Shown here: positions 1 to 64,000 of the stretch, piece after piece | Layout of the letters: the number at the start of each line of letters is the position of its first letter | Position numbering within the stretch: position 1 is the first letter of the stretch | Origin: Hymenobacter siberiensis | Lineage (GTDB): Bacteria > Bacteroidota > Bacteroidia > Cytophagales > Hymenobacteraceae | Direction of reading: 5' to 3' | Assembly: GCF_018967845.1 (NCBI RefSeq) | Contig: NZ_JAHLZZ010000001.1 | Coordinates: forward strand, 2,976,001-3,040,000 | Length of the DNA: 64,000 nt | The notes under the pieces: generated by a model | What the model was told of the DNA's origin: nothing | The model's input: the letters and a program-made list of their open reading frames with translations, nothing else | The model's database searches: none | Made by a program: the position numbers and the translations under genes

Positions 1-276
1 TCCCGCACCGAGCTCAACCGCCTGATTGAGTTCCTGCGGCAGTACCGCGACGTGCAGATTGAAGTATCCGGCTATACCGACAACGTAGGTGCCCCCGAGT
101 CTAACATTCAGCTCTCGCAGCGCCGCGCCCAGGCAGTGGTTGAATACCTGTCTGACCACGGCATTTCCACCACCCGGCTGCGCTCCAAAGGCTACGGCGC
201 AGGCCACCCCCTGGCCGCCAACGATACCGAAGACCATCGCCAGCTCAACCGCCGCATAGAACTGCACATTTTGTAA
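1..276 (+). CDS. OmpA-family protein, C-terminal domain (5' end outside window)
   Basis: The reading frame is open from base 1 and ends at TAA 274-276. The visible 91 residues form the second half of an OmpA/MotB-like peptidoglycan-binding domain: a GYTDNVG turn, the NIQLSQRRAQAVVEYL helix, the RLRSKGYG strand and the closing NRRIEL motif. Such domains anchor outer-membrane or lipoproteins to peptidoglycan. The N-terminal part, which would show whether a barrel, a TPR/PD40 region or a lipobox precedes it, lies outside the window. A weak hairpin follows at 323-350. Confidence 0.9.
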   Translation, partial: SRTELNRLIEFLRQYRDVQIEVSGYTDNVGAPESNIQLSQRRAQAVVEYLSDHGISTTRLRSKGYGAGHPLAANDTEDHRQLNRRIELHIL

Positions 277-322
277 GGGCGGGGTTACCCATTCCGCGCA
301 TCAGTGCCACTGGGATGATTGT

Positions 323-350
323 GGGCTGCCGGCTTTTTCGCCGGTAGCCC
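323..350 (+). terminator. weak hairpin after the OmpA-family gene
   Basis: GGGCTGCCGGC (323-333) pairs with GCCGGTAGCCC (340-350) with one G-T mismatch, around a short T-rich loop. There is no good T-run downstream, so termination is only tentative. Confidence 0.35.
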
Positions 351-546
351 CCCTGTTCGGAGAGGTGCTTATGGCACGGTAGCCTTGATGGTGCTACCGT
401 TGCTGCCCCAATTCGTCGCACCACACCATTCAAAGCCCGCACACCAGCCCGAAAATCACTCATTTACGGGTGCCATGGCTGCTGAAAAGCCACCGTACCC
501 GCACAGGCCGGCCTGGATAGCAACTTAAACCAACAATTGAGAGAAT

Positions 547-567
547 AGCCCTACAAGGGCTTTTTAC
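547..567 (+). terminator. small intrinsic terminator
   Basis: AGCCCT (547-552) and AGGGCT (556-561) form a short stem with a 3-nt loop, followed by a T-run. It sits in an AT-rich intergenic stretch and points rightwards. Confidence 0.45.
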
Positions 568-850
568 TTAAAGTAAGGCTTTAGGTCAGGTGAAATATAA
601 TTGCATTCGTAAGGAAAAATATATGGTTTGCCCACTGGTAATTTTTTTTCCGGCCTCAGCGACTGATTTTTTTAAATAAGCTATTTGACTGCAAATCAGA
701 TTGTTATTGAATAATATAAAAACCTTGAAATTAAAAAAGTGCCAGAAAAAGTATTTTTTATTCAAATTGATAATTTGTCTACGTTTGATGAGCCTAATTG
801 CACTCCAGCAGGGCACTTGCCTTATCTCATCACCATAACCCCCACATTCC

Positions 851-1225
851 ATGAAAAACTTATTCCTGGCTACTTGCTTTGCTGCGGGTGTTACCGTTAC
901 CCCAGTGGCTGTAGCCGGCCCCGGCGACGGCTCTTACTCATACGCCATGATGGCGCGGGCTACCACGCTCACCCGGGCGCTGGCGCAGCACGTACATTTC
1001 AACGAGGCCCAATACCTCTCGGTGAAGCAGCTGCACCTGAATATGCTCACCGAGCGGCGCGACCTGGAGATTATGCTCAACGGCGCAAGCGCGGAAGAGC
1101 TTGATAATCAGTTGTCCCAGGCCCAGCAGCGCTACGAAACCGAGCTGGCCGGCATCCTGCAGCCCCAGCAGCTGCTGGCTTACCAGAACCTCCGCACCAA
1201 TTTTACCGCGCACCGCTTGAAATAG
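851..1225 (+). CDS. small exported Spy-like helical protein
   Basis: A 124-residue protein with an N-terminal signal peptide (MKNLFLATCFAAGVTVTP...VAVAG) and an all-helical mature part. The mature pattern is a helix with FNEAQYLSVKQL, then a Q/E-rich coiled helix ending ILQPQQLLAYQNL. This layout resembles LTXXQ/Spy/CpxP-type periplasmic proteins, but no diagnostic LTxxQ is present, so the family is only suggested. A second copy of the same architecture lies at 14015-14428 (LNEGQFLKLLPLN ... ILTPSQLSQLQ). It is convergent with the citrate synthase gene and shares the strong bidirectional terminator at 1243-1294. Function unknown. Confidence 0.75.
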   Translation: MKNLFLATCFAAGVTVTPVAVAGPGDGSYSYAMMARATTLTRALAQHVHFNEAQYLSVKQLHLNMLTERRDLEIMLNGASAEELDNQLSQAQQRYETELAGILQPQQLLAYQNLRTNFTAHRLK

Positions 1226-1242
1226 GGGAGGGCAACCTTCCC

Positions 1243-1294
1243 GGCCGGACACGAAAAAGCCCGCTCCATAGAGCGGGCTTTTTCGTGTCCGGCC
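1243..1294. terminator. bidirectional terminator, perfect 24-bp stem
   Basis: Bases 1243-1266 and 1271-1294 are perfect reverse complements around the 4-nt loop CATA. The stem has a GC core flanked by A-runs and T-runs, so it can terminate both the small exported-protein gene (plus) and citrate synthase (minus). Confidence 0.9.
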
Positions 1295-1306
1295 GATTGG
1301 CCGGGA

Positions 1307-2596
<1,290 letters not shown>

Positions 2597-2802
2597 GGGC
2601 GGGAGGGGTGTGAGGGAAATAGAGTGCGAAACTAAGCCATACGGGTTAAGCCGGGAAATTTTCTCGGCTTAGTACGAACATTCATTACAACTAAAAGGAC
2701 CGTGAGGTTTCGATAAACGACCCTAAAAAGTGCGCAGAAGCCGCCTGGCAACCTTTGCATTGATTTCGGGCGGGACATTGAGAGGAAAAGCAGTAAAAAA
2801 AA

Positions 2803-4227
2803 TTATTTACCGATGCAGAACTGGGTGAAAATGCTCGTGAGCAAGTCTTCGGATGAAATTTCGCCGGTGATTTCGCCCAGCGCCGCCAGGGCATGGCGCA
2901 GGTCGGCGGCCAGCAGTTCGGTGCCAAAGCCGGTATCGAGGCCGGTTTGTACGGCGGCGAGGTGGGCGGCGGCGGTTTCGAGGGCGCGGGCGTGGCGCAC
3001 GTTGGTGACGATGGTAGCCGAAGCGTTGTTTTCGAGCGCCGAGCCGCGCACCTGCTTCAATAGGGCCGTTTGGAGGGCTTCGAGGCCCTGGTTTTGCGCG
3101 GCGGCCAGCAGCACCAGCGGAATGGGTTGGGCGTGGTCGGCGGGGCTGGCCCGAAACGCTGTTTCGAAAGCCGCCAGGGCTTCGGCCGACGCCAGGTCGG
3201 TTTTATTGCCCACGGCCAGCACGGGCAATTGCAGCCCGGTGGTGAGCTCCTGGATTTCGGCGCGCACTGCTGCTGGGGTTAGCTCCGCCAAATCGAACAG
3301 ATAGAGCAGCAGCGAGGCCTGGCGCACGCGCTCCCGGGTGCGGGCCACGCCAATGGCTTCCACTTCGTCGGCCGTATTGTCGCGCAGACCGGCCGTGTCC
3401 ACGAAGCGGAAACGCAGGCCGTCGATGCTCACCTCATCCTCAATAAAGTCGCGGGTGGTGCCGGGAATGGCCGACACAATTGCCCGTTCCTCGCGCAGCA
3501 GTGCGTTGAGCAGGGTGGATTTGCCGGCGTTGGGCCGGCCGGCGATGACGGTGGTAATGCCGTTTTTGATGACGTTGCCCAACTCAAACGAGCGCAACAG
3601 GCCCCGCACCACGCCGCGCACTTCGGCCAGCAGCGCGGCCAGGCCGGTGCGGTCGGCAAATTCCACGTCTTCTTCGCCAAAGTCGAGCTCCAGCTCCAGC
3701 AGCGCGGCGAATTTGATGAGGCGGGCCCGTAGCTCGCGCAGCTCCTGCGAGAAGCCGCCGCGCAGCTGGTTCAACGCTACTTTGTGGCTCAAGGCGGAGT
3801 CGGCGGCGATGAGGTCGGCCACGGCTTCGGCCTGGGCCAGGTCCATGGCCCCGCTCAGGAAGGCGCGCTTCGTGAACTCGCCGGCTTCGGCCAGGCGGAC
3901 GCCGTGGCGCAGGAGCAGGGCCAGCACCTGGCGCACCACGTAGTCGGAGCCGTGGCAGCTGATTTCGACCACATCTTCGCGGGTGAAAGACTTTGGGGCG
4001 CGGAAGAGCCCGACCACTACTTCGTCGAGGATTTCGCTGCCGTTGGGGTCGCGCAGGGTGCCGTAGTGCAGAGTATTGCCGGCTGCTTCGGCGAAGCTTT
4101 TTTTAGAAAACACGGTCGCCGTAATGGCCACGGCCGCCGGCCCGGACAGGCGGATAACGGCCAGCGCACCCGCGCCCGGCGGCGTGGACAGCGCCACGAT
4201 GGTATCGGAGAAAATGGTCTGAGCCAC
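2803..4227 (-). CDS. mnmE: tRNA-5-carboxymethylaminomethyl-34 GTPase MnmE
   Basis: A 474-residue GTPase that, with MnmG, modifies the wobble uridine of certain tRNAs. The N-terminal formyl-THF-binding domain is followed by a helical domain that encloses a G domain: G1 GRPNAGKS (about residue 227), GTTRD, DTAG and NKTD are all visible. The protein ends in the diagnostic CIGK, whose Cys is required in the family. It starts at a GTG (4227) giving MAQTIFSDTIVAL, which matches the family N-terminus. No mnmG partner lies in the window. Confidence 0.97.
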   Translation of the reverse strand: MAQTIFSDTIVALSTPPGAGALAVIRLSGPAAVAITATVFSKKSFAEAAGNTLHYGTLRDPNGSEILDEVVVGLFRAPKSFTREDVVEISCHGSDYVVRQVLALLLRHGVRLAEAGEFTKRAFLSGAMDLAQAEAVADLIAADSALSHKVALNQLRGGFSQELRELRARLIKFAALLELELDFGEEDVEFADRTGLAALLAEVRGVVRGLLRSFELGNVIKNGITTVIAGRPNAGKSTLLNALLREERAIVSAIPGTTRDFIEDEVSIDGLRFRFVDTAGLRDNTADEVEAIGVARTRERVRQASLLLYLFDLAELTPAAVRAEIQELTTGLQLPVLAVGNKTDLASAEALAAFETAFRASPADHAQPIPLVLLAAAQNQGLEALQTALLKQVRGSALENNASATIVTNVRHARALETAAAHLAAVQTGLDTGFGTELLAADLRHALAALGEITGEISSEDLLTSIFTQFCIGK

Positions 4228-4274
4228 GGATTTTTCGGTTTAGTCGGAGTGCCCCGGTTGTATGGAATTCCTGC

Positions 4275-4973
4275 TTATGCCGTTACAAACAGGTTGCGGC
4301 TCACTTCGGCTGATATCAGCGTGGTACGCTCCCGGTTTATCCTCAGCTCGAAGGAGTTGTCAAAGGCCACCTTGTCCAGCACTTCAACCTCGGCACCCAG
4401 CTGCAAGCCCACCTTGTCGAGGTATTGCAGGAAGGGCGGCGAGGTGTTTTTAACGGCCGATAACGTGCCGCGCTCCCCGGCGTTGAGGTCGGCCAGGAGG
4501 CGGTGGGCGGGGCGGCGCATGGCCCCGTCCTCGGTGGGAATGGGGTCGCCGTGCGGGTCGAGCACGGGGTAGCCCAGGAAGGCGTCGAGCCGGCGCATGA
4601 GCAGCGGCGACTGCACGTGCTCCAGCTCCTCGGCCACCTCGTGCACCTCGTCCCAGCTGAAGCCGAGCTGCTGCACCAGAAAAACCTCCCAGAGCCGGTG
4701 CTTGCGAATGGTGAGCAGCGCCAGCCGGCGGCCCTCGGCCGTGAGCTGCACGCCTCGGTACTTTTCGTAATTCAGCAGGCCTTTGTCGGCCAGGCGGCGC
4801 AGCATATCGGTCACGGACGCGGCGCGGGTATCGAGGGCAGCCGCGATGCGATTGGTGCTCACGCCGGGCGTTTCGGGCTCGGCCTCGGCCAGCTTAAAAA
4901 CGGCTTTGAGGTAATTTTCCTCGGTTTGGCTTGGGAGTTTGGGCGGTTGGGGGCTGGACGGGGAGTCGCTCAT
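4275..4973 (-). CDS. DtxR/MntR-family metal-dependent repressor
   Basis: A 232-residue regulator starting at ATG 4973; a longer reading to 5033 would only add a non-conserved extension. An N-terminal winged helix (SQTEENYLKAVFKLAE, then TNRIAAALDTRAASVTDMLRRLADKGLL) is followed by the metal-binding dimerisation domain (RKHRLWEVFLVQQLGFSWDEVHEVAEELEHV) and a C-terminal FeoA/SH3-like domain. DtxR-type proteins repress metal uptake genes when bound to Fe(II) or Mn(II). No transporter is adjacent, so its targets are elsewhere. Its stop lies 47 bp upstream of the mnmE start on the same strand. Confidence 0.9.
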   Translation of the reverse strand: MSDSPSSPQPPKLPSQTEENYLKAVFKLAEAEPETPGVSTNRIAAALDTRAASVTDMLRRLADKGLLNYEKYRGVQLTAEGRRLALLTIRKHRLWEVFLVQQLGFSWDEVHEVAEELEHVQSPLLMRRLDAFLGYPVLDPHGDPIPTEDGAMRRPAHRLLADLNAGERGTLSAVKNTSPPFLQYLDKVGLQLGAEVEVLDKVAFDNSFELRINRERTTLISAEVSRNLFVTA

Positions 4974-5065
4974 ACTGACAGGGGCGGAACAGGAAGGCCA
5001 GTGCAAAGCTGCATGTAAAAATGCGCGCTTCACACCGGCCCGAACTGCCCGCTAATAAAAACTAC

Positions 5066-6076
5066 TTAAAATTTCAACAGCGCCGAGGCCCAGGTGAAGC
5101 CCGAGCCAAAGGCGGCCAGGCATACGAGGTCGCCGCGCTTGATTTTGCCTTCCTGCACGGCTTCGCTGAAGGCCAGCGGCACCGAGGCGGCCGTGGTGTT
5201 GCCATAGCGCTGGATGTTGCTGAACACCTTATCGTCGCTGAGGCCCATTTTCTGCTGCACGTACTGGGTGATGCGCAGGTTGGCCTGGTGCGGGATAAGC
5301 ATGTCGATATCCGACGCCTGCATGCCGTTCTGGTCCAGCGCCTCCTTGATGACCTGCGGAAAGCGCACCACGGCGTGCTTGAACACGTTCTGGCCGTTCA
5401 TGTAGGGGAAGAGCTCGGCTTTGTTGGCCATGATGTAGTCCACGCGGTTTTCGCGGTTTGAGCTGGGCTCCTTCACGATGAGCTCCTCGGCATGCTCGCC
5501 CTGGGCGTGCAGGTGAGTGCTGAGCAGGACGTGCTCATCGGAAGTGCTGGGGCGAAGCAGCATGGCACCCGCTCCGTCACCGAAAATGACAGAAACGCCG
5601 CGCCCTTCAGGCGTCTTGTCGAGGCCCGAGGAATGAATTTCGGAGCCCACTACGAGCACCGTGTCGTACATGCCGGTGCGGATGAACTGGTCAGCCACCG
5701 AGAGGGCGTAGATGAAGCCCGAGCACTGGTTGCGCACGTCGAGGGCGGGGCAGTTGTTGGTCATGCCCAGCTCGCGCTGCATGAGTACGCCGGAGCCGGG
5801 GAAGAAATAATCGGGCGAGAGCGTGGCGAACACAATCAGCTGCACGTCGTTGGCTTCTACGCCGGCCATTTCGAGGGCCTTGCGGGCCGCGTTAGCGCCC
5901 ATATTGGCGGTGGTATCCTTGCCTTCCTCGAACCAGCGGCGCTCCTGAATACCAGTGCGCTCCTGAATCCAGGCATCGGAGGTGTTCATCATTGGTTCCA
6001 GCTCGGCGTTTTTCACCACGCGGCTCGGAACATAGTGGCCGACCCCGGCGATGAATGAGTGACGTAAAGTTGCCAT
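5066..6076 (-). CDS. fabH: beta-ketoacyl-ACP synthase III
   Basis: The protein of 336 residues (start at MATLRHSF; an in-frame ATG 15 bp upstream at 6091 is possible) is a FabH-type condensing enzyme that starts type II fatty-acid synthesis from acetyl-CoA and malonyl-ACP. The catalytic triad is visible: Cys at about residue 118 in RNQCSGF, His in IPHQANLRI, and Asn in RYGNTTAAS. GFTWASALLKF is the usual C-terminal ending. It is not next to plsX or other fab genes, so it may be one of several FabH paralogues, and the substrate cannot be fixed from sequence. Confidence 0.93.
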   Translation of the reverse strand: MATLRHSFIAGVGHYVPSRVVKNAELEPMMNTSDAWIQERTGIQERRWFEEGKDTTANMGANAARKALEMAGVEANDVQLIVFATLSPDYFFPGSGVLMQRELGMTNNCPALDVRNQCSGFIYALSVADQFIRTGMYDTVLVVGSEIHSSGLDKTPEGRGVSVIFGDGAGAMLLRPSTSDEHVLLSTHLHAQGEHAEELIVKEPSSNRENRVDYIMANKAELFPYMNGQNVFKHAVVRFPQVIKEALDQNGMQASDIDMLIPHQANLRITQYVQQKMGLSDDKVFSNIQRYGNTTAASVPLAFSEAVQEGKIKRGDLVCLAAFGSGFTWASALLKF

Positions 6077-6189
6077 GGATGGTGGGAGCATAAAGTTGGG
6101 CTGGAGGAGAAGTAACCGCCGCAGGGGCGTTAATAAATACAGTAAAGTGACTATGTGCTACGGGCAAATTGGGGCGCAAAGGTGGCAGG

Positions 6190-7359
6190 TTAAATCACAG
6201 TATCCAGCAAATGCCACAATTTTTTGCCTTCACCGGCCCAGAGTACGTCGCCGGGAATGCCGTGGGGGTAAAAGGAGTAGCCTTGCAGCCGTGCGGCCAG
6301 CGCTGGCCCATCGATGGGCTGCCCGAAGGTGAGCGGCAGGCCCGCGCCGTGGGCCGTCAGCAATTCCTGCCACAGCGGGTTGGGCGCGGCCAGCACCGGC
6401 AGCCCGTGCGCCAGGTACTCAAACAGCTTGGTAGGCCGGCAGCGTTCGGTGCTGGTATGCGGTCGGTAGGGCAGCAGGCCGAGGTGGCTGCAGCCTATTT
6501 CGGCCACAATGCGGGCGTGGGGCACAGGCTCGGCCCCGCCAATGAGCGAGAGCCAGGCGGGGTGCTGCGCGGCTTCTGCCAGCAGCTGCCGTAGCAGCTC
6601 GGGCTGCTGGCAGAAGCCGATGATGGTGAGCCGCACCCCGCCGGGCCACGCGGCGCGCAGCTGCCCGGCCAGGGCAAGGGCCTCCCACACGCCGTTGAGC
6701 TCGGAAATGGTGCCGGAGTACAGCAGGCGCAGCGGCTCTGTGGGTGGTGGCAGCGCGATGGGCTGAGGCCGCAGCTTTTCGCCGGGCTGGGGCTGGTATT
6801 TGTTTTCGAGCACCACAATGCGGCCCGGTGGTAGCTCATTCAGAAATGGCAGCTCGGCAGCGTAGCTGGCTTCGGCCAGAATAACGCCGGCGGCCCGCCG
6901 CGCCGCCAGCCCCTCCACCCAGCGCAGCCCGGCTGCCAGCCCGCGCCGCGTGAACCCCTGGTACACGCGCTGCGTCGAAACATTGAGGGCGTAGTTTTCG
7001 CGGATGTCGTAGAGGAACTTCCGGCCCTGGCCCAGCGCCTGCCAGAGCAGCGTGAGCGGCAGCAGTTCCGGCGCATGCACGATGACTACCCCGGGTTTGA
7101 GCCGGTGCAGGAGTTGCCCGTAGCGCCACTGCGCGGCCAGCCGGCCCAGGCTGAGGCGAGTACCACTGAAAATAGGGTGGAGGCTGTTATTTGCGGGGTT
7201 AGCGCCTGCACCGGTCGTGGCCCGCCCGGCAATGTGCACCCGGGTTCCGGCCCGTTCCGCGAGGGTTTCGGCGAACTTTCCCCGCATACGGGTATCGTCC
7301 ACCGGCTTCAACACCGAGGCCAGTAGAATAACGAATTGGGGTGTTCCGGAACCATGCAC
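6190..7359 (-). CDS. glycosyltransferase, GT4-like
   Basis: A 389-residue two-Rossmann-fold protein. The N-terminal half contains LKPVDDTRMRGKFAETLAERAGTRV, typical of acceptor-side domains. The C-terminal half contains LRLLYSGTISELNGVWEALALAGQL and the donor-site region KLFEYLAHGLPVLAAP with the E-x7-E-like spacing of GT4 enzymes. No transmembrane segment is seen, so it is likely cytoplasmic or peripheral. It starts at GTG 7359; no in-frame ATG lies nearby. It stands alone between fabH and dapD, so donor and acceptor are unknown. Confidence 0.85.
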   Translation of the reverse strand: MHGSGTPQFVILLASVLKPVDDTRMRGKFAETLAERAGTRVHIAGRATTGAGANPANNSLHPIFSGTRLSLGRLAAQWRYGQLLHRLKPGVVIVHAPELLPLTLLWQALGQGRKFLYDIRENYALNVSTQRVYQGFTRRGLAAGLRWVEGLAARRAAGVILAEASYAAELPFLNELPPGRIVVLENKYQPQPGEKLRPQPIALPPPTEPLRLLYSGTISELNGVWEALALAGQLRAAWPGGVRLTIIGFCQQPELLRQLLAEAAQHPAWLSLIGGAEPVPHARIVAEIGCSHLGLLPYRPHTSTERCRPTKLFEYLAHGLPVLAAPNPLWQELLTAHGAGLPLTFGQPIDGPALAARLQGYSFYPHGIPGDVLWAGEGKKLWHLLDTVI

Positions 7360-7372
7360 GGCCCAAAGATGC

Positions 7373-7380
7373 TATTTTTG
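7373..7380 (+). promoter_or_regulatory. -7-like promoter element TATTTTTG
   Basis: TATTTTTG matches the Bacteroidota -7 consensus TAnnTTTG and lies 63 bp upstream of the dapD start. No clear TTG -33 box sits at the expected distance, so this is a motif match only. Confidence 0.35.
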
Positions 7381-7443
7381 CAGCTTCTAAAGCGCGCTGG
7401 CATTCTCCGGCGGCTTTGCCCATTAATCCTTTCGCCTCATTAA

Positions 7444-8268
7444 ATGGCTGACCTGCAAACCCAAATTGAAGCCGCCTGGGCCGACCGCGCCCTGCTCCAG
7501 ACCCCCGAAACCAAAGCCGCCATCGAGCACGTCATCGAGGAACTCGATAAGGGCCGTCTGCGCGTGGCCACCCCGCCCACCGAAGACGGCGGCGAGTGGA
7601 CCATCAACGAGTGGGTGAAAAAGGCCGTGATTCTCTACTTCCCCGTCCGCCAGATGAGCACCCAGGAAGTCGGTCCCTTCGAGTTTCACGATAAAATGCT
7701 GCTCAAAACCGACTACGCCGGCCAGCAGGTGCGCGTGGTGCCGCCCGCCGTGGCTCGCTACGGCGCGTTTCTGGCCCCTGGCGTCATCCTCATGCCCAGC
7801 TACACCAACATCGGCGCCTACGTAGGCGAAGGCACCATGGTGGACACCTGGGCCACCGTGGGCAGCTGTGCCCAGGTGGGCAAGGGCGTGCACCTAAGCG
7901 GCGGCGTCGGCCTCGGCGGCGTGCTGGAGCCCGTGCAGGCGGCCCCCGTCATCATCGAAGACGGCGCCTTCATCGGCTCGCGCTGCATTCTGGTAGAAGG
8001 CTGCCGCATTGGTAAGGAAGCTGTGATTGGCGCGGGCGTCACCATCACCGGCAGCACCAAAATTATCGACGTCACGGGCCCCGAGCCCAAGGAGTACCGT
8101 GGCTACGTGCCGCCGCGCTCGGTGGTCATTCCCGGCACCATTCCCAAGCAATTCCCCGCCGGGGAATACCAGGTGCCCTGCGCACTTATCATCGGTCAGC
8201 GCAAGCCGAGCACGGATTTGAAGACGAGCCTCAATGACGCGCTGCGGGATTTTGGTGTGAGTGTCTGA
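7444..8268 (+). CDS. dapD: 2,3,4,5-tetrahydropyridine-2,6-dicarboxylate N-succinyltransferase
   Basis: A 274-residue enzyme of the succinylase branch of lysine/meso-DAP synthesis, acting in the cytoplasm. It has the helical N-terminal domain (IEAAWADRALLQTPETKAAIEHVIEELDKG region) and then a left-handed beta-helix of hexapeptide repeats with YVGEGTMVDTWATVGSCAQ, VHLSGGVGLGGVLEP and FIGSRCILVEGCRIG. Length and order match DapD. It is monocistronic and convergent with msrA; its stop codon lies inside the 20-bp inverted repeat at 8261-8280. Confidence 0.96.
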   Translation: MADLQTQIEAAWADRALLQTPETKAAIEHVIEELDKGRLRVATPPTEDGGEWTINEWVKKAVILYFPVRQMSTQEVGPFEFHDKMLLKTDYAGQQVRVVPPAVARYGAFLAPGVILMPSYTNIGAYVGEGTMVDTWATVGSCAQVGKGVHLSGGVGLGGVLEPVQAAPVIIEDGAFIGSRCILVEGCRIGKEAVIGAGVTITGSTKIIDVTGPEPKEYRGYVPPRSVVIPGTIPKQFPAGEYQVPCALIIGQRKPSTDLKTSLNDALRDFGVSV

Positions 8269-8426
8269 ACCGCGGATTTACCGGATTTCGTAGCCGATTA
8301 CTCCTGACGTTGATGTACTAAAAAAGGCTGCCCAGTGGGCAGCCTTTTTGCTTTGAATACTGGTGCGAAAGTCGGCCACAAAATCCGGTGAATCCGACCA
8401 ATCCGATAAATCCGCGGTTCAGACAC
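8261..8426. repeat. perfect 20-bp inverted repeat spanning both convergent stop codons
   Basis: Bases 8261-8280 and 8407-8426 are perfect reverse complements. The left arm covers the dapD stop (8266-8268), the right arm the msrA stop (8419-8421). Further inside, ACCGGATTT at 8280-8288 recurs inverted near 8384-8393, and the terminator hairpin (8321-8349) occupies the centre. The right side also carries short direct variants of the CGGATT unit. Confidence 0.85.
8321..8349. terminator. bidirectional terminator between dapD and msrA
   Basis: AAAAAGGCTGCCC (8321-8333) and GGGCAGCCTTTTT (8337-8349) form a perfect 13-bp stem with a 3-nt loop and A/T flanks, suited to both converging genes. Confidence 0.9.
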
Positions 8427-8955
8427 CCGCCTTCAGCTTTTCGCCAAACAGCGCTTTCACCTTATCCACCTTGGGGCGGGCCACAAACTGGCAGTAGGGC
8501 TCGTGGCCGTGCAGGTTGAAGTAGTTCTGGTGGTAGTCCTCGGCGGGGTAGAAATTAGGAACGGGCAGAATCTCCGTCACCACGGGGTTGGGGAAGGCGT
8601 GGCCGTCGTTTAGTTTCTGCTTGTACTCTTCAGCGAGCTGCTTTTGCTCGTCGTTGTGGTAGTAGATACCCGAGCGGTATTGCGTGCCCACGTCGTTGCC
8701 CTGGCGGTTGAGGGTGGTCGGGTCGTGGGTTTTCCAGAAGATTTCGAGCAGCTCCTTGTAGCTGATAACGGCCGGGTCGAACGTGATGTCGATAACCTCG
8801 TTGTGGCCGGTGAGGCCGCTGCAAACTTCTTTATAAGTTGGGTTGGCAATGCGGCCACCGGCGTAGCCGGAAACCACTTTTTCAACCCCGTTCAGGTTCT
8901 GAAATACGGCTTCGACGCACCAGAAGCAGCCGGCGCCAAATGTTGCTTTTTGCAT
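8419..8955 (-). CDS. msrA: peptide-methionine (S)-S-oxide reductase MsrA
   Basis: A 178-residue enzyme that reduces methionine S-sulfoxide in proteins. The catalytic motif GCFWCVE is at residues 8-14, followed by VVSGYAGG, the conserved HDPTTLNRQGNDVGTQYRSGIYY block and AEDYHQNYF. There is no signal peptide, so it is cytoplasmic. No MsrB domain is fused and no msrB lies adjacent. It starts at ATG 8955. Confidence 0.97.
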   Translation of the reverse strand: MQKATFGAGCFWCVEAVFQNLNGVEKVVSGYAGGRIANPTYKEVCSGLTGHNEVIDITFDPAVISYKELLEIFWKTHDPTTLNRQGNDVGTQYRSGIYYHNDEQKQLAEEYKQKLNDGHAFPNPVVTEILPVPNFYPAEDYHQNYFNLHGHEPYCQFVARPKVDKVKALFGEKLKAGV

Positions 8956-9024
8956 GGGTAGGAAATTGATTCGTTGGTTGTGGTAACAACGCGGTAGACG
9001 TAGCGCAGGTTATTTCCTTACATC

Positions 9025-9090
9025 CGTAAGGTATAGAAAGAACGTCACGCCGAGCGCAGCCGAGGCGTGACGTTCTTTCTATACCTTACG
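9025..9090. repeat. perfect 27-bp palindrome (REP-like)
   Basis: Bases 9025-9051 and 9064-9090 are perfect reverse complements with a 12-nt loop. The inner part (AACGTCACGCC ... GGCGTGACGTT) is related to the GTCATGC-type palindromes at 30179-30215, 30263-30300 and 58419-58447. A third copy of the outer segment TTTCTATACCTTAC occurs alone at 9197-9210. It lies between the msrA promoter side and the end of the dehydrogenase gene. Confidence 0.85.
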
Positions 9091-9219
9091 CACTTCAAAA
9101 GCTATGTAACCTGAAAATCAACGACTTGCATTCAAGACGTATATTTGTTATATTGCTGTTTTTCAGTTTGTTAGTGTTTCAACTGCGTAAGTCCTATTTC
9201 TATACCTTACGGCGCGGTC

Positions 9220-10107
9220 CTACTTCCGCAGCCGCTCCGCCACCACTAGGTCTTTCGAACCGGCGGTGTATTGGTAGAAGCCTTCGCCCGACTTCACGCC
9301 CAGGCGGCCGGCCATTACCATGTTTACCAGCAGGGGGCAGGGGGCGTATTTGGGGTTGCCCAAGCCCTCGTGCAGTACCCGCAGAATGGCCAGGCACACA
9401 TCCAGCCCGATGAAATCGGCCAGCTGCAGCGGGCCCATGGGGTGGGCCATGCCCAGCTTCATCACCGTGTCGATTTCCTCCACGCCGGCCACACCCTCAA
9501 ACAGTGTGATAATGGCCTCGTTAATCATGGGCATCAGAATCCGGTTGGCCACGAAACCGGGGTAGTCGTTCACCTCGGTGGGCGTTTTGCCCAGCTGGCG
9601 CGACAGCTCCATCACCTGCTGCGTCACGGCATCGGAAGTGGCATAGCCGCGAATCACCTCCACCAGCTTCATCACCGGCACTGGGTTCATGAAGTGCATG
9701 CCAATGACCTGTTGCGGGCGCTTGGTGACGGCCGCGATTTTGGTGATGGAAATCGACGACGTATTCGAGGCCAGAATGGCCTCGGCGGGCGCGTACTGGT
9801 CGAGGTCGCGGAAAATCTGGAGCTTCAGGTCCACGTTTTCGGTGGCGGCTTCCACCACCAGGCCCACGCCGGCCACGCCTTCCTGAATGGAGGTGAAGGT
9901 TTTCAGGCGGCCCAGGGTGGCCATTTTATCATCCTCGCTCAGGGTGGCTTTAGTTACCTGACGGTCGAGGTTTTTGGTGATGGTGCCCAGGGCGCGGTCC
10001 AGGGCCGGCTGGTTGATATCAATCAGCGAGACAGAAAAACCGTGCTGGGCAAATACATGGGCAATGCCATTGCCCATGGTGCCGGAGCCAATAACGGCGA
10101 CGTTCAT
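9220..10107 (-). CDS. 3-hydroxybutyryl-CoA / 3-hydroxyacyl-CoA dehydrogenase
   Basis: A 295-residue NAD-dependent dehydrogenase. The start at ATG 10107 gives MNVAVIGSGTMGNGIAHVF, the expected Rossmann dinucleotide-binding motif at the very N-terminus; a longer reading to 10284 adds a non-conserved stretch. Family motifs HFMNPVPVMKLVEV (catalytic His) and NDYPGFVANRILMPMINEAI are present, followed by the C-terminal helical dimerisation domain. Substrate may be short-chain hydroxyacyl-CoA in beta-oxidation or butyrate/PHB-type metabolism. No thiolase or crotonase lies alongside. Confidence 0.93.
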   Translation of the reverse strand: MNVAVIGSGTMGNGIAHVFAQHGFSVSLIDINQPALDRALGTITKNLDRQVTKATLSEDDKMATLGRLKTFTSIQEGVAGVGLVVEAATENVDLKLQIFRDLDQYAPAEAILASNTSSISITKIAAVTKRPQQVIGMHFMNPVPVMKLVEVIRGYATSDAVTQQVMELSRQLGKTPTEVNDYPGFVANRILMPMINEAIITLFEGVAGVEEIDTVMKLGMAHPMGPLQLADFIGLDVCLAILRVLHEGLGNPKYAPCPLLVNMVMAGRLGVKSGEGFYQYTAGSKDLVVAERLRK

Positions 10108-10323
10108 AAGTAGCGGAAAAAGAGTGGGTGGGATAAGTTGAGCGGCCAGATAGCCTGCTACAACAAAGCTACGGCAGCATTGGCTACCCGACTTTTTGTT
10201 TGAGGTCTGGAAAATATTTTTTCGATTACCATATCCTTTTAAATAACCCCCCCGTACAATGCCCCAGAGACACTTCTCTAACATTTTTCACCTCTCCTTA
10301 TCCTTCTTTAATTTTACAAAGCC

Positions 10324-10482
10324 ATGGGCAATCTCCTGTATATCATCGCCGTAATTCTGGTTATCATCTGGGCTGTAAGCTTCTTCGGCAACTTCTTCAC
10401 CGGCGGTATTATTCACGTCCTGCTGGTCATTGCCATCATCGCCATCCTCCTCCGCGTTATTAGCGGCCGAAGCGCCATCTAG
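10324..10482 (+). CDS. lmo0937-family small membrane protein
   Basis: A 52-residue protein of two hydrophobic helices (MGNLLYIIAVILVIIWAVSF and IIHVLLVIAIIAILLRVI) joined by a GNFFTGG turn. This pattern matches the short lmo0937-type membrane proteins common in Bacteroidota. Function is unknown; members are often linked to stress responses. It is followed at once by the strong terminator at 10507-10556, consistent with its own short transcript. Confidence 0.8.
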   Translation: MGNLLYIIAVILVIIWAVSFFGNFFTGGIIHVLLVIAIIAILLRVISGRSAI

Positions 10483-10506
10483 CGCAACCCGAAAAGGGTA
10501 ACTTAT

Positions 10507-10556
10507 AAAACACAGAAAAGCCGCACTGGATTTCCAGTGCGGCTTTTCTGTGTTTT
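10507..10556. terminator. bidirectional terminator, 24-bp stem
   Basis: Bases 10507-10530 and 10533-10556 are perfect reverse complements, with A-run and T-run ends. It serves both the small membrane protein (plus) and the outer-membrane barrel gene (minus). Confidence 0.9.
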
Positions 10557-10574
10557 CGAAAATCAATTTCAGCG

Positions 10575-11357
10575 TTATTTTCCGAAATTAAACAGGAAGC
10601 TAAAGCGAATTACCAGCGGTGGATATAACGAAGAAATAGTGTTGTCGAAATTGTATAGGCCGACAATATCAACCGCTGCATTCTGCCCCAGATACGAGCG
10701 GTAGCCAATGCCAGCGAGGGGCGTTGCCACCGTGCGCTTGTATTTATAGAAATACAGGTTGGCATCCTGGTCAATAAGCTGCGCGTTCGTTACCTCGTAT
10801 TCGGCGTGCACGAAAAACTCCTTGTACACGATGTACTGCGCGAATGCTTTAAAGCCCAGGCTGCTGGTGTTGATGCTCTTGTCGCCGTTGGCCGTAAGAA
10901 CATATTGCGAGTTGTTGGGTAGGCTGAAGCTGCTGTAGGCATACGAAATGCCGGGGCCAACTGCAAACTTATCCGTGATGCGGAAGCCGATGGCCGGAGC
11001 CGCACTCACATTGAACTGGCTCAGGCCGTTGTAGGAGCTGAAGCCCAGTCCGAAGTTGGTGTAAATGAACTTCTTCGTTGGCGGCTTGTCTTCGGCGCCG
11101 CCGGCCTTCGTGGCCTTGCGGTTGGGGAAATCCAGGCCCGAAGGGGCGTCAGGCGTCGATTGTACCGGGGCGCTGAAAGTCGGCTCGGGAGTGGATTCGG
11201 GGGCTGGGGTGGCGGGCACCGGCGTGGGCCGGGGTGGGGCCGGCTGCGGCGCGGGCGGGGCCGTGTTCAGCACGGGCTTGTCCTGGGCCTGGGCCCGGAA
11301 AGCGGGCAGCCCAGCCGCCGCAACTACCAGCAGTACCGGAAACAAATGACGTTTCAT
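10575..11357 (-). CDS. exported outer-membrane beta-barrel protein
   Basis: A 260-residue protein with a signal peptide (MKRHLFPVLLVVAAAGLPAFRAQAQ), then a Pro/Ala-rich linker (about residues 30-75, repeated PAPQPAPP/TPAPEST patterns). The C-terminal ~170 residues contain alternating hydrophobic strands such as FIYTNFGLGFSSYNGLSQFNVSAAPAIGFRI and end in a strand closing with Phe. This fits a small PorT/OmpW-like outer-membrane barrel. The Pro-rich linker probably spans periplasm between the signal cleavage site and the barrel. The specific role is unknown. Confidence 0.8.
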   Translation of the reverse strand: MKRHLFPVLLVVAAAGLPAFRAQAQDKPVLNTAPPAPQPAPPRPTPVPATPAPESTPEPTFSAPVQSTPDAPSGLDFPNRKATKAGGAEDKPPTKKFIYTNFGLGFSSYNGLSQFNVSAAPAIGFRITDKFAVGPGISYAYSSFSLPNNSQYVLTANGDKSINTSSLGFKAFAQYIVYKEFFVHAEYEVTNAQLIDQDANLYFYKYKRTVATPLAGIGYRSYLGQNAAVDIVGLYNFDNTISSLYPPLVIRFSFLFNFGK

Positions 11358-11458
11358 GCGAAGGATTAAAAAAGAAGGTAAGTAGGGTGACGGGGCGTAG
11401 CCGGATAACGAAAGCGGCCGGAAAATTATTCATTTTCCGGCCGCCATTCGTCGATTGA

Positions 11459-13081
11459 TTAAGCCAATTGGTACATTTTCTGGCGCTGGGCTTTCAGCGT
11501 TTCATCGGCCAGATACTCTTCGTAGTTCATCCGGCGGTCGATGATGCCATCGGGCGTGAGCTCGATGATGCGGTTGGCCACAGTTTCGATAAACTGCAAG
11601 TCGTGCGAGGCGAAAATGAGCGAGCCGGAGAATTCCTTCAGGCCGTTGTTCAGGGCCTGAATACTTTCCAGGTCCAAGTGGTTCGTCGGGTCATCCAGTA
11701 CCAGCACGTTGCCGCTTTCCAACATCATTTTGGAGAGCATGCAGCGAACTTTCTCGCCGCCGCTCAGCACGTTGGGCTTTTTCTGCGACTCCTCGCCCGA
11801 AAAAAGCATCCGGCCCAGCCAGCCGCGCACAAAGCTCTCGTCCTTCTCCACCGAGTACTGGCGCAGCCAGTCCACCAGGTTCATGTTGTCGGCCTGGAAG
11901 AAGGAGCTGTTTTCCTTGGGGAAATAGCTGGGGGTGATGGTGGTCCCCCACTTATACTCGCCCTTGTCGGGCGTGGCCTCACCAAAAATAATATCGAACA
12001 GGAGGGAGGCCGCCCGGTCGTCGCGGCCCACGATGGCCACCTTATCGCCCTTATCCAGCGTGAACGACACGTTTTTCAGTACCGACTGGCCGTCTACGGT
12101 CTTGGCTACGCCATTCACTTCCAGCAGCTGGTTGCCGGCTTCGCGCTCGGGCTTGAAAGCAATGTAGGGGTAGCGGCGCGACGACGGTTTGATTTCCTCC
12201 AGCGTGAGCTTTTGCAGCAGCTTTTGGCGGCTGGTAGCCTGCTTCGATTTTGAGGCGTTGGCCGAGAAGCGGCGCACAAACTCTTCGAGCTCCTTGCGCT
12301 TGTCCTCCGTTTTCTTGTTCACGTCCTGGCGTTGGCGCAGGGCCAGCTGGCTGCTCTCGTACCAGAAGTTGTAGTTGCCGGGGTACATCGTGATTTTCGA
12401 GAAGTCCAAATCGGCCATGTAGTTACACACGGCGTCGAGGAAGTGGCGGTCGTGGCTCACCACAATCACCGTGTTCTGAAACGAGTCGAGGAAGTTTTCC
12501 AGCCAGAGCACGCTCTCCGCGTCCAGGTTGTTGGTCGGTTCGTCGAGCAGCAGCACGTCGGGGTTGCCAAACAGGGCCTGGGCCAGCAGCACGCGTACCT
12601 TTTCGCTGGCGCCGAGGTCCGACATCAGCGAGTAGTGCTTGTCTTCGGTGATGCCGAGGCCGGAGAGCAGCTCGGCTGCCTCGTAGTCGGCGTTCCAGCC
12701 TTCGAGGTCGGCAAATTCGCCTTCCAGAATGGCGGCGCGCTCGCCGTCGGCGTCCGTGAAGTCGGCCTTGGCGTAGAGGGCATCCTTCTCGCTCATCACC
12801 GCATACAGGCGCTGGTGGCCCTGAATCACGGTCTGCAGCACGGGCTGGTCGTCGTAGGCAAACTGGTTCTGCTTCAGCACGGCCAGTCGTTGGCCGGCCG
12901 GCATCTCCACCGAGCCGGTGTTCGGCTCCAGCTCACCCGACAGGATTTTCAGGAACGTGGACTTGCCCGCCCCATTGGCCCCGATGAGGCCATAGCAGTT
13001 GCCCGGCAGGAATTTAACGGTAACGTCTTCAAACAGGATGCGCTTGCCGTAGCGCAGGCTCACATTGGTGGTCGAAATCAT
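11459..13081 (-). CDS. ABC-F family ATPase with one intact and one degenerate ATP site
   Basis: A 540-residue soluble protein with two ABC ATPase domains and no membrane segments, the ABC-F layout; such proteins act on the ribosome as translation factors or in antibiotic protection. NBD1 has Walker A GANGAGKST and Walker B LLLDEPTNNLD, but its signature is LGASEK rather than LSGGE. NBD2 has a good signature LSGGEK, but Walker A is replaced by GRDDRAAS and Walker B reads LVLDDPTNHLD, with Asp at the catalytic Glu position. The inter-domain linker has the charged ARE-type composition. Which ABC-F subgroup it belongs to is uncertain; YbiT-like is the best guess. Confidence 0.9.
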   Translation of the reverse strand: MISTTNVSLRYGKRILFEDVTVKFLPGNCYGLIGANGAGKSTFLKILSGELEPNTGSVEMPAGQRLAVLKQNQFAYDDQPVLQTVIQGHQRLYAVMSEKDALYAKADFTDADGERAAILEGEFADLEGWNADYEAAELLSGLGITEDKHYSLMSDLGASEKVRVLLAQALFGNPDVLLLDEPTNNLDAESVLWLENFLDSFQNTVIVVSHDRHFLDAVCNYMADLDFSKITMYPGNYNFWYESSQLALRQRQDVNKKTEDKRKELEEFVRRFSANASKSKQATSRQKLLQKLTLEEIKPSSRRYPYIAFKPEREAGNQLLEVNGVAKTVDGQSVLKNVSFTLDKGDKVAIVGRDDRAASLLFDIIFGEATPDKGEYKWGTTITPSYFPKENSSFFQADNMNLVDWLRQYSVEKDESFVRGWLGRMLFSGEESQKKPNVLSGGEKVRCMLSKMMLESGNVLVLDDPTNHLDLESIQALNNGLKEFSGSLIFASHDLQFIETVANRIIELTPDGIIDRRMNYEEYLADETLKAQRQKMYQLA

Positions 13082-13367
13082 TCAGTCAGAAAATAGTAGC
13101 TCACAAAAGCCGCGCATTGGCACGCGGCAGCCCGGCAAAATTACGCAACAGGACCTCCGTTGGAATCGTTGCGAAAAAAGTAGTTGCCAAGCCTCCCGAA
13201 AATAACTAACTAGCAGGGCAATTAGTGCCCGCAGCTACCCGCAACGGTCGCTGCCGCACCCGGCCCCACCCAGCAAAGGATAACCCTCCGCCACCGGGGC
13301 AAGTATAGGTAGTATAGTATTTGTGGCCGGCGCGCCGGCTGATTTCTCATTTTTACCTCTTACGGGC

Positions 13368-13838
13368 ATGGCAGACAATCAATTGACTTCCGAAAGCAAT
13401 GGCATCCGCATGGGCGCGTTCACGGCCGTCGTGCTGGCAGTTTATACCGGTATTGCCGCTGCAGCCGGATTTTTGGGTCAAATCGAAGCAGGTACGCTCG
13501 ATATCGTAATTCTGGCGGCAGGCGTGGTGCTCTCCATTCGTCGCCTCAAGCGGGCCAAAGGGCGGCACATGTCGTATTTCCAGGGCTTTAGTACGGGCAT
13601 CATCACGGCCTTGGCGGCCTCGGTGCTGCTGGGTGCCTTTTTCTGGCTGCTGGGCGGCATCAGTCAGTCTGCCATGCAGCAAATTCAGGCTCGGAACTTG
13701 TTCGGTGCAGAACTCGGAGTACTCATTGGCGGCCTAGGCATCATTTTGCTGGGCACCATGACCGGGATGGTAACGTCACTCGTTGCCATGCAGTATTTCA
13801 AAGCTTCTGAGCATCAGGCAAAAGTGAGTATGGAGTAA
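13368..13838 (+). CDS. DUF4199 family membrane protein
   Basis: A 156-residue integral membrane protein starting at ATG 13368 (MADNQLT); an earlier GTG at 13323 is less likely. Four hydrophobic segments are visible: GAFTAVVLAVYTGIAAAAGF, TLDIVILAAGVVLSI, GIITALAASVLLGAFFWLL and LGVLIGGLGIILLGTMTGMVTSL. The cytoplasmic RRLKRAKGRHMSYFQGF loop before helix 3 is typical of DUF4199. Function unknown. It is followed by a small terminator at 13861-13889. Confidence 0.75.
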   Translation: MADNQLTSESNGIRMGAFTAVVLAVYTGIAAAAGFLGQIEAGTLDIVILAAGVVLSIRRLKRAKGRHMSYFQGFSTGIITALAASVLLGAFFWLLGGISQSAMQQIQARNLFGAELGVLIGGLGIILLGTMTGMVTSLVAMQYFKASEHQAKVSME

Positions 13839-13860
13839 CCGGATTTTACAGCATGATTAT

Positions 13861-13889
13861 AAAAAAAGGCCCTGTTAAGGGCATTTTTT
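13861..13889 (+). terminator. intrinsic terminator
   Basis: GCCCT / AGGGC stem with a 4-nt loop, flanked by A-run and T-run, just after the DUF4199 gene. Confidence 0.7.
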
Positions 13890-14014
13890 TGAGCTAAGTA
13901 GTATTACATTTTTTATATTTTATAAAATAAATTAGGCAAAGCAGAAACCGAATAATATCTTGCAGACGTTTCGGGGGAAATCAGCTCTTGGTTACTGACA
14001 AAAAGATATTTATT

Positions 14015-14428
14015 ATGTTCAAGCATTCTCTCATCATCGTCTTTGTTTTAGCTTTCTTTTCGGCCCACGCTCAGATGTCAGACCGGCTTGCCGAGCATCC
14101 GACTGCAAAAATGACCGTAGCCCGGAAGTCCTCGACCGAAGCCGCCGCCATTGCCGAAACCCGGGAGATGACCAATCGGCTCCATCTCAACGAAGGCCAG
14201 TTTCTGAAGCTATTGCCCCTGAACCGCACCAGGCTGGCCGGCATGCACAACATCGACCAGCAATACCGGGCCGATGAGCCCACCCGCGCCGCCAAAGTCG
14301 CCGAGCTGGAGGCGCAGTTTGAGCAGGAATGCAGCCGTATTCTGACGCCTTCGCAGCTCAGCCAGCTGCAGCAGCAAAACGGGCAGCCCAATGATGGCCC
14401 TTCCAATGCCGGTAACGGCCTCGGCTAA
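14015..14428 (+). CDS. small exported Spy-like helical protein (second copy)
   Basis: A 137-residue protein starting at ATG 14015 with a clean signal peptide (MFKHSLIIVFVLAFFSAHAQ). The mature part has the same two-helix pattern as the protein at 851-1225: LNEGQFLKLLPLN in the first helix and ELEAQFEQECSRILTPSQLSQLQ in the second. It resembles Spy/CpxP-type periplasmic proteins without a diagnostic motif. The C-terminal tail is Gln/Asn/Gly-rich and probably disordered. It sits alone with a strong terminator downstream. Function unknown. Confidence 0.75.
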   Translation: MFKHSLIIVFVLAFFSAHAQMSDRLAEHPTAKMTVARKSSTEAAAIAETREMTNRLHLNEGQFLKLLPLNRTRLAGMHNIDQQYRADEPTRAAKVAELEAQFEQECSRILTPSQLSQLQQQNGQPNDGPSNAGNGLG

Positions 14429-14444
14429 AAAAAACTATTAAACG

Positions 14445-14478
14445 AAAAGGGCCCGCCAGATTTCTGGCGGGCCCTTTT
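14445..14478. terminator. bidirectional terminator, 16-bp stem
   Basis: AAAAGGGCCCGCCAGA (14445-14460) and its perfect complement at 14463-14478, with A and T runs on both sides; shared by the Spy-like gene (plus) and the lipoprotein gene (minus). Confidence 0.9.
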
Positions 14479-14479
14479 T

Positions 14480-14893
14480 TTATTTCGACGATAGCGGGTC
14501 GGTGAGTACTTCGGTGACGGTGCCCAGCGGCCCGAAGCGCAGGCTGATGCAGGCGGCCCCCGAGCGGGCGTGGCCGGCGTCGCACTGGGAGCCGGGCTCC
14601 AGGTAGTAGTAGTACACTTTCTCGGTACCGGCGCGCAGCTCCTCCTCATCGGGCGGGCCGAGCAGGGCGTTTACGTCATCGGCCCGGGCTTCGTAGAGCT
14701 GCTCTTTGGCCTTGGTGAGGGCGGGCACGGCCGCTCGGCGCTGGTTTTTGCAGGCGTAGGGGTCGGCGCGCCAGGTAGCGGCATCGAAGCCGGGCACCTG
14801 GGGCAGCGCATGGCCGCAGCCAGCTAAGAGGGCGCTGCACAGAGCAGCGCCGGCCAGTTGCTTGAAAAAAGAAGAAAAAAAAGCGGCTGACAT
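14480..14893 (-). CDS. lipoprotein of unknown function
   Basis: A 137-residue protein starting at ATG 14893, with a signal peptide ending in a lipobox LLAGC (Cys about residue 26). The mature part contains ARADDVNALLGPPDEEEL and a YYYYLEPGSQC strand, a helix-Pro-strand pattern reminiscent of small BamE/SmpA-like lipoproteins, but similarity is too weak for a call. It has four Cys in the mature chain, including the pair in GSQCDAGHARSGAACISL, which could form disulphides. It is convergent with the Spy-like gene and divergent from the L,D-transpeptidase. Confidence 0.7.
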   Translation of the reverse strand: MSAAFFSSFFKQLAGAALCSALLAGCGHALPQVPGFDAATWRADPYACKNQRRAAVPALTKAKEQLYEARADDVNALLGPPDEEELRAGTEKVYYYYLEPGSQCDAGHARSGAACISLRFGPLGTVTEVLTDPLSSK

Positions 14894-15021
14894 CAGAAAA
14901 AAAGCTGAATAAACGTTTGGAGTTAATAGAGACTTAGCGAAACTAAGCACTATTTTTGGCTTGGTTGTGTATAGAGGCTCGTATTAAAATTATTCAAATC
15001 TCATATAGCTTTAATTATTTG

Positions 15022-15816
15022 ATGACCAGAAAGTTTTTTTCTGCTATTGCGCTATTGGGTCTGTTTGCTGCCGCTAATCCGGTGGCGGCACAGGACCGAA
15101 AGGTAGCCGTCGAGACGCTGCCAGCTCCGGCGCGTCGGGCCTATTACCAGGTAGCTTTCATGCAGCAGGCGGTGGCAATGTATGCCAAAATGCATCTGGG
15201 AGCTTCGGGGCTGCCGTTGCCAGTGTTCAGGGAGGGGCTGGTGGGGTACTACAACCTGCGCGCGTCGGGCAACTACGCCGCTACCCCGCCGGTACTCACC
15301 CTGATTGACTTTAGCCAATCCAGCCAGCAAAAGCGGCTGTGGGTAATCAACGTGGAGAAATGCAAAGTGCTGTTTCATACGCTGGTGGCGCACGGCAAGG
15401 CCAGCGGCGAAGACCGGCCCCTGGCGTTTTCAAACAAAGACGGCTCGGAGATGAGCAGCCTGGGCTTTTATCGCACGGCCCCAACTACTTACGTGGGCAA
15501 GCACGGCCTGTCGCTGAAAATAGCGGGCATGGACCCGGGCTTCAATTCCAACGCGGCAAGCCGGGCGGTGGTGGTGCACGGGGCCGAGTATGTGTGCGAG
15601 GATTTTGTGAAGGCGCACGGCCGCCTGGGGCGCAGCCAGGGCTGCCCGGCCCTGCCAGTGGCTGAAACGGAAGCCATTGTGAAAACCATTCGGGGAGGCA
15701 GCGTGATTTACCTGCACGGGCCGGCGGGCGCGGGCTACCGGTCGCAGTGGCTGAACGTGGACACGGCGGCTTCGGTATTTGCCAGCCAGCTCGGCGCGGG
15801 GCGAATGGAGCAATAG
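15022..15816 (+). CDS. murein L,D-transpeptidase catalytic-domain family protein
   Basis: A 264-residue exported protein (start at ATG 15022; signal peptide MTRKFFSAIALLGLFAAANPVAA). The C-terminal half holds a YkuD-type site: HGAEYVCEDFVKAHGRLGRSQGCPALP, with the His and the S-x-G-C nucleophile. It fits the YkuD_2-like subfamily in which FSNKDGSEMSSLGFY precedes the site. It would act in the periplasm on peptidoglycan cross-links or on lipoprotein attachment. No partner gene is adjacent; the IS-disrupted M48 protease follows. Confidence 0.88.
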   Translation: MTRKFFSAIALLGLFAAANPVAAQDRKVAVETLPAPARRAYYQVAFMQQAVAMYAKMHLGASGLPLPVFREGLVGYYNLRASGNYAATPPVLTLIDFSQSSQQKRLWVINVEKCKVLFHTLVAHGKASGEDRPLAFSNKDGSEMSSLGFYRTAPTTYVGKHGLSLKIAGMDPGFNSNAASRAVVVHGAEYVCEDFVKAHGRLGRSQGCPALPVAETEAIVKTIRGGSVIYLHGPAGAGYRSQWLNVDTAASVFASQLGAGRMEQ

Positions 15817-15852
15817 AATAACCAGAATTCGAAGGGTGCGTTTAAAGCGCAT

Positions 15853-15899
15853 CGGGCGTGGCCCGTAGCAGTGAGCTATGGCTGCGCCCGTTTCTTTTT
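15853..15899 (+). terminator. possible terminator after the L,D-transpeptidase gene
   Basis: CGGGCG (15853-15858) pairs with CGCCCG (15885-15890), with inner TAGC/GCTA pairing, followed by TTTCTTTTT. The structure is imperfect. It overlaps the region that may have encoded the 5' end of the M48 gene before the IS insertion. Confidence 0.4.
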
Positions 15900-15954
15900 C
15901 ACCCTTTTTATTTCCTGTTCCAGGCGCTTAAATCTCCGCTTCATCATTGCTATT
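15871..15954 (+). pseudogene. displaced 5' fragment of the M48 metalloprotease gene
   Basis: If the IS (15955-16935) and one copy of the flanking ATT are removed, this stretch joins in frame to the protease gene and completes the hydrophobic run FIIAIIVAAVSLFGYFF. An in-frame GTG at 15871 is the only conventional start I see; the true original start is uncertain. With the IS present the fragment runs into the element and cannot yield an intact anchor. Confidence 0.55.
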
Positions 15955-16935
15955 AGACTTGTTGCGAAGTGAGTGAAGTGCGGAATTTTCGACAAACTGT
16001 ACTTAAATTTAGAACATGAACTTTTCCGTAAAAAACCTCACTACTTCGCGTAAATGGCGTGCTGCCACGGGACTCACGGCGGAGCGTTTTGCGCAGCTTT
16101 TGGCGCATTTTAAGCAGGCGTATTTTCGGTTAAATGGAACAGATATGATTGAACGTGGGGCTTTTGCGCCGTATGAAGTAGCCCTTAAAACAGAAGAAGA
16201 ATTACTGCTTTTCACCCTATTCAGCTTCAAAGCAAACTTGACGTATGATTTGTTGGGATTGGTCAGTGGGATGGACGGTTCCAACGCGAAACGCAACCAG
16301 GAATTAGGCATTACGGTGCTCCAAGAAGCGCTGGAGCAAACCGGGCATGCGCCAAAGCGGGAATTTGCGACAGTGGCCGAATTTGAAGCCTATTTTCAGG
16401 AACACGAGACGTTATTGGTCGATGGAACAGAGCAACGCAAGCAACGACCAGGAAATAAAGAGATGCAAAAAGACTACTATAGCGGTAAAAAAAAATACAC
16501 GCCGTAAAAGAGATAGTTATTTCAACGACCATTCGCTGGATTGGTTTTATCAGCCGTTGTTACGGCGGAAGACACCACGACTACAGTGTGCTAAAAAGCA
16601 TTTTACCAGTTGATAAAGAGTGGTTTAAAAAGTTCAAGGTGCGGTTGGACCTGGGGTTTTTGGGCTTCGCGAAAGACTACGTTTGCCGGAAAGTTTTTAT
16701 TCCTATCAAAAAGCCGAAAGGGAAAGAACTCACCGATGAACAACGAGAAATAAATACAAAACAAGCAAGTGAACGAATTACCGTAGAGCATAGCATTGGC
16801 GGATTGAAACGTTATCGAATTTTGGAAGACCGATTACGTTTGCATAATTTGAACCTGTACAATGACGTGCTGGGAGTGTGTGCGGGCTTGTGGAATTTCA
16901 GCTTAAATCTGTGATTAATAGCTCGCAACAAGTCT
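15955..16935 (+). mobile_element. IS5-family insertion sequence, about 981 bp
   Basis: The ends carry a 13-bp perfect terminal inverted repeat: AGACTTGTTGCGA at 15955-15967 and its complement at 16923-16935. ATT flanks both sides (15952-15954 and 16936-16938) as a likely 3-bp target duplication; because the bases around the ends read TA, the exact boundary could shift by one or two. The element encodes one transposase split over two frames. Its base composition is visibly AT-richer than the host genes. The TSD and length suit the ISL2-like part of the IS5 family, an inference. Confidence 0.88.
16016..16914 (+). CDS. IS5-family transposase, expressed through a -1 frameshift
   Basis: The first frame (16016-16507, 163 aa) has the N-terminal helical domain and ends DGTEQRKQRP...YSGKKK. 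The second frame (visible to 16914) continues IHAVKEIVIS...GGRHHDYSVL...DLGFLGFA...ERITVEHSIGGLKRYRIL. The switch occurs at a run of nine A (16487-16495). A -1 slip there gives SGKKKIHAVKEIVI, which reads as a normal IS5 transposase. All three acidic catalytic positions (DGT, DLGF, VEHSIG) are present, so the fused enzyme looks intact. A simple indel mutation in the A-run is the alternative. Confidence 0.82.
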
Positions 16936-16941
16936 ATTATC

Positions 16942-17745
16942 GTGGCGGCGGTATCTCTGTTCGGCTACTTCTTCAACACCTCCAAAAATGAAGTGACCGG
17001 CGAAACCCAACATGTTAATATGAGCGCCGCCCAGGAAATTGCCCTGGGGGTGCAGGCCGCGCCCGAAATGGCCGCCCAGTACGGCGGCGAAAGCCCCGAT
17101 GCCCGCGCCACCGCTGCCGTGCAGGCCGTGGGCCAGAAAATTATCAGCAGCACGAAGGCGGGCCAGACGCCCTACCGCTTCCAGTTCCACCTGCTGGCTG
17201 ATGACCAGACCATTAATGCCTTTGCCCTGCCGGGCGGGCAGGTGTTCATCACCCAGGGCTTGCTCAAAAACCTGACTTCGGAAGGGCAGCTGGCGGGGGT
17301 GCTGGCGCATGAAATCGGCCACGTGGTAGGTCGTCACTCGGCAGCCCAAGTGGCCAAATCGAACCTGACCCAGGGCCTGGCGGGAGCTGCTACCATTGCT
17401 TCTTATGACCCCAATAGCCCCAATAGCCCCAATAGCCCCAATAGCCCCGGTAGCTCGGTGGCCAAGGCGGCCGTAGCCGCCGCAATTGCCAAGGTTATCG
17501 GCCTGCGCTTTGGCCGAAACGATGAGCTGGAAGCCGATAAGCTGGCCGTGGACTTCACGCCCAAAGCCGGCTATGACCCCCGCGCCATGATTCAGGTAAT
17601 GAAGATGCTGGAGCAGCAGGGCGGCCGCAGCTCAACCCCCGAATTCCTGAGTACGCACCCCAACCCAGGCAACCGCATCGGCGAGCTGGAAAAGGAGATT
17701 GCGGCAGAATATCCGCAGGGCGTGCCAGCTGGCCTCAAGCAATAA
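16942..17745 (+). CDS. M48-family metalloprotease, 5' end disrupted by the IS
   Basis: The remaining frame (267 aa from GTG 16942) keeps the zinc site HEIGHVVGRHSA and the downstream ELEAD glutamate, plus the family region QEIALGVQAAPEMAAQYGG and a C-terminal THPNPGNRIGELEKEI. Intact relatives begin with an N-terminal membrane anchor or signal. Here only AAVSLFGYFF is left, because the IS ends 6 bp upstream. Whether expression persists from the GTG is unknown. A tandem 9-bp repeat encodes NSPNSPNSPNSP (17410-17454). Catalytic residues look intact, so this is a recent disruption. Confidence 0.8.
   Translation: MAAVSLFGYFFNTSKNEVTGETQHVNMSAAQEIALGVQAAPEMAAQYGGESPDARATAAVQAVGQKIISSTKAGQTPYRFQFHLLADDQTINAFALPGGQVFITQGLLKNLTSEGQLAGVLAHEIGHVVGRHSAAQVAKSNLTQGLAGAATIASYDPNSPNSPNSPNSPGSSVAKAAVAAAIAKVIGLRFGRNDELEADKLAVDFTPKAGYDPRAMIQVMKMLEQQGGRSSTPEFLSTHPNPGNRIGELEKEIAAEYPQGVPAGLKQ
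17410..17454 (+). repeat. 9-bp tandem repeat inside the M48 gene
   Basis: Four perfect copies of CCCAATAGC (17410-17445) and one diverged copy (17446-17454) encode a Pro-Asn-Ser linker shortly after the zinc motif. Because the unit is a multiple of 3, copy-number change would keep the frame. Confidence 0.9.
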
Positions 17746-17767
17746 ATCACCGATTAATCGGTGATTT
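17744..17767. terminator. 24-bp perfect palindrome containing parts of both stop codons
   Basis: AAATCACCGATT followed directly by AATCGGTGATTT. The palindrome includes most of the TAA of the M48 gene (17743-17745) and of the LON-domain gene (17766-17768). It probably acts as a compact bidirectional terminator, though there is no spacer loop and only short T-runs. Confidence 0.65.
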
Positions 17768-18401
17768 AGAAGTTAGGTGGTGTTAGGTTTTTGAAGTGGC
17801 CGTTGAGGCGCACCCGGTCTTTGAGGCGCTCGGTTTCGAGCACGACGGGCAGGATGGTATCGAGGTGCTCGCGCACCATCTCCTGGCGTTCCTGCTCGCT
17901 GGTGGTGGCCAGGAGCTGGTATTCCTGCTCGGTGCTGAAGCCGATGTGGTGGGCTACGTCGAAGATGCAGTAGTCGGGGGCCAGCTCCAGCAGGAGCTTG
18001 CGCAGGCCGAGGGCTTCGTAGAGCTGGCGCACCTGCTTGGTGATTATTTCGCGCAGAACCGGGTCGGGTACTTCGTCCTGCACCACGTCTTCGACGAGGC
18101 CGCCGGCGTAGAGCTTGCCGGGGGTCTGGCGGTAGAATTTGTTGATGCGGAACACGCCCACGGCTTTGGTCCGAATGTCGAGCTCGCCGCTGGCGTAGGT
18201 TTGCTCCACGCTGATGAGGCGCATTTCGGTGCCCAACTCGCTCAGGGAATTGTCGAGATAGGGCGAGATGCCAAAGGTGGTATTCTGCTCGATGCACTCG
18301 CGCACCAGCTGTCGGTAGCGGGGCTCGAAGATGTGCAGGTTCAGTTTTTCGCCCGGAAAAACGACCAGATTTAGGGGAAACAGCGGAATCAGGCGAGCCA
18401 T
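17766..18401 (-). CDS. LON peptidase substrate-binding-domain protein
   Basis: A 211-residue stand-alone version of the Lon N-terminal domain. It begins MARLIPLFPLNLVVFPGEKLNLHIFEPRYRQLV, the PLFPL-VLFPG-L-LHIFEPRY signature of the family. No ATPase or protease part follows, so it is likely a substrate- or partner-binding protein of unknown target. It diverges from mtgA across 155 bp. Confidence 0.92.
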   Translation of the reverse strand: MARLIPLFPLNLVVFPGEKLNLHIFEPRYRQLVRECIEQNTTFGISPYLDNSLSELGTEMRLISVEQTYASGELDIRTKAVGVFRINKFYRQTPGKLYAGGLVEDVVQDEVPDPVLREIITKQVRQLYEALGLRKLLLELAPDYCIFDVAHHIGFSTEQEYQLLATTSEQERQEMVREHLDTILPVVLETERLKDRVRLNGHFKNLTPPNF

Positions 18402-18542
18402 GAGTAGCGAAACGGATAAGGGATGTAACTACCGGCTCAACAATCGGAACCGGTGGTTGGGTTTTGGGCAGCGGGCCGGAGCCCACGGCTGATGAAGCCA
18501 CCGGCAAGGTAGGGGCGAAAGCCGAAACCCCGCCGGCCCCGC

Positions 18543-18550
18543 TACTTTTG
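18543..18550 (+). promoter_or_regulatory. -7 promoter element TACTTTTG upstream of mtgA
   Basis: TACTTTTG matches TAnnTTTG and ends 6 nt before the mtgA ATG, so transcription from it would give a leaderless or near-leaderless mRNA. No TTG -33 box is obvious. Confidence 0.45.
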
Positions 18551-18556
18551 TGCTCC

Positions 18557-19318
18557 ATGCCATCTGCCAAGCTGATTCCCGACGTTTCCGTACTGCTCAA
18601 AAAAACCGGCCGCCTGCTGCTCCAAGTAGCGGCGGCACTGTTTCTAACTTCGTTGGCCTGGGTGCTGATTTACCGCTGGGTGGCCCCGCCCGCCACCTGG
18701 CTGATGCTGGACCGCCGCGCCCACGCGCCCGTGGGGCTGGGCTACTATGGCATTCAGGAGGAGCCCCGGCACATTCGCTACCGCTTCCGCACCCTGGATG
18801 AGGTGTCGCCCAGCGTGCCCCTGGCCCTGGTGGCGGCCGAAGACCAGCGCTTCCTCATTCACCACGGCTTCGACCTCGATGCCCTGACCAGCGCGGCCAA
18901 ACGCAACTGGAACGGCGACGGCAAGCACATCGTGGGCGGCAGCACCATTTCGCAGCAGGTGGCCAAAAACGTGTTTCTGTGGCAGGGCCGCAGCTACGTG
19001 CGCAAGGCCGCCGAAGCGTATTTTACGGTTCTGATTGAGACGCTCTGGAGCAAGCGCCGCATCATGGAAATGTATCTCAGCGTGGCCGAAATGGGCGATT
19101 GCACCTTTGGGGTGGAGGCCGCCAGCCAGCGCTACTTTGGCAAGCCCGCCAGCCAGGTAAGCCCCGCCGAGGCCGCGCTGCTGGCGGGGGTGCTGCCCAA
19201 CCCGCTCCGCTTCCGGGCCTCGAACCCCGGGCCCGTAGCGCGGGCCAAGCAGCTGCGGGTGCTGCGCAACATGCGCCGCCTGGGCGGCACGCGCTACGTG
19301 GCCGAAATGCTGAAATGA
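18557..19318 (+). CDS. mtgA: monofunctional biosynthetic peptidoglycan transglycosylase
   Basis: A 253-residue GT51 enzyme that polymerises lipid II into glycan strands. An N-terminal membrane anchor (LLLQVAAALFLTSLAWVLIYRW) is followed by the catalytic domain: AEDQRFLIHHGFD with the catalytic Glu, GGSTISQQVAKN, and KRRIMEMYLSVAEMG. No transpeptidase domain follows, which distinguishes it from bifunctional PBPs. The ATG at 18557 is chosen because it gives a normal short cytoplasmic N-terminus and lies right behind the -7 element. Confidence 0.95.
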   Translation: MPSAKLIPDVSVLLKKTGRLLLQVAAALFLTSLAWVLIYRWVAPPATWLMLDRRAHAPVGLGYYGIQEEPRHIRYRFRTLDEVSPSVPLALVAAEDQRFLIHHGFDLDALTSAAKRNWNGDGKHIVGGSTISQQVAKNVFLWQGRSYVRKAAEAYFTVLIETLWSKRRIMEMYLSVAEMGDCTFGVEAASQRYFGKPASQVSPAEAALLAGVLPNPLRFRASNPGPVARAKQLRVLRNMRRLGGTRYVAEMLK

Positions 19319-19334
19319 GCCGTTGGCTGCTCGC

Positions 19335-19619
19335 TTAGCCGCGTTTGGAAATTTTGTTGAAGGTGATGCTGCGCTGCAACGTCGATTTGAAGCGCGCATC
19401 AGTGACCCGGCTTTTGGCCTGGTGCTTGGTGGCGCGGCCCTGCACACGAGCGCGCCACATGCGCCAGGATGACGCCTTCAACTCGCGGCGCATCAGCTTG
19501 ATAACGGCTTCTTCGGCGAGTCCGAACTGCGCCTCAATGGCTTCAAAAGGCGTCCGGTCTTCCCAGGCCATTTCGATAATGCGGTCGATGTCTTGGTCGG
19601 TTAAGGTTGGTTCAGGCAT
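19335..19619 (-). CDS. TIGR03643 family protein (DUF2805)
   Basis: A 94-residue protein starting at ATG 19619 (MPEPTLTDQDIDRIIEMAWEDRTPFEAIE...). The segment DRIIEMAWEDRTPFEAIEAQFGL and KLMRRELKASSWRMWRARVQGR are the hallmarks of this small family; it has a helix-turn-helix look and a very basic C-terminus (KSTLQRSITFNKISKRG). It may bind nucleic acid, but the function is unknown. A longer reading frame extends to 19745 but adds a non-conserved extension. Confidence 0.85.
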   Translation of the reverse strand: MPEPTLTDQDIDRIIEMAWEDRTPFEAIEAQFGLAEEAVIKLMRRELKASSWRMWRARVQGRATKHQAKSRVTDARFKSTLQRSITFNKISKRG

Positions 19620-19778
19620 GGGGTGGACGTTTTGTAATGGAGGTCGTTTAAGCACTGGCTGAGACATCAGTAGAACAGTCGTTGCGCCGTTTTGGCTATG
19701 TGCCGGAGCAATTAATTCAGGTTTTTTGCGAGATTGGGACATCATTTATCAGCGTAGCTTCACGCATTCAATAACCCA

Positions 19779-20246
19779 ATGGCAACTCCAAACACGATAC
19801 TCGGCCTGCTGGCCTGTCTGGCCGGTACGCACTGCGCCGCCGCCCACACACCCCCCAAAACCAGCCCGGAGGCGGCCCGCCGGGCCATTGTGCAGGTGCT
19901 CACCACCCAAACGGCGGCTTGGAACCGGGGCGATATCCCCGGCTTTATGCAGGGGTACTGGCAGTCTGATTCGCTGGTGTTCATCGGCCGCAAGGGCCCC
20001 ACGTATGGCTGGCAGCCCACCCTGGCCAATTATCAGAAAAACTACCCCGATGCCGCCGCCATGGGCAAGCTGGATTTCAGCGGCCTGCGGGTGTCGCTGC
20101 TAGCACCGAGCGCCGCGCAGGTGGTGGGGCACTGGCACCTGGCACGGCCAGCGGCGCTGGGCGATTTGCAGGGGTATTTCCTGTTGGTGTTGCGGCAGAT
20201 TGGCGGGAAATGGGTGGTAGTGGCCGACCACACGAACAGCCAATAG
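19779..20246 (+). CDS. exported NTF2-like (SnoaL/DUF4440-type) protein
   Basis: A 155-residue protein with an N-terminal hydrophobic signal (MATPNTILGLLACLAGTHCAAA) and a single NTF2-like alpha+beta barrel: AAWNRGDIPGFMQGYWQSDSLVFIG is the typical first helix/strand, and GYFLLVLRQIGGKWVVVADHT the last strands. Proteins of this fold bind small molecules; no substrate can be inferred. The signal could be a lipoprotein signal, but LAGTHC is a poor lipobox. Confidence 0.8.
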   Translation: MATPNTILGLLACLAGTHCAAAHTPPKTSPEAARRAIVQVLTTQTAAWNRGDIPGFMQGYWQSDSLVFIGRKGPTYGWQPTLANYQKNYPDAAAMGKLDFSGLRVSLLAPSAAQVVGHWHLARPAALGDLQGYFLLVLRQIGGKWVVVADHTNSQ

Positions 20247-20281
20247 GCGGCCTGCTTGTATCGACGTGCTCGGCTGTGTTG

Positions 20282-21385
20282 CTACACCACCAGCCCCAGC
20301 GCCGCCGCGTGCGCCGCGGCCGCGGCGTATTCCGCTACCAGCAGCATGGGCACGTTCTCCCGGCCCAGCTCCTCCACAATTGGCCCCACCAGCAGGGCCC
20401 GCGCTGGCACCTGCACATCCCGGATGTAAATGGCCAGAATGCGGCTGGGGTGCCGCCGCACTACTTCGCGGTAGATGCGGGCGTCTTCCTGGCCGCTGTC
20501 GCCGAGGAGCACGAAGGGCAGCTGGGGGTAGGTGGTGAGCAGGTTGTCGATTTCGTGCAGCTTGTGGGCGAAATGGATGGCGGCCGAGCCCGTGACGCCG
20601 GGCGGGGGCGTGGTTTTGGGGCGGGCAATACTCAGGTCGCGCAGCAGGAGCGGGCCAGTGGGGATTTCGTGCAGCCGCAGGAACTCAGCCAGCAGGTCGT
20701 AGAGGTTCCACGGGCTGCTGCTGACGAAGAAAAACGGGTTGTCGGGCTGGCCATTGCGGCCCCGCTGGAGCCGGCGGTAGAACTCGGCCACTCCCTCAAA
20801 CGGCTGTTTCGACTGCGCATTGCTGAACAGCACCCGGCCCAGCATTTTAAAAATATTGGTGGCACTTGTTTCGAATACCGTGTCGTCGAGGTCGGAAATC
20901 ACGCCAAACTCGGCGCTGGCGGGCGGCACCAGCACGGCGGCCTCGGTGGCAATGGCCTCGGGTGGCAGCTTCAGGAATTGGGGCAGCCGTGCCACCCGCA
21001 CCGGCACCGGGTACCAGAGGTAGGCCAGGGGCGCGGGCAGCGTGTGCGGCTCGATAACGAGGGTGAAATAGCCTTCGTCGTCGGTGGTGACGAGGTGTTG
21101 GCTGCCGTCGGGCAGTTCGGCGACGAGGTCGGCCCCGGCTACTTCGCGGCTGTTGAAGCGCCGTACCATGCTGCGGAAATTGCGCCAGCGCGAGTCGGTG
21201 GCGGTGGCGGCGGTCAGGCCGGGGTCGGCCAGGAGGCGGCCTTTGATATAGAACTTCGCGGCGGTGCCATAGCTGCGGTAAGCGTCAATCTGGAGGGGCC
21301 GCAGCCAGCCGCGCCGGGCCGAAAAGCGGGTGAATAAATGGTCGGTCCACTCGGTGAGACTGGAAAGGGCAACAGGCAGCTTCAT
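20282..21385 (-). CDS. App1-like phosphatidate phosphatase-domain protein (DUF2183)
   Basis: A 367-residue protein whose C-terminal half has the HAD-like App1 catalytic motif DLDDTVFET (about residue 180), a serine-rich VSSSPWNLYDLLAEFL motif, and LLGDSGQEDARIYREVV. The N-terminal half is a beta-rich accessory domain with a LVTTDDEGYFTL strand. In yeast App1 acts as a phosphatidate phosphatase; the bacterial substrate is unknown. No membrane helix is seen. Confidence 0.88.
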   Translation of the reverse strand: MKLPVALSSLTEWTDHLFTRFSARRGWLRPLQIDAYRSYGTAAKFYIKGRLLADPGLTAATATDSRWRNFRSMVRRFNSREVAGADLVAELPDGSQHLVTTDDEGYFTLVIEPHTLPAPLAYLWYPVPVRVARLPQFLKLPPEAIATEAAVLVPPASAEFGVISDLDDTVFETSATNIFKMLGRVLFSNAQSKQPFEGVAEFYRRLQRGRNGQPDNPFFFVSSSPWNLYDLLAEFLRLHEIPTGPLLLRDLSIARPKTTPPPGVTGSAAIHFAHKLHEIDNLLTTYPQLPFVLLGDSGQEDARIYREVVRRHPSRILAIYIRDVQVPARALLVGPIVEELGRENVPMLLVAEYAAAAAHAAALGLVV

Positions 21386-21559
21386 GGGGCAAACCTACGG
21401 CGGATAGCTGTAGCGCGGAATTTTAGTCCGCGTGGCCGCACGACAATTGAACGGCGCGGGCGACGCGGACCAAAAGTTCGCGCTACGGCGGCATGGCCGC
21501 GAATTGCCTTTTTTCGTAAAAACCCGACGCCCAAATCCAAGGCTCCTACACTGCTATCC

Positions 21560-22676
21560 ATGTCCACCGCTGCCCACCCCAAAACCCGCAAAAAGTTGCT
21601 TCAGCCGCAGGAAGAAGCGCATATTGTGTACAAAGACCCCGCCCGGCAGGCCGAAATGGCCGGCCTGCGCTACGCCACCGACCAGGGCCCCGGCTTGACC
21701 CGCAAGCCTACCCGCGCCGGCCACTTCACCTACCACGACGCGAAAGGCCAGAAAGTAAGCGACCCGAAAACGCTGGACCGCATCGCCAGCTTCGTGATTC
21801 CGCCGGCCTGGACGCAGGTCTGGATTTCGCCCTCGGCCACCACGCACCTCCAGGTAACGAGCCATGACACCCTCGGCCGCAAGCAGTACCAGCTACCACC
21901 CGGCCTGGGACGAAGTGCGCAGCCTCACCAAGTTCTCGCGCCTGCGCACCTTCGGCGAAAAGCTGGGGCCGTTGCGCGAGCAGCTCAGCAAAGACCTGCG
22001 CCGCCCCGCCCTAGACCGTGAAAAAGTGGTGGCCCTGGTGCTCACGCTCATGGACCAATCTTTTATTCGCGTCGGCAACAAGGAGTACGCGAAGAAAAAC
22101 GGCAAGTCGAAGCCCAGCTACGGCCTTAGCACCTTGCAGGATAAGCACGTCGCCATCGAAGGAGCCAAGGTCAATTTCAGCTTTGTGGGCAAAAAAGGGG
22201 TGCCGCACGATGTGACCCTGCACGATGCCCGGCTGGCTCGGCTGGTGCGCAAGTGCAAGGAAATTCCGGGCCAGCACCTATTCTAGTTCTACTCGGCCGA
22301 TGGGCAGCGCCACGCCCTGGAATCGGGTGACGTGAACGACTATCTGCACCGGCACACGGGCCTGCAGCTGTCGGCGAAGGATTTTCGCACCTGGGGCGGC
22401 ACCGTGAAAATGGTGAGCTGCCTGGAAGCCGTGCTGAACGAAGAGCCGGAGCTGGCCCCCGAAAAAGTCATCAAGAAAGCCGTGAAGGAAGTGGCAACCG
22501 GCCTGGGTAATACGCCCACGGTGTGCTCAAAATACTACATTCACCCGCAGGTAGTAGAGCTGTTCAAATCGGGTCAGCTGATTGACTGCCTGCGCGAACA
22601 CGACGCCCAGGCCCAGGCCAACGACCCGCTAACGCCAGTGGAGCGGCTGGTGCTGAAAATGCTGGTCCAGGCGTGA
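21560..22676 (+). pseudogene. DNA topoisomerase IB, frameshift plus nonsense mutation
   Basis: The combined reading (about 372 codons) matches the length and motifs of bacterial type IB topoisomerases: QVWISPSATTHLQVTSHDTLGRKQYQ, YHPAWDEVRSLTKFSRL, DVNDYLHRHTGLQLSAKDFRTWGGTV, and a C-terminal SKYYIHP with the catalytic Tyr. Two lesions break it. One extra base (C at about 21893) shifts the frame between KQYQ and YHPAW. An in-frame TAG at 22284-22286 lies in HLF*FYSADG, where relatives have Gln (CAG to TAG). Everything around is otherwise well conserved, so decay is recent or one lesion is a sequencing error. Confidence 0.88.
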
Positions 22677-22682
22677 GTTGGC

Positions 22683-22716
22683 AGCGGTGAGGCGCATCCT
22701 TACGCGCCTCACCGCT
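22683..22716. terminator. 13-bp GC-rich inverted repeat between convergent genes
   Basis: AGCGGTGAGGCGC (22683-22695) and its perfect complement at 22704-22716, loop of 8. It spans the stop codon of the minus-strand lipoprotein gene. No T-run, so it may pause rather than fully terminate. Confidence 0.5.
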
Positions 22717-24253
22717 ACTCTTCCGGCGGCTTGTCATAAGCCCGCTTGGCCGGCACGCTCTTTTGCGAGAAGCGAATGCCCCGGCCACTACCGGATGCTT
22801 GAAACTCGTCGTGGCCCGCGCCGCCGTAGATGCGGATGGCAGGTTTGCCGGCCGCGTTAGGGTCGCGCTCCTCAACCATGAACACATCGTCGCCTGCCAA
22901 GCCTTCCAGTTGAATGAGCCTGGTTTCGGCGGGCAAAAAGGTGCGGCGTAATAACGGTGCGGCTGGAGTATCGGCCGCCAATGATTCGACGATTACCACC
23001 GTCGAATCGGCGTAGCGCCGGATGGTGAACCGCTCGGCCAGCGCCGTGCCGCCGATGCGGGGACGTTTGGCCAGCATCTCGTAAAATTCATCGGCCAGGG
23101 CGGGGAGGGCGGCGCGGCGGGCTTGCAGAGCCGCAATGGTGCGCGGGCCTTCGAGGGTGAAGGCGGCGGGGGGCAGCTGGTGTACTGCCCGGGTAATCAC
23201 GGTATCGGGCAGGCGCTGCTGCATAGCCCCGGCGGCGGCCTGAAACTGGGCGCGGCTCAGGCCATTGAGGATGCGCTGGTCGAGGTAGTGGCCGGACGAC
23301 ATCAGGCCCGAGGGATTCTTATACCGGGGGGCAAACGTGGCCCAATGGCGCAGAAATACGTGGCCAATGAGCCAGCCGAGTACGCCATCATCGAGGCGGT
23401 AGAGCACCATGTCGCGGTCTTTGGGTAGGGGCACGAGGGTGGCGGGGCTGGCTTCGGTGGGGCTGGTTACGGCCCAGCTCCACTGGCCGGGGTGGCGGTC
23501 CCAGTCGCCCAGCCAGCCGTCCAGCAGGCGGGCGCGCAGCAGGTCGGCCGGGGCAAAGCGCTGCTCGGGGCTGGCGAATGCGGCGGCAAATGCCTTGGTG
23601 CTGTTGAGCACGGCGGCGGGCGGCGGGGTAATCGGGGCCACTTTTTCTTCCAGGTAGGCCAGCTGGCCCCGGAAGTGCCGCAGCGAATCGGTCTGGAAAG
23701 CCGGGTCGTCGGCCCGCACGTAGAACAGGCGCGGCGAAGCGTGCGGCACCCCGGCGGCAGCGGCCAGCGGCGGCACCACTAGGGCGGCGTAGGGGTTGGT
23801 GGAGGAGATATTATCGCGCAGCACATTCACCAGAAAGCTGCCCCGCAATAGCTCCGGCGTGGCCCGAATAGGGTCTTTATCCACGGTGCGAACCACGTAG
23901 GTGCGGCCGTCGGGGTCCGTTAGGTTCAGGCTGGTGCTATTGAAGCCGCCGCCTACTTTGCCGGGGCGCAGGCCGCCGTGCCGCACGGTGCCCAGGTGCA
24001 GCACCGGGGCCGCTACCGGGGCCGCCCAGGTGGGGCGGTGGTGCCGGCCCACCAACGCGTTGTAGAGGCTCCCGTGCCGGGCATATTGCCGGCCGGCGGT
24101 GGCCCCGCGCACGCTATCGGCCGAGGCGGGTAGGGGCGTGGTGGCAGCGAGCCGGGCATCGGACTGAAAAAACTGCCTGCGAACGCAGCCGGTACCGAGT
24201 AGCCCAGCCAGTGCGCCTCCCATCAATGTATAAAAACGCAAACGGAGGAACAT
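22715..24253 (-). CDS. lipoprotein of a three-member paralogous family (copy A), kinase-like motif order
   Basis: A 512-residue protein. The signal ends in lipobox LLGTGC. Shared with copies B and C are, in order: a Trp-rich entry (TWAAPV), a Gly-rich turn GGGFNSTSLNL with a downstream Lys in VVRTVDKDP, YLEEK, LLDGWLGDWDRHPGQWSWA, PLPKDRDMVLYRLDDG, and a C-terminal GLAGDDVFMVEE...RIYGGAGHDEF segment. Gly-loop, Lys, Glu, DRH, then an Asp-x-Gly is the order seen in atypical kinases (HipA, PI-kinase or FAM20-type), but I cannot show homology. It is likely attached to a periplasmic or outer membrane face. ATG at 24253 follows a TTG; substrate unknown. Confidence 0.7.
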   Translation of the reverse strand: MFLRLRFYTLMGGALAGLLGTGCVRRQFFQSDARLAATTPLPASADSVRGATAGRQYARHGSLYNALVGRHHRPTWAAPVAAPVLHLGTVRHGGLRPGKVGGGFNSTSLNLTDPDGRTYVVRTVDKDPIRATPELLRGSFLVNVLRDNISSTNPYAALVVPPLAAAAGVPHASPRLFYVRADDPAFQTDSLRHFRGQLAYLEEKVAPITPPPAAVLNSTKAFAAAFASPEQRFAPADLLRARLLDGWLGDWDRHPGQWSWAVTSPTEASPATLVPLPKDRDMVLYRLDDGVLGWLIGHVFLRHWATFAPRYKNPSGLMSSGHYLDQRILNGLSRAQFQAAAGAMQQRLPDTVITRAVHQLPPAAFTLEGPRTIAALQARRAALPALADEFYEMLAKRPRIGGTALAERFTIRRYADSTVVIVESLAADTPAAPLLRRTFLPAETRLIQLEGLAGDDVFMVEERDPNAAGKPAIRIYGGAGHDEFQASGSGRGIRFSQKSVPAKRAYDKPPEE

Positions 24254-24357
24254 CAAAAGCAGGCAGGGTAATTATGGTTGAGCTTTGAACGGCAAGAAGG
24301 CAGAAAAGGCTGGCTGGGGGCCATGGTTATTCCGAATAAGTAGCGAATGTCGCCCTC

Positions 24358-24509
24358 CGCGTTCGCCTCACCCCCTAGCCCCCTCTCCGAAAAGGAGAGG
24401 GGGCTATTTTGTAGTGCTTAGTTCTGGTAATCAATAATTTAGATTGCATTGCTAGGGCTAATTCCCCCTCTCCTTATCGGAGAGGGGGCCAGGGGGTGAG
24501 GCGAACGCG
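24358..24509. repeat. pair of 46-bp inverted repeats (CTCACCCC family)
   Basis: Bases 24358-24403 and 24464-24509 are inverted copies with about two mismatches. Each arm holds CTCACCCCCTNGCCCCCTCTCC and a small internal hairpin (CTCTCCGAAAAGGAGAG or its complement). The same kind of unit occurs at 32398-32562. It fills the 280-bp gap between two members of the lipoprotein trio. Confidence 0.8.
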
Positions 24510-24533
24510 AAAAGCCTATGCGTGTAACATCAG

Positions 24534-26150
24534 CTAATCATCATTAAGCCGGTTGTAGGCGCGATGTTTCTTTTTGGGCAGGCTGGGGCGCAGGTGGCTG
24601 GCGGCCGTCACGTCGGAGGCTTCGTCGAAGAGCTTGAGCCGCCGGCTGCTGCCTTGCAGCACCAGCTGGTCGTGGCCCTCGCCGCCGTAGAGCAGCACGG
24701 GTATGGGCCGGCGGGTGGCGCTGGTGGTTACCTCAAAGATGTCATCGCCCCCCAGGCCGTCGAGGCTCAGCTCCTTGGTTTCGGCGGCGTAGTAGGTGCG
24801 GCGGAACCGGAGTGAGTCGCCGGCCGAAAGCTGGCTGAGGGCCTGTGAGAACACGCGTACGGTGGTGGAATCGGCGTAGCGATGTACCACAAACCGCTCG
24901 GCCTGGGCGGTGCCGCCCAGCGTGGGCTCGTGGGCCAGGGTGAGGTAAAATTTTTCGGCGGCCTGGGGCAGGGTTTCGCGCCGGGCCTTGAGGGCATTGC
25001 CGAGGCGGGTGCCTTCCAGGGCATACACGGCGGGCGGCAGGCGGCGCATGGCCCGCTCAATCACGGAATCGGGCAGGCGGCGCTGCAGGTCGCGGGCGGT
25101 GCGCTGGAAATCGGCCCGCGTCATGGCCGAGAGGCCGCGCTGGTCAATAAACTTCGCCTGGAATACCAGCGCGGCCATGTTGTTGTACTCGTTGCGAAAC
25201 GTTTGGAACTGCGGGGCGATGAACGGCCGTGCCGCCAGCCAGGGAATGATGCCGTCATCGAACCGAAAATACACTTGGTCGCGGTCTTTCGGAATGCCGA
25301 GGTAGCGCACCCGGCCCCCGGCTTCCTCAAACGCGGCCCAGCTCCACTGCCCCTCGTGCCGGTCCCAGTCGCCGAGCCATACATCGAGCAGGCGGGCGCG
25401 CAGGAAGGCGGGCTGGTCGATGAAATGGGAGGGATGGTGGTACACCTTTTTGAGCATGGCCTCGCCCCCGTCAAAATCAACGGCCTTGGCCAGGTCGAGG
25501 GTGCGGGCGGCCGGGGAGTTATACTTCTCTTCGAGCAGCGCCAGCTTGCCCTGAAACTGGGCGGAGGACGTGCCCAGGCCGGTTTCATCGGGCCGGATGT
25601 ACACGAGGCGCGGGTGGGTGTGGGGCACGCCGGCCGCCTGCGCCAGCGGCGGCACCGTGAGCGCACCGTAGGGAATGGCGGCCGAGGTGGCATCGCGCAC
25701 CACGTTGAGCAAGAAGGTGTTGCGCAGCACCGGCGGCAGGGTTTTATAGGGCTCTTTATCGAGGGCACGCAGGGCGTATTCGCGCTGCTGATGGCCTTCC
25801 AGTGTCATGCTGATGCTTTGGTAGCCGCCGCCGGCCTTGCCTGCCGTGAGGCCGCCGGGGGCGGCCGTGGCTAGGTTCAGCACCGCTACTTTGGCGGGAG
25901 CGGCCCATACGCGGCGGTAGTGGCGGCCCAGAAAAAACCGGTAGAAACCCGAGTGACGGTCATATTGGCGGCCGGCCGTGGCCAGTACCGAATCGGCGTG
26001 GCCCGGCAGGGCGGCGGCACTGCCCGGGCCCACGTGGGCATCAGGCTGAAAATAATGGCGGCGGGCGCAGCCGCTGGCGGCCAGCCCCAGGCCCAGCAGC
26101 ACCAGCAGGCGCGGGCAAAAACCGGGGTAGCGAACAAAAGGGTGAGGCAT
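24534..26150 (-). CDS. lipoprotein of a three-member paralogous family (copy B), kinase-like motif order
   Basis: A 538-residue protein with lipobox AASGC after MPHPFVRYPGFCPRLLVLLGLGLA. It is the most regular copy: GGGYQSISMTL with ALRALDKEP, LALLEEKYN, LLDVWLGDWDRHEGQWSWA, GIPKDRDQVYFRFDDGIIPW, and at the end LDGLGGDDIFEV...LYGGEGHDQLVL. The last block resembles a Ca-binding/RTX-like turn. Same gene orientation as copy A with the CTCACCCC inverted repeat between; divergent from copy C across 159 bp. See copy A for the structural inference. Function unknown. Confidence 0.72.
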   Translation of the reverse strand: MPHPFVRYPGFCPRLLVLLGLGLAASGCARRHYFQPDAHVGPGSAAALPGHADSVLATAGRQYDRHSGFYRFFLGRHYRRVWAAPAKVAVLNLATAAPGGLTAGKAGGGYQSISMTLEGHQQREYALRALDKEPYKTLPPVLRNTFLLNVVRDATSAAIPYGALTVPPLAQAAGVPHTHPRLVYIRPDETGLGTSSAQFQGKLALLEEKYNSPAARTLDLAKAVDFDGGEAMLKKVYHHPSHFIDQPAFLRARLLDVWLGDWDRHEGQWSWAAFEEAGGRVRYLGIPKDRDQVYFRFDDGIIPWLAARPFIAPQFQTFRNEYNNMAALVFQAKFIDQRGLSAMTRADFQRTARDLQRRLPDSVIERAMRRLPPAVYALEGTRLGNALKARRETLPQAAEKFYLTLAHEPTLGGTAQAERFVVHRYADSTTVRVFSQALSQLSAGDSLRFRRTYYAAETKELSLDGLGGDDIFEVTTSATRRPIPVLLYGGEGHDQLVLQGSSRRLKLFDEASDVTAASHLRPSLPKKKHRAYNRLNDD

Positions 26151-26309
26151 TCGGTAAAGGCAGGCAAGCGCGAATGAGCCTTTAACGCAACTTTCCCGTA
26201 AAGGTGGTCAGCGAATGGCTTCGGCTATGTATTTCACTCGCACTTTCGTCGACAACTACTTGTTTTTTGGCCCTGAAGGGCTTTTCCTGGTTTTGGAAAA
26301 CTGCTGCTT

Positions 26310-27914
26310 ATGCCGGGCTTGACTGCTGAATGGAAACCGTGGGCGCGGGGCTGGTGCACCGGGGCGGCAGCCGTGCTCTTAGCAAGCTGCGCCGAGCACA
26401 CGGCCCCGGCCGGGGCCGCTCCGCGATGGAGCACCGACTCGACCACGGTGCGCATGGCCGCCGGGCCGCAATACGCCCGCAGTACTGCCTGGCAGTTCTT
26501 CTTTGGCACCCACTACCGCAGCATCTGGGCCACGCCGGTTACGGTGCCGGTGCTGCGGCTGGCCACCGCCGTGCCCGGCGGCCTGGTGCCCATGCAGGCA
26601 GGCGGCAGCTACCAGAGCCACACCCTGCGCCTGCACGCGCCCGACGGTCGGGAGTACGTGCTACGCTCCGTGGACAAGGATATGAGTGCCGCGCTCAGCC
26701 CCGGCTGGAAAAGAAACCTGCTGCGCGGCCTGCTCAAGGACCAGACCAGCGCCACGCAGCCCTTCGGGGCGTATCCGGCTGCCCAGCTGGCCGAGGCGGC
26801 CGGGGTGCTGCACGCCAACCCGCGCCTGGTATTCGTGGGGCCAGATGCCGGCCTGGGCAAGTTTAAAGCCGCCTATGCCAATGCGCTTTACCTGTTTGAG
26901 GAGCGGCCCGACGGCGACCAGCGCCTGGTGGCCAGCTTCGGCCATTCGCTCCGCGTGGTAAATTCGGCGCATATGCTGGCTGCCCTGCGCCGCTGGCCCG
27001 GTGCCCATGTGCCCGCCCGCGCCTTCCTCCGCGCCCGCCTGCTCGACTTGCTGGTGGGCGACTGGAGCCGCCGCGAAGACCAGTGGCGCTGGGCCACGTT
27101 TTCGCAGGCTGGCCGGGTGGCTTATCGGCCCGTGCCGCGCGACCGCGACCAGGCTTTTTTTCTGTTTGATGACGGGCTAGTGACGCGGCTGGTGTCGTGG
27201 TTTGCGCCCAAATACCAGACCTTCCGGGCCACCATTGGCCTGGAAAACGTGGATGGCCTGACCACCACTGCCCGTGCCCTCGACCGCACCCTGCTCACCA
27301 GCTTGAGCGCGAATGACTTTCGGGAAGTGGCCGATTCCGTGCGGGCCAGCCTGAGCGATGCGGCGCTGGTGCGGGCCTTCAACGCGGGGCCGCCGGAAAC
27401 GCGGGCCCGCCTGGCGGCGCGGTTTGTGCCCATGCTGCGCGCCCGGCGCGAGCAGCTGCCCGCCGTGGCCCAGCAGTATTACGCGCTATTGAACAAGCAG
27501 GCCTGGCTGATTGGCACCGACCAGGCCGAGCGCTTTATTCTGAGCGAAGCCGGCGGCAGCCTGCGCGTGCAGCTGCTGGCCCGGCGCCCCGGCCGGCCTG
27601 ATAGCCTCGTGGTGGAGCGCACCTACAACCGTAAAATCACCCCCCGGCTCGATCTGTACGGCCTGGGCGGCGACGACGTATTTGAGCTGCGCGGCACCTT
27701 GCCGCAGGGCATTGCCGTGCACTTCTATGATGGGGCGGGCCGCAACCAGGTCATCACTACCCCGGGGGCCACGCCGGGCGACGTAACCTGGTACACGGGC
27801 CCCGGCGAGCGGCTTACTTCGCGGCCGGCCGGAGTGCAGATAGAAGCCGACCCGCACCCCGAGCTCACGGCCAACGGCCGCGCCTGGCTGCACCGCTATA
27901 ATTTGAGCGACTAG
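26310..27914 (+). CDS. lipoprotein of a three-member paralogous family (copy C), altered DRH motif
   Basis: A 534-residue protein with lipobox LLASC. It shares with A and B the ATPVTVPVLRLAT entry, GGSYQSHTLRL with VLRSVDKDM, LYLFEERPDGD, VPRDRDQAFFLFDDGLV and GLGGDDVFEL. The central motif, however, reads LLVGDWSRREDQWRW: both the Asp and the His of WDRH are replaced. If that motif is catalytic, this copy is inactive. It is divergently transcribed from copy B and its last 4 bp overlap the end of the convergent CrtA-like gene. Confidence 0.72.
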   Translation: MPGLTAEWKPWARGWCTGAAAVLLASCAEHTAPAGAAPRWSTDSTTVRMAAGPQYARSTAWQFFFGTHYRSIWATPVTVPVLRLATAVPGGLVPMQAGGSYQSHTLRLHAPDGREYVLRSVDKDMSAALSPGWKRNLLRGLLKDQTSATQPFGAYPAAQLAEAAGVLHANPRLVFVGPDAGLGKFKAAYANALYLFEERPDGDQRLVASFGHSLRVVNSAHMLAALRRWPGAHVPARAFLRARLLDLLVGDWSRREDQWRWATFSQAGRVAYRPVPRDRDQAFFLFDDGLVTRLVSWFAPKYQTFRATIGLENVDGLTTTARALDRTLLTSLSANDFREVADSVRASLSDAALVRAFNAGPPETRARLAARFVPMLRARREQLPAVAQQYYALLNKQAWLIGTDQAERFILSEAGGSLRVQLLARRPGRPDSLVVERTYNRKITPRLDLYGLGGDDVFELRGTLPQGIAVHFYDGAGRNQVITTPGATPGDVTWYTGPGERLTSRPAGVQIEADPHPELTANGRAWLHRYNLSD

Positions 27915-28627
27915 CCCGGGGCCGCCAGCAGGCCTGCCAGTGGCTCCCGGCCATCGAGGGTGCCCTCGCTGCTCAGCACCTGGAAGCGGGCAAACAGCTC
28001 CTCAGCGTACCAGTTTTCGCGGCGCGTAAGCTTGATTGCCTCGCGGTGCGTGGCGTCTTTATAGGCATATTCCCGCATGGCTTTGGCCGATTCCCACACG
28101 CTGAACGTGGCCTGCCGCACCAGTGGCAATTCGCCCAGCCCGATGGCGGCGCGCACGCCAACCGCGTGGGCCAGCGCCGCACTGGTGGGCTCTACGAATT
28201 TCCAGAAGCGTGGGGTTTTGCGCCAGCGAATGCTGGCCCGGGTCAGCACGGCTATGGGCGTATCGGCCGGGGCTGAAAGGGTATTGGAGCTGTATTCAAA
28301 AGGGTTTTGGCCGTCCCAGAGGCCCTGGGCTTTGATGGGGGCAAGGCGCACGGTCCACTGTTCGGCGCTGCGCTGCTGGTAGGCCGCCCACAGTGGGTGG
28401 CGACTGAAAAATGCGGCGGCCGAAGCCACATCTTGCCATACAGCCATGAAGCCGTAGCGGTCGAAGTTGGGCCACACGCCGAAGCCGTTGGCGGCCCCGC
28501 TGCCCAGCAGCTTGAAGAACTTCAGGCCCGGTACCTTTTTCAGGGTGGGGGGCGAGGTGCCCATCTGGGCCAGGCCCCAGCGCCGATGGCCGGGTTTTAG
28601 CGTGAAAACGGTAAGGGTGGTGTGCAA
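27911..28627 (-). CDS. spheroidene monooxygenase (CrtA)-like protein
   Basis: A 238-residue protein with the family ending VRQATFSVWESAKAMREYAYKD and HREAIKLTRRENWYAEELFARF, and the N-terminal GLKFFKLLGSG...GFGVWPNFDRYGFMAVW block. CrtA oxygenates spheroidene in purple bacteria; homologues in Bacteroidota occur in carotenoid (for example keto-carotenoid) and other contexts. No other crt gene lies in the window, so the substrate is open. It starts at TTG 28627 (MHTTLTVFTLKPG); no in-frame ATG lies nearby. Confidence 0.82.
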   Translation of the reverse strand: MHTTLTVFTLKPGHRRWGLAQMGTSPPTLKKVPGLKFFKLLGSGAANGFGVWPNFDRYGFMAVWQDVASAAAFFSRHPLWAAYQQRSAEQWTVRLAPIKAQGLWDGQNPFEYSSNTLSAPADTPIAVLTRASIRWRKTPRFWKFVEPTSAALAHAVGVRAAIGLGELPLVRQATFSVWESAKAMREYAYKDATHREAIKLTRRENWYAEELFARFQVLSSEGTLDGREPLAGLLAAPG

Positions 28628-28933
28628 AGTGAGGTAAGCTTAAAAGGATAAAATCAAACCGGTTGTGCCGATAACTAAAGCTCCGATTGACCACCTTCTT
28701 ACAACCTTCTATTTGAAAAAGTCTCGGAAGGATTGGCTTGTATTATCAACACTGGTACCCAGCCAAAAGCCTTGTTCTTTAGCTTTATCCGCAATACTTA
28801 ACCCCAAAGAAAACAGGGCTGAGGAAATCAGAATAGCAAAAAAACTCTGCATGTAGAGGGGGGCTTCCTTGTAATTGAGTTAACAAAAAAAGGCCGAAAT
28901 TGCTTCCGGCCTTTAAGAATCACAGCTTCAAAC
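28628..28933. other. 306-bp AT-rich gap, terminator only
   Basis: AT-rich compared with neighbours. Apart from the hairpin at 28889-28914, no gene, repeat or regulatory motif is supported. Confidence 0.5.
28889..28914 (-). terminator. terminator of the pyridoxamine-oxidase-like gene
   Basis: AAAGGCCG (28889-28896) and CGGCCTTT (28907-28914), followed on the minus strand by a T-run; just downstream of the gene ending at 28934. Confidence 0.8.
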
Positions 28934-29446
28934 TTACTTCACCTGCACCTGGGCGTGCTGGTTCACGTCGTCGTCCTTGCTGCCTTCGCCGGTCACTATT
29001 GCCCGCACGTAGCCGTAGGCGCGAGACAAGATGCTGCTGGGCGAATCCCAGTATTCTGCCTTGTCAATGGTCACTTTCAGGATGCTGATGCTGGGGTCTT
29101 CTTTGCCCTTGGGGAACCAGGCGCGCAACGGCTCGCTCCAGAGCTCGGCAATTTTTGCTTCGTCGCGGTAGGCATTGGCCTTGCCCGAAACGGAGGCGTA
29201 CACGTTGCTTTCGGGGTTGGAGTAGCTCAGGTTTACCTGGCTGTCTTTCTTTACCTCGTACACTTTGGCCGAATTCACATCGGTGAGAAAATACAGGGCC
29301 TCGTCTTTGCCGGGGTTGATGGTGGCCATGGGGCGGCTGTGGAGGTTGCCGTGCTCGTCGGTGGTGGTGAGCATAGCCATGCGCACTTCTTTGATTTTAC
29401 CGAATAGCTGGGTCAGGTCGTGGGTTACGGGCGACTTATCGGACAT
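28934..29446 (-). CDS. pyridoxamine 5'-phosphate oxidase-fold (general stress protein 26-like) protein
   Basis: A 170-residue split-barrel flavin-binding protein, start at ATG 29446 (MSDKSPVTHDLTQLF). Visible features are the MAMLTTTDEHGNLHSRPMATIN strand pair, ALYFLTDVNSAKVYEVKKDSQVNLSYSNPE and a C-terminal AELWSEPLRAWFPKGKEDPSISILKV block as in GSP26/YdaG-like proteins. These are usually FMN- or F420-type reductases of unknown substrate or stress proteins rather than PNPOx itself. Cytoplasmic. Confidence 0.85.
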   Translation of the reverse strand: MSDKSPVTHDLTQLFGKIKEVRMAMLTTTDEHGNLHSRPMATINPGKDEALYFLTDVNSAKVYEVKKDSQVNLSYSNPESNVYASVSGKANAYRDEAKIAELWSEPLRAWFPKGKEDPSISILKVTIDKAEYWDSPSSILSRAYGYVRAIVTGEGSKDDDVNQHAQVQVK

Positions 29447-29573
29447 GGGGGAGGTTGTTGGGAAGGTGAAAGAATAGGCCGTGCCCAAACTGGGCCGGCG
29501 GCATATTGGTTTACGTCAGCCAGAGGGCCGGGGTTGAATAAAACTCTGGCCCCGCCCGTACCTTCCTGCCACA

Positions 29574-30173
29574 ATGAACTTTCTGGCCCATCTTTTTCTC
29601 TCCGGCGCGCCCGGTTCGGCCCCGTATGCCGATGTGCTGCTTGGCAACTTCATCGCCGATTCGGTGCCCGGCCGCCAGTTCGAAAACTACCCGCCCGCCG
29701 TGCAAATCGGCATCCGCCTGCACCGGGCCATCGACACGTTCACTGACCAGCATCCCGTGGTGCGCCGCAGCACCCAGCGCCTGCGCGCCGCCGGCTACGG
29801 CAAGTATGCCGGGGTGATTTCAGATATGTTTCTGGACCATTTACTGGCCCGCAATTTCAGGGAGTTCTCCGCCGAAAGCCTGCCCGATTTCACCCGCCGC
29901 GTCTATGCCCTGCTCGCCGCTCGCGAAGCCGAAATGCCGCCCCGCGTGCAGCACTTCTTTCCCTACATGGCCCAGCAAAACTGGCTGCTGACCTATGCCG
30001 AAACCGAAGGCATCAGCCGCGCCCTGAGTGGCCTGAGCCGCCGGGCCTCAGCGGGCTCGGGCATGGAAACGGCCGCCACGGAGCTGGTTGCTAATTACGA
30101 GGAATACGAAGCAGACTTCCGGGCGTTTTTTCCAGAGCTGCAGCAGTATGTAGCGGGAATGCTGGACGGGTGA
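29574..30173 (+). CDS. acyl carrier protein phosphodiesterase (AcpH-like, DUF479)
   Basis: A 199-residue helical protein beginning MNFLAHLFLSG and containing the conserved DVLLGNFIADSVPG, LHRAIDTFTDQHPVVRRS and VISDMFLDHLL motifs, with the Asp/His residues of an HD-like metal site. In E. coli AcpH removes 4'-phosphopantetheine from ACP. It is preceded by TACCTTCC, a weak variant of the -7 element, 19 nt upstream. The palindrome at 30179-30215 follows its stop. Confidence 0.9.
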   Translation: MNFLAHLFLSGAPGSAPYADVLLGNFIADSVPGRQFENYPPAVQIGIRLHRAIDTFTDQHPVVRRSTQRLRAAGYGKYAGVISDMFLDHLLARNFREFSAESLPDFTRRVYALLAAREAEMPPRVQHFFPYMAQQNWLLTYAETEGISRALSGLSRRASAGSGMETAATELVANYEEYEADFRAFFPELQQYVAGMLDG

Positions 30174-30178
30174 AAAAC

Positions 30179-30215
30179 AGAACGTCATGCTGCATTGCGC
30201 GCAGCATGACGTTCT
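30179..30215. repeat. 15-bp palindrome, GTCATGC (REP-like) family
   Basis: AGAACGTCATGCTGC (30179-30193) and its perfect complement (30201-30215), loop ATTGCGC. It may double as a terminator for acpH. A degenerate second unit (CGTCATGC ... GCGTGACG) follows at 30268-30296. Confidence 0.85.
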
Positions 30216-30314
30216 AGAAGAACTCAACATAGCCTTGGAGCCTATTCAAAATAGGCACTAAAAAGCACGTCATGCTTCGCTCTGCTCTGCGTGACGCCCT
30301 ATTTGGATAGGGTC

Positions 30315-30830
30315 TTAGTGCTGGTGGCCGCCTTCGCCGTGCGCGTGGCCGTGGGCCAGCTCATCGGCGGTGGCGTCGCGCACGTCGGCCACTTTGCCGG
30401 TAAAGTGCATCACCATGCCGGCCAGGGGGTGGTTGAAGTCCATTTGCACGGCGGTTTCGCCGATGCTGATGACCTTGGCCTGCATGTGGTTGCCTTCGTT
30501 GTCGGCCATGGGCAGAAAGTTGCCGGGCTGGAGCATTTCCTCGTCCAGTTTGCCGTCGATGAGGAAGACTTCCTTGGGAATTTCGACCAGCGCCTGCTCG
30601 TCGTACTCGCCGTAGGCCTGCTCGGGGGTGAGGCTGAACTCGAAGGAGTCGCCCGGATTTTTGCCGTCGAGCTGCGTTTCAAACTCTTCGGGCAGGCCGC
30701 TGTGGCCGAAGAGAAAAACCATGGGCGCGTCGGCTTCGGCCGATTCGACCAATACTTTTTCCTGGTTTTCGTCGGTTACGCTGAGGTCGTAAGTAATGGT
30801 GACGACTTTTTTATCGCTGATGGCAGCCAT
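30315..30830 (-). CDS. slyD: SlyD-type FKBP peptidyl-prolyl isomerase
   Basis: A 171-residue protein (start at ATG 30830, MAAISDKKVV). It has an FKBP domain split by an IF (insert-in-flap) chaperone domain: FLFGHSGLPEEFETQLDGKNPGDSFEFSLTPEQAYGEYDEQALVEIPKE, then a second FKBP part with MDFNHPLAGMVMHFTGKVADV. It ends in a His-rich tail HGHAHGEGGHQH that could bind nickel or other metals. Cytoplasmic folding factor. A second, exported double-FKBP protein lies at 44338. Confidence 0.93.
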   Translation of the reverse strand: MAAISDKKVVTITYDLSVTDENQEKVLVESAEADAPMVFLFGHSGLPEEFETQLDGKNPGDSFEFSLTPEQAYGEYDEQALVEIPKEVFLIDGKLDEEMLQPGNFLPMADNEGNHMQAKVISIGETAVQMDFNHPLAGMVMHFTGKVADVRDATADELAHGHAHGEGGHQH

Positions 30831-31208
30831 GGGATTAAATTGGGGAATGGGGGAGAAGTTAGCGCCAGCCCGGACGGCTGATGCACAAAGAAAGGGAGTT
30901 CTGCCGGGAACGGCGGGCAAATCCAGGAAAATAAAAACGTCATGTTGAGCGAGGTCGAAGCATGTCTGCCGCGCAAGTAATTCTTTCTTATTAGAGTAAG
31001 GTTTCGGCGGCGCTTCGCATGACGGTTCAATTTATCGGCTGCTCGCTCTAAGGGTTCTGTATGCGTTTAGCCTGCGTGGTTTTTAACCTCAGCTCTAGGT
31101 TGGTACCAGTCTGCCAATAGTTTCCGGCCAACAACCTGTCCCAGGCGCTGTGCGTACCGACTAAACACGATTTCTCATAACCGAACCAACGTATTTCAAT
31201 CCTTTCCA
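30831..31208. other. intergenic region with a degenerate REP-like palindrome
   Basis: Bases about 30938-31028 hold CGTCATGTTGAGCGAGGTCGAAGCATG and a distant inverted GCGCTTCGCATGACG, the same family as at 30179 and 58419. The rest (31030-31208) has no gene and no repeat I can support. Confidence 0.55.
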
Positions 31209-32395
31209 ATGCCTAAATAAACTTATAAACCACTGGTTTCCTTGCTACTAAGCGGTATGTTGCTAGCCGGTTATAATTCAAACTCACTGGCCATCCAGGA
31301 CCAGGCTGTGAACAAAGAAGCAGTGGTGAATACCGATTCGGCGACCCTGAAAACGGCCTCTGCCGATACCATGGGCGTGCCCGCCGGCTCCATTCCCACC
31401 ATTGGCAGCCCGCAGCTGCTCTTCACGCTGCCGGATACGCACAACACCCCCGACGGCCTCGCCCGGAGCCCCGACGGCCACATCCTGCTCTCGGTGCCCA
31501 ACATTGCCGATAACAGCCAGCCAGCCAGCCGCCATTATCGAGATTGTGGGCAATGCCTACCAGCCTTTCGCCCCCAACCTCCCCCTGGAGCCCATCACCA
31601 AAAAAGCCGCCCCGATGGACCTGGCTTTCGGCCCCGATGGTAACGTGTACTACACCGAAAACCAGTACGAAAACAGCAAGAAATTCGTGTCGCGCCTTAT
31701 GCGCATCAACATGAAAAACGGCAAGCCTGGCAACATCGAAACCGTGGTGGACAGCTTCGCGCTATCCAACGGCCTGGTGTGGAAGGGCAATTTGCTGTAT
31801 ATCACCGATAGCCAATGGGATATGCCCGGCAACGACAAGGGCAGTGCCATCCTGCGCTTCACCCTCGATGAGCTGAAAAGGTCCAATGGCCCGCTGCACC
31901 TCAAGCCCAAAACCAAGGACCCGCACGTACTGGCCATGTTCACGACCAACGAACGAAACCGGCGTGGACAACGGGGCCGACGGCATCGACTACGACAGCA
32001 AAGGCAACCTCTACACCGGTCCCTTCGGCGACGGCAGCTTCTACAAAGTCACCCTCAAGCCCGACTGCATCTTCGCCAAGCAGGAAGCCGTGCAACTGAC
32101 CGGCGACAAAATTACCTGCATCGACGGCTTCGTGATTGACCGCGCCACCGACAAAGCCTACGTAACCGGCGCGCGCCAGAATGCCATCTTCGTCATCAAC
32201 CTAAAGGATAACAGCGTGATGACGCTGGTCCAAAATTCCGATACCGACGGCACCGGCGGCAAGCTCGACCAGTCCGCCGAGGTGCTGCTCAAAGGCAAGC
32301 GCCTGTACATTTCAAACTACGACAACCCGGCGAAGCATTTTGTGAATACGAAGTCGGACGCGCCGCACACGGAGTCGGTGATTGACTTGCCGTAG
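31209..32395 (+). pseudogene. SMP-30/gluconolactonase-like lipoprotein gene, multiply disrupted
   Basis: The composite product is a beta-propeller: LPDTHNTPDGLARSPDGHILLSVPNIAD, PMDLAFGPDGNVYYTENQ, LSNGLVWKGNLLYITDSQ, ADGIDYDSKGNLYTGPFGDGSFYKV and a final EVLLKGKRLYISNYDNP strand. Four lesions are visible. ATG at 31209 is followed at codon 4 by TAA. The signal reads LLLSGMLLAGY, where a lipobox Cys would be expected. A CAGC unit is present in four tandem copies (31514-31529), one too many for the frame. CGAA is duplicated near 31947-31958. Removing one unit at each site restores one continuous frame. Confidence 0.82.
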
Positions 32396-32397
32396 TC

Positions 32398-32562
32398 GTC
32401 ACCTCACCCCTAACCCCTCTCCTGCGGAGAGGGGAGACAGTTCCGTGCTGCTGTTAACCAACCCTGAATGAAAAAGAGCCAATTGCGTCTAGCAATTGGC
32501 TCTTTTTGTTAACCCTCGTCAGGCTCTCCTCTCCGCAGGTGAGGGGCCGGGGGTGAGGTGAC
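32398..32562. repeat. inverted CTCACCCC-family repeats flanking a terminator
   Basis: GTCACCTCACCCC...CCTGCGGAGAGG at about 32398-32434 is mirrored at about 32525-32562, with several mismatches in between. Same family as 24358-24509. The true terminator (32471-32507) sits in the centre. Confidence 0.7.
32471..32507. terminator. bidirectional terminator, 15-bp stem
   Basis: AAAAAGAGCCAATTG (32471-32485) and its perfect complement (32493-32507), loop of 7, A- and T-runs at the ends. Confidence 0.88.
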
Positions 32563-32570
32563 CCGCGAAG

Positions 32571-34562
32571 TTACTCCTGCAACTCCCAGGCGGTGCGGTA
32601 CCCCCCAATGCTCTCCACGTACTCAATCAGCGCCTTGAAAAATGGGTTCGCACTGAGCGTCGAAGAATCGCCCACGAGCAGTAGCTTTTTCCTTGCCCGC
32701 GTCATGCCCACGTTCATGCGGCGGATGTCGCTCAGAAAGCCGATTTCGCCGTGGTTGTTGCTGCGGGTGAGGGTGATGGCGATGATGTCGCGCTCCTGGC
32801 CCTGGAACGAGTCTACAGTGCCCACGCTGAGCTGGCGGTGCAACATGAAGCCGCTGAGCTCGTCATTTTCCTCGATGGCGTCCTTCAAATAGTTGATTTG
32901 GGCACGGTAGGGGGCTATCACGCCAATGCTGAGGGGGTCTTCCTCGTGGTCGGCGGGGTCGTAGGGTTCCAGCAACTGCGCGAGGCGCTTGAGGAGCAGG
33001 TCGGCTTCTTCGGGGTTGGCGGTGGAACGGCTTTCGGGGATGGTGATTTCCTGGAAGCCGAAGCCGGCCGTGTCGAGGAATTCCACGGGCAGGTCGGGGG
33101 CGAAGCGCAGGTCGTAGGCATCGAGGCCGGCGTGGGCCACGGTTTCGTAGGCCACCAGCTGGCTGTCGTAGAACTGGTCGGAGCTGAACTGCATGATTTG
33201 CTCGTGCATGCGGTACTGCACCGTGAGCATTCGGGCGGTGGCGGGCTGGCGCTTAATGGCCTTCTCGAACAGCGTTTCGCGCAGGGCCCCAGCCTTGTCG
33301 CTCTTTACGGTGGGCGGCAGCTGGTGGTGGTCGCCGGCCAGAATCACGCGCTGGCCCTTGGAAATCGGAATCCAGCAGCCCGGCTCCAGCGCCTGGGCAG
33401 CCTCGTCAATAAACACCGTTTCGTAGGTCAGGTGGCGGATATTGCGGTTGCTGGCGCCCACCAGCGTGCACGTTATCACCTGCACCGACTCCAACAAATC
33501 TTCCGTGATGTAGCGCTCCAAGTCGTCGGCCTGCTGAAAAAGCATCCGCGCTTCCTCCTTCAGCATCCGGCGCTGCTGCTGCTCCTCGTAGCCGAAGTTG
33601 CGCACGTGTTTGCTGGCGGTTTCGCGGTACTGGTCGGCGGTCTGGCGCATCGAGCGCATCTCGTTGTAGCTCTTATGGTTCATCACCTGGGCATCCAGGG
33701 TGTGCTCCAAGAGCAAGTCGGAAACCCGCGAGGGGTTGCCCATGCGAATGACGTTGACGCCACGCTCGGCCAGCTTTTCGGTCAGCAAATCGACGGCTGT
33801 GTTGCTGGGTGCGCACACCAGGACGCGCCGCTCGCGCCGGATGGTTTCCAGAATGGCCTGTACCAGCGTGGTGGTTTTGCCGGTACCGGGTGGGCCGTGG
33901 ATGATGGCCACGTCCTTGGCCGCCAAAACGTGCTTCACGGCGGCCAGCTGGGATTCATTCAGCGGGCTGGGGTAGAAAAGGTCGGTGGCCTTTTCCTCGC
34001 GGAAACGGGCTTCCTTGGCCCCCAGCAGGATGTCACGCAGTTCGGCGAGGCGGTCGCCGTAGGCGCCCATCACCTTGCCCAAGGCGTAATCCATCTCGCG
34101 GTAGCTCACCTCATCAAACGTGAGGTCGATGCCCATTTTATTGCCCTCGGTCACCCAATCGGGTAGGTCCTCCTTGGTGGTGGCGAGCCGCAGCTTGTTG
34201 CGTCGCACGCTGATGATGACGCCATTAAGCGTGGGCCGGTCGGTGGCCGAGCGGCCGGGTACGTTGCCAAACAGAGCGGCATTCTTGCCCACCTGAAACA
34301 GGTGAAGGCCCTGTTGGCCAGCCGGCCGTTCCAGCTCCAGCACCACCTTGCCGCCGAAACCAATGTCTTCCTGCGTGATGGTGACGGGGTACCAGGTGAG
34401 GCCGCGCTGCTGGCGCTCTGATATGCTGGCCTTGGCGTTTTTGAGCTTGAACTGCACCAGGTCTTCCTGCTGCTCCAGCTTCATAAGGGCCTGCACCTGG
34501 CGCAGTTCCTTTTCGATGGCGTAAGGGTCGACGGGGGCGAAAGTGGGGATGGTATCGGACAA
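32571..34562 (-). CDS. SF1B DNA/RNA helicase, UPF1/IGHMBP2-like
   Basis: About 663 residues from a TTG at 34562 (LSDTIPTFAPVDPYAIEKEL); a longer frame exists to 34694, but it overlaps the neighbour's promoter region and has no conserved sequence. An N-terminal SH3-like barrel is followed by the helicase core: GPPGTGKTTT (about residue 220), VCAPSNTAVD, VFIDEAAQALEP, LAGDHHQLPPTV, QYRMHEQIMQF, SVGTVDSFQGQERDIIAI and NVGMTRARKKL. It lacks a nuclease domain. It is one of two SF1B helicases in the window (the other is at 40638). Cytoplasmic; precise role unknown. Confidence 0.92.
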   Translation of the reverse strand: MSDTIPTFAPVDPYAIEKELRQVQALMKLEQQEDLVQFKLKNAKASISERQQRGLTWYPVTITQEDIGFGGKVVLELERPAGQQGLHLFQVGKNAALFGNVPGRSATDRPTLNGVIISVRRNKLRLATTKEDLPDWVTEGNKMGIDLTFDEVSYREMDYALGKVMGAYGDRLAELRDILLGAKEARFREEKATDLFYPSPLNESQLAAVKHVLAAKDVAIIHGPPGTGKTTTLVQAILETIRRERRVLVCAPSNTAVDLLTEKLAERGVNVIRMGNPSRVSDLLLEHTLDAQVMNHKSYNEMRSMRQTADQYRETASKHVRNFGYEEQQQRRMLKEEARMLFQQADDLERYITEDLLESVQVITCTLVGASNRNIRHLTYETVFIDEAAQALEPGCWIPISKGQRVILAGDHHQLPPTVKSDKAGALRETLFEKAIKRQPATARMLTVQYRMHEQIMQFSSDQFYDSQLVAYETVAHAGLDAYDLRFAPDLPVEFLDTAGFGFQEITIPESRSTANPEEADLLLKRLAQLLEPYDPADHEEDPLSIGVIAPYRAQINYLKDAIEENDELSGFMLHRQLSVGTVDSFQGQERDIIAITLTRSNNHGEIGFLSDIRRMNVGMTRARKKLLLVGDSSTLSANPFFKALIEYVESIGGYRTAWELQE

Positions 34563-34675
34563 GAGAGAATAGCTATTTTGAAGACGCAATAACAGCGCAA
34601 ACGGAAAAAGGGCGGCATGACGGCTAACTTGGCCGCGTTCTGTACGTCCCAGAGTTGGTTTATGATAACATTTGT

Positions 34676-35017
34676 ATGGCCAAAAACCCGCCAAAAGAAG
34701 TTGGCTTATTACGAAAGTTTATTTCGACAGCCCGCTCCATTACTACCGGACAAGTTGATTTGTCGTTGGGAATCTTACGATTAGAGAAGAACTTGTTTTG
34801 GCTAAAAGGGTGCGATATTAACCCGCTGACCACTGATGAGCTGAAAATAGTAAATGATTATTATGACCGAATAAGAGAGCTTCCGATAGAGGAAGAGCGG
34901 CTTGCCTGGGCACCGGATAAACTGGAAAAGTTAGATGAGAAACTCGAGCGAATAACGACTAGATACCGACCGCAGTTGATGGAAATTCTGAATCGAATTG
35001 TTACCGAAGCATCTTAA
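34676..35017 (+). CDS. hypothetical protein, AT-rich orphan next to higBA
   Basis: A 113-residue charged, helical protein (MAKNPPKEVGLLRKFISTAR...) with no recognised domain, signal or membrane segment. Its base composition is visibly AT-richer than the helicase on one side. TAACATTTG, one base longer than a -7 element, lies just before the ATG. Its last codons overlap the end of the convergent HigA antitoxin gene by 4 bp. It may be part of the same acquired island. Confidence 0.6.
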   Translation: MAKNPPKEVGLLRKFISTARSITTGQVDLSLGILRLEKNLFWLKGCDINPLTTDELKIVNDYYDRIRELPIEEERLAWAPDKLEKLDEKLERITTRYRPQLMEILNRIVTEAS

Positions 35018-35373
35018 GCCGCTGCCAGCAGCACTTCGGCCGAAATCCCCAGGTTGTCGTGTAGCGCCTTCATCATTTTGGCGGTGAGCTTGCGCTTGCG
35101 GTTTAGCACCTCACTCACCCGGTTTTCGCCCCCAAACCACTGGGCCACATCGCGTTGCAACAGGCCGCGTTCCTGCATCTTGTACTTGATGTATTCGATG
35201 GGGTCGGGCTCAGGGATGGGGTGATGCTGGGCTTCGTAGGCTTCAATGAGGGTAATTAGAATTTCGAATTCGTCTGCAGTGGGGTCGCCGGGCTTGGAAT
35301 CGAAAATGGCATCAACTCGGGCCAGGGCCGCCTGATAATCGGCTTCGGTACGGATGGGTTTGATAGTATTCAT
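35014..35373 (-). CDS. higA: HigA-type antitoxin (XRE family)
   Basis: A 119-residue protein. The N-terminal part (IRTEADYQAALARVDAIF...EYEAQHHPIPEPDPIEYIKYKMQERGL) is the HigA/YgjM-like leader, followed by a Cro-type HTH (LQRDVAQWFGGENRVSEVLNRKRKLTAKMMKAL). It overlaps the toxin gene by ATGA, so it is translationally coupled. HigA neutralises HigB and autoregulates the operon. Confidence 0.9.
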   Translation of the reverse strand: MNTIKPIRTEADYQAALARVDAIFDSKPGDPTADEFEILITLIEAYEAQHHPIPEPDPIEYIKYKMQERGLLQRDVAQWFGGENRVSEVLNRKRKLTAKMMKALHDNLGISAEVLLAAA

Positions 35374-35663
35374 ATAGTTGCGGCATTAATATGGTCGTAT
35401 TCGGTATAAGTGCCAACAAAGCGAATGTAGATGACGGAGAATTCGTAGTTTATTTTGACAATCAGCCGAAAATCGTTGCCTTTTATGTTGAAAACGAGGC
35501 GATTGTTGGCAATAATGCTGGCCGTGCCATACTGCGCTTTTACGTCGTTGGGTGTGGCCCAATTGGCCGCCGAAACATCCTTAAACCACGTGCGCAAGGG
35601 GAGTTCGGCGGCGGGATATTTTTCCCAGAACGTCCGGAGAGTGGATTTGCTAAGGATACGCAA
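35370..35663 (-). CDS. higB: HigB-type toxin (mRNA interferase)
   Basis: A 97-residue RelE-superfamily toxin of the HigB type, recognised by WFKDVSAANWATPNDVKAQYGTASIIANNRLVFNIKGNDFRLIVKINYEFSVIYIRFVGTYTEYDHI. The order toxin-then-antitoxin with a 4-nt overlap is typical of higBA loci. It would cleave ribosome-bound mRNA when HigA is degraded. Catalytic residues cannot be checked further without a search. Confidence 0.9.
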   Translation of the reverse strand: MRILSKSTLRTFWEKYPAAELPLRTWFKDVSAANWATPNDVKAQYGTASIIANNRLVFNIKGNDFRLIVKINYEFSVIYIRFVGTYTEYDHINAATI

Positions 35664-35933
35664 TTATTGGCAAAGATAACTGCTACTTCCCGGATTGGGA
35701 AGCGGGCGACTGGTAAAGGATTGGTGCTGCCCGCGTTGTGAATAGTGCCCCACTCGCAACGACAGCAGCAGGGCTTGTGAACGCAGCGGCCAAGGTGGCG
35801 GCGAGCTGGGCGCAAATCCGGCCACCGTTCATTTTCCTGCGTAGGAATAGAAGGACCACTCCGTTACCAATCGGAGCCAACAGCCGCCCCAAGGGCCGCC
35901 CGTTAGCTCCGCAATTACCCCTTACTGCCCTTT

Positions 35934-37466
35934 ATGAATGAACTTATTGAGATACGCCACCTCCTCAAATCCGACTACGAAGCCCTGAAAGCCGCCATGC
36001 TGCTGGCCTACCCGCGCATGCAGAGCTACTGGCGGCGTGAGCAGGTTGAGCTACTGGTCGACCTATTTCCCGAGGGCCAGTTTGTGGTGACGGTGAACGA
36101 GGAAATTGTGGCCGCCGCCCTGGCCCTGATTGTGACGCACGACCAGTTTGGCGAGGTGCACACCTTTCAGGACGTGACCGGCGACTACACCTTCCGCACC
36201 CACAGCGCCGCCGGCGATACGCTCTACGGCATCGAGGTATTCGTGGTGCCGGCCATGCGCGGCCGCCGGCTGGCCCGCCGTCTCTACGATGCCCGCAAGG
36301 AACTCTGCGAGCGGCTCAACCTGCGCTCTATTGCTTTCGGGGCCCGCATTCCGGGCTATCACGAATACTTGGATACGCTCACGCCCAAGCAGTACGTGCA
36401 GAAGGTGAAGGACCGCGAAATCGTGGACCCTTCGCTGAATTTCCAACTGGCCAACGACTTCCACCCCGTGCGGGTGCTCAAGGGCTACCTGCCCGGCGAC
36501 GCGGCCTCGGGCGACTATGCCCTGCTCATGGAGTGGGACAACATGCTCTACGACACCAGTCCGGTGCAGGCCGTGGCCCGCAAAACCCAGGTGCGCCTGG
36601 GCTTGGTGCAGTGGCAGATGCGCCTGTATGAAGGTCTCGACGACATGTTTCAGCAGGTAGAATACTTCGTGGATGCGTTGGCGGCCTACCGCGCCGACTT
36701 TGCCCTGTTCCCCGAGCTTTTCCACGGCCCGCTGATGGCCGAGGCCAATGAGCTGTCCGAAATAGATGCCATTCGCAAGTTGAGCCGCTATTCCGAAGAA
36801 ATTCTGGCCCGCTTCACGGCGCTGGCCGTGAAGTATCACATCAACATCATCACCGGCTCGATGCCTGAGGTGGCCGCCGACGGCAAGCTGATGAACGTTG
36901 GCTACCTCTGCCGTCGCAACGGCTCGACGGAGCGCTACGAGAAAATCCACGTCACGCCGAACGAGGCCAAATACTGGGCCCTGACCGGCGGCAAGCGCCT
37001 GCAAACCTTCGAAACCGACTGCGGCCCCATCGGCGTGCTGATTTGTTATGACGCTGAGTTTCCCGAGCTGGCCCGCCTGCTGGCGGACCAAGGCATGAAC
37101 ATCCTGTTTATCCCATTCCTCACCGACACCCAGACGGCCTACTCGCGGGTGCGCCATTGCGCCCAGGCCCGGGCCATCGAAAATGAATGCTACGTGGCCA
37201 TGGCCGGGTCGGTGGGCAACCTGCCCCGCGTGAAAAACATGGACATTCAATACGCCCAGTCGGCCGTGCTCACGCCCTGCGATTTCGCCTTTCCCAACAC
37301 CGGCGTGAAAAGCGAGGCCACGCCCAACACCGAGATGATTCTGGTAACCGACGTGGACCTGTCGATTCTGGACAAGCTCCGCCACAGCGGCAGCGTGCAA
37401 AACCTGCGCAATCGCCGTTCCGACGTGTACCAGCTCAGCGCTTCTGAATTGATGCCCAAGCATTAA
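35934..37466 (+). CDS. bifunctional GNAT acetyltransferase / carbon-nitrogen hydrolase
   Basis: A 510-residue natural fusion. Residues 1-180 are a GNAT domain (VVPAMRGRRLARRLYDARKELCERL as the acetyl-CoA-binding loop). Residues about 220-480 are a nitrilase-superfamily domain with the catalytic triad: Glu in LFPELFHGP, Lys in YEKIHVTPNE, and Cys in LICYDAEFPE. This two-domain architecture is a known family of unknown substrate. It is divergent from higB across 270 bp and followed by a terminator at 37536. Confidence 0.94.
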   Translation: MNELIEIRHLLKSDYEALKAAMLLAYPRMQSYWRREQVELLVDLFPEGQFVVTVNEEIVAAALALIVTHDQFGEVHTFQDVTGDYTFRTHSAAGDTLYGIEVFVVPAMRGRRLARRLYDARKELCERLNLRSIAFGARIPGYHEYLDTLTPKQYVQKVKDREIVDPSLNFQLANDFHPVRVLKGYLPGDAASGDYALLMEWDNMLYDTSPVQAVARKTQVRLGLVQWQMRLYEGLDDMFQQVEYFVDALAAYRADFALFPELFHGPLMAEANELSEIDAIRKLSRYSEEILARFTALAVKYHINIITGSMPEVAADGKLMNVGYLCRRNGSTERYEKIHVTPNEAKYWALTGGKRLQTFETDCGPIGVLICYDAEFPELARLLADQGMNILFIPFLTDTQTAYSRVRHCAQARAIENECYVAMAGSVGNLPRVKNMDIQYAQSAVLTPCDFAFPNTGVKSEATPNTEMILVTDVDLSILDKLRHSGSVQNLRNRRSDVYQLSASELMPKH

Positions 37467-37535
37467 TCTGGCCTGATTGCTGCGCAGCCGCGTAGCGGTG
37501 ACACGTTTATAGGAACATGCCACCTGAACGATAGC

Positions 37536-37593
37536 GCCGCGCTGCGGTGACAGATTGCTTTAGTGCTTCTGTCACTGCGGTGCGGCTTTTTTT
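37536..37593 (+). terminator. terminator after the GNAT-nitrilase gene
   Basis: GCCGCGCTGCGGTGACAG (37536-37553) pairs, with some G-T pairs, with CTGTCACTGCGGTGCGGC (37569-37586), followed by a T-run. A related GCTGCGCAGCCGCGTAGCGGTGACAC segment lies just upstream. Confidence 0.7.
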
Positions 37594-37664
37594 CAAACGA
37601 GGCTCCTCGTGTTGAAGTAATTTGCGGAAAAGTAGTAAGGTGCGACCCCGTGCCCTACTTCAGG

Positions 37665-38024
37665 CTATTGAAAAAAGTCGTCCGGGTCGGCCTGGTTCAG
37701 GTACTTGCGCAGCTGCGGCAGCGTGCCGAAATAGGGGAGTACGCAGGCCAGAAACTGGTCGGCCAGGGCCGGGCTGCTGACGTAGGCCACGAAGGCGGTG
37801 CCGCTTTCGGTGAACTCCATCTCATCGAGCAGGGCGGGGCAATGCTCTTCCACGATGGTTTCGAGGTGCTCAGCCCAGGAAGCGGCCGTACCGCCGAAGC
37901 CGAAATGCTGAAATAGGGCGTAATAGTCCTCCAGCCCGCCCACATCGGCAAAAATCAATACTTGGTACTCGGGCGAAACGGGCACGGGGGCGGCCGTTAG
38001 TTGAAAAGGAAACGTTGCGGACAT
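37665..38024 (-). CDS. Imm51-like small acidic protein
   Basis: A 119-residue acidic protein with YYALFQHFGFGGTAASWAEHLETIVEEHCPALLDEMEFTESGTAFVAYVSSPALADQFLACVLPYFGTLPQLRKYL. The pattern fits the Imm51-type immunity-protein family, though that match is from memory and unverified. No toxin with which it could pair lies adjacent. No signal peptide; cytoplasmic. It ends 60 bp upstream of the DASH cryptochrome's stop-side neighbour on the same strand. Confidence 0.55.
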   Translation of the reverse strand: MSATFPFQLTAAPVPVSPEYQVLIFADVGGLEDYYALFQHFGFGGTAASWAEHLETIVEEHCPALLDEMEFTESGTAFVAYVSSPALADQFLACVLPYFGTLPQLRKYLNQADPDDFFQ

Positions 38025-38084
38025 GCGCCAAAGGTACGGCCGGGCGTAGCGCCGCCTTGGTGTAGTGCAGGCGAACAGTCCGCA

Positions 38085-39401
38085 CTACAAGCGCCAAGTG
38101 CGCACGTAACGGCCCTGCGGGTCGTAGCGCCGGGCCTGCTGGGGTACGTCGAAGGCCGTGTCGCGCACGTCGGTGCCGGTCCCGGCGATGTACTTCCAGT
38201 TGCCCCAGTTCGAAGCTGCGTCGTGGTCGATGAGCTGGTGCTCGAACCAGGCCGCCCCCCAGCGCCAGTCCTGGTGCAGGTCGTGAATGAGGTAGCTCGC
38301 CACGTTTTGCCGTCCCCGGTTGCTCATGAAGCCGGTGGATGCCAGCTCGCGCATGTTGGCATCCACAAAGGCATTGCCGGTACGGCCGGCGGCCCAGTTG
38401 GCAAACACGGTTTTGTCGGACTGAGCGGGCTTGGGCAGCTGGTCGCGCAGGCCGCGCCAACGGAAGAAATCCGGCCCGGCGCGGTGCGCCAGCAGGCGGA
38501 AGTAGTCGCGCCACAGCAGCTCCAGCCGCAGCTGCATGGCTCCTTTGCTGCGCGCGCCGTGGGTGGCATCGTACCCATCAATGGCCGCCCAAATCTGGCG
38601 GGCCGAAAGGCTCCCGTTGGCCAGCCAGGGCGAAAACTTGGTGCTGAAGGCCTCGCCCAGCATTTCATTCCGTGTGTCATCGTAGCGGCCAATGAGGTGG
38701 CGCGCTACCGCGTAGTCGTGCAGGCGGGCCAGGCCGGCGGTTTCGCCCCCGCCCAGTGCGGGCAGGGCCGAGCGGTGGTCGGGCAGGTGCCGCGCCGATG
38801 CCGGCAGGCCCAGCGCGGCGGCTAGCGCATCGGCAGTGGGCAACGGCGTGGGTACGAAGCCCGACGGCAATGGTGGCAGCTGGCGCGGTGCGGGCAGCGG
38901 CGGCCGTACCCGCACTTTCGCAGCCACATCAAACCGAAACTTGCTGAACGAGAGCGGCAGCCGCCCAATGGGAATAGGTAGGTCATCGGGGTGCAGCAGC
39001 GTCAGGGTTTCAAAACAGCGCAGGGACACTTGCGGGCCAAGAGCGGCGCGAAGGGCTTCTTCGGCCTCTTCCTCCTCGGTGGTGTGCTCGGTGCTGGCGT
39101 GCACGGCCCCCGCGTTCAGCTGCCGGGCTAAGGCGGGCAGCACTTCTTCGGGGCGGCCCACCGCGAAGTGAATGGCGGAGCCCAGCGCGGCGTAGCGCTG
39201 CCGCAGGTCGGCCAGGGTTTCGAGCAGGAAGGCTAGGCGGTGCGAGCCGGTGCGTGGCAGGCCCAGGTAGGCATCAGAACCCAGCGATACCGGGTCGAAG
39301 CAATACACGGGCAGTAGGGCGGTGGTGCCGGCCGGTAGCGCGGCCAGCGCCTCATTGTCGTGCAGGCGCAGGTCGTTGCGCAGCCAGTAGAGAACAGTCA
39401 T
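38085..39401 (-). CDS. DASH-family cryptochrome/photolyase
   Basis: A 438-residue flavoprotein, start at ATG 39401 (MTVLYWLRNDLRLHDNEAL). The N-terminal photolyase alpha/beta domain is followed by the FAD-binding domain with GRYDDTRNEMLGEAFSTKFSPWLANGSLSARQI, LELLWRDYFRLLAHRAG and GNAFVDANMRELASTGFMSNRGRQNVASYL, ending NWKYIAGTGTDVRDTAFDVPQQARRYDPQGRYVRTW. DASH proteins repair CPDs mainly in single-stranded DNA. A second photolyase family member is at 51130. Confidence 0.94.
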   Translation of the reverse strand: MTVLYWLRNDLRLHDNEALAALPAGTTALLPVYCFDPVSLGSDAYLGLPRTGSHRLAFLLETLADLRQRYAALGSAIHFAVGRPEEVLPALARQLNAGAVHASTEHTTEEEEAEEALRAALGPQVSLRCFETLTLLHPDDLPIPIGRLPLSFSKFRFDVAAKVRVRPPLPAPRQLPPLPSGFVPTPLPTADALAAALGLPASARHLPDHRSALPALGGGETAGLARLHDYAVARHLIGRYDDTRNEMLGEAFSTKFSPWLANGSLSARQIWAAIDGYDATHGARSKGAMQLRLELLWRDYFRLLAHRAGPDFFRWRGLRDQLPKPAQSDKTVFANWAAGRTGNAFVDANMRELASTGFMSNRGRQNVASYLIHDLHQDWRWGAAWFEHQLIDHDAASNWGNWKYIAGTGTDVRDTAFDVPQQARRYDPQGRYVRTWRL

Positions 39402-39477
39402 GCAGGTTTTTGGGCGAGTGTAGTAGGCTAACACGCAACGCGGGCAGACTTCCCGCTGGCCCGCAAAAAACCTTGGG

Positions 39478-40080
39478 CTACCGGCGCCGGCGCAGTGCCA
39501 CCACCATGCCCACGCAGGCCAGCGCCAGCCCCGCAATCAGGGCGTCGCGCACGAAATGGCCCTGCTTGGCCTCGGCTACTTCGGCTTCGAGGTCGCGCAT
39601 TTTAGCCAGCTGCTGCTTTTCGCGCTGGCGCATGTTTTCGGTTTCGTTGGTGAGCTCCGAGAGGCGCTGGGCGGTGAGGTTGCGGTCGTCGCGCGAGCTG
39701 GTTTCGAGGTGGGTAGTGGTGGCGGCCAGGCGCACGGAATTGGTCTGGGCCGCCTGTGCAGTGCGGTTGAGCACGTCCACAATCTGCTGGTCCTTGTCCA
39801 CGATGCCCTGCAGGGCATCCACCACTTCCTGGAGGTCTTTTTTGGAGGGCTTGTTGCCGAACAGGCTATGGCGCTGGGCGCTGGCCTCGCGGTAGCGGTC
39901 GGTCAGGGATTTACGCTCGGCCAGCAGGCCGGGGAGGGGCGAATCGGCGGTGATGGCTGGCGTCTGGGCGGCCGTGGCCAACCCGCACAGCAGCCCGCCA
40001 CTCAGGGCCAGGGCGCGAAAAACGGGGCGGGCGGCGGATATTTGCAAACTGTCAACCCAGGAAAAGAAGTGCGTACGCAT
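39478..40080 (-). CDS. exported coiled-coil protein with C-terminal membrane anchor
   Basis: A 200-residue protein starting at ATG 40080 (MRTHFFSWVDSLQ). A hydrophobic signal (FRALALSGGLLCGLATAAQ) is followed by a long coiled-coil (about residues 50-170) and a C-terminal helix LIAGLALACVGMVVALRRRR. The start codon overlaps, on the opposite strand, the start codon of the next gene. No family recognised; possible envelope-spanning or scaffold role. Confidence 0.7.
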   Translation of the reverse strand: MRTHFFSWVDSLQISAARPVFRALALSGGLLCGLATAAQTPAITADSPLPGLLAERKSLTDRYREASAQRHSLFGNKPSKKDLQEVVDALQGIVDKDQQIVDVLNRTAQAAQTNSVRLAATTTHLETSSRDDRNLTAQRLSELTNETENMRQREKQQLAKMRDLEAEVAEAKQGHFVRDALIAGLALACVGMVVALRRRR

Positions 40081-40561
40081 GAATAAAAAACAACAAATGA
40101 TAAAAGGTAGCCTCCTGATGTTCGGGGTGCTGAGCCTGTGGAGCTGCGAAACGGCCCGGCCAAAAACGCCGCCCACCTACGGCGGCGCGGTATCGCAGGG
40201 CCTGTACGAAAAAGGGGGCAGCGGCGTACTGCCCTTCCTGATTCAGGCCATTAGCCAGGACGCAACCTACGGCTTTACGGCAAACAACCCGGTGCGGGTG
40301 GGAGGCGGCCGCGAAGCCGGCCTGCGCAACCAGCAGCGCTACCTCAATGCCCTGCTCGGGCCCCGGGGCGAAACGCTTAAGTATGAGCATGAAGGCAGTT
40401 GCTGCGCTTTCAAAATTGCCGAAGTCGGCATCGACAACGAAGGCCAGCTCGACGTGTATTCGCTGACGTGGAAAGGCCAGCAGCAGCCCCTCAAGCTCTA
40501 TCTGAATATGTACGAGGAAGGCACACTGACAGCGCCCGTGGGCCTGAGCACCGCCCGCTAA
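40079..40561 (+). CDS. exported hypothetical protein (possible lipoprotein)
   Basis: A 160-residue protein starting at ATG 40079 (MNKKQQMIKGSLLMFGVLSLWSCE...); an alternative start at 40097 (MIKGSLL) avoids the overlap with the divergent gene. SLWSC is only a borderline lipobox. Mature region has GGSGVLPFLIQAI, GLRNQQRYLNALLGPRGETLKYEHEGSCCAFKIAEVGI. No known domain. Divergent neighbour starts at 40080 on the other strand. Confidence 0.7.
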   Translation: MNKKQQMIKGSLLMFGVLSLWSCETARPKTPPTYGGAVSQGLYEKGGSGVLPFLIQAISQDATYGFTANNPVRVGGGREAGLRNQQRYLNALLGPRGETLKYEHEGSCCAFKIAEVGIDNEGQLDVYSLTWKGQQQPLKLYLNMYEEGTLTAPVGLSTAR

Positions 40562-40637
40562 CCCGGCCCGCAGCGGGCCAGCCGGACCCAGAAAACCGCT
40601 ACTTTTACAGGCCCGGCCGCAAATTCTCTACCTCCCG

Positions 40638-43600
40638 ATGCCCACCCGCTACTACTCCCGCCTCGCCGCCCTGGCCGCCGACCCCGCCGCTGCGCCCGCT
40701 GACCAGCTCCCCAAGCTGCGCAAGCTGCTCGAAGCCGTGCTGCGCGACGACTGCAAGGCCCGGGAGTCCCCGTTCATCGACCTCAGCCAGGCCATCGGTC
40801 AGGCCGCCTACACGCACGAGCTGCCCGCCGCCCTGCGCCAGCAGCTCCAGGCCCTGCGCCTGGCCGCCAACCTGGTGGTGCACGAAAGCTACCCCGGTAC
40901 GCCCGCAGAAGTCGCCAGTGGCTTTGCAGCCGTGGCGGCGCTGGTGCTGCACCTCACCGGTGCGGCCTACGCCGGCCCCGCGCTACCCCAGCCCCTGGCC
41001 GAAGCCGCCAACGGGCCCGCCGAAACCGTTGAGATAGCCACCGCTGCCCATATTCCCGAGGCTGCTGCCAGCACTACCTGGCGCGTGCGGGTGCTGCACG
41101 CCGACCTGGCCACCGGTACCCTCACCGTCGAGATGGCCGCGCCCGCCGATGGCCGCCCCGCCGGCCCCTTCGGCCTGGTGCTGCCCGCCGCCTACGAAAA
41201 CGTGCTGCTGCTGGCCGCCACGCTGCATCCCACGCTGCACCTCATCGGCCCGGTGCTGCTGGCCGATGGCAGCGTGCGCGCCCGCCGCGTGGTGCTGGAA
41301 CCCGACTACCTCATCAGCGTCACCACCATTGCCGAGTGCGCCCAGCGCGACGGCACCATCCCCGAATGGGCGCTGCTGAATGCGTTTTTGCCCGATGAAA
41401 CCTCGCGCCCGCTGGTGCTCGGAAACCTGGTGAACCTGCTGCTGGATGAGGAAGTAAGCCACGCGGGGAGGAATGAAGAAATAAGAATTAAGCACGAAGA
41501 AGCTGCCCGCAAACAGCAGTTGGAGCGACTGGCGAAGCTGGCCGGCCACGATAGTGCTACCGCCTTGCCGGAAGCCGTCGATGCTCCCCAATTCGAGCTT
41601 ACTGCTGATAATGAGCAGCTGACAGCCAAGGACTTCGACCTGGAAGCCTTCTTTAAGGGCCGGCTTTTTCGCTCGGCACCGCTCTCGCTCAGCACGCTGC
41701 CCGAGTTCCAGACCCGCACCGGCGTGCCCGAGCTGCTGAACGACCTGCGCCGCCATCACCGCACCCTGCGCGAAACCCGCGCCCTGGGCTTTGTGGCCGC
41801 CAGCCGCACCGGCTACCAGCAGGAACCCCTGCGTCTGGCCGACTGCTTCCTCGAACCCACCTTTCTGTCGGCCACCTACGGCCTACAGGGCCGGCTCGAT
41901 TTGCTGCACGAAAGCAGCACCGGCTACGACCTCATTGAGCTCAAAAGCTCGACCAAAGTACCCCACGCCGAGCCCTGGACCAACCACGCCGCCCAGGCCC
42001 AGCTCTACCGTTTGCTGCTCGAATCGGTGTTTGGGGCCGATGGGGAAACGGCCGGCCGGGGCCGCACCAGCATTTTGTACTCCAACGCGGCCAGCGGCCA
42101 GCCCGCCGTGCGCCGCGTCGACCAGGACCAGGACCTGATTGACCGCCTGCTGTCAGCCCGCAACCAGCTCGTGGGCACCGAATTGCAGCTGGCCCGCGCC
42201 ACCGGTCCCCGCCAAACAGCCGTGCTGCTGGCCCCCGTGCTGCACCCCAACCTCATGGCCTTGCCGTCCTTCGGCAAAGCCAAGGCCGAAAAAGTAGCCA
42301 ACGCCTGGGCCGCCGCCGACCCCGTGGAGCGCGCCTACTGCCTGGAGCTGGCCCGCTTTTCGGCCCGCGAAATGCGCCTCACCCTGCTCGGCGACGAAGC
42401 CCGCCCCGGCGATGCCGGCGGCCAGGCCGGCCTCTGGCTGCTGCCCCAGGCCCGCAAGTATCAAAATTTCAGCCTGCTCGATGATTTGGAACTCATCGAA
42501 GACCACAGCGGCGCCCCCGATGATGCCCGCAACGGCCTCGGCCCGCACCTCATTTTCCAACGCCTCGCCGGTGGCCGCGAAGTAAACTTCCGGGCCGGTG
42601 ATACGCTCATTCTTTACCCGCGTAGAAAAGCTGTTAGCTCCTTAGGTAACGAAGCTAATAGCCAGCAGCTATTAGCTAATAGCTTAACGGTTCTCGATGC
42701 TCAGGTAGTCAAAGTCGTGCTGGCCGAAGACCTCGGGGCCGATGGCCGCGTGGTGCTCAGCGTGCGCAACCGCCGCATGGCCCCGCGCTACCTGCTGGGC
42801 CACTCGCACTGGGCGCTGGAGCCCGATACTTACGACACCTTCCGGCGCGAATGGGCCGGCCTTTCGTCCTTCCTTGGCCTGAGCCCCGAGCGGCGGAAGC
42901 GCCTGCTGGCCCGCACCGGCCCGCGCGAGCCCGAGGACTGGAACCCCGCCGCCGCGCCCGCTACCACGGCCACCGAAGTGGTGGCCCGCGCCCTGGCCGC
43001 GCCCGACTGGTTTGTGCTCTGCGGCCCGCCCGGCACTGGCAAAACCCGCAGTGTGCTGCGTGAGCTGGCCGAAAAACTTTACAAAGAAGATAAGCAGGTG
43101 CTGCTGGCGGCCTATACCAACCGCGCCGTGGACGAAATCTGCGAGCAGCTGGTCGATGCGGGCCTGCCGTTTATTCGGGTGGGCTCGCGGCTGGGCACGT
43201 CGCCGCAGTACCGGCCGTACCTGCTCGATGCCATGATTGCCGACTGCGCCAGCCGCCAGACCGTGCGCGCCCGCCTCACGGGTACGCCGTTCTACGTGGG
43301 CACGGTGGCCAGCCTGCTGGGCAAGCCCGAGCTGTTCATGCTCAAGCAGTTCGATGTGGCCGTGGTGGACGAGGCCAGCCAGGTGCTGGAATCGCCGATG
43401 CTGGCCCTGCTGGCCAAGGTGAAGAAGTTCATCCTGATTGGCGACCACCGCCAGCTGCCCGCCGTGGTGGCCCAGGAGCCCGAAACCAGCGCCGTAGCCG
43501 CCGAGGTGGCCGATTTACTGCGCGAAAACCTCGGCCTCACCAACCTGCGCAATTCCTACTTCGAGCGCCTGTTCCGGCGGGCCGAAGCCCACTGGCCGCA

Positions 43601-44249
43601 CGCCCACGGCACCCTCGCCGACCAGTACCGGATGCACGAAGAGCTGGCCGTGCTCGTCAACCAGGACTTTTATGAAGGCCAGCTGCGTTGCCCAATGCCC
43701 TGGCAGGCCGCTCCGCTCGACCGCGCCGCCTGGCCCGCCGCTGCCGATGATTTTACCGCTGCGCTCCGCCGCCAACGCGTGGTTTTTGTACCCACCCTGC
43801 GTCAGCCCGAGGACTTGTCCATGAAGGAATCGGCCCAGGAAGCCGAGCTGGCCGCTCGCGCCGCCGCCTACGTGGCCCAAGGCTACGGCCTGGCTTTCAA
43901 CCCCGAAACCACGCTCGGCATCATCGCCAGCTACCGCAACCAGGCGGCGCGCATCCGGGCCCGGCTGGCCCAGCTGGCCGTGGAGTTGAGCCTGCCGGCC
44001 CTGGCCCAAATCAGCGTCGATACCGTGGAGCGCTACCAGGGCAGCCAGCGCGAGGTCATCATCGTGAGCTTCTGCTGCCACCACGAGCACCAACTGGAGC
44101 TCATGGTGTCGCCCGACGAAACCGGGCAGGTCGACCGCAAGCTCAACGTGGCCCTCACCCGCGCCCGCCAGCAGTTGGTGCTGCTCGGCAACGCGGAAAT
44201 GCTGAGCCGCGCCCCCCACCACGCGGCCCTGCTGGCCCGGGTGCGGTAG
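40638..44249 (+). CDS. Dna2-like nuclease-helicase (PD-(D/E)XK plus SF1B)
   Basis: A 1203-residue protein. About residues 413-450 hold a RecB/Cas4-like nuclease core, YGLQGRLDLL...LIELKSSTKV, then NHAAQAQLYRLLL, so D, E-x-K and Q positions are present; no Fe-S cysteine set is visible. The C-terminal SF1B helicase has FVLCGPPGTGKTRSV (about residue 795), VAVVDEASQVLE, ILIGDHRQLPAVV, DQYRMHEEL, VDTVERYQGSQREVII and VALTRARQQL. Three short segments (RNEEIRIKHEEA, LTADNEQLTAKD, SLGNEANSQQLLANSL) look like translated intergenic repeats. Likely a DNA-repair or defence-type enzyme; context gives no partner. Confidence 0.88.
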   Translation: MPTRYYSRLAALAADPAAAPADQLPKLRKLLEAVLRDDCKARESPFIDLSQAIGQAAYTHELPAALRQQLQALRLAANLVVHESYPGTPAEVASGFAAVAALVLHLTGAAYAGPALPQPLAEAANGPAETVEIATAAHIPEAAASTTWRVRVLHADLATGTLTVEMAAPADGRPAGPFGLVLPAAYENVLLLAATLHPTLHLIGPVLLADGSVRARRVVLEPDYLISVTTIAECAQRDGTIPEWALLNAFLPDETSRPLVLGNLVNLLLDEEVSHAGRNEEIRIKHEEAARKQQLERLAKLAGHDSATALPEAVDAPQFELTADNEQLTAKDFDLEAFFKGRLFRSAPLSLSTLPEFQTRTGVPELLNDLRRHHRTLRETRALGFVAASRTGYQQEPLRLADCFLEPTFLSATYGLQGRLDLLHESSTGYDLIELKSSTKVPHAEPWTNHAAQAQLYRLLLESVFGADGETAGRGRTSILYSNAASGQPAVRRVDQDQDLIDRLLSARNQLVGTELQLARATGPRQTAVLLAPVLHPNLMALPSFGKAKAEKVANAWAAADPVERAYCLELARFSAREMRLTLLGDEARPGDAGGQAGLWLLPQARKYQNFSLLDDLELIEDHSGAPDDARNGLGPHLIFQRLAGGREVNFRAGDTLILYPRRKAVSSLGNEANSQQLLANSLTVLDAQVVKVVLAEDLGADGRVVLSVRNRRMAPRYLLGHSHWALEPDTYDTFRREWAGLSSFLGLSPERRKRLLARTGPREPEDWNPAAAPATTATEVVARALAAPDWFVLCGPPGTGKTRSVLRELAEKLYKEDKQVLLAAYTNRAVDEICEQLVDAGLPFIRVGSRLGTSPQYRPYLLDAMIADCASRQTVRARLTGTPFYVGTVASLLGKPELFMLKQFDVAVVDEASQVLESPMLALLAKVKKFILIGDHRQLPAVVAQEPETSAVAAEVADLLRENLGLTNLRNSYFERLFRRAEAHWPHAHGTLADQYRMHEELAVLVNQDFYEGQLRCPMPWQAAPLDRAAWPAAADDFTAALRRQRVVFVPTLRQPEDLSMKESAQEAELAARAAAYVAQGYGLAFNPETTLGIIASYRNQAARIRARLAQLAVELSLPALAQISVDTVERYQGSQREVIIVSFCCHHEHQLELMVSPDETGQVDRKLNVALTRARQQLVLLGNAEMLSRAPHHAALLARVR

Positions 44250-44281
44250 CGCGGCTCCGCGTTCTTTTTTCGTTCTATCGC

Positions 44282-44335
44282 CAGATTGCGGGAGTGAATG
44301 ACCCCACTGAGGCTGTCGTTCACCCCCGCAATCTG
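44282..44335. terminator. bidirectional terminator-like inverted repeat
   Basis: CAGATTGCGGGAGTGAATGAC (44282-44302) and GTCGTTCACCCCCGCAATCTG (44315-44335) pair with two mismatches. It lies between the nuclease-helicase (plus) and the FKBP lipoprotein gene (minus). Confidence 0.65.
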
Positions 44336-44337
44336 AA

Positions 44338-45255
44338 TTACTTGATGTCTACCACTTCCACCTCAAAGCGCAGGGCCGTATTGGGCCCGATGGTGGAAGC
44401 GCCCTGCACCCCGTAGGCCAGCGCCGAGGGCAGCAGCAGCTCGGCCTTGTCGCCTTTGTGCATCAGGGCAATGCCTTCTTCGAAGCCCGTAATCAGCTGG
44501 CCGCGCCCAAAAGTGAAGCTCAGCGGCGTGTTGCCGTTGAGGGAAGAGGCGTCGAACACCGTGCCGGTCGCATCCATCAAATGCCCGGTATAGAGCACCG
44601 TTACCGTGTTGCCAATGGCTGGCCGCACCGCATTGGCGTTGGTCGTAACGGGCAAAAAGTAGAGCCCGGAGGCCTGTTTTTGAGCAGTGGTGATGTTTTT
44701 GGTAGTCAGGTAGCTCTTAATCAGGTTGTCATCGTACGTCGGTACGTCCACTACCTCCACCTCGAAGCGCAGTACTGAGTTTGCCGGAATGCTGCCCCTT
44801 TCCGTCGAGCCATAGCCCCGCGCGGAAGGAATCAGGAACTCCGCCTTATCTCCAACGTGCATCAACGAAACACCCTCATCGAAGCCCGGGATAATTTGGC
44901 CAACCCCTTGCACGAAGGTCAGCAGCGGGTTGCTGTGCTTGGAAGAAGCATCGAACACCGTGCCGGCCGCATCCAGCAAATGGCCGGTGTAGAGTACCGC
45001 TACCGACGAGCCGGAGGTGACTTTGGGTGCCGCCGTATTCGTTCTAATGGGCAGAAAGTACACGCCGGAAGGCTGTTTCTGAGCAGTTGTGATGTTGTTG
45101 GTGGCCAGGTATTGGGTGATAATGTCCTGGTCGATGCCGCTGTAGTCCTTCATCGCGGGGTCGTCTTTCTTGCACGCGGTGGTAAACAAGCCAGCCGAGG
45201 CCAGCAGGGTGATGAAGAAAAGGCGCGTTAGTACGGCGGAAAAATAAGGTTTCAT
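44338..45255 (-). CDS. lipoprotein with two tandem FKBP peptidyl-prolyl isomerase domains
   Basis: A 305-residue exported protein, start at ATG 45255 with lipobox FTTAC. Each of two near-repeat halves begins ITTAQKQ(P/A)SG(V/L)YFLP and contains VLYTGHL(L/M)DA(A/T)GTVFDAS, a G-x-G-Q-(I/L)I-x-GF(D/E)EG(V/I)xLMH-GDKAE motif and an LRFEVEVVD end. The halves are internal duplicates of one FKBP fold, probably both with PPIase activity in the periplasm or on the outer-membrane face. Confidence 0.92.
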   Translation of the reverse strand: MKPYFSAVLTRLFFITLLASAGLFTTACKKDDPAMKDYSGIDQDIITQYLATNNITTAQKQPSGVYFLPIRTNTAAPKVTSGSSVAVLYTGHLLDAAGTVFDASSKHSNPLLTFVQGVGQIIPGFDEGVSLMHVGDKAEFLIPSARGYGSTERGSIPANSVLRFEVEVVDVPTYDDNLIKSYLTTKNITTAQKQASGLYFLPVTTNANAVRPAIGNTVTVLYTGHLMDATGTVFDASSLNGNTPLSFTFGRGQLITGFEEGIALMHKGDKAELLLPSALAYGVQGASTIGPNTALRFEVEVVDIK

Positions 45256-45330
45256 AGGCTGATTTTTGGAGTAAAAATAACGCATTAATGGTCGGCACAA
45301 CACGGGATAGTTTTTCGGTGTTCGTGTTTT

Positions 45331-46659
45331 TTAGCGCGGCAAAGCGGCGGGCTGCCGCCGTCTCTGCCGGCAGATTGGGCCGATTAGGCGCTCAATGCCC
45401 AGCATCAGCCCTATTCCCAGCGTGTAGGCCAGCAGGTCGGCCCACTCAAAATGGCTGCCCAGCACGATGCGTGTCAGCCGCCAGTGCTGCCAGCCCAGCC
45501 AGGCAGGCAGCACTGCATATTGCAGTGATTCAATCAAATAGGATATAAGCAGAACGCCCAGCGCCACTTTCTTCGGCGGGGCGGAAAGCAGGCCCCGGGC
45601 AAGACAATAGAGAAAAATGGTGGCCAGAAAATCGCCGGCGTACGGCCGGATGATTTTATCGTGTGCAAACAGGGCGATAAGAATTTCCAGCAGGAATAAT
45701 AAGCTGGCGACCAATAAATAGTGCTTTTGGATGCGAATCATGGGCTGGGTACAAGGCTGGTGCCGTACCATTTGAGCGGGCTGCCGACGAACAGCCAGCA
45801 GCCCGCCTGGTCGGATAGTCGCTAAGTGCACCGGGCAGCGGCGGGTGGGTTGGAATGCCATCGCTGGTTCGGCCAGCGCCACCGGCGCGGCATCCAGGGC
45901 CTGAATCCGGGCCCGATACGCCGCCGGCAGCATGGCATTCCGGGCCCACTGGCTCACCCGCCAGTGCCGCGTATGGCGGTAGAAAGCCACGGCTGGGGCT
46001 ATATAAAAGCCGGCGGGCAGCTGCAAGAGCTGCCGTACTCCGGCCGGTGCCACCAGGCCCTGCACCAGGCGTAGCAGGTGATAGCGCGGGCCGCCCAGGT
46101 GCCTGCGGTATTGCACGTACAAGTCGGCGGTGTAGTGGCTGGCGGCTGTGTAGTGGCTGGCGGCTGTGTCGCGGGCAAGGTGCTGCTGGCGGGCCACCCG
46201 CCATTCCGGGTAGGATGTGGGCAAATCGGGCACGCCCATGCGCTGCCCCACGCGGTAGAACACCGTCACAATTTCCTCGCGCTCGGCATCGGTCATGGGC
46301 CGTTCCAGCACTTCAAACGCCCGCATGGAATAGCCGATGAGCATAAACAGCACGTCGCGGTAGGCCCAGGCCGGGATGGCCTGGCCGCGCCGCGCCTCCA
46401 CAGCCGCGTGGATGGCGGCAATGCTGTCGATGGCCCGCTCGGCCCCGGCCCGGTCAGCAAACACGATGCGGCGGGCATAGTCAACCGTGGAAAAGAGCCG
46501 CGCCAGCGGGTCGGCGGGCAGGCGGCCGGTGAAGTAGAGCCAGTCCACGGCCTTGTTGAGCGCGAACTCGGCCGCTGCCCCGGCAAAGATGAACAGCACC
46601 GTATCGGCCGTACCCCAGATGCGGCGCACGATGGAATTGGGGGCTACGAAGTGATTCAT
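45331..46659 (-). CDS. MpaB/DUF2236 oxygenase-like protein fused in frame to DUF2809 membrane protein
   Basis: One open frame of 442 residues. Residues 1-300 match MpaB-type (DUF2236) proteins: LARLFSTVDYARRIVFADRAGAERAIDSIAAIHAAV and a C-terminal HWRVSQWARNAMLPAAYRARI. Residues 307-442 start with MIRIQKHYLLV at 45741 and are a complete DUF2809 four-helix membrane protein (ESLQYAVLPAWLGWQHWRLTRIVLGSHFEWADLLAYTLGIG). The ~35 residues between (CPVHLATIRPGGLLAV...) look non-conserved and more like translated spacer. So the true structure may be two genes, the first missing its own stop. A duplicated 18-bp segment gives AASHYT twice (46131-46166). Confidence 0.78.
   Translation of the reverse strand: MNHFVAPNSIVRRIWGTADTVLFIFAGAAAEFALNKAVDWLYFTGRLPADPLARLFSTVDYARRIVFADRAGAERAIDSIAAIHAAVEARRGQAIPAWAYRDVLFMLIGYSMRAFEVLERPMTDAEREEIVTVFYRVGQRMGVPDLPTSYPEWRVARQQHLARDTAASHYTAASHYTADLYVQYRRHLGGPRYHLLRLVQGLVAPAGVRQLLQLPAGFYIAPAVAFYRHTRHWRVSQWARNAMLPAAYRARIQALDAAPVALAEPAMAFQPTRRCPVHLATIRPGGLLAVRRQPAQMVRHQPCTQPMIRIQKHYLLVASLLFLLEILIALFAHDKIIRPYAGDFLATIFLYCLARGLLSAPPKKVALGVLLISYLIESLQYAVLPAWLGWQHWRLTRIVLGSHFEWADLLAYTLGIGLMLGIERLIGPICRQRRRQPAALPR
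46131..46166 (-). repeat. tandem 18-bp duplication inside the MpaB-like gene
   Basis: TGTAGTGGCTGGCGGCTG occurs twice in direct tandem (46131-46148, 46149-46166), adding six residues in frame. Confidence 0.85.
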
Positions 46660-46796
46660 ATCGTATTTCTAAACAACTCCACTAAAAAACAAGTGTGAAA
46701 AGTCTGATTGTGTGAAGGATTGGTTTGAGAATGATGTGGCCTACGCATATTTTTGAGTATTCCTTTTCATACAGGCAAGCCAACCGTCCGCAACCT

Positions 46797-47489
46797 ATGA
46801 AGCGCACTTTCCCCTCGCTGCTATGTGCCGCCGCCATTTTGTGTGCTGGTTGCAAAAAAGATGAAATTGCGGAGCCTGCTTGCAATGACCACTGTACCAC
46901 CATTAGCGGCCGCTTCACTACCGATAACCGGACTGCACCCATCGCCGGCCTCCCGGTGCAGATAATCTGGGTGAAGTGGACCGGCGCATTTTCGGCCAAA
47001 ACCCGCACTAAGGCTCACACAACCACGAATGGCCAAGGCGATTACCGGCTCAATTTCTATCTTCAGGACGATGAACTGACAGACGGATATTTTGAAATTG
47101 TCTATTCAGCCGATGCTGGCAAATACGTGGTGGGACGCGACCAGATAGGGGCCTCGTGGCTTGAACTAAGCCGTGATACGACAATCATCAGTAATTGGCT
47201 GCTGCCGCGCAAAGCCTTCGTGCATCCCGTCATCACAAACGCGGCGCAGATTATAGGGGACTATTGGGGGGAGTATTCCTTTGCAACGGGCAGTTACCAG
47301 AGAGGCAGTCGCTTCACGTACGGCGTGGTGTTTACCTTCAATCATTTGCCTGTTTCCGATATTGAGGTAGCGGCCAACCAGCCCGTTGACTTGAAAACGT
47401 ACAAGCAGGTGAACGGCCAATTGGTGACCGTGCACGACACCGTCAGGCTGGCACCGGGTGCTACTTATGAGCACCGCGTTACCTATTAA
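46797..47489 (+). CDS. lipoprotein of unknown function
   Basis: A 230-residue protein starting at ATG 46797 with signal MKRTFPSLLCAAAILCAGC and lipobox LCAGC. The mature part is beta-rich; TISGRFTTDNRTAPIAGLPVQIIW and TTNGQGDYRLNFYL look like a carboxypeptidase-regulatory (Ig-like, CNA_B) fold. Ends overlapping the convergent RND transporter gene by 11 bp. No specific function. Confidence 0.8.
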   Translation: MKRTFPSLLCAAAILCAGCKKDEIAEPACNDHCTTISGRFTTDNRTAPIAGLPVQIIWVKWTGAFSAKTRTKAHTTTNGQGDYRLNFYLQDDELTDGYFEIVYSADAGKYVVGRDQIGASWLELSRDTTIISNWLLPRKAFVHPVITNAAQIIGDYWGEYSFATGSYQRGSRFTYGVVFTFNHLPVSDIEVAANQPVDLKTYKQVNGQLVTVHDTVRLAPGATYEHRVTY

Positions 47490-49797
47490 GCAGGTCCGGT
47501 AGCGGTTGTTTTGCCGTCGCCACCTTCGGCCGCTTGTAGAAATACAGTATCAGCAGGGGCAGGAGCGTCAGCTCGGCCACCACGCCGAAGAGCAGCGTGA
47601 GGCCAATGAGCAGGCCGACGTAGAACGTGCCGTCGAACTTCGAGAACAGCAGCGTGGAGAACCCGCCCACCAAAATCAGCGAGGTGGTGATAACGGCTTT
47701 GCCGGCCAGCAGGTACGTGTAGCGCACGGCCTTGAAAATATCCGGCTCCTTACCCAGCGTAAGTCGTAGCTTGCTGATAAAGTGAATGGTATCGTCAACC
47801 GCAATGCCGAAGGCGATGGTGAAAATGATACTCGTGCTCACCTTCATGTTCACGCCGGCCAGGCCCATCACGCCGGCCACGATGATGATGGGCAGCAGGT
47901 TGGGAATGAGCACCACCAGGGTCATGCGGAAGGATTTGAACAGCGCCAGCACAATGAGCGTGACCATGGCAATGTCGATGGCCATGCCCTGAATCATGTT
48001 GAGCGTCAGGTTCTCGTTGTTCTTGTCGATAAGGTTGGACGAGCCCGTGAGGCGGGTGCGTAGCACGGTGGTGTCGGTGCTGGTGCGCAGGTAGCGGCGC
48101 AGGGCAGCGTTCAGCTTATCGGCCCGGATGCTGCCCACGTCGGCCATGCGGCCGGTGAGGCGGCCGGCCGAGCCATCGGGTAGGGCCAGGGCGCTGAATT
48201 CAGGCTTTTTGCGGAACTGGCGGAGCTTGCTGCGCAGGCTTTTCAGCTCGAGCGTATCGGTAGGGAGGCGGTATTCGGCCAGGCCGCCACCATTTAAGGC
48301 CTTCCGCACTGATTTCACCAGCGTGACGGGCGAGGCGGCGAAGCGCAGGCCGTAGGTACTGGCCAGGTAGCCTTCGATTTGCTCGGTCTGGCGCAGCACG
48401 GCCAGGTCGTAGATATCGCGGCCGGGGGCTGGTTTCAGCTCCAGCTCAAAGGGCCGCACGCCGGCAAACTGCCGGTCGAAAAAAGCAAAATCCTGCCGCA
48501 CAGGGTCGCTCTTGGAAAGGTCATCGAGCAGCGAGGAATTGATGTGCACCCGCGTGGCCAGCCCGATGGAAACCGCCAGCACCAGCCCGCTCACCGTGAA
48601 AATCAGCCGCCGCCGTACCAGCACCTGCCGGAACAGGCGAGAGAGCACGCCGTCCCAGCTGTGGCCCTGGCGGCGCGGCTCGCGCAACTGGGGCTTCCCC
48701 AGCAGCACCAGCATGGCCGGCAGCAGCGTGAAGCTGAGGATGAAGGCCAGAATAACGGCCACGCCCGTGAACAGCCCGAAGTTGTGAATGGGCCGGATGG
48801 TGCTGGTCATCAGCGTAAAAAAGCCCAGGCTGGTGGTGAGCGCCGATAGCCCCGACCCAAACCCTGATTCCTTGATGGTGATGCGCAGGGCATCCCTCTT
48901 GCTGGCCCCGTAGCCCAGCTCGCTCACGTAGCGGCTGATAATGTGGATGGTGTCGCTCATGCCCACCACGAAGAGCATGAGCGGGAGCAGGGCCGTCATC
49001 AAGTCAATGCTGACCCCGAATGCGGCCATGATGCCCAGGCCCCATAAAATGGCCCCCAGCACCACCACCAGCGGCAGCACCACGCCCCACCACGTTCGGA
49101 ACGTGAGCCAGAGCAGCCCGGTGACGAGCAGTACCGACAGCGACATGAACACCACCAGCTCCCACTTCAGCCTATCCACAAACACGGATTGGGCCACTAT
49201 GCGGCCCGCGAAATGCACCTGCGCGTCGGGAATGTGCAGGCGGGCCAGGCCGCTGCGCAGGGCCGTGAAGAGGGAGTCGCCGGGCGGCTTTTCGAGGTCG
49301 GGGGTGAGCTGAAGCACCAGCGTCAGGGCGCGGGCATCGGGGCTGAACACGTTACCGATGAGGCCCGGCGTGCGATAAATCAGGGTAGAGTCGGCGGCGC
49401 GGCGGGCGGGGTCGGCGCGGTAGGTTTCGGGGTGCAGGTAGGGCACGCTGAACACGCCGAGGCCCTCGACTACGGTGTTGGCCAGGGTGGTGGGAGAGGT
49501 GACGTGCCGCACATCCTTTTGCCGGGCGGCCAGGCGGGTCAGGGAATCGACCTGGGCCAGGAAAGCGGGGTCGAACACGGTGCGGCCGGCGGGGGCTTCC
49601 ACGCCCAGCAGCAGGTAGTCGTTGTCGTTGCCGAAGCGCTGGGTGTAGCCCTGGTAGTAGTCCAGGTCGGGGTCGCCGGCGGGGTAGAAGTCGTTGAAAT
49701 TGTAGTTGAACCGCAGCTGGGCAACGAAGAACGCGCTCAGGGCCGTGAGCAGGCCCAATGCGAGCAGGGTGATGTGGGCGTAGCGGCGAAGGGACAT
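47479..49797 (-). CDS. RND/MMPL-superfamily transporter
   Basis: A 772-residue inner-membrane protein (start at ATG 49797, MSLRRYAHITLL). Two repeats of one TM helix, a large periplasmic loop, and five TM helices are visible; the SSD-like motifs GMSDTIHIISRYVSELG and AFGIAVDDTIHFISKLR carry the Asp/His residues typical of the MMPL/RND family and are preceded by TFRTWWGVVLPLVVVLGAI. Length fits single-polypeptide exporters (hopanoid, lipid or sterol transport in relatives); substrate unknown. No adaptor or TolC gene adjacent. Confidence 0.9.
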   Translation of the reverse strand: MSLRRYAHITLLALGLLTALSAFFVAQLRFNYNFNDFYPAGDPDLDYYQGYTQRFGNDNDYLLLGVEAPAGRTVFDPAFLAQVDSLTRLAARQKDVRHVTSPTTLANTVVEGLGVFSVPYLHPETYRADPARRAADSTLIYRTPGLIGNVFSPDARALTLVLQLTPDLEKPPGDSLFTALRSGLARLHIPDAQVHFAGRIVAQSVFVDRLKWELVVFMSLSVLLVTGLLWLTFRTWWGVVLPLVVVLGAILWGLGIMAAFGVSIDLMTALLPLMLFVVGMSDTIHIISRYVSELGYGASKRDALRITIKESGFGSGLSALTTSLGFFTLMTSTIRPIHNFGLFTGVAVILAFILSFTLLPAMLVLLGKPQLREPRRQGHSWDGVLSRLFRQVLVRRRLIFTVSGLVLAVSIGLATRVHINSSLLDDLSKSDPVRQDFAFFDRQFAGVRPFELELKPAPGRDIYDLAVLRQTEQIEGYLASTYGLRFAASPVTLVKSVRKALNGGGLAEYRLPTDTLELKSLRSKLRQFRKKPEFSALALPDGSAGRLTGRMADVGSIRADKLNAALRRYLRTSTDTTVLRTRLTGSSNLIDKNNENLTLNMIQGMAIDIAMVTLIVLALFKSFRMTLVVLIPNLLPIIIVAGVMGLAGVNMKVSTSIIFTIAFGIAVDDTIHFISKLRLTLGKEPDIFKAVRYTYLLAGKAVITTSLILVGGFSTLLFSKFDGTFYVGLLIGLTLLFGVVAELTLLPLLILYFYKRPKVATAKQPLPDLLNR

Positions 49798-49973
49798 CGG
49801 TGGGCCTCGCGCCCCGGCCCCGCCGGGCGGGACCCAGGCGGGCGGCAACTAGTGAGCAACAGGAGAAAAAACTTCCACCCGCCCCGCCCTTGAAAACAGG
49901 CGGCGGGTGTGTATCTTAGGGTTGAAAACCGTGCGTTTTCCCTTTTTGTTTCCCTCACCCCATTTCGTTTTCC

Positions 49974-50186
49974 ATGAAAAAGACCCTGCTTGCCCTCGCC
50001 CTGTTTGCCTTCGCCGGCAGCACCGCTTTTGCCCAAGAAGGCCCAGCCAAAGCCGAAAAGAAAAATAAGAAAGAAGCCTGCGCCATGAAAGGCGGCATGG
50101 CCGCCGGCTCGTCGTGCTGCATGAAAGGCGCCAAAACCGCCGCCGTGAAGCCCGTCGCCAAGCCGGTGGCTGTCGTTAAGCTGTAG
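49974..50186 (+). CDS. small exported Cys/Met/Lys-rich protein
   Basis: A 70-residue protein with a clean signal peptide (MKKTLLALALFAFAGSTAFAQ) and a ~50-residue mature chain rich in Lys, Ala and Met, with Cys residues in KKEACAMKGG and GSSCCMKGA. The Cys/Met spacing suggests metal (for example copper) binding, which is an inference. It lies alone between the RND transporter (divergent) and a strong terminator. Confidence 0.75.
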   Translation: MKKTLLALALFAFAGSTAFAQEGPAKAEKKNKKEACAMKGGMAAGSSCCMKGAKTAAVKPVAKPVAVVKL

Positions 50187-50212
50187 TTGCTGTCGGCTTC
50201 GGCCGCCGCTGA

Positions 50213-50254
50213 AAACCAAAAAGCCGCCTCGGGAACGAGGCGGCTTTTTGGTTT
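50213..50254. terminator. bidirectional terminator, 19-bp stem
   Basis: AAACCAAAAAGCCGCCTCG (50213-50231) and its perfect complement (50236-50254), 4-nt loop. Shared by the small exported protein (plus) and the two-TM protein (minus). Confidence 0.9.
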
Positions 50255-50255
50255 C

Positions 50256-50957
50256 TTAAACTAAGATGGCATCTGGAGTTAATGCAGCTGGTTCGATGCC
50301 GGTGTGATGACTGAATAAAATATTCAGTTGACGAGCAAGCTCTGATTTGTTAGCCGTGCTGGGGTCGCGTCGGGACTGCCGATAAAAGCGGGAGCTCATG
50401 GCGTTTACGACTTCGCCGACAGTGGCAAATTGAATGGTCGTACCCAGCCGGGTACCTATATCCAGGCCAATGATGGAAACCGTGAAACTCGCCAGACAAG
50501 CCCACCAGCCGATGGTCGAGTTGGTGATGTGTCCTATCAACGCTGCCACTGGCAGGCCGAAGATTGAGCCAATGAGCAGGCCGATGCAGACGTTCTGCGC
50601 CAGAGAAGGCATACCCAAGATGTCTAGTTTCATGTTTAGTGCCCGTTCGATGGCTTGTGCGGCTAAGCGTCGTTGTACCCGTTGCGCTGGAAGAATATCG
50701 GCCAACAAGGAATTGGGTTCGATAGCCGCCGTACCGGTTGGCAGCACTTTTCGCAATTTATAAAAGGCCTGTTGCAAGGTGCAGTCGGATGCGCATGCCA
50801 ACGGTAGTTTGGAATACACGAGCGTGCAAAACTCGCCGTACGTTTTGATTTGTTCGAAGTCGGTTTGCCCGAAACGGATGCCAAATGACTTTTCTATAGC
50901 TGGAATGAGGTCAAAGCTAAAGTCTTCGTCATCGATACCCAAGTGTGGTGCGCTCAT
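50256..50957 (-). CDS. two-TM protein with acyl-carrier-like flanks
   Basis: A 233-residue protein from ATG 50957 (MSAPHLGIDDED); an ATG 6 bp further up is possible. The N-terminal part IPAIEKSFGIRFGQTDFEQIKTYGEFCTLVYSKL has the helical pattern of an acyl carrier protein's second half but without a DSL phosphopantetheine Ser. Two hydrophobic segments (VCIGLLIGSIFGLPVAALIGHI and GWWACLASFTVSIIGLDIG) follow. The C-terminus LNILFSHHTGIEPAALTPDAILV resembles the beginning of an ACP and stops there. Function unknown. The ACP resemblance is weak. Confidence 0.6.
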   Translation of the reverse strand: MSAPHLGIDDEDFSFDLIPAIEKSFGIRFGQTDFEQIKTYGEFCTLVYSKLPLACASDCTLQQAFYKLRKVLPTGTAAIEPNSLLADILPAQRVQRRLAAQAIERALNMKLDILGMPSLAQNVCIGLLIGSIFGLPVAALIGHITNSTIGWWACLASFTVSIIGLDIGTRLGTTIQFATVGEVVNAMSSRFYRQSRRDPSTANKSELARQLNILFSHHTGIEPAALTPDAILV

Positions 50958-51129
50958 GTGCATTGGAAGTAATGAACCGTTGAGTGATGCTAAATGTAGC
51001 TGCAAATGCCGGAGAAGCTCCTTGAGTAAGTGTTTTTAACATATATCCGCTCTTCGCGCACGGCCACCAATGGCGCTTCTGAACCATCGCCCCGAAGGTT
51101 TGTAGCAATAGGGCCAATAACGTTGCTAT

Positions 51130-52635
51130 ATGTCTCTCTCGCCGGCCGAAACCCTCCTGCTTTTCCCCCATCAACTCTACGACGAGCACCCGGCTCTGCA
51201 ATCCAGCCGCCCGGTGGTGCTCCTTGAAGAACCCCTGTTTTTCACCCACTTTCGGTTTCATCAGCAGAAGCTGGTGCTGCACCGGGCCAGTATGCAGGCC
51301 TACTGGCGGCGGCTGGAAGCGCGCGGGTTTACCTGCCAGTACGTGGAGGCGCGGCAGCCCGCCGCCGATGTGCGCCAGTGGATTGCCCAGGCCTCGGCCG
51401 CCGGATTGCGCGAGCTGCACGTCATCGACCCGGTGGACGACTGGCTGGGGCGGCGCATCAAAAAGGCAGTCCAACGGGTTGGAATCGACCTTACGGTGCA
51501 TCCTAACCCCAATTTCCTGAATGAGCGGGCGGACGGTGATGCTTTTTTCGCGGGGCGTAAGAAGTATTTCCAGACCGATTTCTACGTGGCCCAACGCAAG
51601 CAGCGCCGCCTGCTGCTGGAACCCGACGGGCAGCCCACCGGCGGCAAATGGACGTTTGATACCGACAACCGCGAGAAGTTTCCCAAAACCGAAACCGTGC
51701 CCGCGCTGCCCTGGCCCGCGCCCACGGCCGAGGTGAGCGAGGCTATTACTTACGTTGAAACCCACTTTGCGGACCACTACGGCCGAGCCGCCGATTTCCG
51801 CTACCCCACCACCCACGAAGCCGCCCAGGCCTGGCTGGCTAATTTTCTGGCGCACCGGCTGGCCAAGTTTGGCGTGTACGAAGATGCCCAGGTGGCCCGC
51901 GAGCCGGTGCTCTACCACGCCCTGCTCACGCCCATGCTGAACATTGGTCTGCTCAACCCGCAGCAGATTATTGATGCGACGCTCGCCCACGCCGCCCGCC
52001 ACGACGTGCCCCTGAACTCGCTGGAAGGCTTTCTACGGCAGATAGTGGGCTGGCGCGAGTTCATCCGCCTCGTGTATGAGCGGGAGGGGCGCAAGCAGCG
52101 CACCCGCAACTTCTGGGGCTTCGAGCGCCGGATTCCGCCCGCGTTCTGGACCGGCACCACGGGTATCGGGCCGGTCGATATCGTGATAAAGAAAGTACTG
52201 GCCGGTGCCTATAACCACCACATCGAGCGGCTGATGGTGATGGGCAACTTCATGCTGCTCTGCGAGTTCGACCCCGACGAAGTGCACCGCTGGTTTATGG
52301 AAATGTACATCGATGCCTACGATTGGGTGATGGTGCCCAACGTGTACGGCATGACCCAATTTGCCGATGGCGGCCTGATGACCACCAAGCCGTACATCAG
52401 CGGTAGCAACTACCTGCTGAAGATGGGCGACTGGCCCAAGGGCGACTGGCAGGCCACCTGGGACGGCCTGTTCTGGCGCTTCATGCACGTCAACCGCGAC
52501 TTTTTTACCACTAATCCTCGGCTGGGTATGCTGGTGAAGATGTTCGACAAGATGAGCGAAGCAAAGCGGGACGCCCACTTAGCCCATGCGGAGGCCTTTC
52601 TGGCGCAATTGGACGCCTGGAACGAAGAATCGTAG
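51130..52635 (+). CDS. cryptochrome/photolyase of the PhrB ((6-4) photolyase) family, no Fe-S cysteine set
   Basis: A 501-residue flavoprotein: N-terminal PHQLYDEHPAL...VVLLEEPLFFTHFRFHQQKLVLHRASMQAY, then an FAD-binding helical domain with LNSLEGFLRQIVGWREFIRLVYERE, MNVNRDFFTTNPRLGML-type end and MFDKMSEAKRDAHL. In the type members four Cys bind a [4Fe-4S] cluster. Here only two Cys exist in the whole protein (about residues 69 and 378, the latter in MLLCEFDPDEVHRWF); the DYCxxC and CPFN positions are DWPKGDW and TWDGLFW. So a cluster of the PhrB type cannot form. Repair of (6-4) photoproducts is presumed. Confidence 0.88.
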   Translation: MSLSPAETLLLFPHQLYDEHPALQSSRPVVLLEEPLFFTHFRFHQQKLVLHRASMQAYWRRLEARGFTCQYVEARQPAADVRQWIAQASAAGLRELHVIDPVDDWLGRRIKKAVQRVGIDLTVHPNPNFLNERADGDAFFAGRKKYFQTDFYVAQRKQRRLLLEPDGQPTGGKWTFDTDNREKFPKTETVPALPWPAPTAEVSEAITYVETHFADHYGRAADFRYPTTHEAAQAWLANFLAHRLAKFGVYEDAQVAREPVLYHALLTPMLNIGLLNPQQIIDATLAHAARHDVPLNSLEGFLRQIVGWREFIRLVYEREGRKQRTRNFWGFERRIPPAFWTGTTGIGPVDIVIKKVLAGAYNHHIERLMVMGNFMLLCEFDPDEVHRWFMEMYIDAYDWVMVPNVYGMTQFADGGLMTTKPYISGSNYLLKMGDWPKGDWQATWDGLFWRFMHVNRDFFTTNPRLGMLVKMFDKMSEAKRDAHLAHAEAFLAQLDAWNEES

Positions 52636-52671
52636 CGCAAAAAAATGACTAAGTAGGAGCCGGCCGGCATT

Positions 52672-52714
52672 CGCCCGCCGTCCGCCCGCCGTCCGCCCGC
52701 CGTCCGCCCCCGTC
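52672..52714 (+). repeat. 11-bp tandem repeat upstream of thyA
   Basis: Three perfect copies of CGCCCGCCGTC (52672-52704) and a shortened fourth (52705-52714). They occupy the place where a -33 box of the thyA promoter would be expected. Confidence 0.9.
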
Positions 52715-52721
52715 CGCGTTT

Positions 52722-52729
52722 TATCTTTG
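52722..52729 (+). promoter_or_regulatory. -7 promoter element TATCTTTG upstream of thyA
   Basis: TATCTTTG fits TAnnTTTG and ends 7 nt before the thyA ATG, implying a very short or leaderless mRNA. No TTG -33 box; the 11-bp GC repeats lie there instead. Confidence 0.5.
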
Positions 52730-52736
52730 CCTCCCC

Positions 52737-53531
52737 ATGATTCAATACCAAGCCCTCCTCCGCCAGATTCTCGATACCGGCACTCTTAAGACGGACCGAA
52801 CTGACACTTGCACAATGTCTATTTTTGGGCATCAAATGCGGTTCAATCTGGCTGACGGCTTCCCGCTGGTCACTACCAAGAAGGTACATCTTAAAAGTAT
52901 CATCCATGAACTACTCTGGTTTTTGAAAGGAGATACCAACATTGCCTATTTGCAGCAGAATGGCGTAAAAATTTGGAATGAATGGGCCGATGCCAATGGT
53001 GACCTCGGCCCCGTGTACGGTTACCAGTGGCGCTCCTGGCCCGACGGCCACGGCGGTCACATCGACCAGATTTCGCAGATTGTTCAGCAGCTCCGCACCA
53101 ATCCCAACTCGCGCCGCATGGTGGTTTCGGCCTGGAACGTGGCCGACCTGCCGGCCATGAAACTGCCCGCTTGCCACGCCCTGTTCCAGTTTTACGTAGC
53201 CGATGGCAAGCTCTCGTGCCAGCTCTACCAGCGCTCGGCCGACGTGTTTCTGGGCGTGCCGTTCAACATTGCCAGCTATGCGCTGCTCACCCTCATGGTG
53301 GCCCAGGTAGTGGGCCTGCAACCCGGCGAGTTCATCTGGACCGGCGGCGACACCCACCTCTACAGCAACCACCTGGAGCAGGCCCGCCTACAGCTGGAGC
53401 GCGAGCCCAAACCGCTGCCCCGGATGCTGATAAACCCCGACGTAACGGATATTTTCGGCTTTCAATATGAGGACTTCAAGCTGGAGAATTATGAGCCCTG
53501 GCCGGCGATAAAAGCGCCGGTAGCCGTATAG
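52737..53531 (+). CDS. thyA: thymidylate synthase
   Basis: A 264-residue enzyme, the same length as E. coli ThyA, which methylates dUMP to dTMP with methylene-THF. The catalytic Cys146 lies in [41 protein letters not shown] and the dUMP-binding [19 protein letters not shown] are present. ATG 52737. The first ~250 bp are AT-richer than the rest of the gene. It is directly followed by two TonB_C-type genes rather than by dihydrofolate reductase. Confidence 0.97.
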
Positions 53532-53536
53532 GCGGC

Positions 53537-54052
53537 ATGAGAAACCGCGCGCTAAGGTTGGCATGGCTGGGTAGCGCGCTGTTGGCGGCCGGCACGGCGC
53601 ATGCCCAATACGCCGCGCCGGGCTTTCCCATGCTGCCGCAGGGCCGCCTGCCCGTGACCAAAGCGGTAGCGAAGCTACAGTCGCCCATTCTGCCCCGTTT
53701 CTGGCACGAAGCCGACCCGGGCAAGCTGGCGGCGGGCCGCACGCAGTTTTTCGAATTTGTATCGGAACACGCCAAATTTCCGGAGGCCGCCCGGCCCACG
53801 CCCAACCATCCCGAAGTCCCGCTGCCCACCGGCCGGCTGCTGGTGCGCGTACTGGTGCGGCCCGACGGCTCGGTGCGCCAGCCGCCGCGTATCACCAAGC
53901 GCGAGCTGGCGCTGCCCGAAAGCGCTTACCCGCCTAGTGCCATTCAGGCCCTCGACGCGGAGGCGCAACGGGTGCTCGGGGCTTTGCGGTTCGTACGGTC
54001 TAAGTCGGTGCAGGATTCGCTGGTGGTACCCATACGGTTTATCGCGCAGTGA
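53537..54052 (+). CDS. exported TonB C-terminal-domain-like protein (first of tandem pair)
   Basis: A 171-residue exported protein (signal MRNRALRLAWLGSALLAAGTAHAQ). Its C-terminal part PTGRLLVRVLVRPDGSVRQPPRITKRELALPESA...ALDAEAQRVLGALRF matches the TonB_C fold used in energy-transducer and periplasmic adapter proteins of Bacteroidota. No TonB N-terminal membrane anchor/Pro-rich spacer. It shares the middle motif ILPRFWHEADPGKLAAGRTQF with the next gene, so it is a duplication. It lies 5 bp after thyA. Confidence 0.78.
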   Translation: MRNRALRLAWLGSALLAAGTAHAQYAAPGFPMLPQGRLPVTKAVAKLQSPILPRFWHEADPGKLAAGRTQFFEFVSEHAKFPEAARPTPNHPEVPLPTGRLLVRVLVRPDGSVRQPPRITKRELALPESAYPPSAIQALDAEAQRVLGALRFVRSKSVQDSLVVPIRFIAQ

Positions 54053-54618
54053 GCGTTAGGAGTTTAGGCGCGGCCTCGAATGGCAGTGAAATATATCTGA
54101 TTAAGCTACTGTTACTTTTTTGTCTGATTTGGAGCTTTACTGTGCAGGCGCAGAGCAGCGGCAACTCATATTCTGCGCCGGGAATGCCGCTGCATTTGCA
54201 GCACGGCGTGCCAGTAGTGCCAGCGCGGTCCATAAGGAAGACAGCCGCTGCAGAACGACTCCATTCGGTGCCGAAAGCTTCACCCATACTAGCTCGTTTT
54301 TGGCACGAAACAGATTCGGGAGCCCGGCAGGCAGGATATGCTCAGTTTATTCGTACGATTCAGCATCTGACCAAGTACCCGGTTCCGGCGCTACGTGCTC
54401 AGACGGAAGGGCGCATTTTTGTCAGGGCCATCATTTCGGCCGATGGAATACCGGCAAAAATTGAGGTCGTTAAGCGAAATATGACTGCCGGAGCTTCTGA
54501 AGAATCATTGAGTTTGTTGGATGCGGAATCAATACGAGTGATTAAGTCGATGAAATTTGAACCTAAAGCCAACGGGGCCGACACGGTTACTGTGCCAATG
54601 GGGTACTTTATTCAGTAG
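54049..54618 (+). CDS. exported TonB C-terminal-domain-like protein (second of tandem pair)
   Basis: A 189-residue protein from GTG 54049 that overlaps the previous stop (GTGA), implying coupled translation. A signal (IYLIKLLLLFCLIWSFTVQAQ) is followed by ILARFWHETDSGARQAGYAQF, homologous to the preceding gene, and a TonB_C part with EGRIFVRAIISADGIPAKIEVVKRNM...AESIRVIKSMKF. It is AT-richer than its neighbour. Function unknown. It is convergent with, and overlaps by 11 bp, the class IV aminotransferase gene. Confidence 0.75.
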   Translation: MSVRSLGAASNGSEIYLIKLLLLFCLIWSFTVQAQSSGNSYSAPGMPLHLQHGVPVVPARSIRKTAAAERLHSVPKASPILARFWHETDSGARQAGYAQFIRTIQHLTKYPVPALRAQTEGRIFVRAIISADGIPAKIEVVKRNMTAGASEESLSLLDAESIRVIKSMKFEPKANGADTVTVPMGYFIQ

Positions 54619-55426
54619 CCTGACCCAAATTCATCAAAATGGTAATCAGTCCATTGTGAATAGGTTTGTAGGCTGTGCCAGCTACTGAATGTACTATTCT
54701 CACCGCCGCCACATTAGCCGTGAAAACGGCGTCGGCGGCCAATAGCTCTTCTCTAAAAAACAACCCTTCCCGGCACTCCATACCCGCCGCCCGCGCTGCC
54801 CGCAGCACCTGCGCCCGGCGCACGCCCGCCACGCAGCCCGTTTCGAGCGAAGGCGTAAACAGCACCTCATCTTTCAGCCAAAAAATAGCCGCCGCGCCCG
54901 CCTCTGCCACATGCCCGGCCGCATCGCAGAGGATGATTTCATCGAGCCCGCGCTGCTGCCGTTCGTGCGCGGCCCGCACGTATAGCCACGACTGCGGGCC
55001 TTTGCAAAAGCTTAGCGGCGAATGAATAGAGTGGTTTTCGACGGCAAAATCAGCATTCGCGATGGCTGAGTCCTCAGGCAAGAAAGCTTCGGCGGTGGCC
55101 AGCCATTCGGCGGCGTCGGTGGTGGGGGTGTAGCGGCCGCCGCCGGTGCGCCAAAGCTGCAGGCGCAGGCGGGCGGCGGGTAGCTGGTTGGCGGTAGCGA
55201 GGCGGGTCAGGGTCGCTTCTAACGCTTCGGGGGTGGCCAGGGCGGCGGGCAGCGTGAGGTACAGGGCGGCGGCGGCCTGTTGCATGCGGGTGTGGTGGTC
55301 GGCGGCGAGGTGCAGGCGGCCTTCGGCAAAAATCAGGGTTTCGAAAAAGCCATCGCCAAAAGCCAGGCCGCGGTTGGGCAGGGGCAGGGTGGCGGTGGGC
55401 AGCAGGATATCATTCAACAAGAGCAT
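54608..55426 (-). CDS. class IV aminotransferase (aminodeoxychorismate lyase / D-amino-acid transaminase type)
   Basis: A 272-residue fold-type IV PLP enzyme, start at ATG 55426 (MLLLNDILLPTATLPLPNRGLAFGDGFFETL). Visible are FGDGFFETL, the R-x-L-x-Q-x-W strand region, the Lys in SFCKGPQSWLYVRAAHE (catalytic Lys candidate) and DEIILCDAAGHVAEAGAAAIFWLKD. PabC (4-amino-4-deoxychorismate lyase) is the best guess because no BCAT-specific motif is seen, but the exact substrate is not determined. Confidence 0.8.
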   Translation of the reverse strand: MLLLNDILLPTATLPLPNRGLAFGDGFFETLIFAEGRLHLAADHHTRMQQAAAALYLTLPAALATPEALEATLTRLATANQLPAARLRLQLWRTGGGRYTPTTDAAEWLATAEAFLPEDSAIANADFAVENHSIHSPLSFCKGPQSWLYVRAAHERQQRGLDEIILCDAAGHVAEAGAAAIFWLKDEVLFTPSLETGCVAGVRRAQVLRAARAAGMECREGLFFREELLAADAVFTANVAAVRIVHSVAGTAYKPIHNGLITILMNLGQATE

Positions 55427-55460
55427 AGGTGCAAGGTAGGACAGCTGCTGCCCGGACACA

Positions 55461-55494
55461 AAAAAAGGGCAAACCTGCAGGTTTGCCTTTTTTT
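55461..55494. terminator. terminator between aminotransferase and delta-60 gene
   Basis: GGCAAACC (55468-55475) TGCA GGTTTGCC (55480-55487), with a long T-run on the right and A-run on the left. Terminates the delta-60 gene's downstream flank and any rightward transcript. Confidence 0.7.
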
Positions 55495-55513
55495 CAAAGA
55501 AGCCTATTGGCAA

Positions 55514-58102
55514 TTACTGCACCTGAATGCGGCGCGTAACTGCTCCTTCGGTGTAGCTCACGCGCAACAGGTACGTACCGGTAGGCAAGCCTTCGAGGGC
55601 CAGCGTGGCCGGGGCCGCGCCGCTGATGGGTTGATGGCGTACGGTGCGGCCGAGCACATCGAGCAGGTCGAGGGCCTGCGGATGCGAGCTGCCATCGGGA
55701 GCCACGGTAAGCGTGCCATGGGCAGGCACGGGCCAGGCTAAAGTACGGTCGGCTACAGCCTTAGGAGCAGCCGCGTGCAGCACGTTGGTAGCAACGGGTG
55801 CAACCCAAATTGTCGTATTGTCAGCCCTGCGCGTAGCGCTGAATGGGCCACCGTTGGTGCCTGGGCCGATAACAACGTAAATCCGGCACCATTGCCGAAG
55901 GGTGGAAGCGACAATTTGGGTTGCACCCGTAGCAACGATGCGAGCTGCCGCAATGCTTGGTGCCCCGCTCAGGCTGGAAAACGTACCGCCCGCCACAATG
56001 GCGCCATCAGGCTGCACCAGCAGCGTGTTTACGGTGCTGTTAGGTGTAGCAGTGGCCGCGTACGTGCCATCGGCGGCACCAGTGCTGAGCAACCGGGCCA
56101 GGTTGCTGGGCAAATTTGCACTAGAGAAGCTGCCGCCTAGCAAAATGCGATTATTGGGCTGCAGCAGCACCGAGTAGATGGTGCCAGTAGAAGTAGGGGG
56201 CACAAAGCCGGCATCGAGGGTGCCGCCGGGGTTCAGGCGGACAATATTGGCACGGGCAGTACCGGCATAGGCCGTAAAGCTGCCACCTACCAGCACGTTG
56301 CCATCGGGCTGCACGGCTAGGCTGCGAAGCGTAGCGCTGGTACTTGTGAAGGCGCTACCGGTGAAACTTGCATCGATTGCGCCGGTGCTCTCGAGGCGCA
56401 CCAATGTCCGAATGGCAGTTGTGCCGCCTGCCGGAATCGCCGAGCCGGCAACCAGCAGCTTGCCGTTGGGTTGCTGGGCCATGGCCTGAAAGGCCGTCAG
56501 ACGTCCCGAGCCGGTGGTGTTCAGCACAAAGGAATTATCGGGCGCACCGGTTGGCATTAGCCGAAACAGGCCCTGCGTATTAGCGGGTGCACCATTGAGG
56601 CTATAAGCTGACCCACCAACCAGAATGCGGCCATCGGCCTGCAGCAGCAGCCGGGTGAGGGTGCTGCCAGTCAGGCTGGGGGCAGTGAAGGTATTATCGG
56701 GGATGCCCGTGGCCAGGAAGCGTTGGACCGAAGCACGCGTAGCCGCCACAATACGTCCATCGGGCTGCAATGCGAGGTCAACAACGGGAGTAGAGATGCC
56801 CACCGAAGAGCTGAAAGTTGCGTCCAGCGTTCCGTTTACATTCAGGCGAGCCATGCTCCGGCTGACCTGGCCCCCGACCTCGTAAAATGAGCCCCCAATC
56901 ACGAGTTTACCATCCGGCTGGCGCACCACGGCAGCTACGATGCCATTATTTTGGAAAATGGGTTGAAAAGCCGGGTCAACTGCACCGGTGCTGGTGAGTT
57001 GCAGCAATTGCCGGTCTGTTACGCCATTAAAACTGGTAAAGGAGCCCCCGACCAGAATATTGTTGTTGGCCAGTACCCTCACGGTGCGGGAATTGCCGTT
57101 GGGGCCGGTGCCCATCTGGAAAGTGGCATCGACCGTGCCGTTGGGGTTGAGGCGGGCCAGCGACGGCAGAGTCGAGGCATTGATAGGAGCACTCAGTACC
57201 AGAATCTTCCCATCGGACTGCAGCGCAAAAGGCGAGGCAAAGCCGGAGTAGATGTAATTAGGGTACGGTGCGGTAGGCGTATACGCGAAGGTGTTGTCGA
57301 GGCTGCCATCGGGCATGAGGCGCAACAAGTTATCGTAGCTGCCACCGGCTACCAGAATCCGGCCATCGGCCTGCACGGCTATTTGGGCCGCTTCTTCGTT
57401 GGTACGCAGGGCGGCCGCAAAAGTGGGGTCGAAGCTACCGTCGGTGTTCAGCCGTGCAAGTCCATTAGCTGGATTTCCGTTATAGCTGAAAAAATAGCCG
57501 TTGATGAGAATTTTACCGGTGGGTAAAACCGTGATACCCTCAATTTCATCAGTGCTACCGCTGCCAGCATTAAAGGTGGAATCAACTGTCCCTGAGGCGT
57601 TGAGCCGCACGATGTTGCCTGTAGTAACGCCATTGAAAGCACTAAACGAGCCCACTACAATGAATTGGCCATTGGCAAGCTGGGCCGCATGGTTAATGTT
57701 CCCTCCCGCCGGGCCAGTGCCTGCATCAAAGGTGGCGTCGGCCGTACCGGTTGCGTTCAGGCGTAGTAGCCCGGTGCGTGTCACGCCATTGGCTATTATC
57801 GGGTTGCCAACTCCTAAGTAAGAAACCAGCATCAATTGTCCATTGCTAAGCGCCTCTACGCCGCGAGTAGTCACTCCCGTACCCAGGTTCTGCTGAAATG
57901 CTGCATCCAGCGTACCATTGGTATTTAAGCGCACTACGGAGCTCGTAGTAGTGCCATTGACCCGGCTGTAAGCGCCCGATACAACGAGCTTGCCATCGGC
58001 CTGCTGCAATGACGAGTACACATCACCGGAATTGTAAATACCTGCTGGCGTAAATACAGGGTCCACGGTTTGGGCTGTCACCGGCTGCCATAATAGAGCC
58101 AT
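55514..58102 (-). CDS. secreted delta-60 repeat protein with T9SS type A sorting domain
   Basis: An 862-residue protein built of about 15 delta-60-type repeats, recognised by recurring blocks of the form VRLNxNGTLDAxFxxGxG and QPDGKxLVxGxF. The last ~75 residues (LAWPVPAHGTLTVAPDG...LDLLDVLGRTVRHQPI...LPTGTYLLRVSY) are a type IX secretion C-terminal domain, so it is exported by T9SS. The annotated N-terminus MALLWQPVTAQT is very short for a signal peptide and lies next to the inverted-repeat element at 58100-58331, so the real start region may be disrupted. Function unknown; possibly adhesive. Confidence 0.85.
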   Translation of the reverse strand: MALLWQPVTAQTVDPVFTPAGIYNSGDVYSSLQQADGKLVVSGAYSRVNGTTTSSVVRLNTNGTLDAAFQQNLGTGVTTRGVEALSNGQLMLVSYLGVGNPIIANGVTRTGLLRLNATGTADATFDAGTGPAGGNINHAAQLANGQFIVVGSFSAFNGVTTGNIVRLNASGTVDSTFNAGSGSTDEIEGITVLPTGKILINGYFFSYNGNPANGLARLNTDGSFDPTFAAALRTNEEAAQIAVQADGRILVAGGSYDNLLRLMPDGSLDNTFAYTPTAPYPNYIYSGFASPFALQSDGKILVLSAPINASTLPSLARLNPNGTVDATFQMGTGPNGNSRTVRVLANNNILVGGSFTSFNGVTDRQLLQLTSTGAVDPAFQPIFQNNGIVAAVVRQPDGKLVIGGSFYEVGGQVSRSMARLNVNGTLDATFSSSVGISTPVVDLALQPDGRIVAATRASVQRFLATGIPDNTFTAPSLTGSTLTRLLLQADGRILVGGSAYSLNGAPANTQGLFRLMPTGAPDNSFVLNTTGSGRLTAFQAMAQQPNGKLLVAGSAIPAGGTTAIRTLVRLESTGAIDASFTGSAFTSTSATLRSLAVQPDGNVLVGGSFTAYAGTARANIVRLNPGGTLDAGFVPPTSTGTIYSVLLQPNNRILLGGSFSSANLPSNLARLLSTGAADGTYAATATPNSTVNTLLVQPDGAIVAGGTFSSLSGAPSIAAARIVATGATQIVASTLRQWCRIYVVIGPGTNGGPFSATRRADNTTIWVAPVATNVLHAAAPKAVADRTLAWPVPAHGTLTVAPDGSSHPQALDLLDVLGRTVRHQPISGAAPATLALEGLPTGTYLLRVSYTEGAVTRRIQVQ

Positions 58103-58331
58103 TGCACCAAATGCACAGTTAGCGTTGCTATAGTTGAGCTAATATTCACAACGCATTGACCAATAACATGCTTTGAACAAGGCACGTTATGAGGAGGCTG
58201 TTGTAACTATTTGAGCAGCCAGTAAATCATTTCACTGAATCCTGGCGCTGGAAAGGGCCTTCCGATTCAGCAATCGACACATGTTTTTTAAGCTCAACCA
58301 TAGCAACGCTAACTACGCATTTGGTGCAATG
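58100..58331. mobile_element. 232-bp MITE-like element with 41-bp inverted ends
   Basis: Bases 58100-58140 and 58291-58331 are inverted copies with 3 mismatches in 41 bp. The inside has no open frame. No target-site duplication is visible. Such a structure is typical of a MITE or IS remnant. It overlaps the 5' end of the delta-60 gene, whose annotated start ATG (58100-58102) uses the last bases of the left arm. Confidence 0.6.
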
Positions 58332-58388
58332 ACCTTATATAATTTATTGAGCAGTTTATAGACTCGATTAAGGTTAAGTAGATGGGGT

Positions 58389-58467
58389 TGTTTAGAAAGT
58401 CACAAAAGGTACTCAACCGGTCATGCTGCGCTGCGCGCTGCATGACCGTTCGGGGACTTTCTAAACA
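58389..58467. repeat. nested palindrome, GTCATGC (REP-like) family
   Basis: Outer arms TGTTTAGAAAGTC (58389-58401) and GACTTTCTAAACA (58455-58467); inner arms GGTCATGC (58419-58426) and GCATGACC (58440-58447). Confidence 0.8.
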
Positions 58468-58522
58468 GCTTCGATGAATTGTATTGAAGCTGTTTAGAAA
58501 GTCGGGTCTTTTGCGGGTCTGT

Positions 58523-58604
58523 CATTCTGAGCGCGGCGAAGGACTTTCTTACACTTAAATGAGGCTATGCAGCCGCGATAAGGTCCTTCGCCGCGCTCAG
58601 GATG
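58523..58604. repeat. 22-bp inverted repeat (CTGAGCGCGGCGAAGG)
   Basis: Bases 58523-58544 and 58583-58604 are reverse complements with one mismatch, loop of 38. Part of the same repeat cluster upstream of the dprA stop. Confidence 0.8.
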
Positions 58605-58634
58605 CCCATAATATTGACTTTCTAAGAAGCTTTA

Positions 58635-59762
58635 TTACACCAACGCAAACTTCTTGCCCGGCAGCGCCCGCACCACGCCCCGAAACTCCAGCCCCAGCAG
58701 CAGCGAAGCCACGGCGTGAATGGCCAGCTGGGCTTTCCAGGCCAGGTCGTCCATCTGGGCTTCGCGGCCCGTGGCCGCAGCCAACACGCTGATGAGGGCA
58801 AATTCCTCGACCGTAAAGTCATCGGCCGAGTAAGAAGGCGCCGGCTTAAACTTGCCGGACTGGTGCAGGGCCGCGTCCCAGTTCAGGAGCTGCTCCAAAT
58901 CGAGCGGCTCCTGATAAAGCGCTGCTTTGTTGCTCTTGATAAGGGCATTGCAGCCTTCGGAGGCGGCCGAGCCCAGATTGCCGGGCACGGCCAGCACGTC
59001 GCGGTCGTAGCTCAGGGCCAGCTCGGCGGTGATGAGGGCGCCGCCCTTTATGGCCGCTTCCACTACCACCGTGCCATCGGATAGCCCGGCAATGATGCGG
59101 TTGCGGGCCGGGAAATTGTAGCGGTCGGGCGGGGTGCCGAAGGGGAATTCGGTGAGCAGGCCGCCTTGCTCGCGCATTTTCTCGGCGGTTTTGCGGTGCA
59201 CGGCAGGATAGATGATATCCAGGCCGGTGGCCATTACGCCCACGGTTTCCAACCCTTCTTGCAGGGCGGCGCGGTGGGCCATGATGTCGATGCCGTAGGC
59301 AAGGCCGCTTACTACCAGTGGCTGATGGGGGAGCAGTCCTCTCACGATGCGCTCAGTTTGCTCGCGCCCGTAGTCGGTGGCCTGGCGGGTGCCCACGAGG
59401 GCCACAATTTTGGGCGCGTTTAGGTCGGCCGTGCCCTGGTAGTAGAGAATGGCAGGCGCATCGGCAATCTGCTTGAGGCGGCTGGGGAAGCGCTTGCTGG
59501 TGTAGAACAGAATTTCTACGCCTTCTTTTTGGGCCTTTCGCAAGTCCATTTCGGCCTTGCGGAAGGCTGCTTCGCGTGCATTGCCTGTGAGGATAGCCAC
59601 GGTGGCCGCGCCCACACCAGGAATGCGGCGCAACTTGCCCGGCGGCATGGTAAGCACGGTTTTGGCCGCGCCTCCGTAGCTCATCAATTGCCGCGTGAGC
59701 TGTGGGCCAATGCCGGGTAGCAGCGTGAGGGCCAGCTCGTGGAAAAGGGTATCGTTGGTCAT
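58635..59762 (-). CDS. dprA: DNA-processing protein DprA
   Basis: A 375-residue protein that protects incoming single-stranded DNA and loads RecA in natural transformation. An N-terminal SAM/HhH-like region (LLPGIGPQLTRQLMSYGG, IPGVGAATVAIL) is followed by the Rossmann-like DprA core: VALVGTRQATDYG, VVSGLAYGIDIMAHRAAL, VMATGLDIIYP, GTVVVEAAIKGGALITAELAL. A C-terminal winged-helix part (TVEEFALISVLAAATGREAQMDDLAWKAQLAIHAVASLLLGLEFRGVV) closes it. Downstream of the MerR gene with 9 bp between them, so co-transcribed. The window shows no other com genes. Confidence 0.96.
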   Translation of the reverse strand: MTNDTLFHELALTLLPGIGPQLTRQLMSYGGAAKTVLTMPPGKLRRIPGVGAATVAILTGNAREAAFRKAEMDLRKAQKEGVEILFYTSKRFPSRLKQIADAPAILYYQGTADLNAPKIVALVGTRQATDYGREQTERIVRGLLPHQPLVVSGLAYGIDIMAHRAALQEGLETVGVMATGLDIIYPAVHRKTAEKMREQGGLLTEFPFGTPPDRYNFPARNRIIAGLSDGTVVVEAAIKGGALITAELALSYDRDVLAVPGNLGSAASEGCNALIKSNKAALYQEPLDLEQLLNWDAALHQSGKFKPAPSYSADDFTVEEFALISVLAAATGREAQMDDLAWKAQLAIHAVASLLLGLEFRGVVRALPGKKFALV

Positions 59763-59771
59763 CGGGTAACC

Positions 59772-60125
59772 TTACTCGGGCCGGGCCACGTCGAGCTCCT
59801 TCTTCAAACTCACCAGAAAGGCCCGCACCTTTTCCAGGCTCTGCACCACATCAATCTTCTCCTTCAGCTGCGGGCCTTTTTGCTTGAGCATGTCGCGGGC
59901 ACCAGGAATGGTGTAGCCGCGCTCCTTCACAAGGTGGTAGATGGTACGAAAAATCTCAATATCCTGCGGCGTGTAGAGGCGGTTGCCCTTCTTGCTGCGG
60001 CGGGGATGCAGCTCGTCGAATTCGGTTTCCCAGAAGCGCACCAGCGACTCGGCCACCTTAAACTGGGCGGCGACCTCGCCAATGGTAAAGTACTGTTTCT
60101 CGATGCTGCGCTCTTTATACGGCAT
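59772..60125 (-). CDS. MerR-family transcriptional regulator
   Basis: A 117-residue regulator from ATG 60125 (MPYKERSIEKQYFTIGEVAAQFKV...). It has a MerR HTH (FTIGEVAAQFKVAESLVRFWETEF), the winged ARRSKKGNRLYTPQDIEIFRTIYHLVKERGYTIPGARDML, and a short coiled-coil tail (EKVRAFLVSLKKELDV) with no metal-binding Cys. The wing-first order and lack of an effector domain are typical of Bacteroidota regulators of this group. Upstream of dprA by 9 bp. The plus-strand alaS promoter element lies just upstream of its start. Confidence 0.92.
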   Translation of the reverse strand: MPYKERSIEKQYFTIGEVAAQFKVAESLVRFWETEFDELHPRRSKKGNRLYTPQDIEIFRTIYHLVKERGYTIPGARDMLKQKGPQLKEKIDVVQSLEKVRAFLVSLKKELDVARPE

Positions 60126-60130
60126 ATGGC

Positions 60131-60138
60131 TACCTTTG
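60131..60138 (+). promoter_or_regulatory. -7 promoter element TACCTTTG for alaS
   Basis: TACCTTTG is a perfect TAnnTTTG match, 70 nt upstream of the alaS ATG and just behind the divergent MerR start. Confidence 0.5.
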
Positions 60139-60207
60139 CTATTCAGCCGAAAAGTACCTAAAAAAACCGCATCTGCCGCTATTTCGGCCGCTGTGCTCCT
60201 CCATAAT

Positions 60208-62886
60208 ATGTCACTTCCCACCGCTTCCCACGTCCGCCAGCAGTTTTTGGACTTCTTCGCTTCCAAAGGCCACCACATTGTGCCATCGGCCCCGATTGTA
60301 GTGAAGGACGACCCCACGCTGCTGTTTATCAACTCGGGCATGGCTCCGTTCAAGGACTATTTCCTGGGCAATAAGCCTGCTCCTTATAAGCGCATCGCTG
60401 ATACGCAGAAGTGCCTGCGCGTGAGTGGTAAGCACAACGACCTGGAGGAAGTAGGCTACGATACGTATCACCACACCATGTTTGAGATGCTCGGCAACTG
60501 GTCGTTTGGCGATTACTTCAAAACCGATGCTATTGCCTGGGCCTGGGAGCTGCTCACTGACGTTTATAAGCTTGACAAAGACCGGCTTTATGTAACCTAT
60601 TTCGAAGGCGATGAGGGTGATAAGCTCGCCGCTGATTCGGAAACGCAAAATCTTTGGCGGCAATACACCACCGACGACCGGATTTTGCCCGGCAATAAGA
60701 AGGACAACTTCTGGGAGATGGGCGACACTGGCCCCTGCGGCCCCTGTACCGAAATTCACATCGACCTGCGCTCCGATGAGGAGCGGGCGGCCACGCCCGG
60801 CCGCGACCTTGTGAACGCCGACCACCCGCAGGTAGTGGAGGTGTGGAACAACGTATTCATGGAGTTTCAGCGCCTGGCCGATAAGAGCCTGGTGAAGCTG
60901 CCGGCCCAGCACGTTGATACCGGCATGGGCTTCGAGCGGCTGATGATGGCGGTGTCGGGCGTGAAGTCTAACTACGATACCGACGTTTTTCAGCCCCTCA
61001 TTCAGTTCATTGCCAAGGAAGTAGGGGTGGAGTACCACGGCACGGCCCCGGCTAAAGTGACCGACCAGCCGACCACCGAAAATGAGAAAACCGACATCGC
61101 CATTCGGGTAATTGCCGACCACATCCGTACCATCGCCTTCACCATTGCCGACGGTCAGCTGCCCAGCAACGTGAAGGCCGGCTACGTCATTCGCCGCATT
61201 CTGCGCCGGGCCGTGCGCTATTCCTTCTCGTCGTTGAATCAAAAGCAGCCCTTCCTGTTCAAGCTCGTACCCGTGCTGGCCGAGCAGATGCGCAACATCT
61301 TCCCCGAGCTGAAAGCCCAGACGGCTTTCGTGCAGCGCGTGATTGAGGAGGAGGAAATTGCCTTCCTGAAAACGCTGGAAACCGGCCTGCGCCGCCTCGA
61401 CGCGCTGGAAGAAGCAGCCCGCGCCAACGGCGGCATTATCGACGGTAAAACCGCCTTCGAGCTGTCCGATACGTTCGGCTTCCCGCTCGACCTCACCGCC
61501 CTCATCGCCCGCGAAAAAGGCCTGACCGTGGACGAGGAAGGCTTCCAGAAGGAGCTGGCCCAGCAGAAAAACCGCAGCCGCAATGCCCAGGAAACCGAGC
61601 AGAGCGACTGGGTAACGGTGGCCGATTCGGAGGAGCAGCCCGCCTTCGTGGGCTACGATTTGGACGAGGCCCCGGCCCGCATCCTGCGCTACCGCAAGAC
61701 CACCGCCAAGGGCAAAACCGAGTATCAGCTGGTGCTCGACCAAACTGCCTTCTACGCCGAAAGCGGCGGGCAAATTGGCGATACCGGCTACCTCGAATCG
61801 CCGCTGAGCAAGGTGCGCGTGATTGATACGAAGAAGGAAAACGACCTCATCGTGCACACCGTGCTGGAACTGCCGCAGGACCTGACGGCCGACTTCCTGA
61901 CCATTCCTGACGCTGCCCGCCGCACCCAGATTCGCCAGAACCACTCGGCCACGCACCTGCTGCAGGCCGCTCTGCGCGAGGTGTTGGGCAGCCACGTGCA
62001 GCAGAAAGGTTCGCTGGTGAACGAGAAGCTGCTGCGCTTCGACTTCTCGCACTTTACGAAAGTGACCGAGGCCCAGCTGCGCGAGATTGAGCAGCTGGTG
62101 AATGCCCGCATCCGCCAGCAAATTCCGCTGGTGGAGCGCCGCAACGTGCCCATCGCCGAGGCCAAAGACCTGGGCGCCATGGCCCTGTTCGGCGAGAAGT
62201 ACGGTGAGTTCGTGCGCGTCATCACCTTCGACCGCGACTTTTCGGTGGAGCTCTGCGGTGGCCTGCACGTACCCAACACGGGCACCATCGGCTACCTCAA
62301 AATCACGGCCGAAAGTGCCGTGGGTGCGGGCGTGCGCCGCATCGAAGCCGTGACCGGCCTCGGGGCCGAAGCCTACGTCGACCAGCAGCTCGACCTGCTC
62401 AACCAGGTGCGCGAAACCCTCGGCAACCCCCAGCATCTGCTCACCAGTCTGGAGAAGCAGAACGAGGAAATTGCCACCTTGCGCAAGCAAATTGAGCAGT
62501 TTGCCCAGCAAAGCATCAATCAGCAAAAGGACCAGCTGGTGGGCCAGGTGAAGGAGCTGAACGGCGTGAATTTCCTGGCCGCGCAAGTGCAGGCCGGCTC
62601 GGCTGAATCCCTCAAAACCCTGGCTTTCAACCTGCGTCAGGCCGTGCCGAACCTGGTGGCCATCCTCGGCGCTGAAATCGACGGCAAGCCCCAACTAGCC
62701 GTGATGCTGGCCGATGAAATTGCCCAGGCCGGCAAGCTCAACGCCACCACGCTGGTGCGCGAGCTGGCCAAGGAAATCCAGGGCGGCGGCGGCGGGCAGC
62801 CGTTCTTCGCCACGGCCGGCGGCAAGAACGCGGCCGGGCTGGCAGCGGCGATTGCCAAGGCAGAAGGGTTGATTGCCGCGAAATAG
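60208..62886 (+). CDS. alaS: alanine--tRNA ligase
   Basis: An 892-residue class II synthetase, start at ATG 60208 (MSLPTASHVRQQFLDFF). It has the aminoacylation core (APIVVKDDPTLLFINSGMAPFKDYFLG, TYHHTMFEMLGNWSFGDYF, EIHIDLRS...), the editing domain with HSATHLLQAAL and ELCGGLHVPNTG (the CxxxH-type zinc/catalytic His and Cys), and a C-terminal C-Ala domain with a coiled-coil. Length matches AlaRS. A longer reading to 59983 only adds sequence antisense to the MerR gene and is rejected. Confidence 0.98.
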   Translation: MSLPTASHVRQQFLDFFASKGHHIVPSAPIVVKDDPTLLFINSGMAPFKDYFLGNKPAPYKRIADTQKCLRVSGKHNDLEEVGYDTYHHTMFEMLGNWSFGDYFKTDAIAWAWELLTDVYKLDKDRLYVTYFEGDEGDKLAADSETQNLWRQYTTDDRILPGNKKDNFWEMGDTGPCGPCTEIHIDLRSDEERAATPGRDLVNADHPQVVEVWNNVFMEFQRLADKSLVKLPAQHVDTGMGFERLMMAVSGVKSNYDTDVFQPLIQFIAKEVGVEYHGTAPAKVTDQPTTENEKTDIAIRVIADHIRTIAFTIADGQLPSNVKAGYVIRRILRRAVRYSFSSLNQKQPFLFKLVPVLAEQMRNIFPELKAQTAFVQRVIEEEEIAFLKTLETGLRRLDALEEAARANGGIIDGKTAFELSDTFGFPLDLTALIAREKGLTVDEEGFQKELAQQKNRSRNAQETEQSDWVTVADSEEQPAFVGYDLDEAPARILRYRKTTAKGKTEYQLVLDQTAFYAESGGQIGDTGYLESPLSKVRVIDTKKENDLIVHTVLELPQDLTADFLTIPDAARRTQIRQNHSATHLLQAALREVLGSHVQQKGSLVNEKLLRFDFSHFTKVTEAQLREIEQLVNARIRQQIPLVERRNVPIAEAKDLGAMALFGEKYGEFVRVITFDRDFSVELCGGLHVPNTGTIGYLKITAESAVGAGVRRIEAVTGLGAEAYVDQQLDLLNQVRETLGNPQHLLTSLEKQNEEIATLRKQIEQFAQQSINQQKDQLVGQVKELNGVNFLAAQVQAGSAESLKTLAFNLRQAVPNLVAILGAEIDGKPQLAVMLADEIAQAGKLNATTLVRELAKEIQGGGGGQPFFATAGGKNAAGLAAAIAKAEGLIAAK

Positions 62887-62909
62887 TGAGCAACTAAACT
62901 CCGTAAGCA

Positions 62910-63722
62910 ATGAAATTTAAATGGATTGCCTGCTGTGTTGCGGGGCAGTTGTTGGGGGCTGGCCTGGCGTTGGGCCAGACCAGCCCCACCTCGGCGACCG
63001 GCCCCACCCGAGAGAGTGCGCTCGGGGCAATCCCGCCTAAGCGCGTATCGTACATTGGGGCCAAAGGTCAGAAGGTTGCCTCGGCGGAGAAGGCCGACCA
63101 CCGCGAAGAACTGGTGTATCGCGACAGCATCGGGGGCAACCTGCGCGTTTACTATCCGTCGGGTAACTTGCGCCGGGTGGTCCCTTATCTGCACTTCGGG
63201 CGGGGCGTGAAGTACGGCGTAGAAACCAGCTTCTACGAAACGGGCGAAGTGAAGAGCCGGTGCGAATACAGAGTTTTGCCAGTGGGTGCCTACGAACAGT
63301 TTTACCGCGATGGTAAAATTCGCTCGCGTATCTATCTGGCTGGCGACTCAACTGGCAAAGCCGTCAATAGTGAGGGGTATTTGCCAGATGGTACGCCGGC
63401 AACGGAGAGCACGGCAGTGCCGGAAAAAATGCCCACCTACCGGGGCGGCGGCAGCGATGCTATTGTGGCGGCTATTCAACAAGGAGTACGCTATCCGGCA
63501 GCGGCATTAAGGGCGCAGGTACAGGGCAGGGTATTTGTGAATTTTATGGTGGATGATGCGGGTTTTATTCGCAATTCCCAAATAGTCACATCACCTTCCC
63601 CGCTTCTGAATGCCACTGTTCTGCAATCAGTGGCCTCGCTGGGACGCCTCACGCCGGGCGAGATTTCCGGCGATACGGTGGACGTGTTTTTCACTGTTCC
63701 GATAACTTTTTCGATTCAGTAG
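62910..63722 (+). CDS. exported protein with MORN-like and TonB C-terminal-domain regions
   Basis: A 270-residue exported protein (signal MKFKWIACCVAGQLLGAGLALGQ). The middle part shows MORN-like turns (GNLRVYYPSGNLRRVVPYLHFGRGVKYGVETSFYETGEVK) and the last ~90 residues a TonB_C-like domain (GVRYPAAALRAQVQGRVFVNFMVDDAGFIRN...LQSVASLGRLTPG). It starts 24 bp after alaS, so it is probably read through from it. Similar MORN/TonB_C proteins are common in Hymenobacter and relatives; function unknown. Confidence 0.8.
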   Translation: MKFKWIACCVAGQLLGAGLALGQTSPTSATGPTRESALGAIPPKRVSYIGAKGQKVASAEKADHREELVYRDSIGGNLRVYYPSGNLRRVVPYLHFGRGVKYGVETSFYETGEVKSRCEYRVLPVGAYEQFYRDGKIRSRIYLAGDSTGKAVNSEGYLPDGTPATESTAVPEKMPTYRGGGSDAIVAAIQQGVRYPAAALRAQVQGRVFVNFMVDDAGFIRNSQIVTSPSPLLNATVLQSVASLGRLTPGEISGDTVDVFFTVPITFSIQ

Positions 63723-63768
63723 GAAAAAAGCAATACTTTTCAAGCGTCTAAACTGACTCTTCAGCCTC

Positions 63769-64000
63769 ATGTCCACCTTCGCCCTCATTCTGCTCGGGCT
63801 TATTGCCCTCACGCTGTTTCTCTGCTACGTCATTGTGCCGCAGGGCACGGTGGCGGTGGTCACGGTATTCGGCAAGTACCGGCGCATTATGTCGCCGGGA
63901 CTGAATTTCAAACTGCCGTTTATTGAGGCGGTGTACAAGCGGATTTCCATCCAGAACCGCTCGCTGGAACTTAATTTCCAGGCCATTACCATCGACCAGG
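63769..64000 (+). CDS. SPFH/band-7 (stomatin-like) protein, 3' end outside window
   Basis: From ATG 63769, 77 codons are visible. An N-terminal membrane helix (FALILLGLIALTLFLCYVIV) is followed by the SPFH signature TVAVVTVFGKYRRIMSPGLNFKLPFIEAV and RISIQNRSLELNFQAITIDQ, an early band-7 domain. Stomatin-like proteins are membrane scaffolds, often next to an NfeD-type protein; the rest of the gene is not in the window. Confidence 0.9.
   Translation, partial: MSTFALILLGLIALTLFLCYVIVPQGTVAVVTVFGKYRRIMSPGLNFKLPFIEAVYKRISIQNRSLELNFQAITIDQ

Follow-up and report, generated by a model that had tools for sequence, protein, structure and literature searches.

A MITE with ISAs1-type ends at the 5' end of a delta-60 repeat gene of Hymenobacter siberiensis: probable loss of the native leader and supply of the start codon by the element

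Main finding

In the stretch of 64,000 nucleotides of Hymenobacter siberiensis DNA analysed here (the window), the gene of a delta-60 repeat protein begins inside a short mobile element. This element, MITE-1, is very likely an ISAs1-type MITE; in the same reading, the native leader of the gene is gone and the start codon is supplied by the tip of the MITE. The ATG of the delta-60 gene (58100-58102, minus strand) is situated within the terminal repeat of MITE-1, where it constitutes bases 7-9 counted from the tip. According to the preliminary description of this DNA, the element abuts the first ATG; the contact between the two stands, but the ATG lies inside the terminal repeat and not beside it, and the origin of this ATG, and with it of the first three codons of the gene, in the element's own DNA had been missed. 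The high confidence expressed here covers the three parts of this core reading together; the alternatives discussed below question single steps of it and overlap with one another, such that the weights given to them do not add up to a whole.

Extent, structure, and copies of the element

MITE-1 (58094-58337) is an inverted-repeat element of 244 bp, the ends of which were set by comparing its genomic copies. Its inverted arms (58093-58140 and 58291-58338) are 48 nt in length, 88% complementary, and 150 nt apart; together with the copy comparison, they yield a gene-proximal (58094-58140) and a gene-distal (58291-58337) terminal inverted repeat. The best ungapped inverted-repeat score within 58090-58345 is 32, compared with a maximum of 12 and a mean of 7.6 in 200 dinucleotide shuffles. 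Arms and shuffles thus bear out the inverted-repeat segment noticed earlier, whereas the length of 232 bp given for it has to be corrected by 12 bases. Positions 58103-58558 are free of ORFs of at least 60 aa, in agreement with the earlier observation that the element has no open frame, and MITE-1 carries no transposase gene. Concerning structured RNA, no Rfam match at the gathering threshold was obtained for 57900-58700.

The search for other copies that had been proposed yielded, at the DNA level, 10 full copies in the window's own genome (G000, 4.95 Mb), including that of the window, with which the nine others share 91-96% identity, and nine copies in G072, another genome belonging to this species. 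The copies of G000 measure 236-245 bp, and most of the 10 have the ends TAGGGYCATTGCACCAAATGC in common; the window copy ends with TAGAGCC... and ...GACCTTA, most copies with TAGGGYC... and ...CCCTA. Flush target duplications occur in three of the 10 G000 copies (9 bp in L005, 9 bp in L008, and 10 bp in L006); the window copy and the six remaining ones possess no flush duplication of 4-13 bp. A clean insertion of the window copy is, for want of a target duplication, open to doubt, and recombination between two MITE copies would give the same picture. At L009:1480-1497, a second partial tip (TAGGGCCATCGCACCAAA) is found directly beyond one MITE-1 copy, as if one copy had landed beside the end of another. 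Concerning the dating of copies by empty sites, the 500-bp left flanks of L003 (sought in G072) and of L088 of G072 (sought in G000) were matched in the other strain and the right flanks were unmatched within the 100 kb covered; when 700 bp of the right flank of L003 were compared with G072, the matches were mostly to repeats.

Judged by its sequence and that of its copies, MITE-1 is a MITE: it is short (below about 600 bp), possesses terminal inverted repeats and no transposase, is present in multiple near-identical copies at unrelated sites, and has an autonomous partner.

The probable ISAs1-family partner and the distribution of the ends

This partner is a complete IS of 1189 bp in the same genome (G000:C1:4525968-4527156). 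Its transposase of 373 aa matches NF033564 (ISAs1 family) with 333 bits (cut-off 70) over profile positions 1-314 of 314, and also PF13808 and PF01609. Between copy L005 of MITE-1 and the partner IS, 30-31 bp are in common at each end; for the interior, BLAST gave no match. Target duplications of the ISAs1 family are 8-10 bp long. Set against this expectation, three MITE-1 copies exhibit 9-10 bp, seven exhibit no flush duplication, and none is present at the IS itself, which has no flush target duplication as judged by eye. MITE-1 resembles an ISAs1-family IS (with a DDE transposase and DDE_Tnp_1_assoc) in both of its ends and may do so in the duplications of 9-10 bp seen at three of 10 copies, whereas the absence of a transposase, the length of 244 bp, and the unrelated internal DNA set it apart. 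MITE-1 would be a non-autonomous element that depends for its mobility on transposase supplied in trans by an ISAs1-family IS, a pairing inferred from the common ends. In G072, the counterpart of the partner transposase consists of two overlapping pieces, one of which contains an in-frame TAG.

Matching DNA at E <= 0.001 is found in nine of 120 same-genus genomes (G000 and G072 included, scoring having been limited to six candidates per genome). An exact scan for the tip in a public genome collection returned one record, Hymenobacter terricola 3F2 contig14, in a collection outside of which close relatives of the window genome may lie. Transposase relatives adjoin such ends in five other genomes (G018, G048, G077, G095, and G115), and paired MITE-1-like ends are situated 211-245 bp apart in G025, G048, and G101. 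In G025, which represents another species, two matching element ends (L122:3024-3236) lie 213 bp apart about 1 kb downstream of a delta-60 homologue.

The delta-60 protein and its leader

The delta-60 gene (55514-58102, minus strand) encodes a protein of 862 aa with delta-60 (DUF5122) repeats and a T9SS type A sorting domain. Its identity, as it had been stated before, is confirmed by matches to the profiles PF17164, TIGR02608, and TIGR04183; the C-terminal sorting domain reaches 28.6 bits with TIGR04183 (cut-off 23) and 27.2 with PF18962 (cut-off 27). A match to the protein exists in 117 of 120 same-genus genomes, with very unequal strength. The protein of the window begins with MALLWQPVTAQTVDP..., and translation reproduces the short leader MALLWQPVTAQ reported earlier.

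Leaders of homologues were collected from 28 loci (L032-L059), of which L042 and L055 were excluded, their matches starting within the protein, and L056 because of its unclear leader boundary. The 25 homologues used are the best-scoring matches, orthology not being proven, and their start codons were chosen by eye (the GTG start of L034 is written as M). Up to the AQ/GQ boundary, the leader comprises 22-26 residues in all 25 homologues, compared with 11 (MALLWQPVTAQ) in the window. Equally, each of the 25 exhibits a basic start, with one to three K/R within the first six residues, and a 9-residue hydropathy that peaks at 2.0 or more, whereas the window protein has no such residue and a peak of 0.98. 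By hydropathy and charge count, the window protein appears to lack the N-terminal Sec signal peptide expected of T9SS cargo.

The residues LWQPVTAQ (58070-58093, minus strand) appear to be the surviving C-terminal part of the ancestral signal peptide. In translation they resemble the ends of homologue leaders, e.g., that of L036 (...PLLWQPVAAQTLDP), and the leader of the G021 homologue, which is 51% identical to the window protein, reads MKKLQLLISGLCLVPLLWQPVAAQ, which identifies LWQPVTAQ as the tail of the old leader. Since homologue leaders have 22-26 residues and the window retains the last eight only, the gene lacks its native start and around 16 codons. The earlier proposal that the original 5' end of the gene gave way to the element is thus supported, with basic starts in the homologues, several of which are adjacent to dprA; homologues with the same short leader, the finding that would have spoken against it, were absent among the 25. 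The product of the delta-60 gene is probably no longer exported.

The junction with dprA

The upstream neighbour of the delta-60 gene is dprA (58635-59762, minus strand; TIGR00732 with 235 bits, cut-off 191), and tblastn of relatives indicates the same neighbour there: 14 loci from other species carry a dprA match next to a delta-60 homologue. In eight of these 14 relatives, less than 200 nt separate dprA from the aligned part of the protein, and this interval contains a leader with its start codon (seven times ATG, once GTG); in the other six, the interval amounts to 374-1972 nt, in at least one of them owing to a match that starts within the protein. A short spacer between dprA and delta-60 is therefore common, not universal. 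In the window, the distance from dprA to the delta-60 ATG is 532 nt and is made up of palindromic repeats, 49 bp of A+T-rich DNA, and MITE-1.

REP-like palindromes occupy positions 58387-58632 between dprA and MITE-1. Their unit of 86 bp (58387-58472) has inverted arms and recurs at least 39 times elsewhere in the genome, a lower bound given that 40 of 218 candidates were scored; the hairpin is 61 bp longer in G072. The 49 bp between MITE-1 and the palindromic repeat (58338-58386; 69% A+T) may, by their position, constitute a remnant of the spacer between dprA and delta-60. A simple insertion, with the old leader left beyond MITE-1, was considered and rejected, since these 49 bp contain neither an ATG or other start codon nor a recognisable leader; one of their frames reads ...YKLLNKLY, without a start, and is treated as chance. 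Between G000 and G072, synonymous sites differ by 9% in dprA (58635-59762) and by less than 1% in the delta-60 gene and in the gene at 54608-55456, a contrast that suggests a recombination boundary near the palindromic repeats.

The proximity of these repeats gives some room to a different order of events, in which the leader was lost before the arrival of MITE-1 through another event (e.g., one involving the repeats at 58387-58632) and the MITE inserted later at the breakpoint. The palindromic repeats between dprA and MITE-1 are just 49 bp away from the element, and a window copy without target duplication would fit such a course. However, G072 possesses the same junction of MITE-1 and delta-60, and in both strains the join is exact at the MITE tip, which is explained more simply if the MITE made the break; an earlier loss is hence considered unlikely.

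Later fate of the gene

In G000, a second element, MITE-2 (55796-55928), of 133 bp length, is inserted in frame within the delta-60 gene. It exhibits inverted arms (terminal inverted repeat GGGTGCAACCCAAATTGTCG) and is flanked by an 8-bp duplication (GTAGCAAC at 55788-55795 and 55929-55936), the site being empty in G072; it adds 47 codons ahead of the sorting domain. MITE-2 is present in three copies in G000, that of the delta-60 gene included, and its ends match those of an IS (L144) with a 411-aa transposase that is closest to ISKra4 (184.9 bits, under the cut-off of 205). In G072, the delta-60 frame comes to its end after codon 608, within an inserted IS5-family element that has a transposase and 18-bp inverted ends; this insert is located at L116:9496-10339, with a 4-bp overlap of CTAG.

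Between G000 and G072, 811 codons of the delta-60 gene exhibit 5 N and 4 S changes (pN/pS 0.46; binomial p 0.26 against the neutral share); alaS, by comparison, has 1 N and 24 S, and dprA 4 N and 27 S (Fisher test against delta-60, p 0.002 and 0.016, respectively). Three other neighbours have few changes (0 N and 1 S; 0 N and 0 S; 2 N and 0 S, the last leaning to N). The changes in the delta-60 gene fit relaxed constraint and, the counts being too few, equally fit weak constraint.

Compatibility of the N:S changes with weak purifying selection is at the same time a point in favour of a functional start born from the MITE, i.e., of a protein translated from the captured ATG that works in the cell or is exported by another route, and so are the intact ORF of 862 codons in G000 and the preservation of its frame by MITE-2. 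Such a protein would, however, have to do without n-region charge and hydrophobic core, and in the sister strain G072 an IS disrupts its gene. Furthermore, a promoter in the MITE was sought by means of TAnnTTTG, the promoter motif of Bacteroidota, and no exact box was found in 58001-58640 on either strand. Taken together, a working product of the captured start is regarded as rather improbable.

The start codon and its probable capture

Read outward, the tip of MITE-1 provides ATG GCT CTA (Met-Ala-Leu; 58094-58102, minus strand) in the window, i.e., the start and two further codons, and ATG GCC CTA or ATG ACC CTA, with single-base variants, elsewhere. An outward ATG is present in 26 of 26 ends of 13 elements (10 MITEs of G000, two of the nine of G072, and one IS), as found with an end-motif search pattern that itself contains ATG and allows one substitution. 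Of the 20 MITE-1 ends in G000, that of the window alone leads into a very long ORF (the second-longest has 142 codons), so that the capture of a start looks like a single lucky case and not like regular behaviour. That the outward ATG at both MITE ends would serve as a portable translation start, turning exported T9SS cargo into new cytoplasmic proteins that persist thereafter, appears highly doubtful.

Upstream of the ATG, the frame stays open over 12 codons, which begin with CTC, are preceded by TAG, and read LNYSNANCAFGA; it had been remarked correctly that no start codon occurs there before a stop. The non-standard start that had been offered as an alternative, for which this open frame might speak, is next to impossible, since all 12 codons are MITE DNA, none of them is ATG, GTG, or TTG, and the extension is not signal-like. 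An ancestrally short leader with MITE-1 as a neutral neighbour, for which no support was found, can practically be dismissed as well, being contradicted by the leaders of 22-26 aa in 25 of 25 homologues and by Met-Ala-Leu being MITE sequence that is read outward at other copies too.

Proposed history

For the reading preferred here, that of an ISAs1-type MITE capping a gene deprived of its leader, the following course is proposed. With an ISAs1-family transposase acting in trans, MITE-1 would have entered the junction of dprA and delta-60 in a common ancestor of the two sequenced strains. DNA is missing from the 5' end of the gene; an insertion together with a small deletion is the manner in which it would have been lost, taking from a Sec signal peptide of about 24 residues the native start and around 16 codons, which would have comprised the n-region and the greater part of the hydrophobic core. 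The outward ATG, nine bases from the MITE tip, would by chance have been in frame with the remnant, such that the ORF was re-capped as MAL-LWQPVTAQ.... With neither a basic n-region nor a hydrophobic core, the protein should remain cytoplasmic and be useless as T9SS cargo, and the delta-60 gene would consequently be drifting. To this drift could be assigned the two events observed, the in-frame entry of MITE-2 in G000 and the disruption of the gene by the IS5-family element in G072.

Comparison with known elements and meaning

The situation is most similar to that reported for MITEAba12 of Acinetobacter, whose outward terminal repeat could provide a start and the first four residues (MQQS) of adjoining genes at three reported sites (PMC6382973). 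In both elements, the terminal repeat contains an outward start codon, and the duplications of MITEAba12 are mostly 9 bp; differences concern its length of 113 bp, its 16-bp repeats, its other IS parent, and an outward promoter, predicted and supported by RNA-seq (PMC6382973). Section 11 of that article, on the fusions, does not describe replacement of a signal peptide (PMC6382973). Given this precedent, the start capture by MITE-1 would be an event of a known kind (PMC6382973). Rickettsia palindromic elements, as outlined in a review (PMC10969869), are short palindromic mobile elements forming in-frame fusions with host genes, a likeness that concerns MITE-2. According to the same source, these elements code for a conserved peptide, and among the first ones reported nearly half are located within ORFs, whereas MITE-1 gives a start and two codons only (PMC10969869). 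The portions considered of three further articles (PMC3189936, PMC5756416, and PMC5771137) contain nothing decisive. The open-access literature searched yielded nothing on inverted-repeat transposable elements of Hymenobacter, and the joint search no title with ISAs1 or MITE.

The present data document a family of ISAs1-type MITEs in Hymenobacter, together with a likely source of transposase in the same genome. They further indicate that a MITE can cap a decapitated gene, such that an ORF caller gives a full-length protein, the export signal of which is probably lost. Surveys of T9SS cargo could miscount genes re-capped in this manner.
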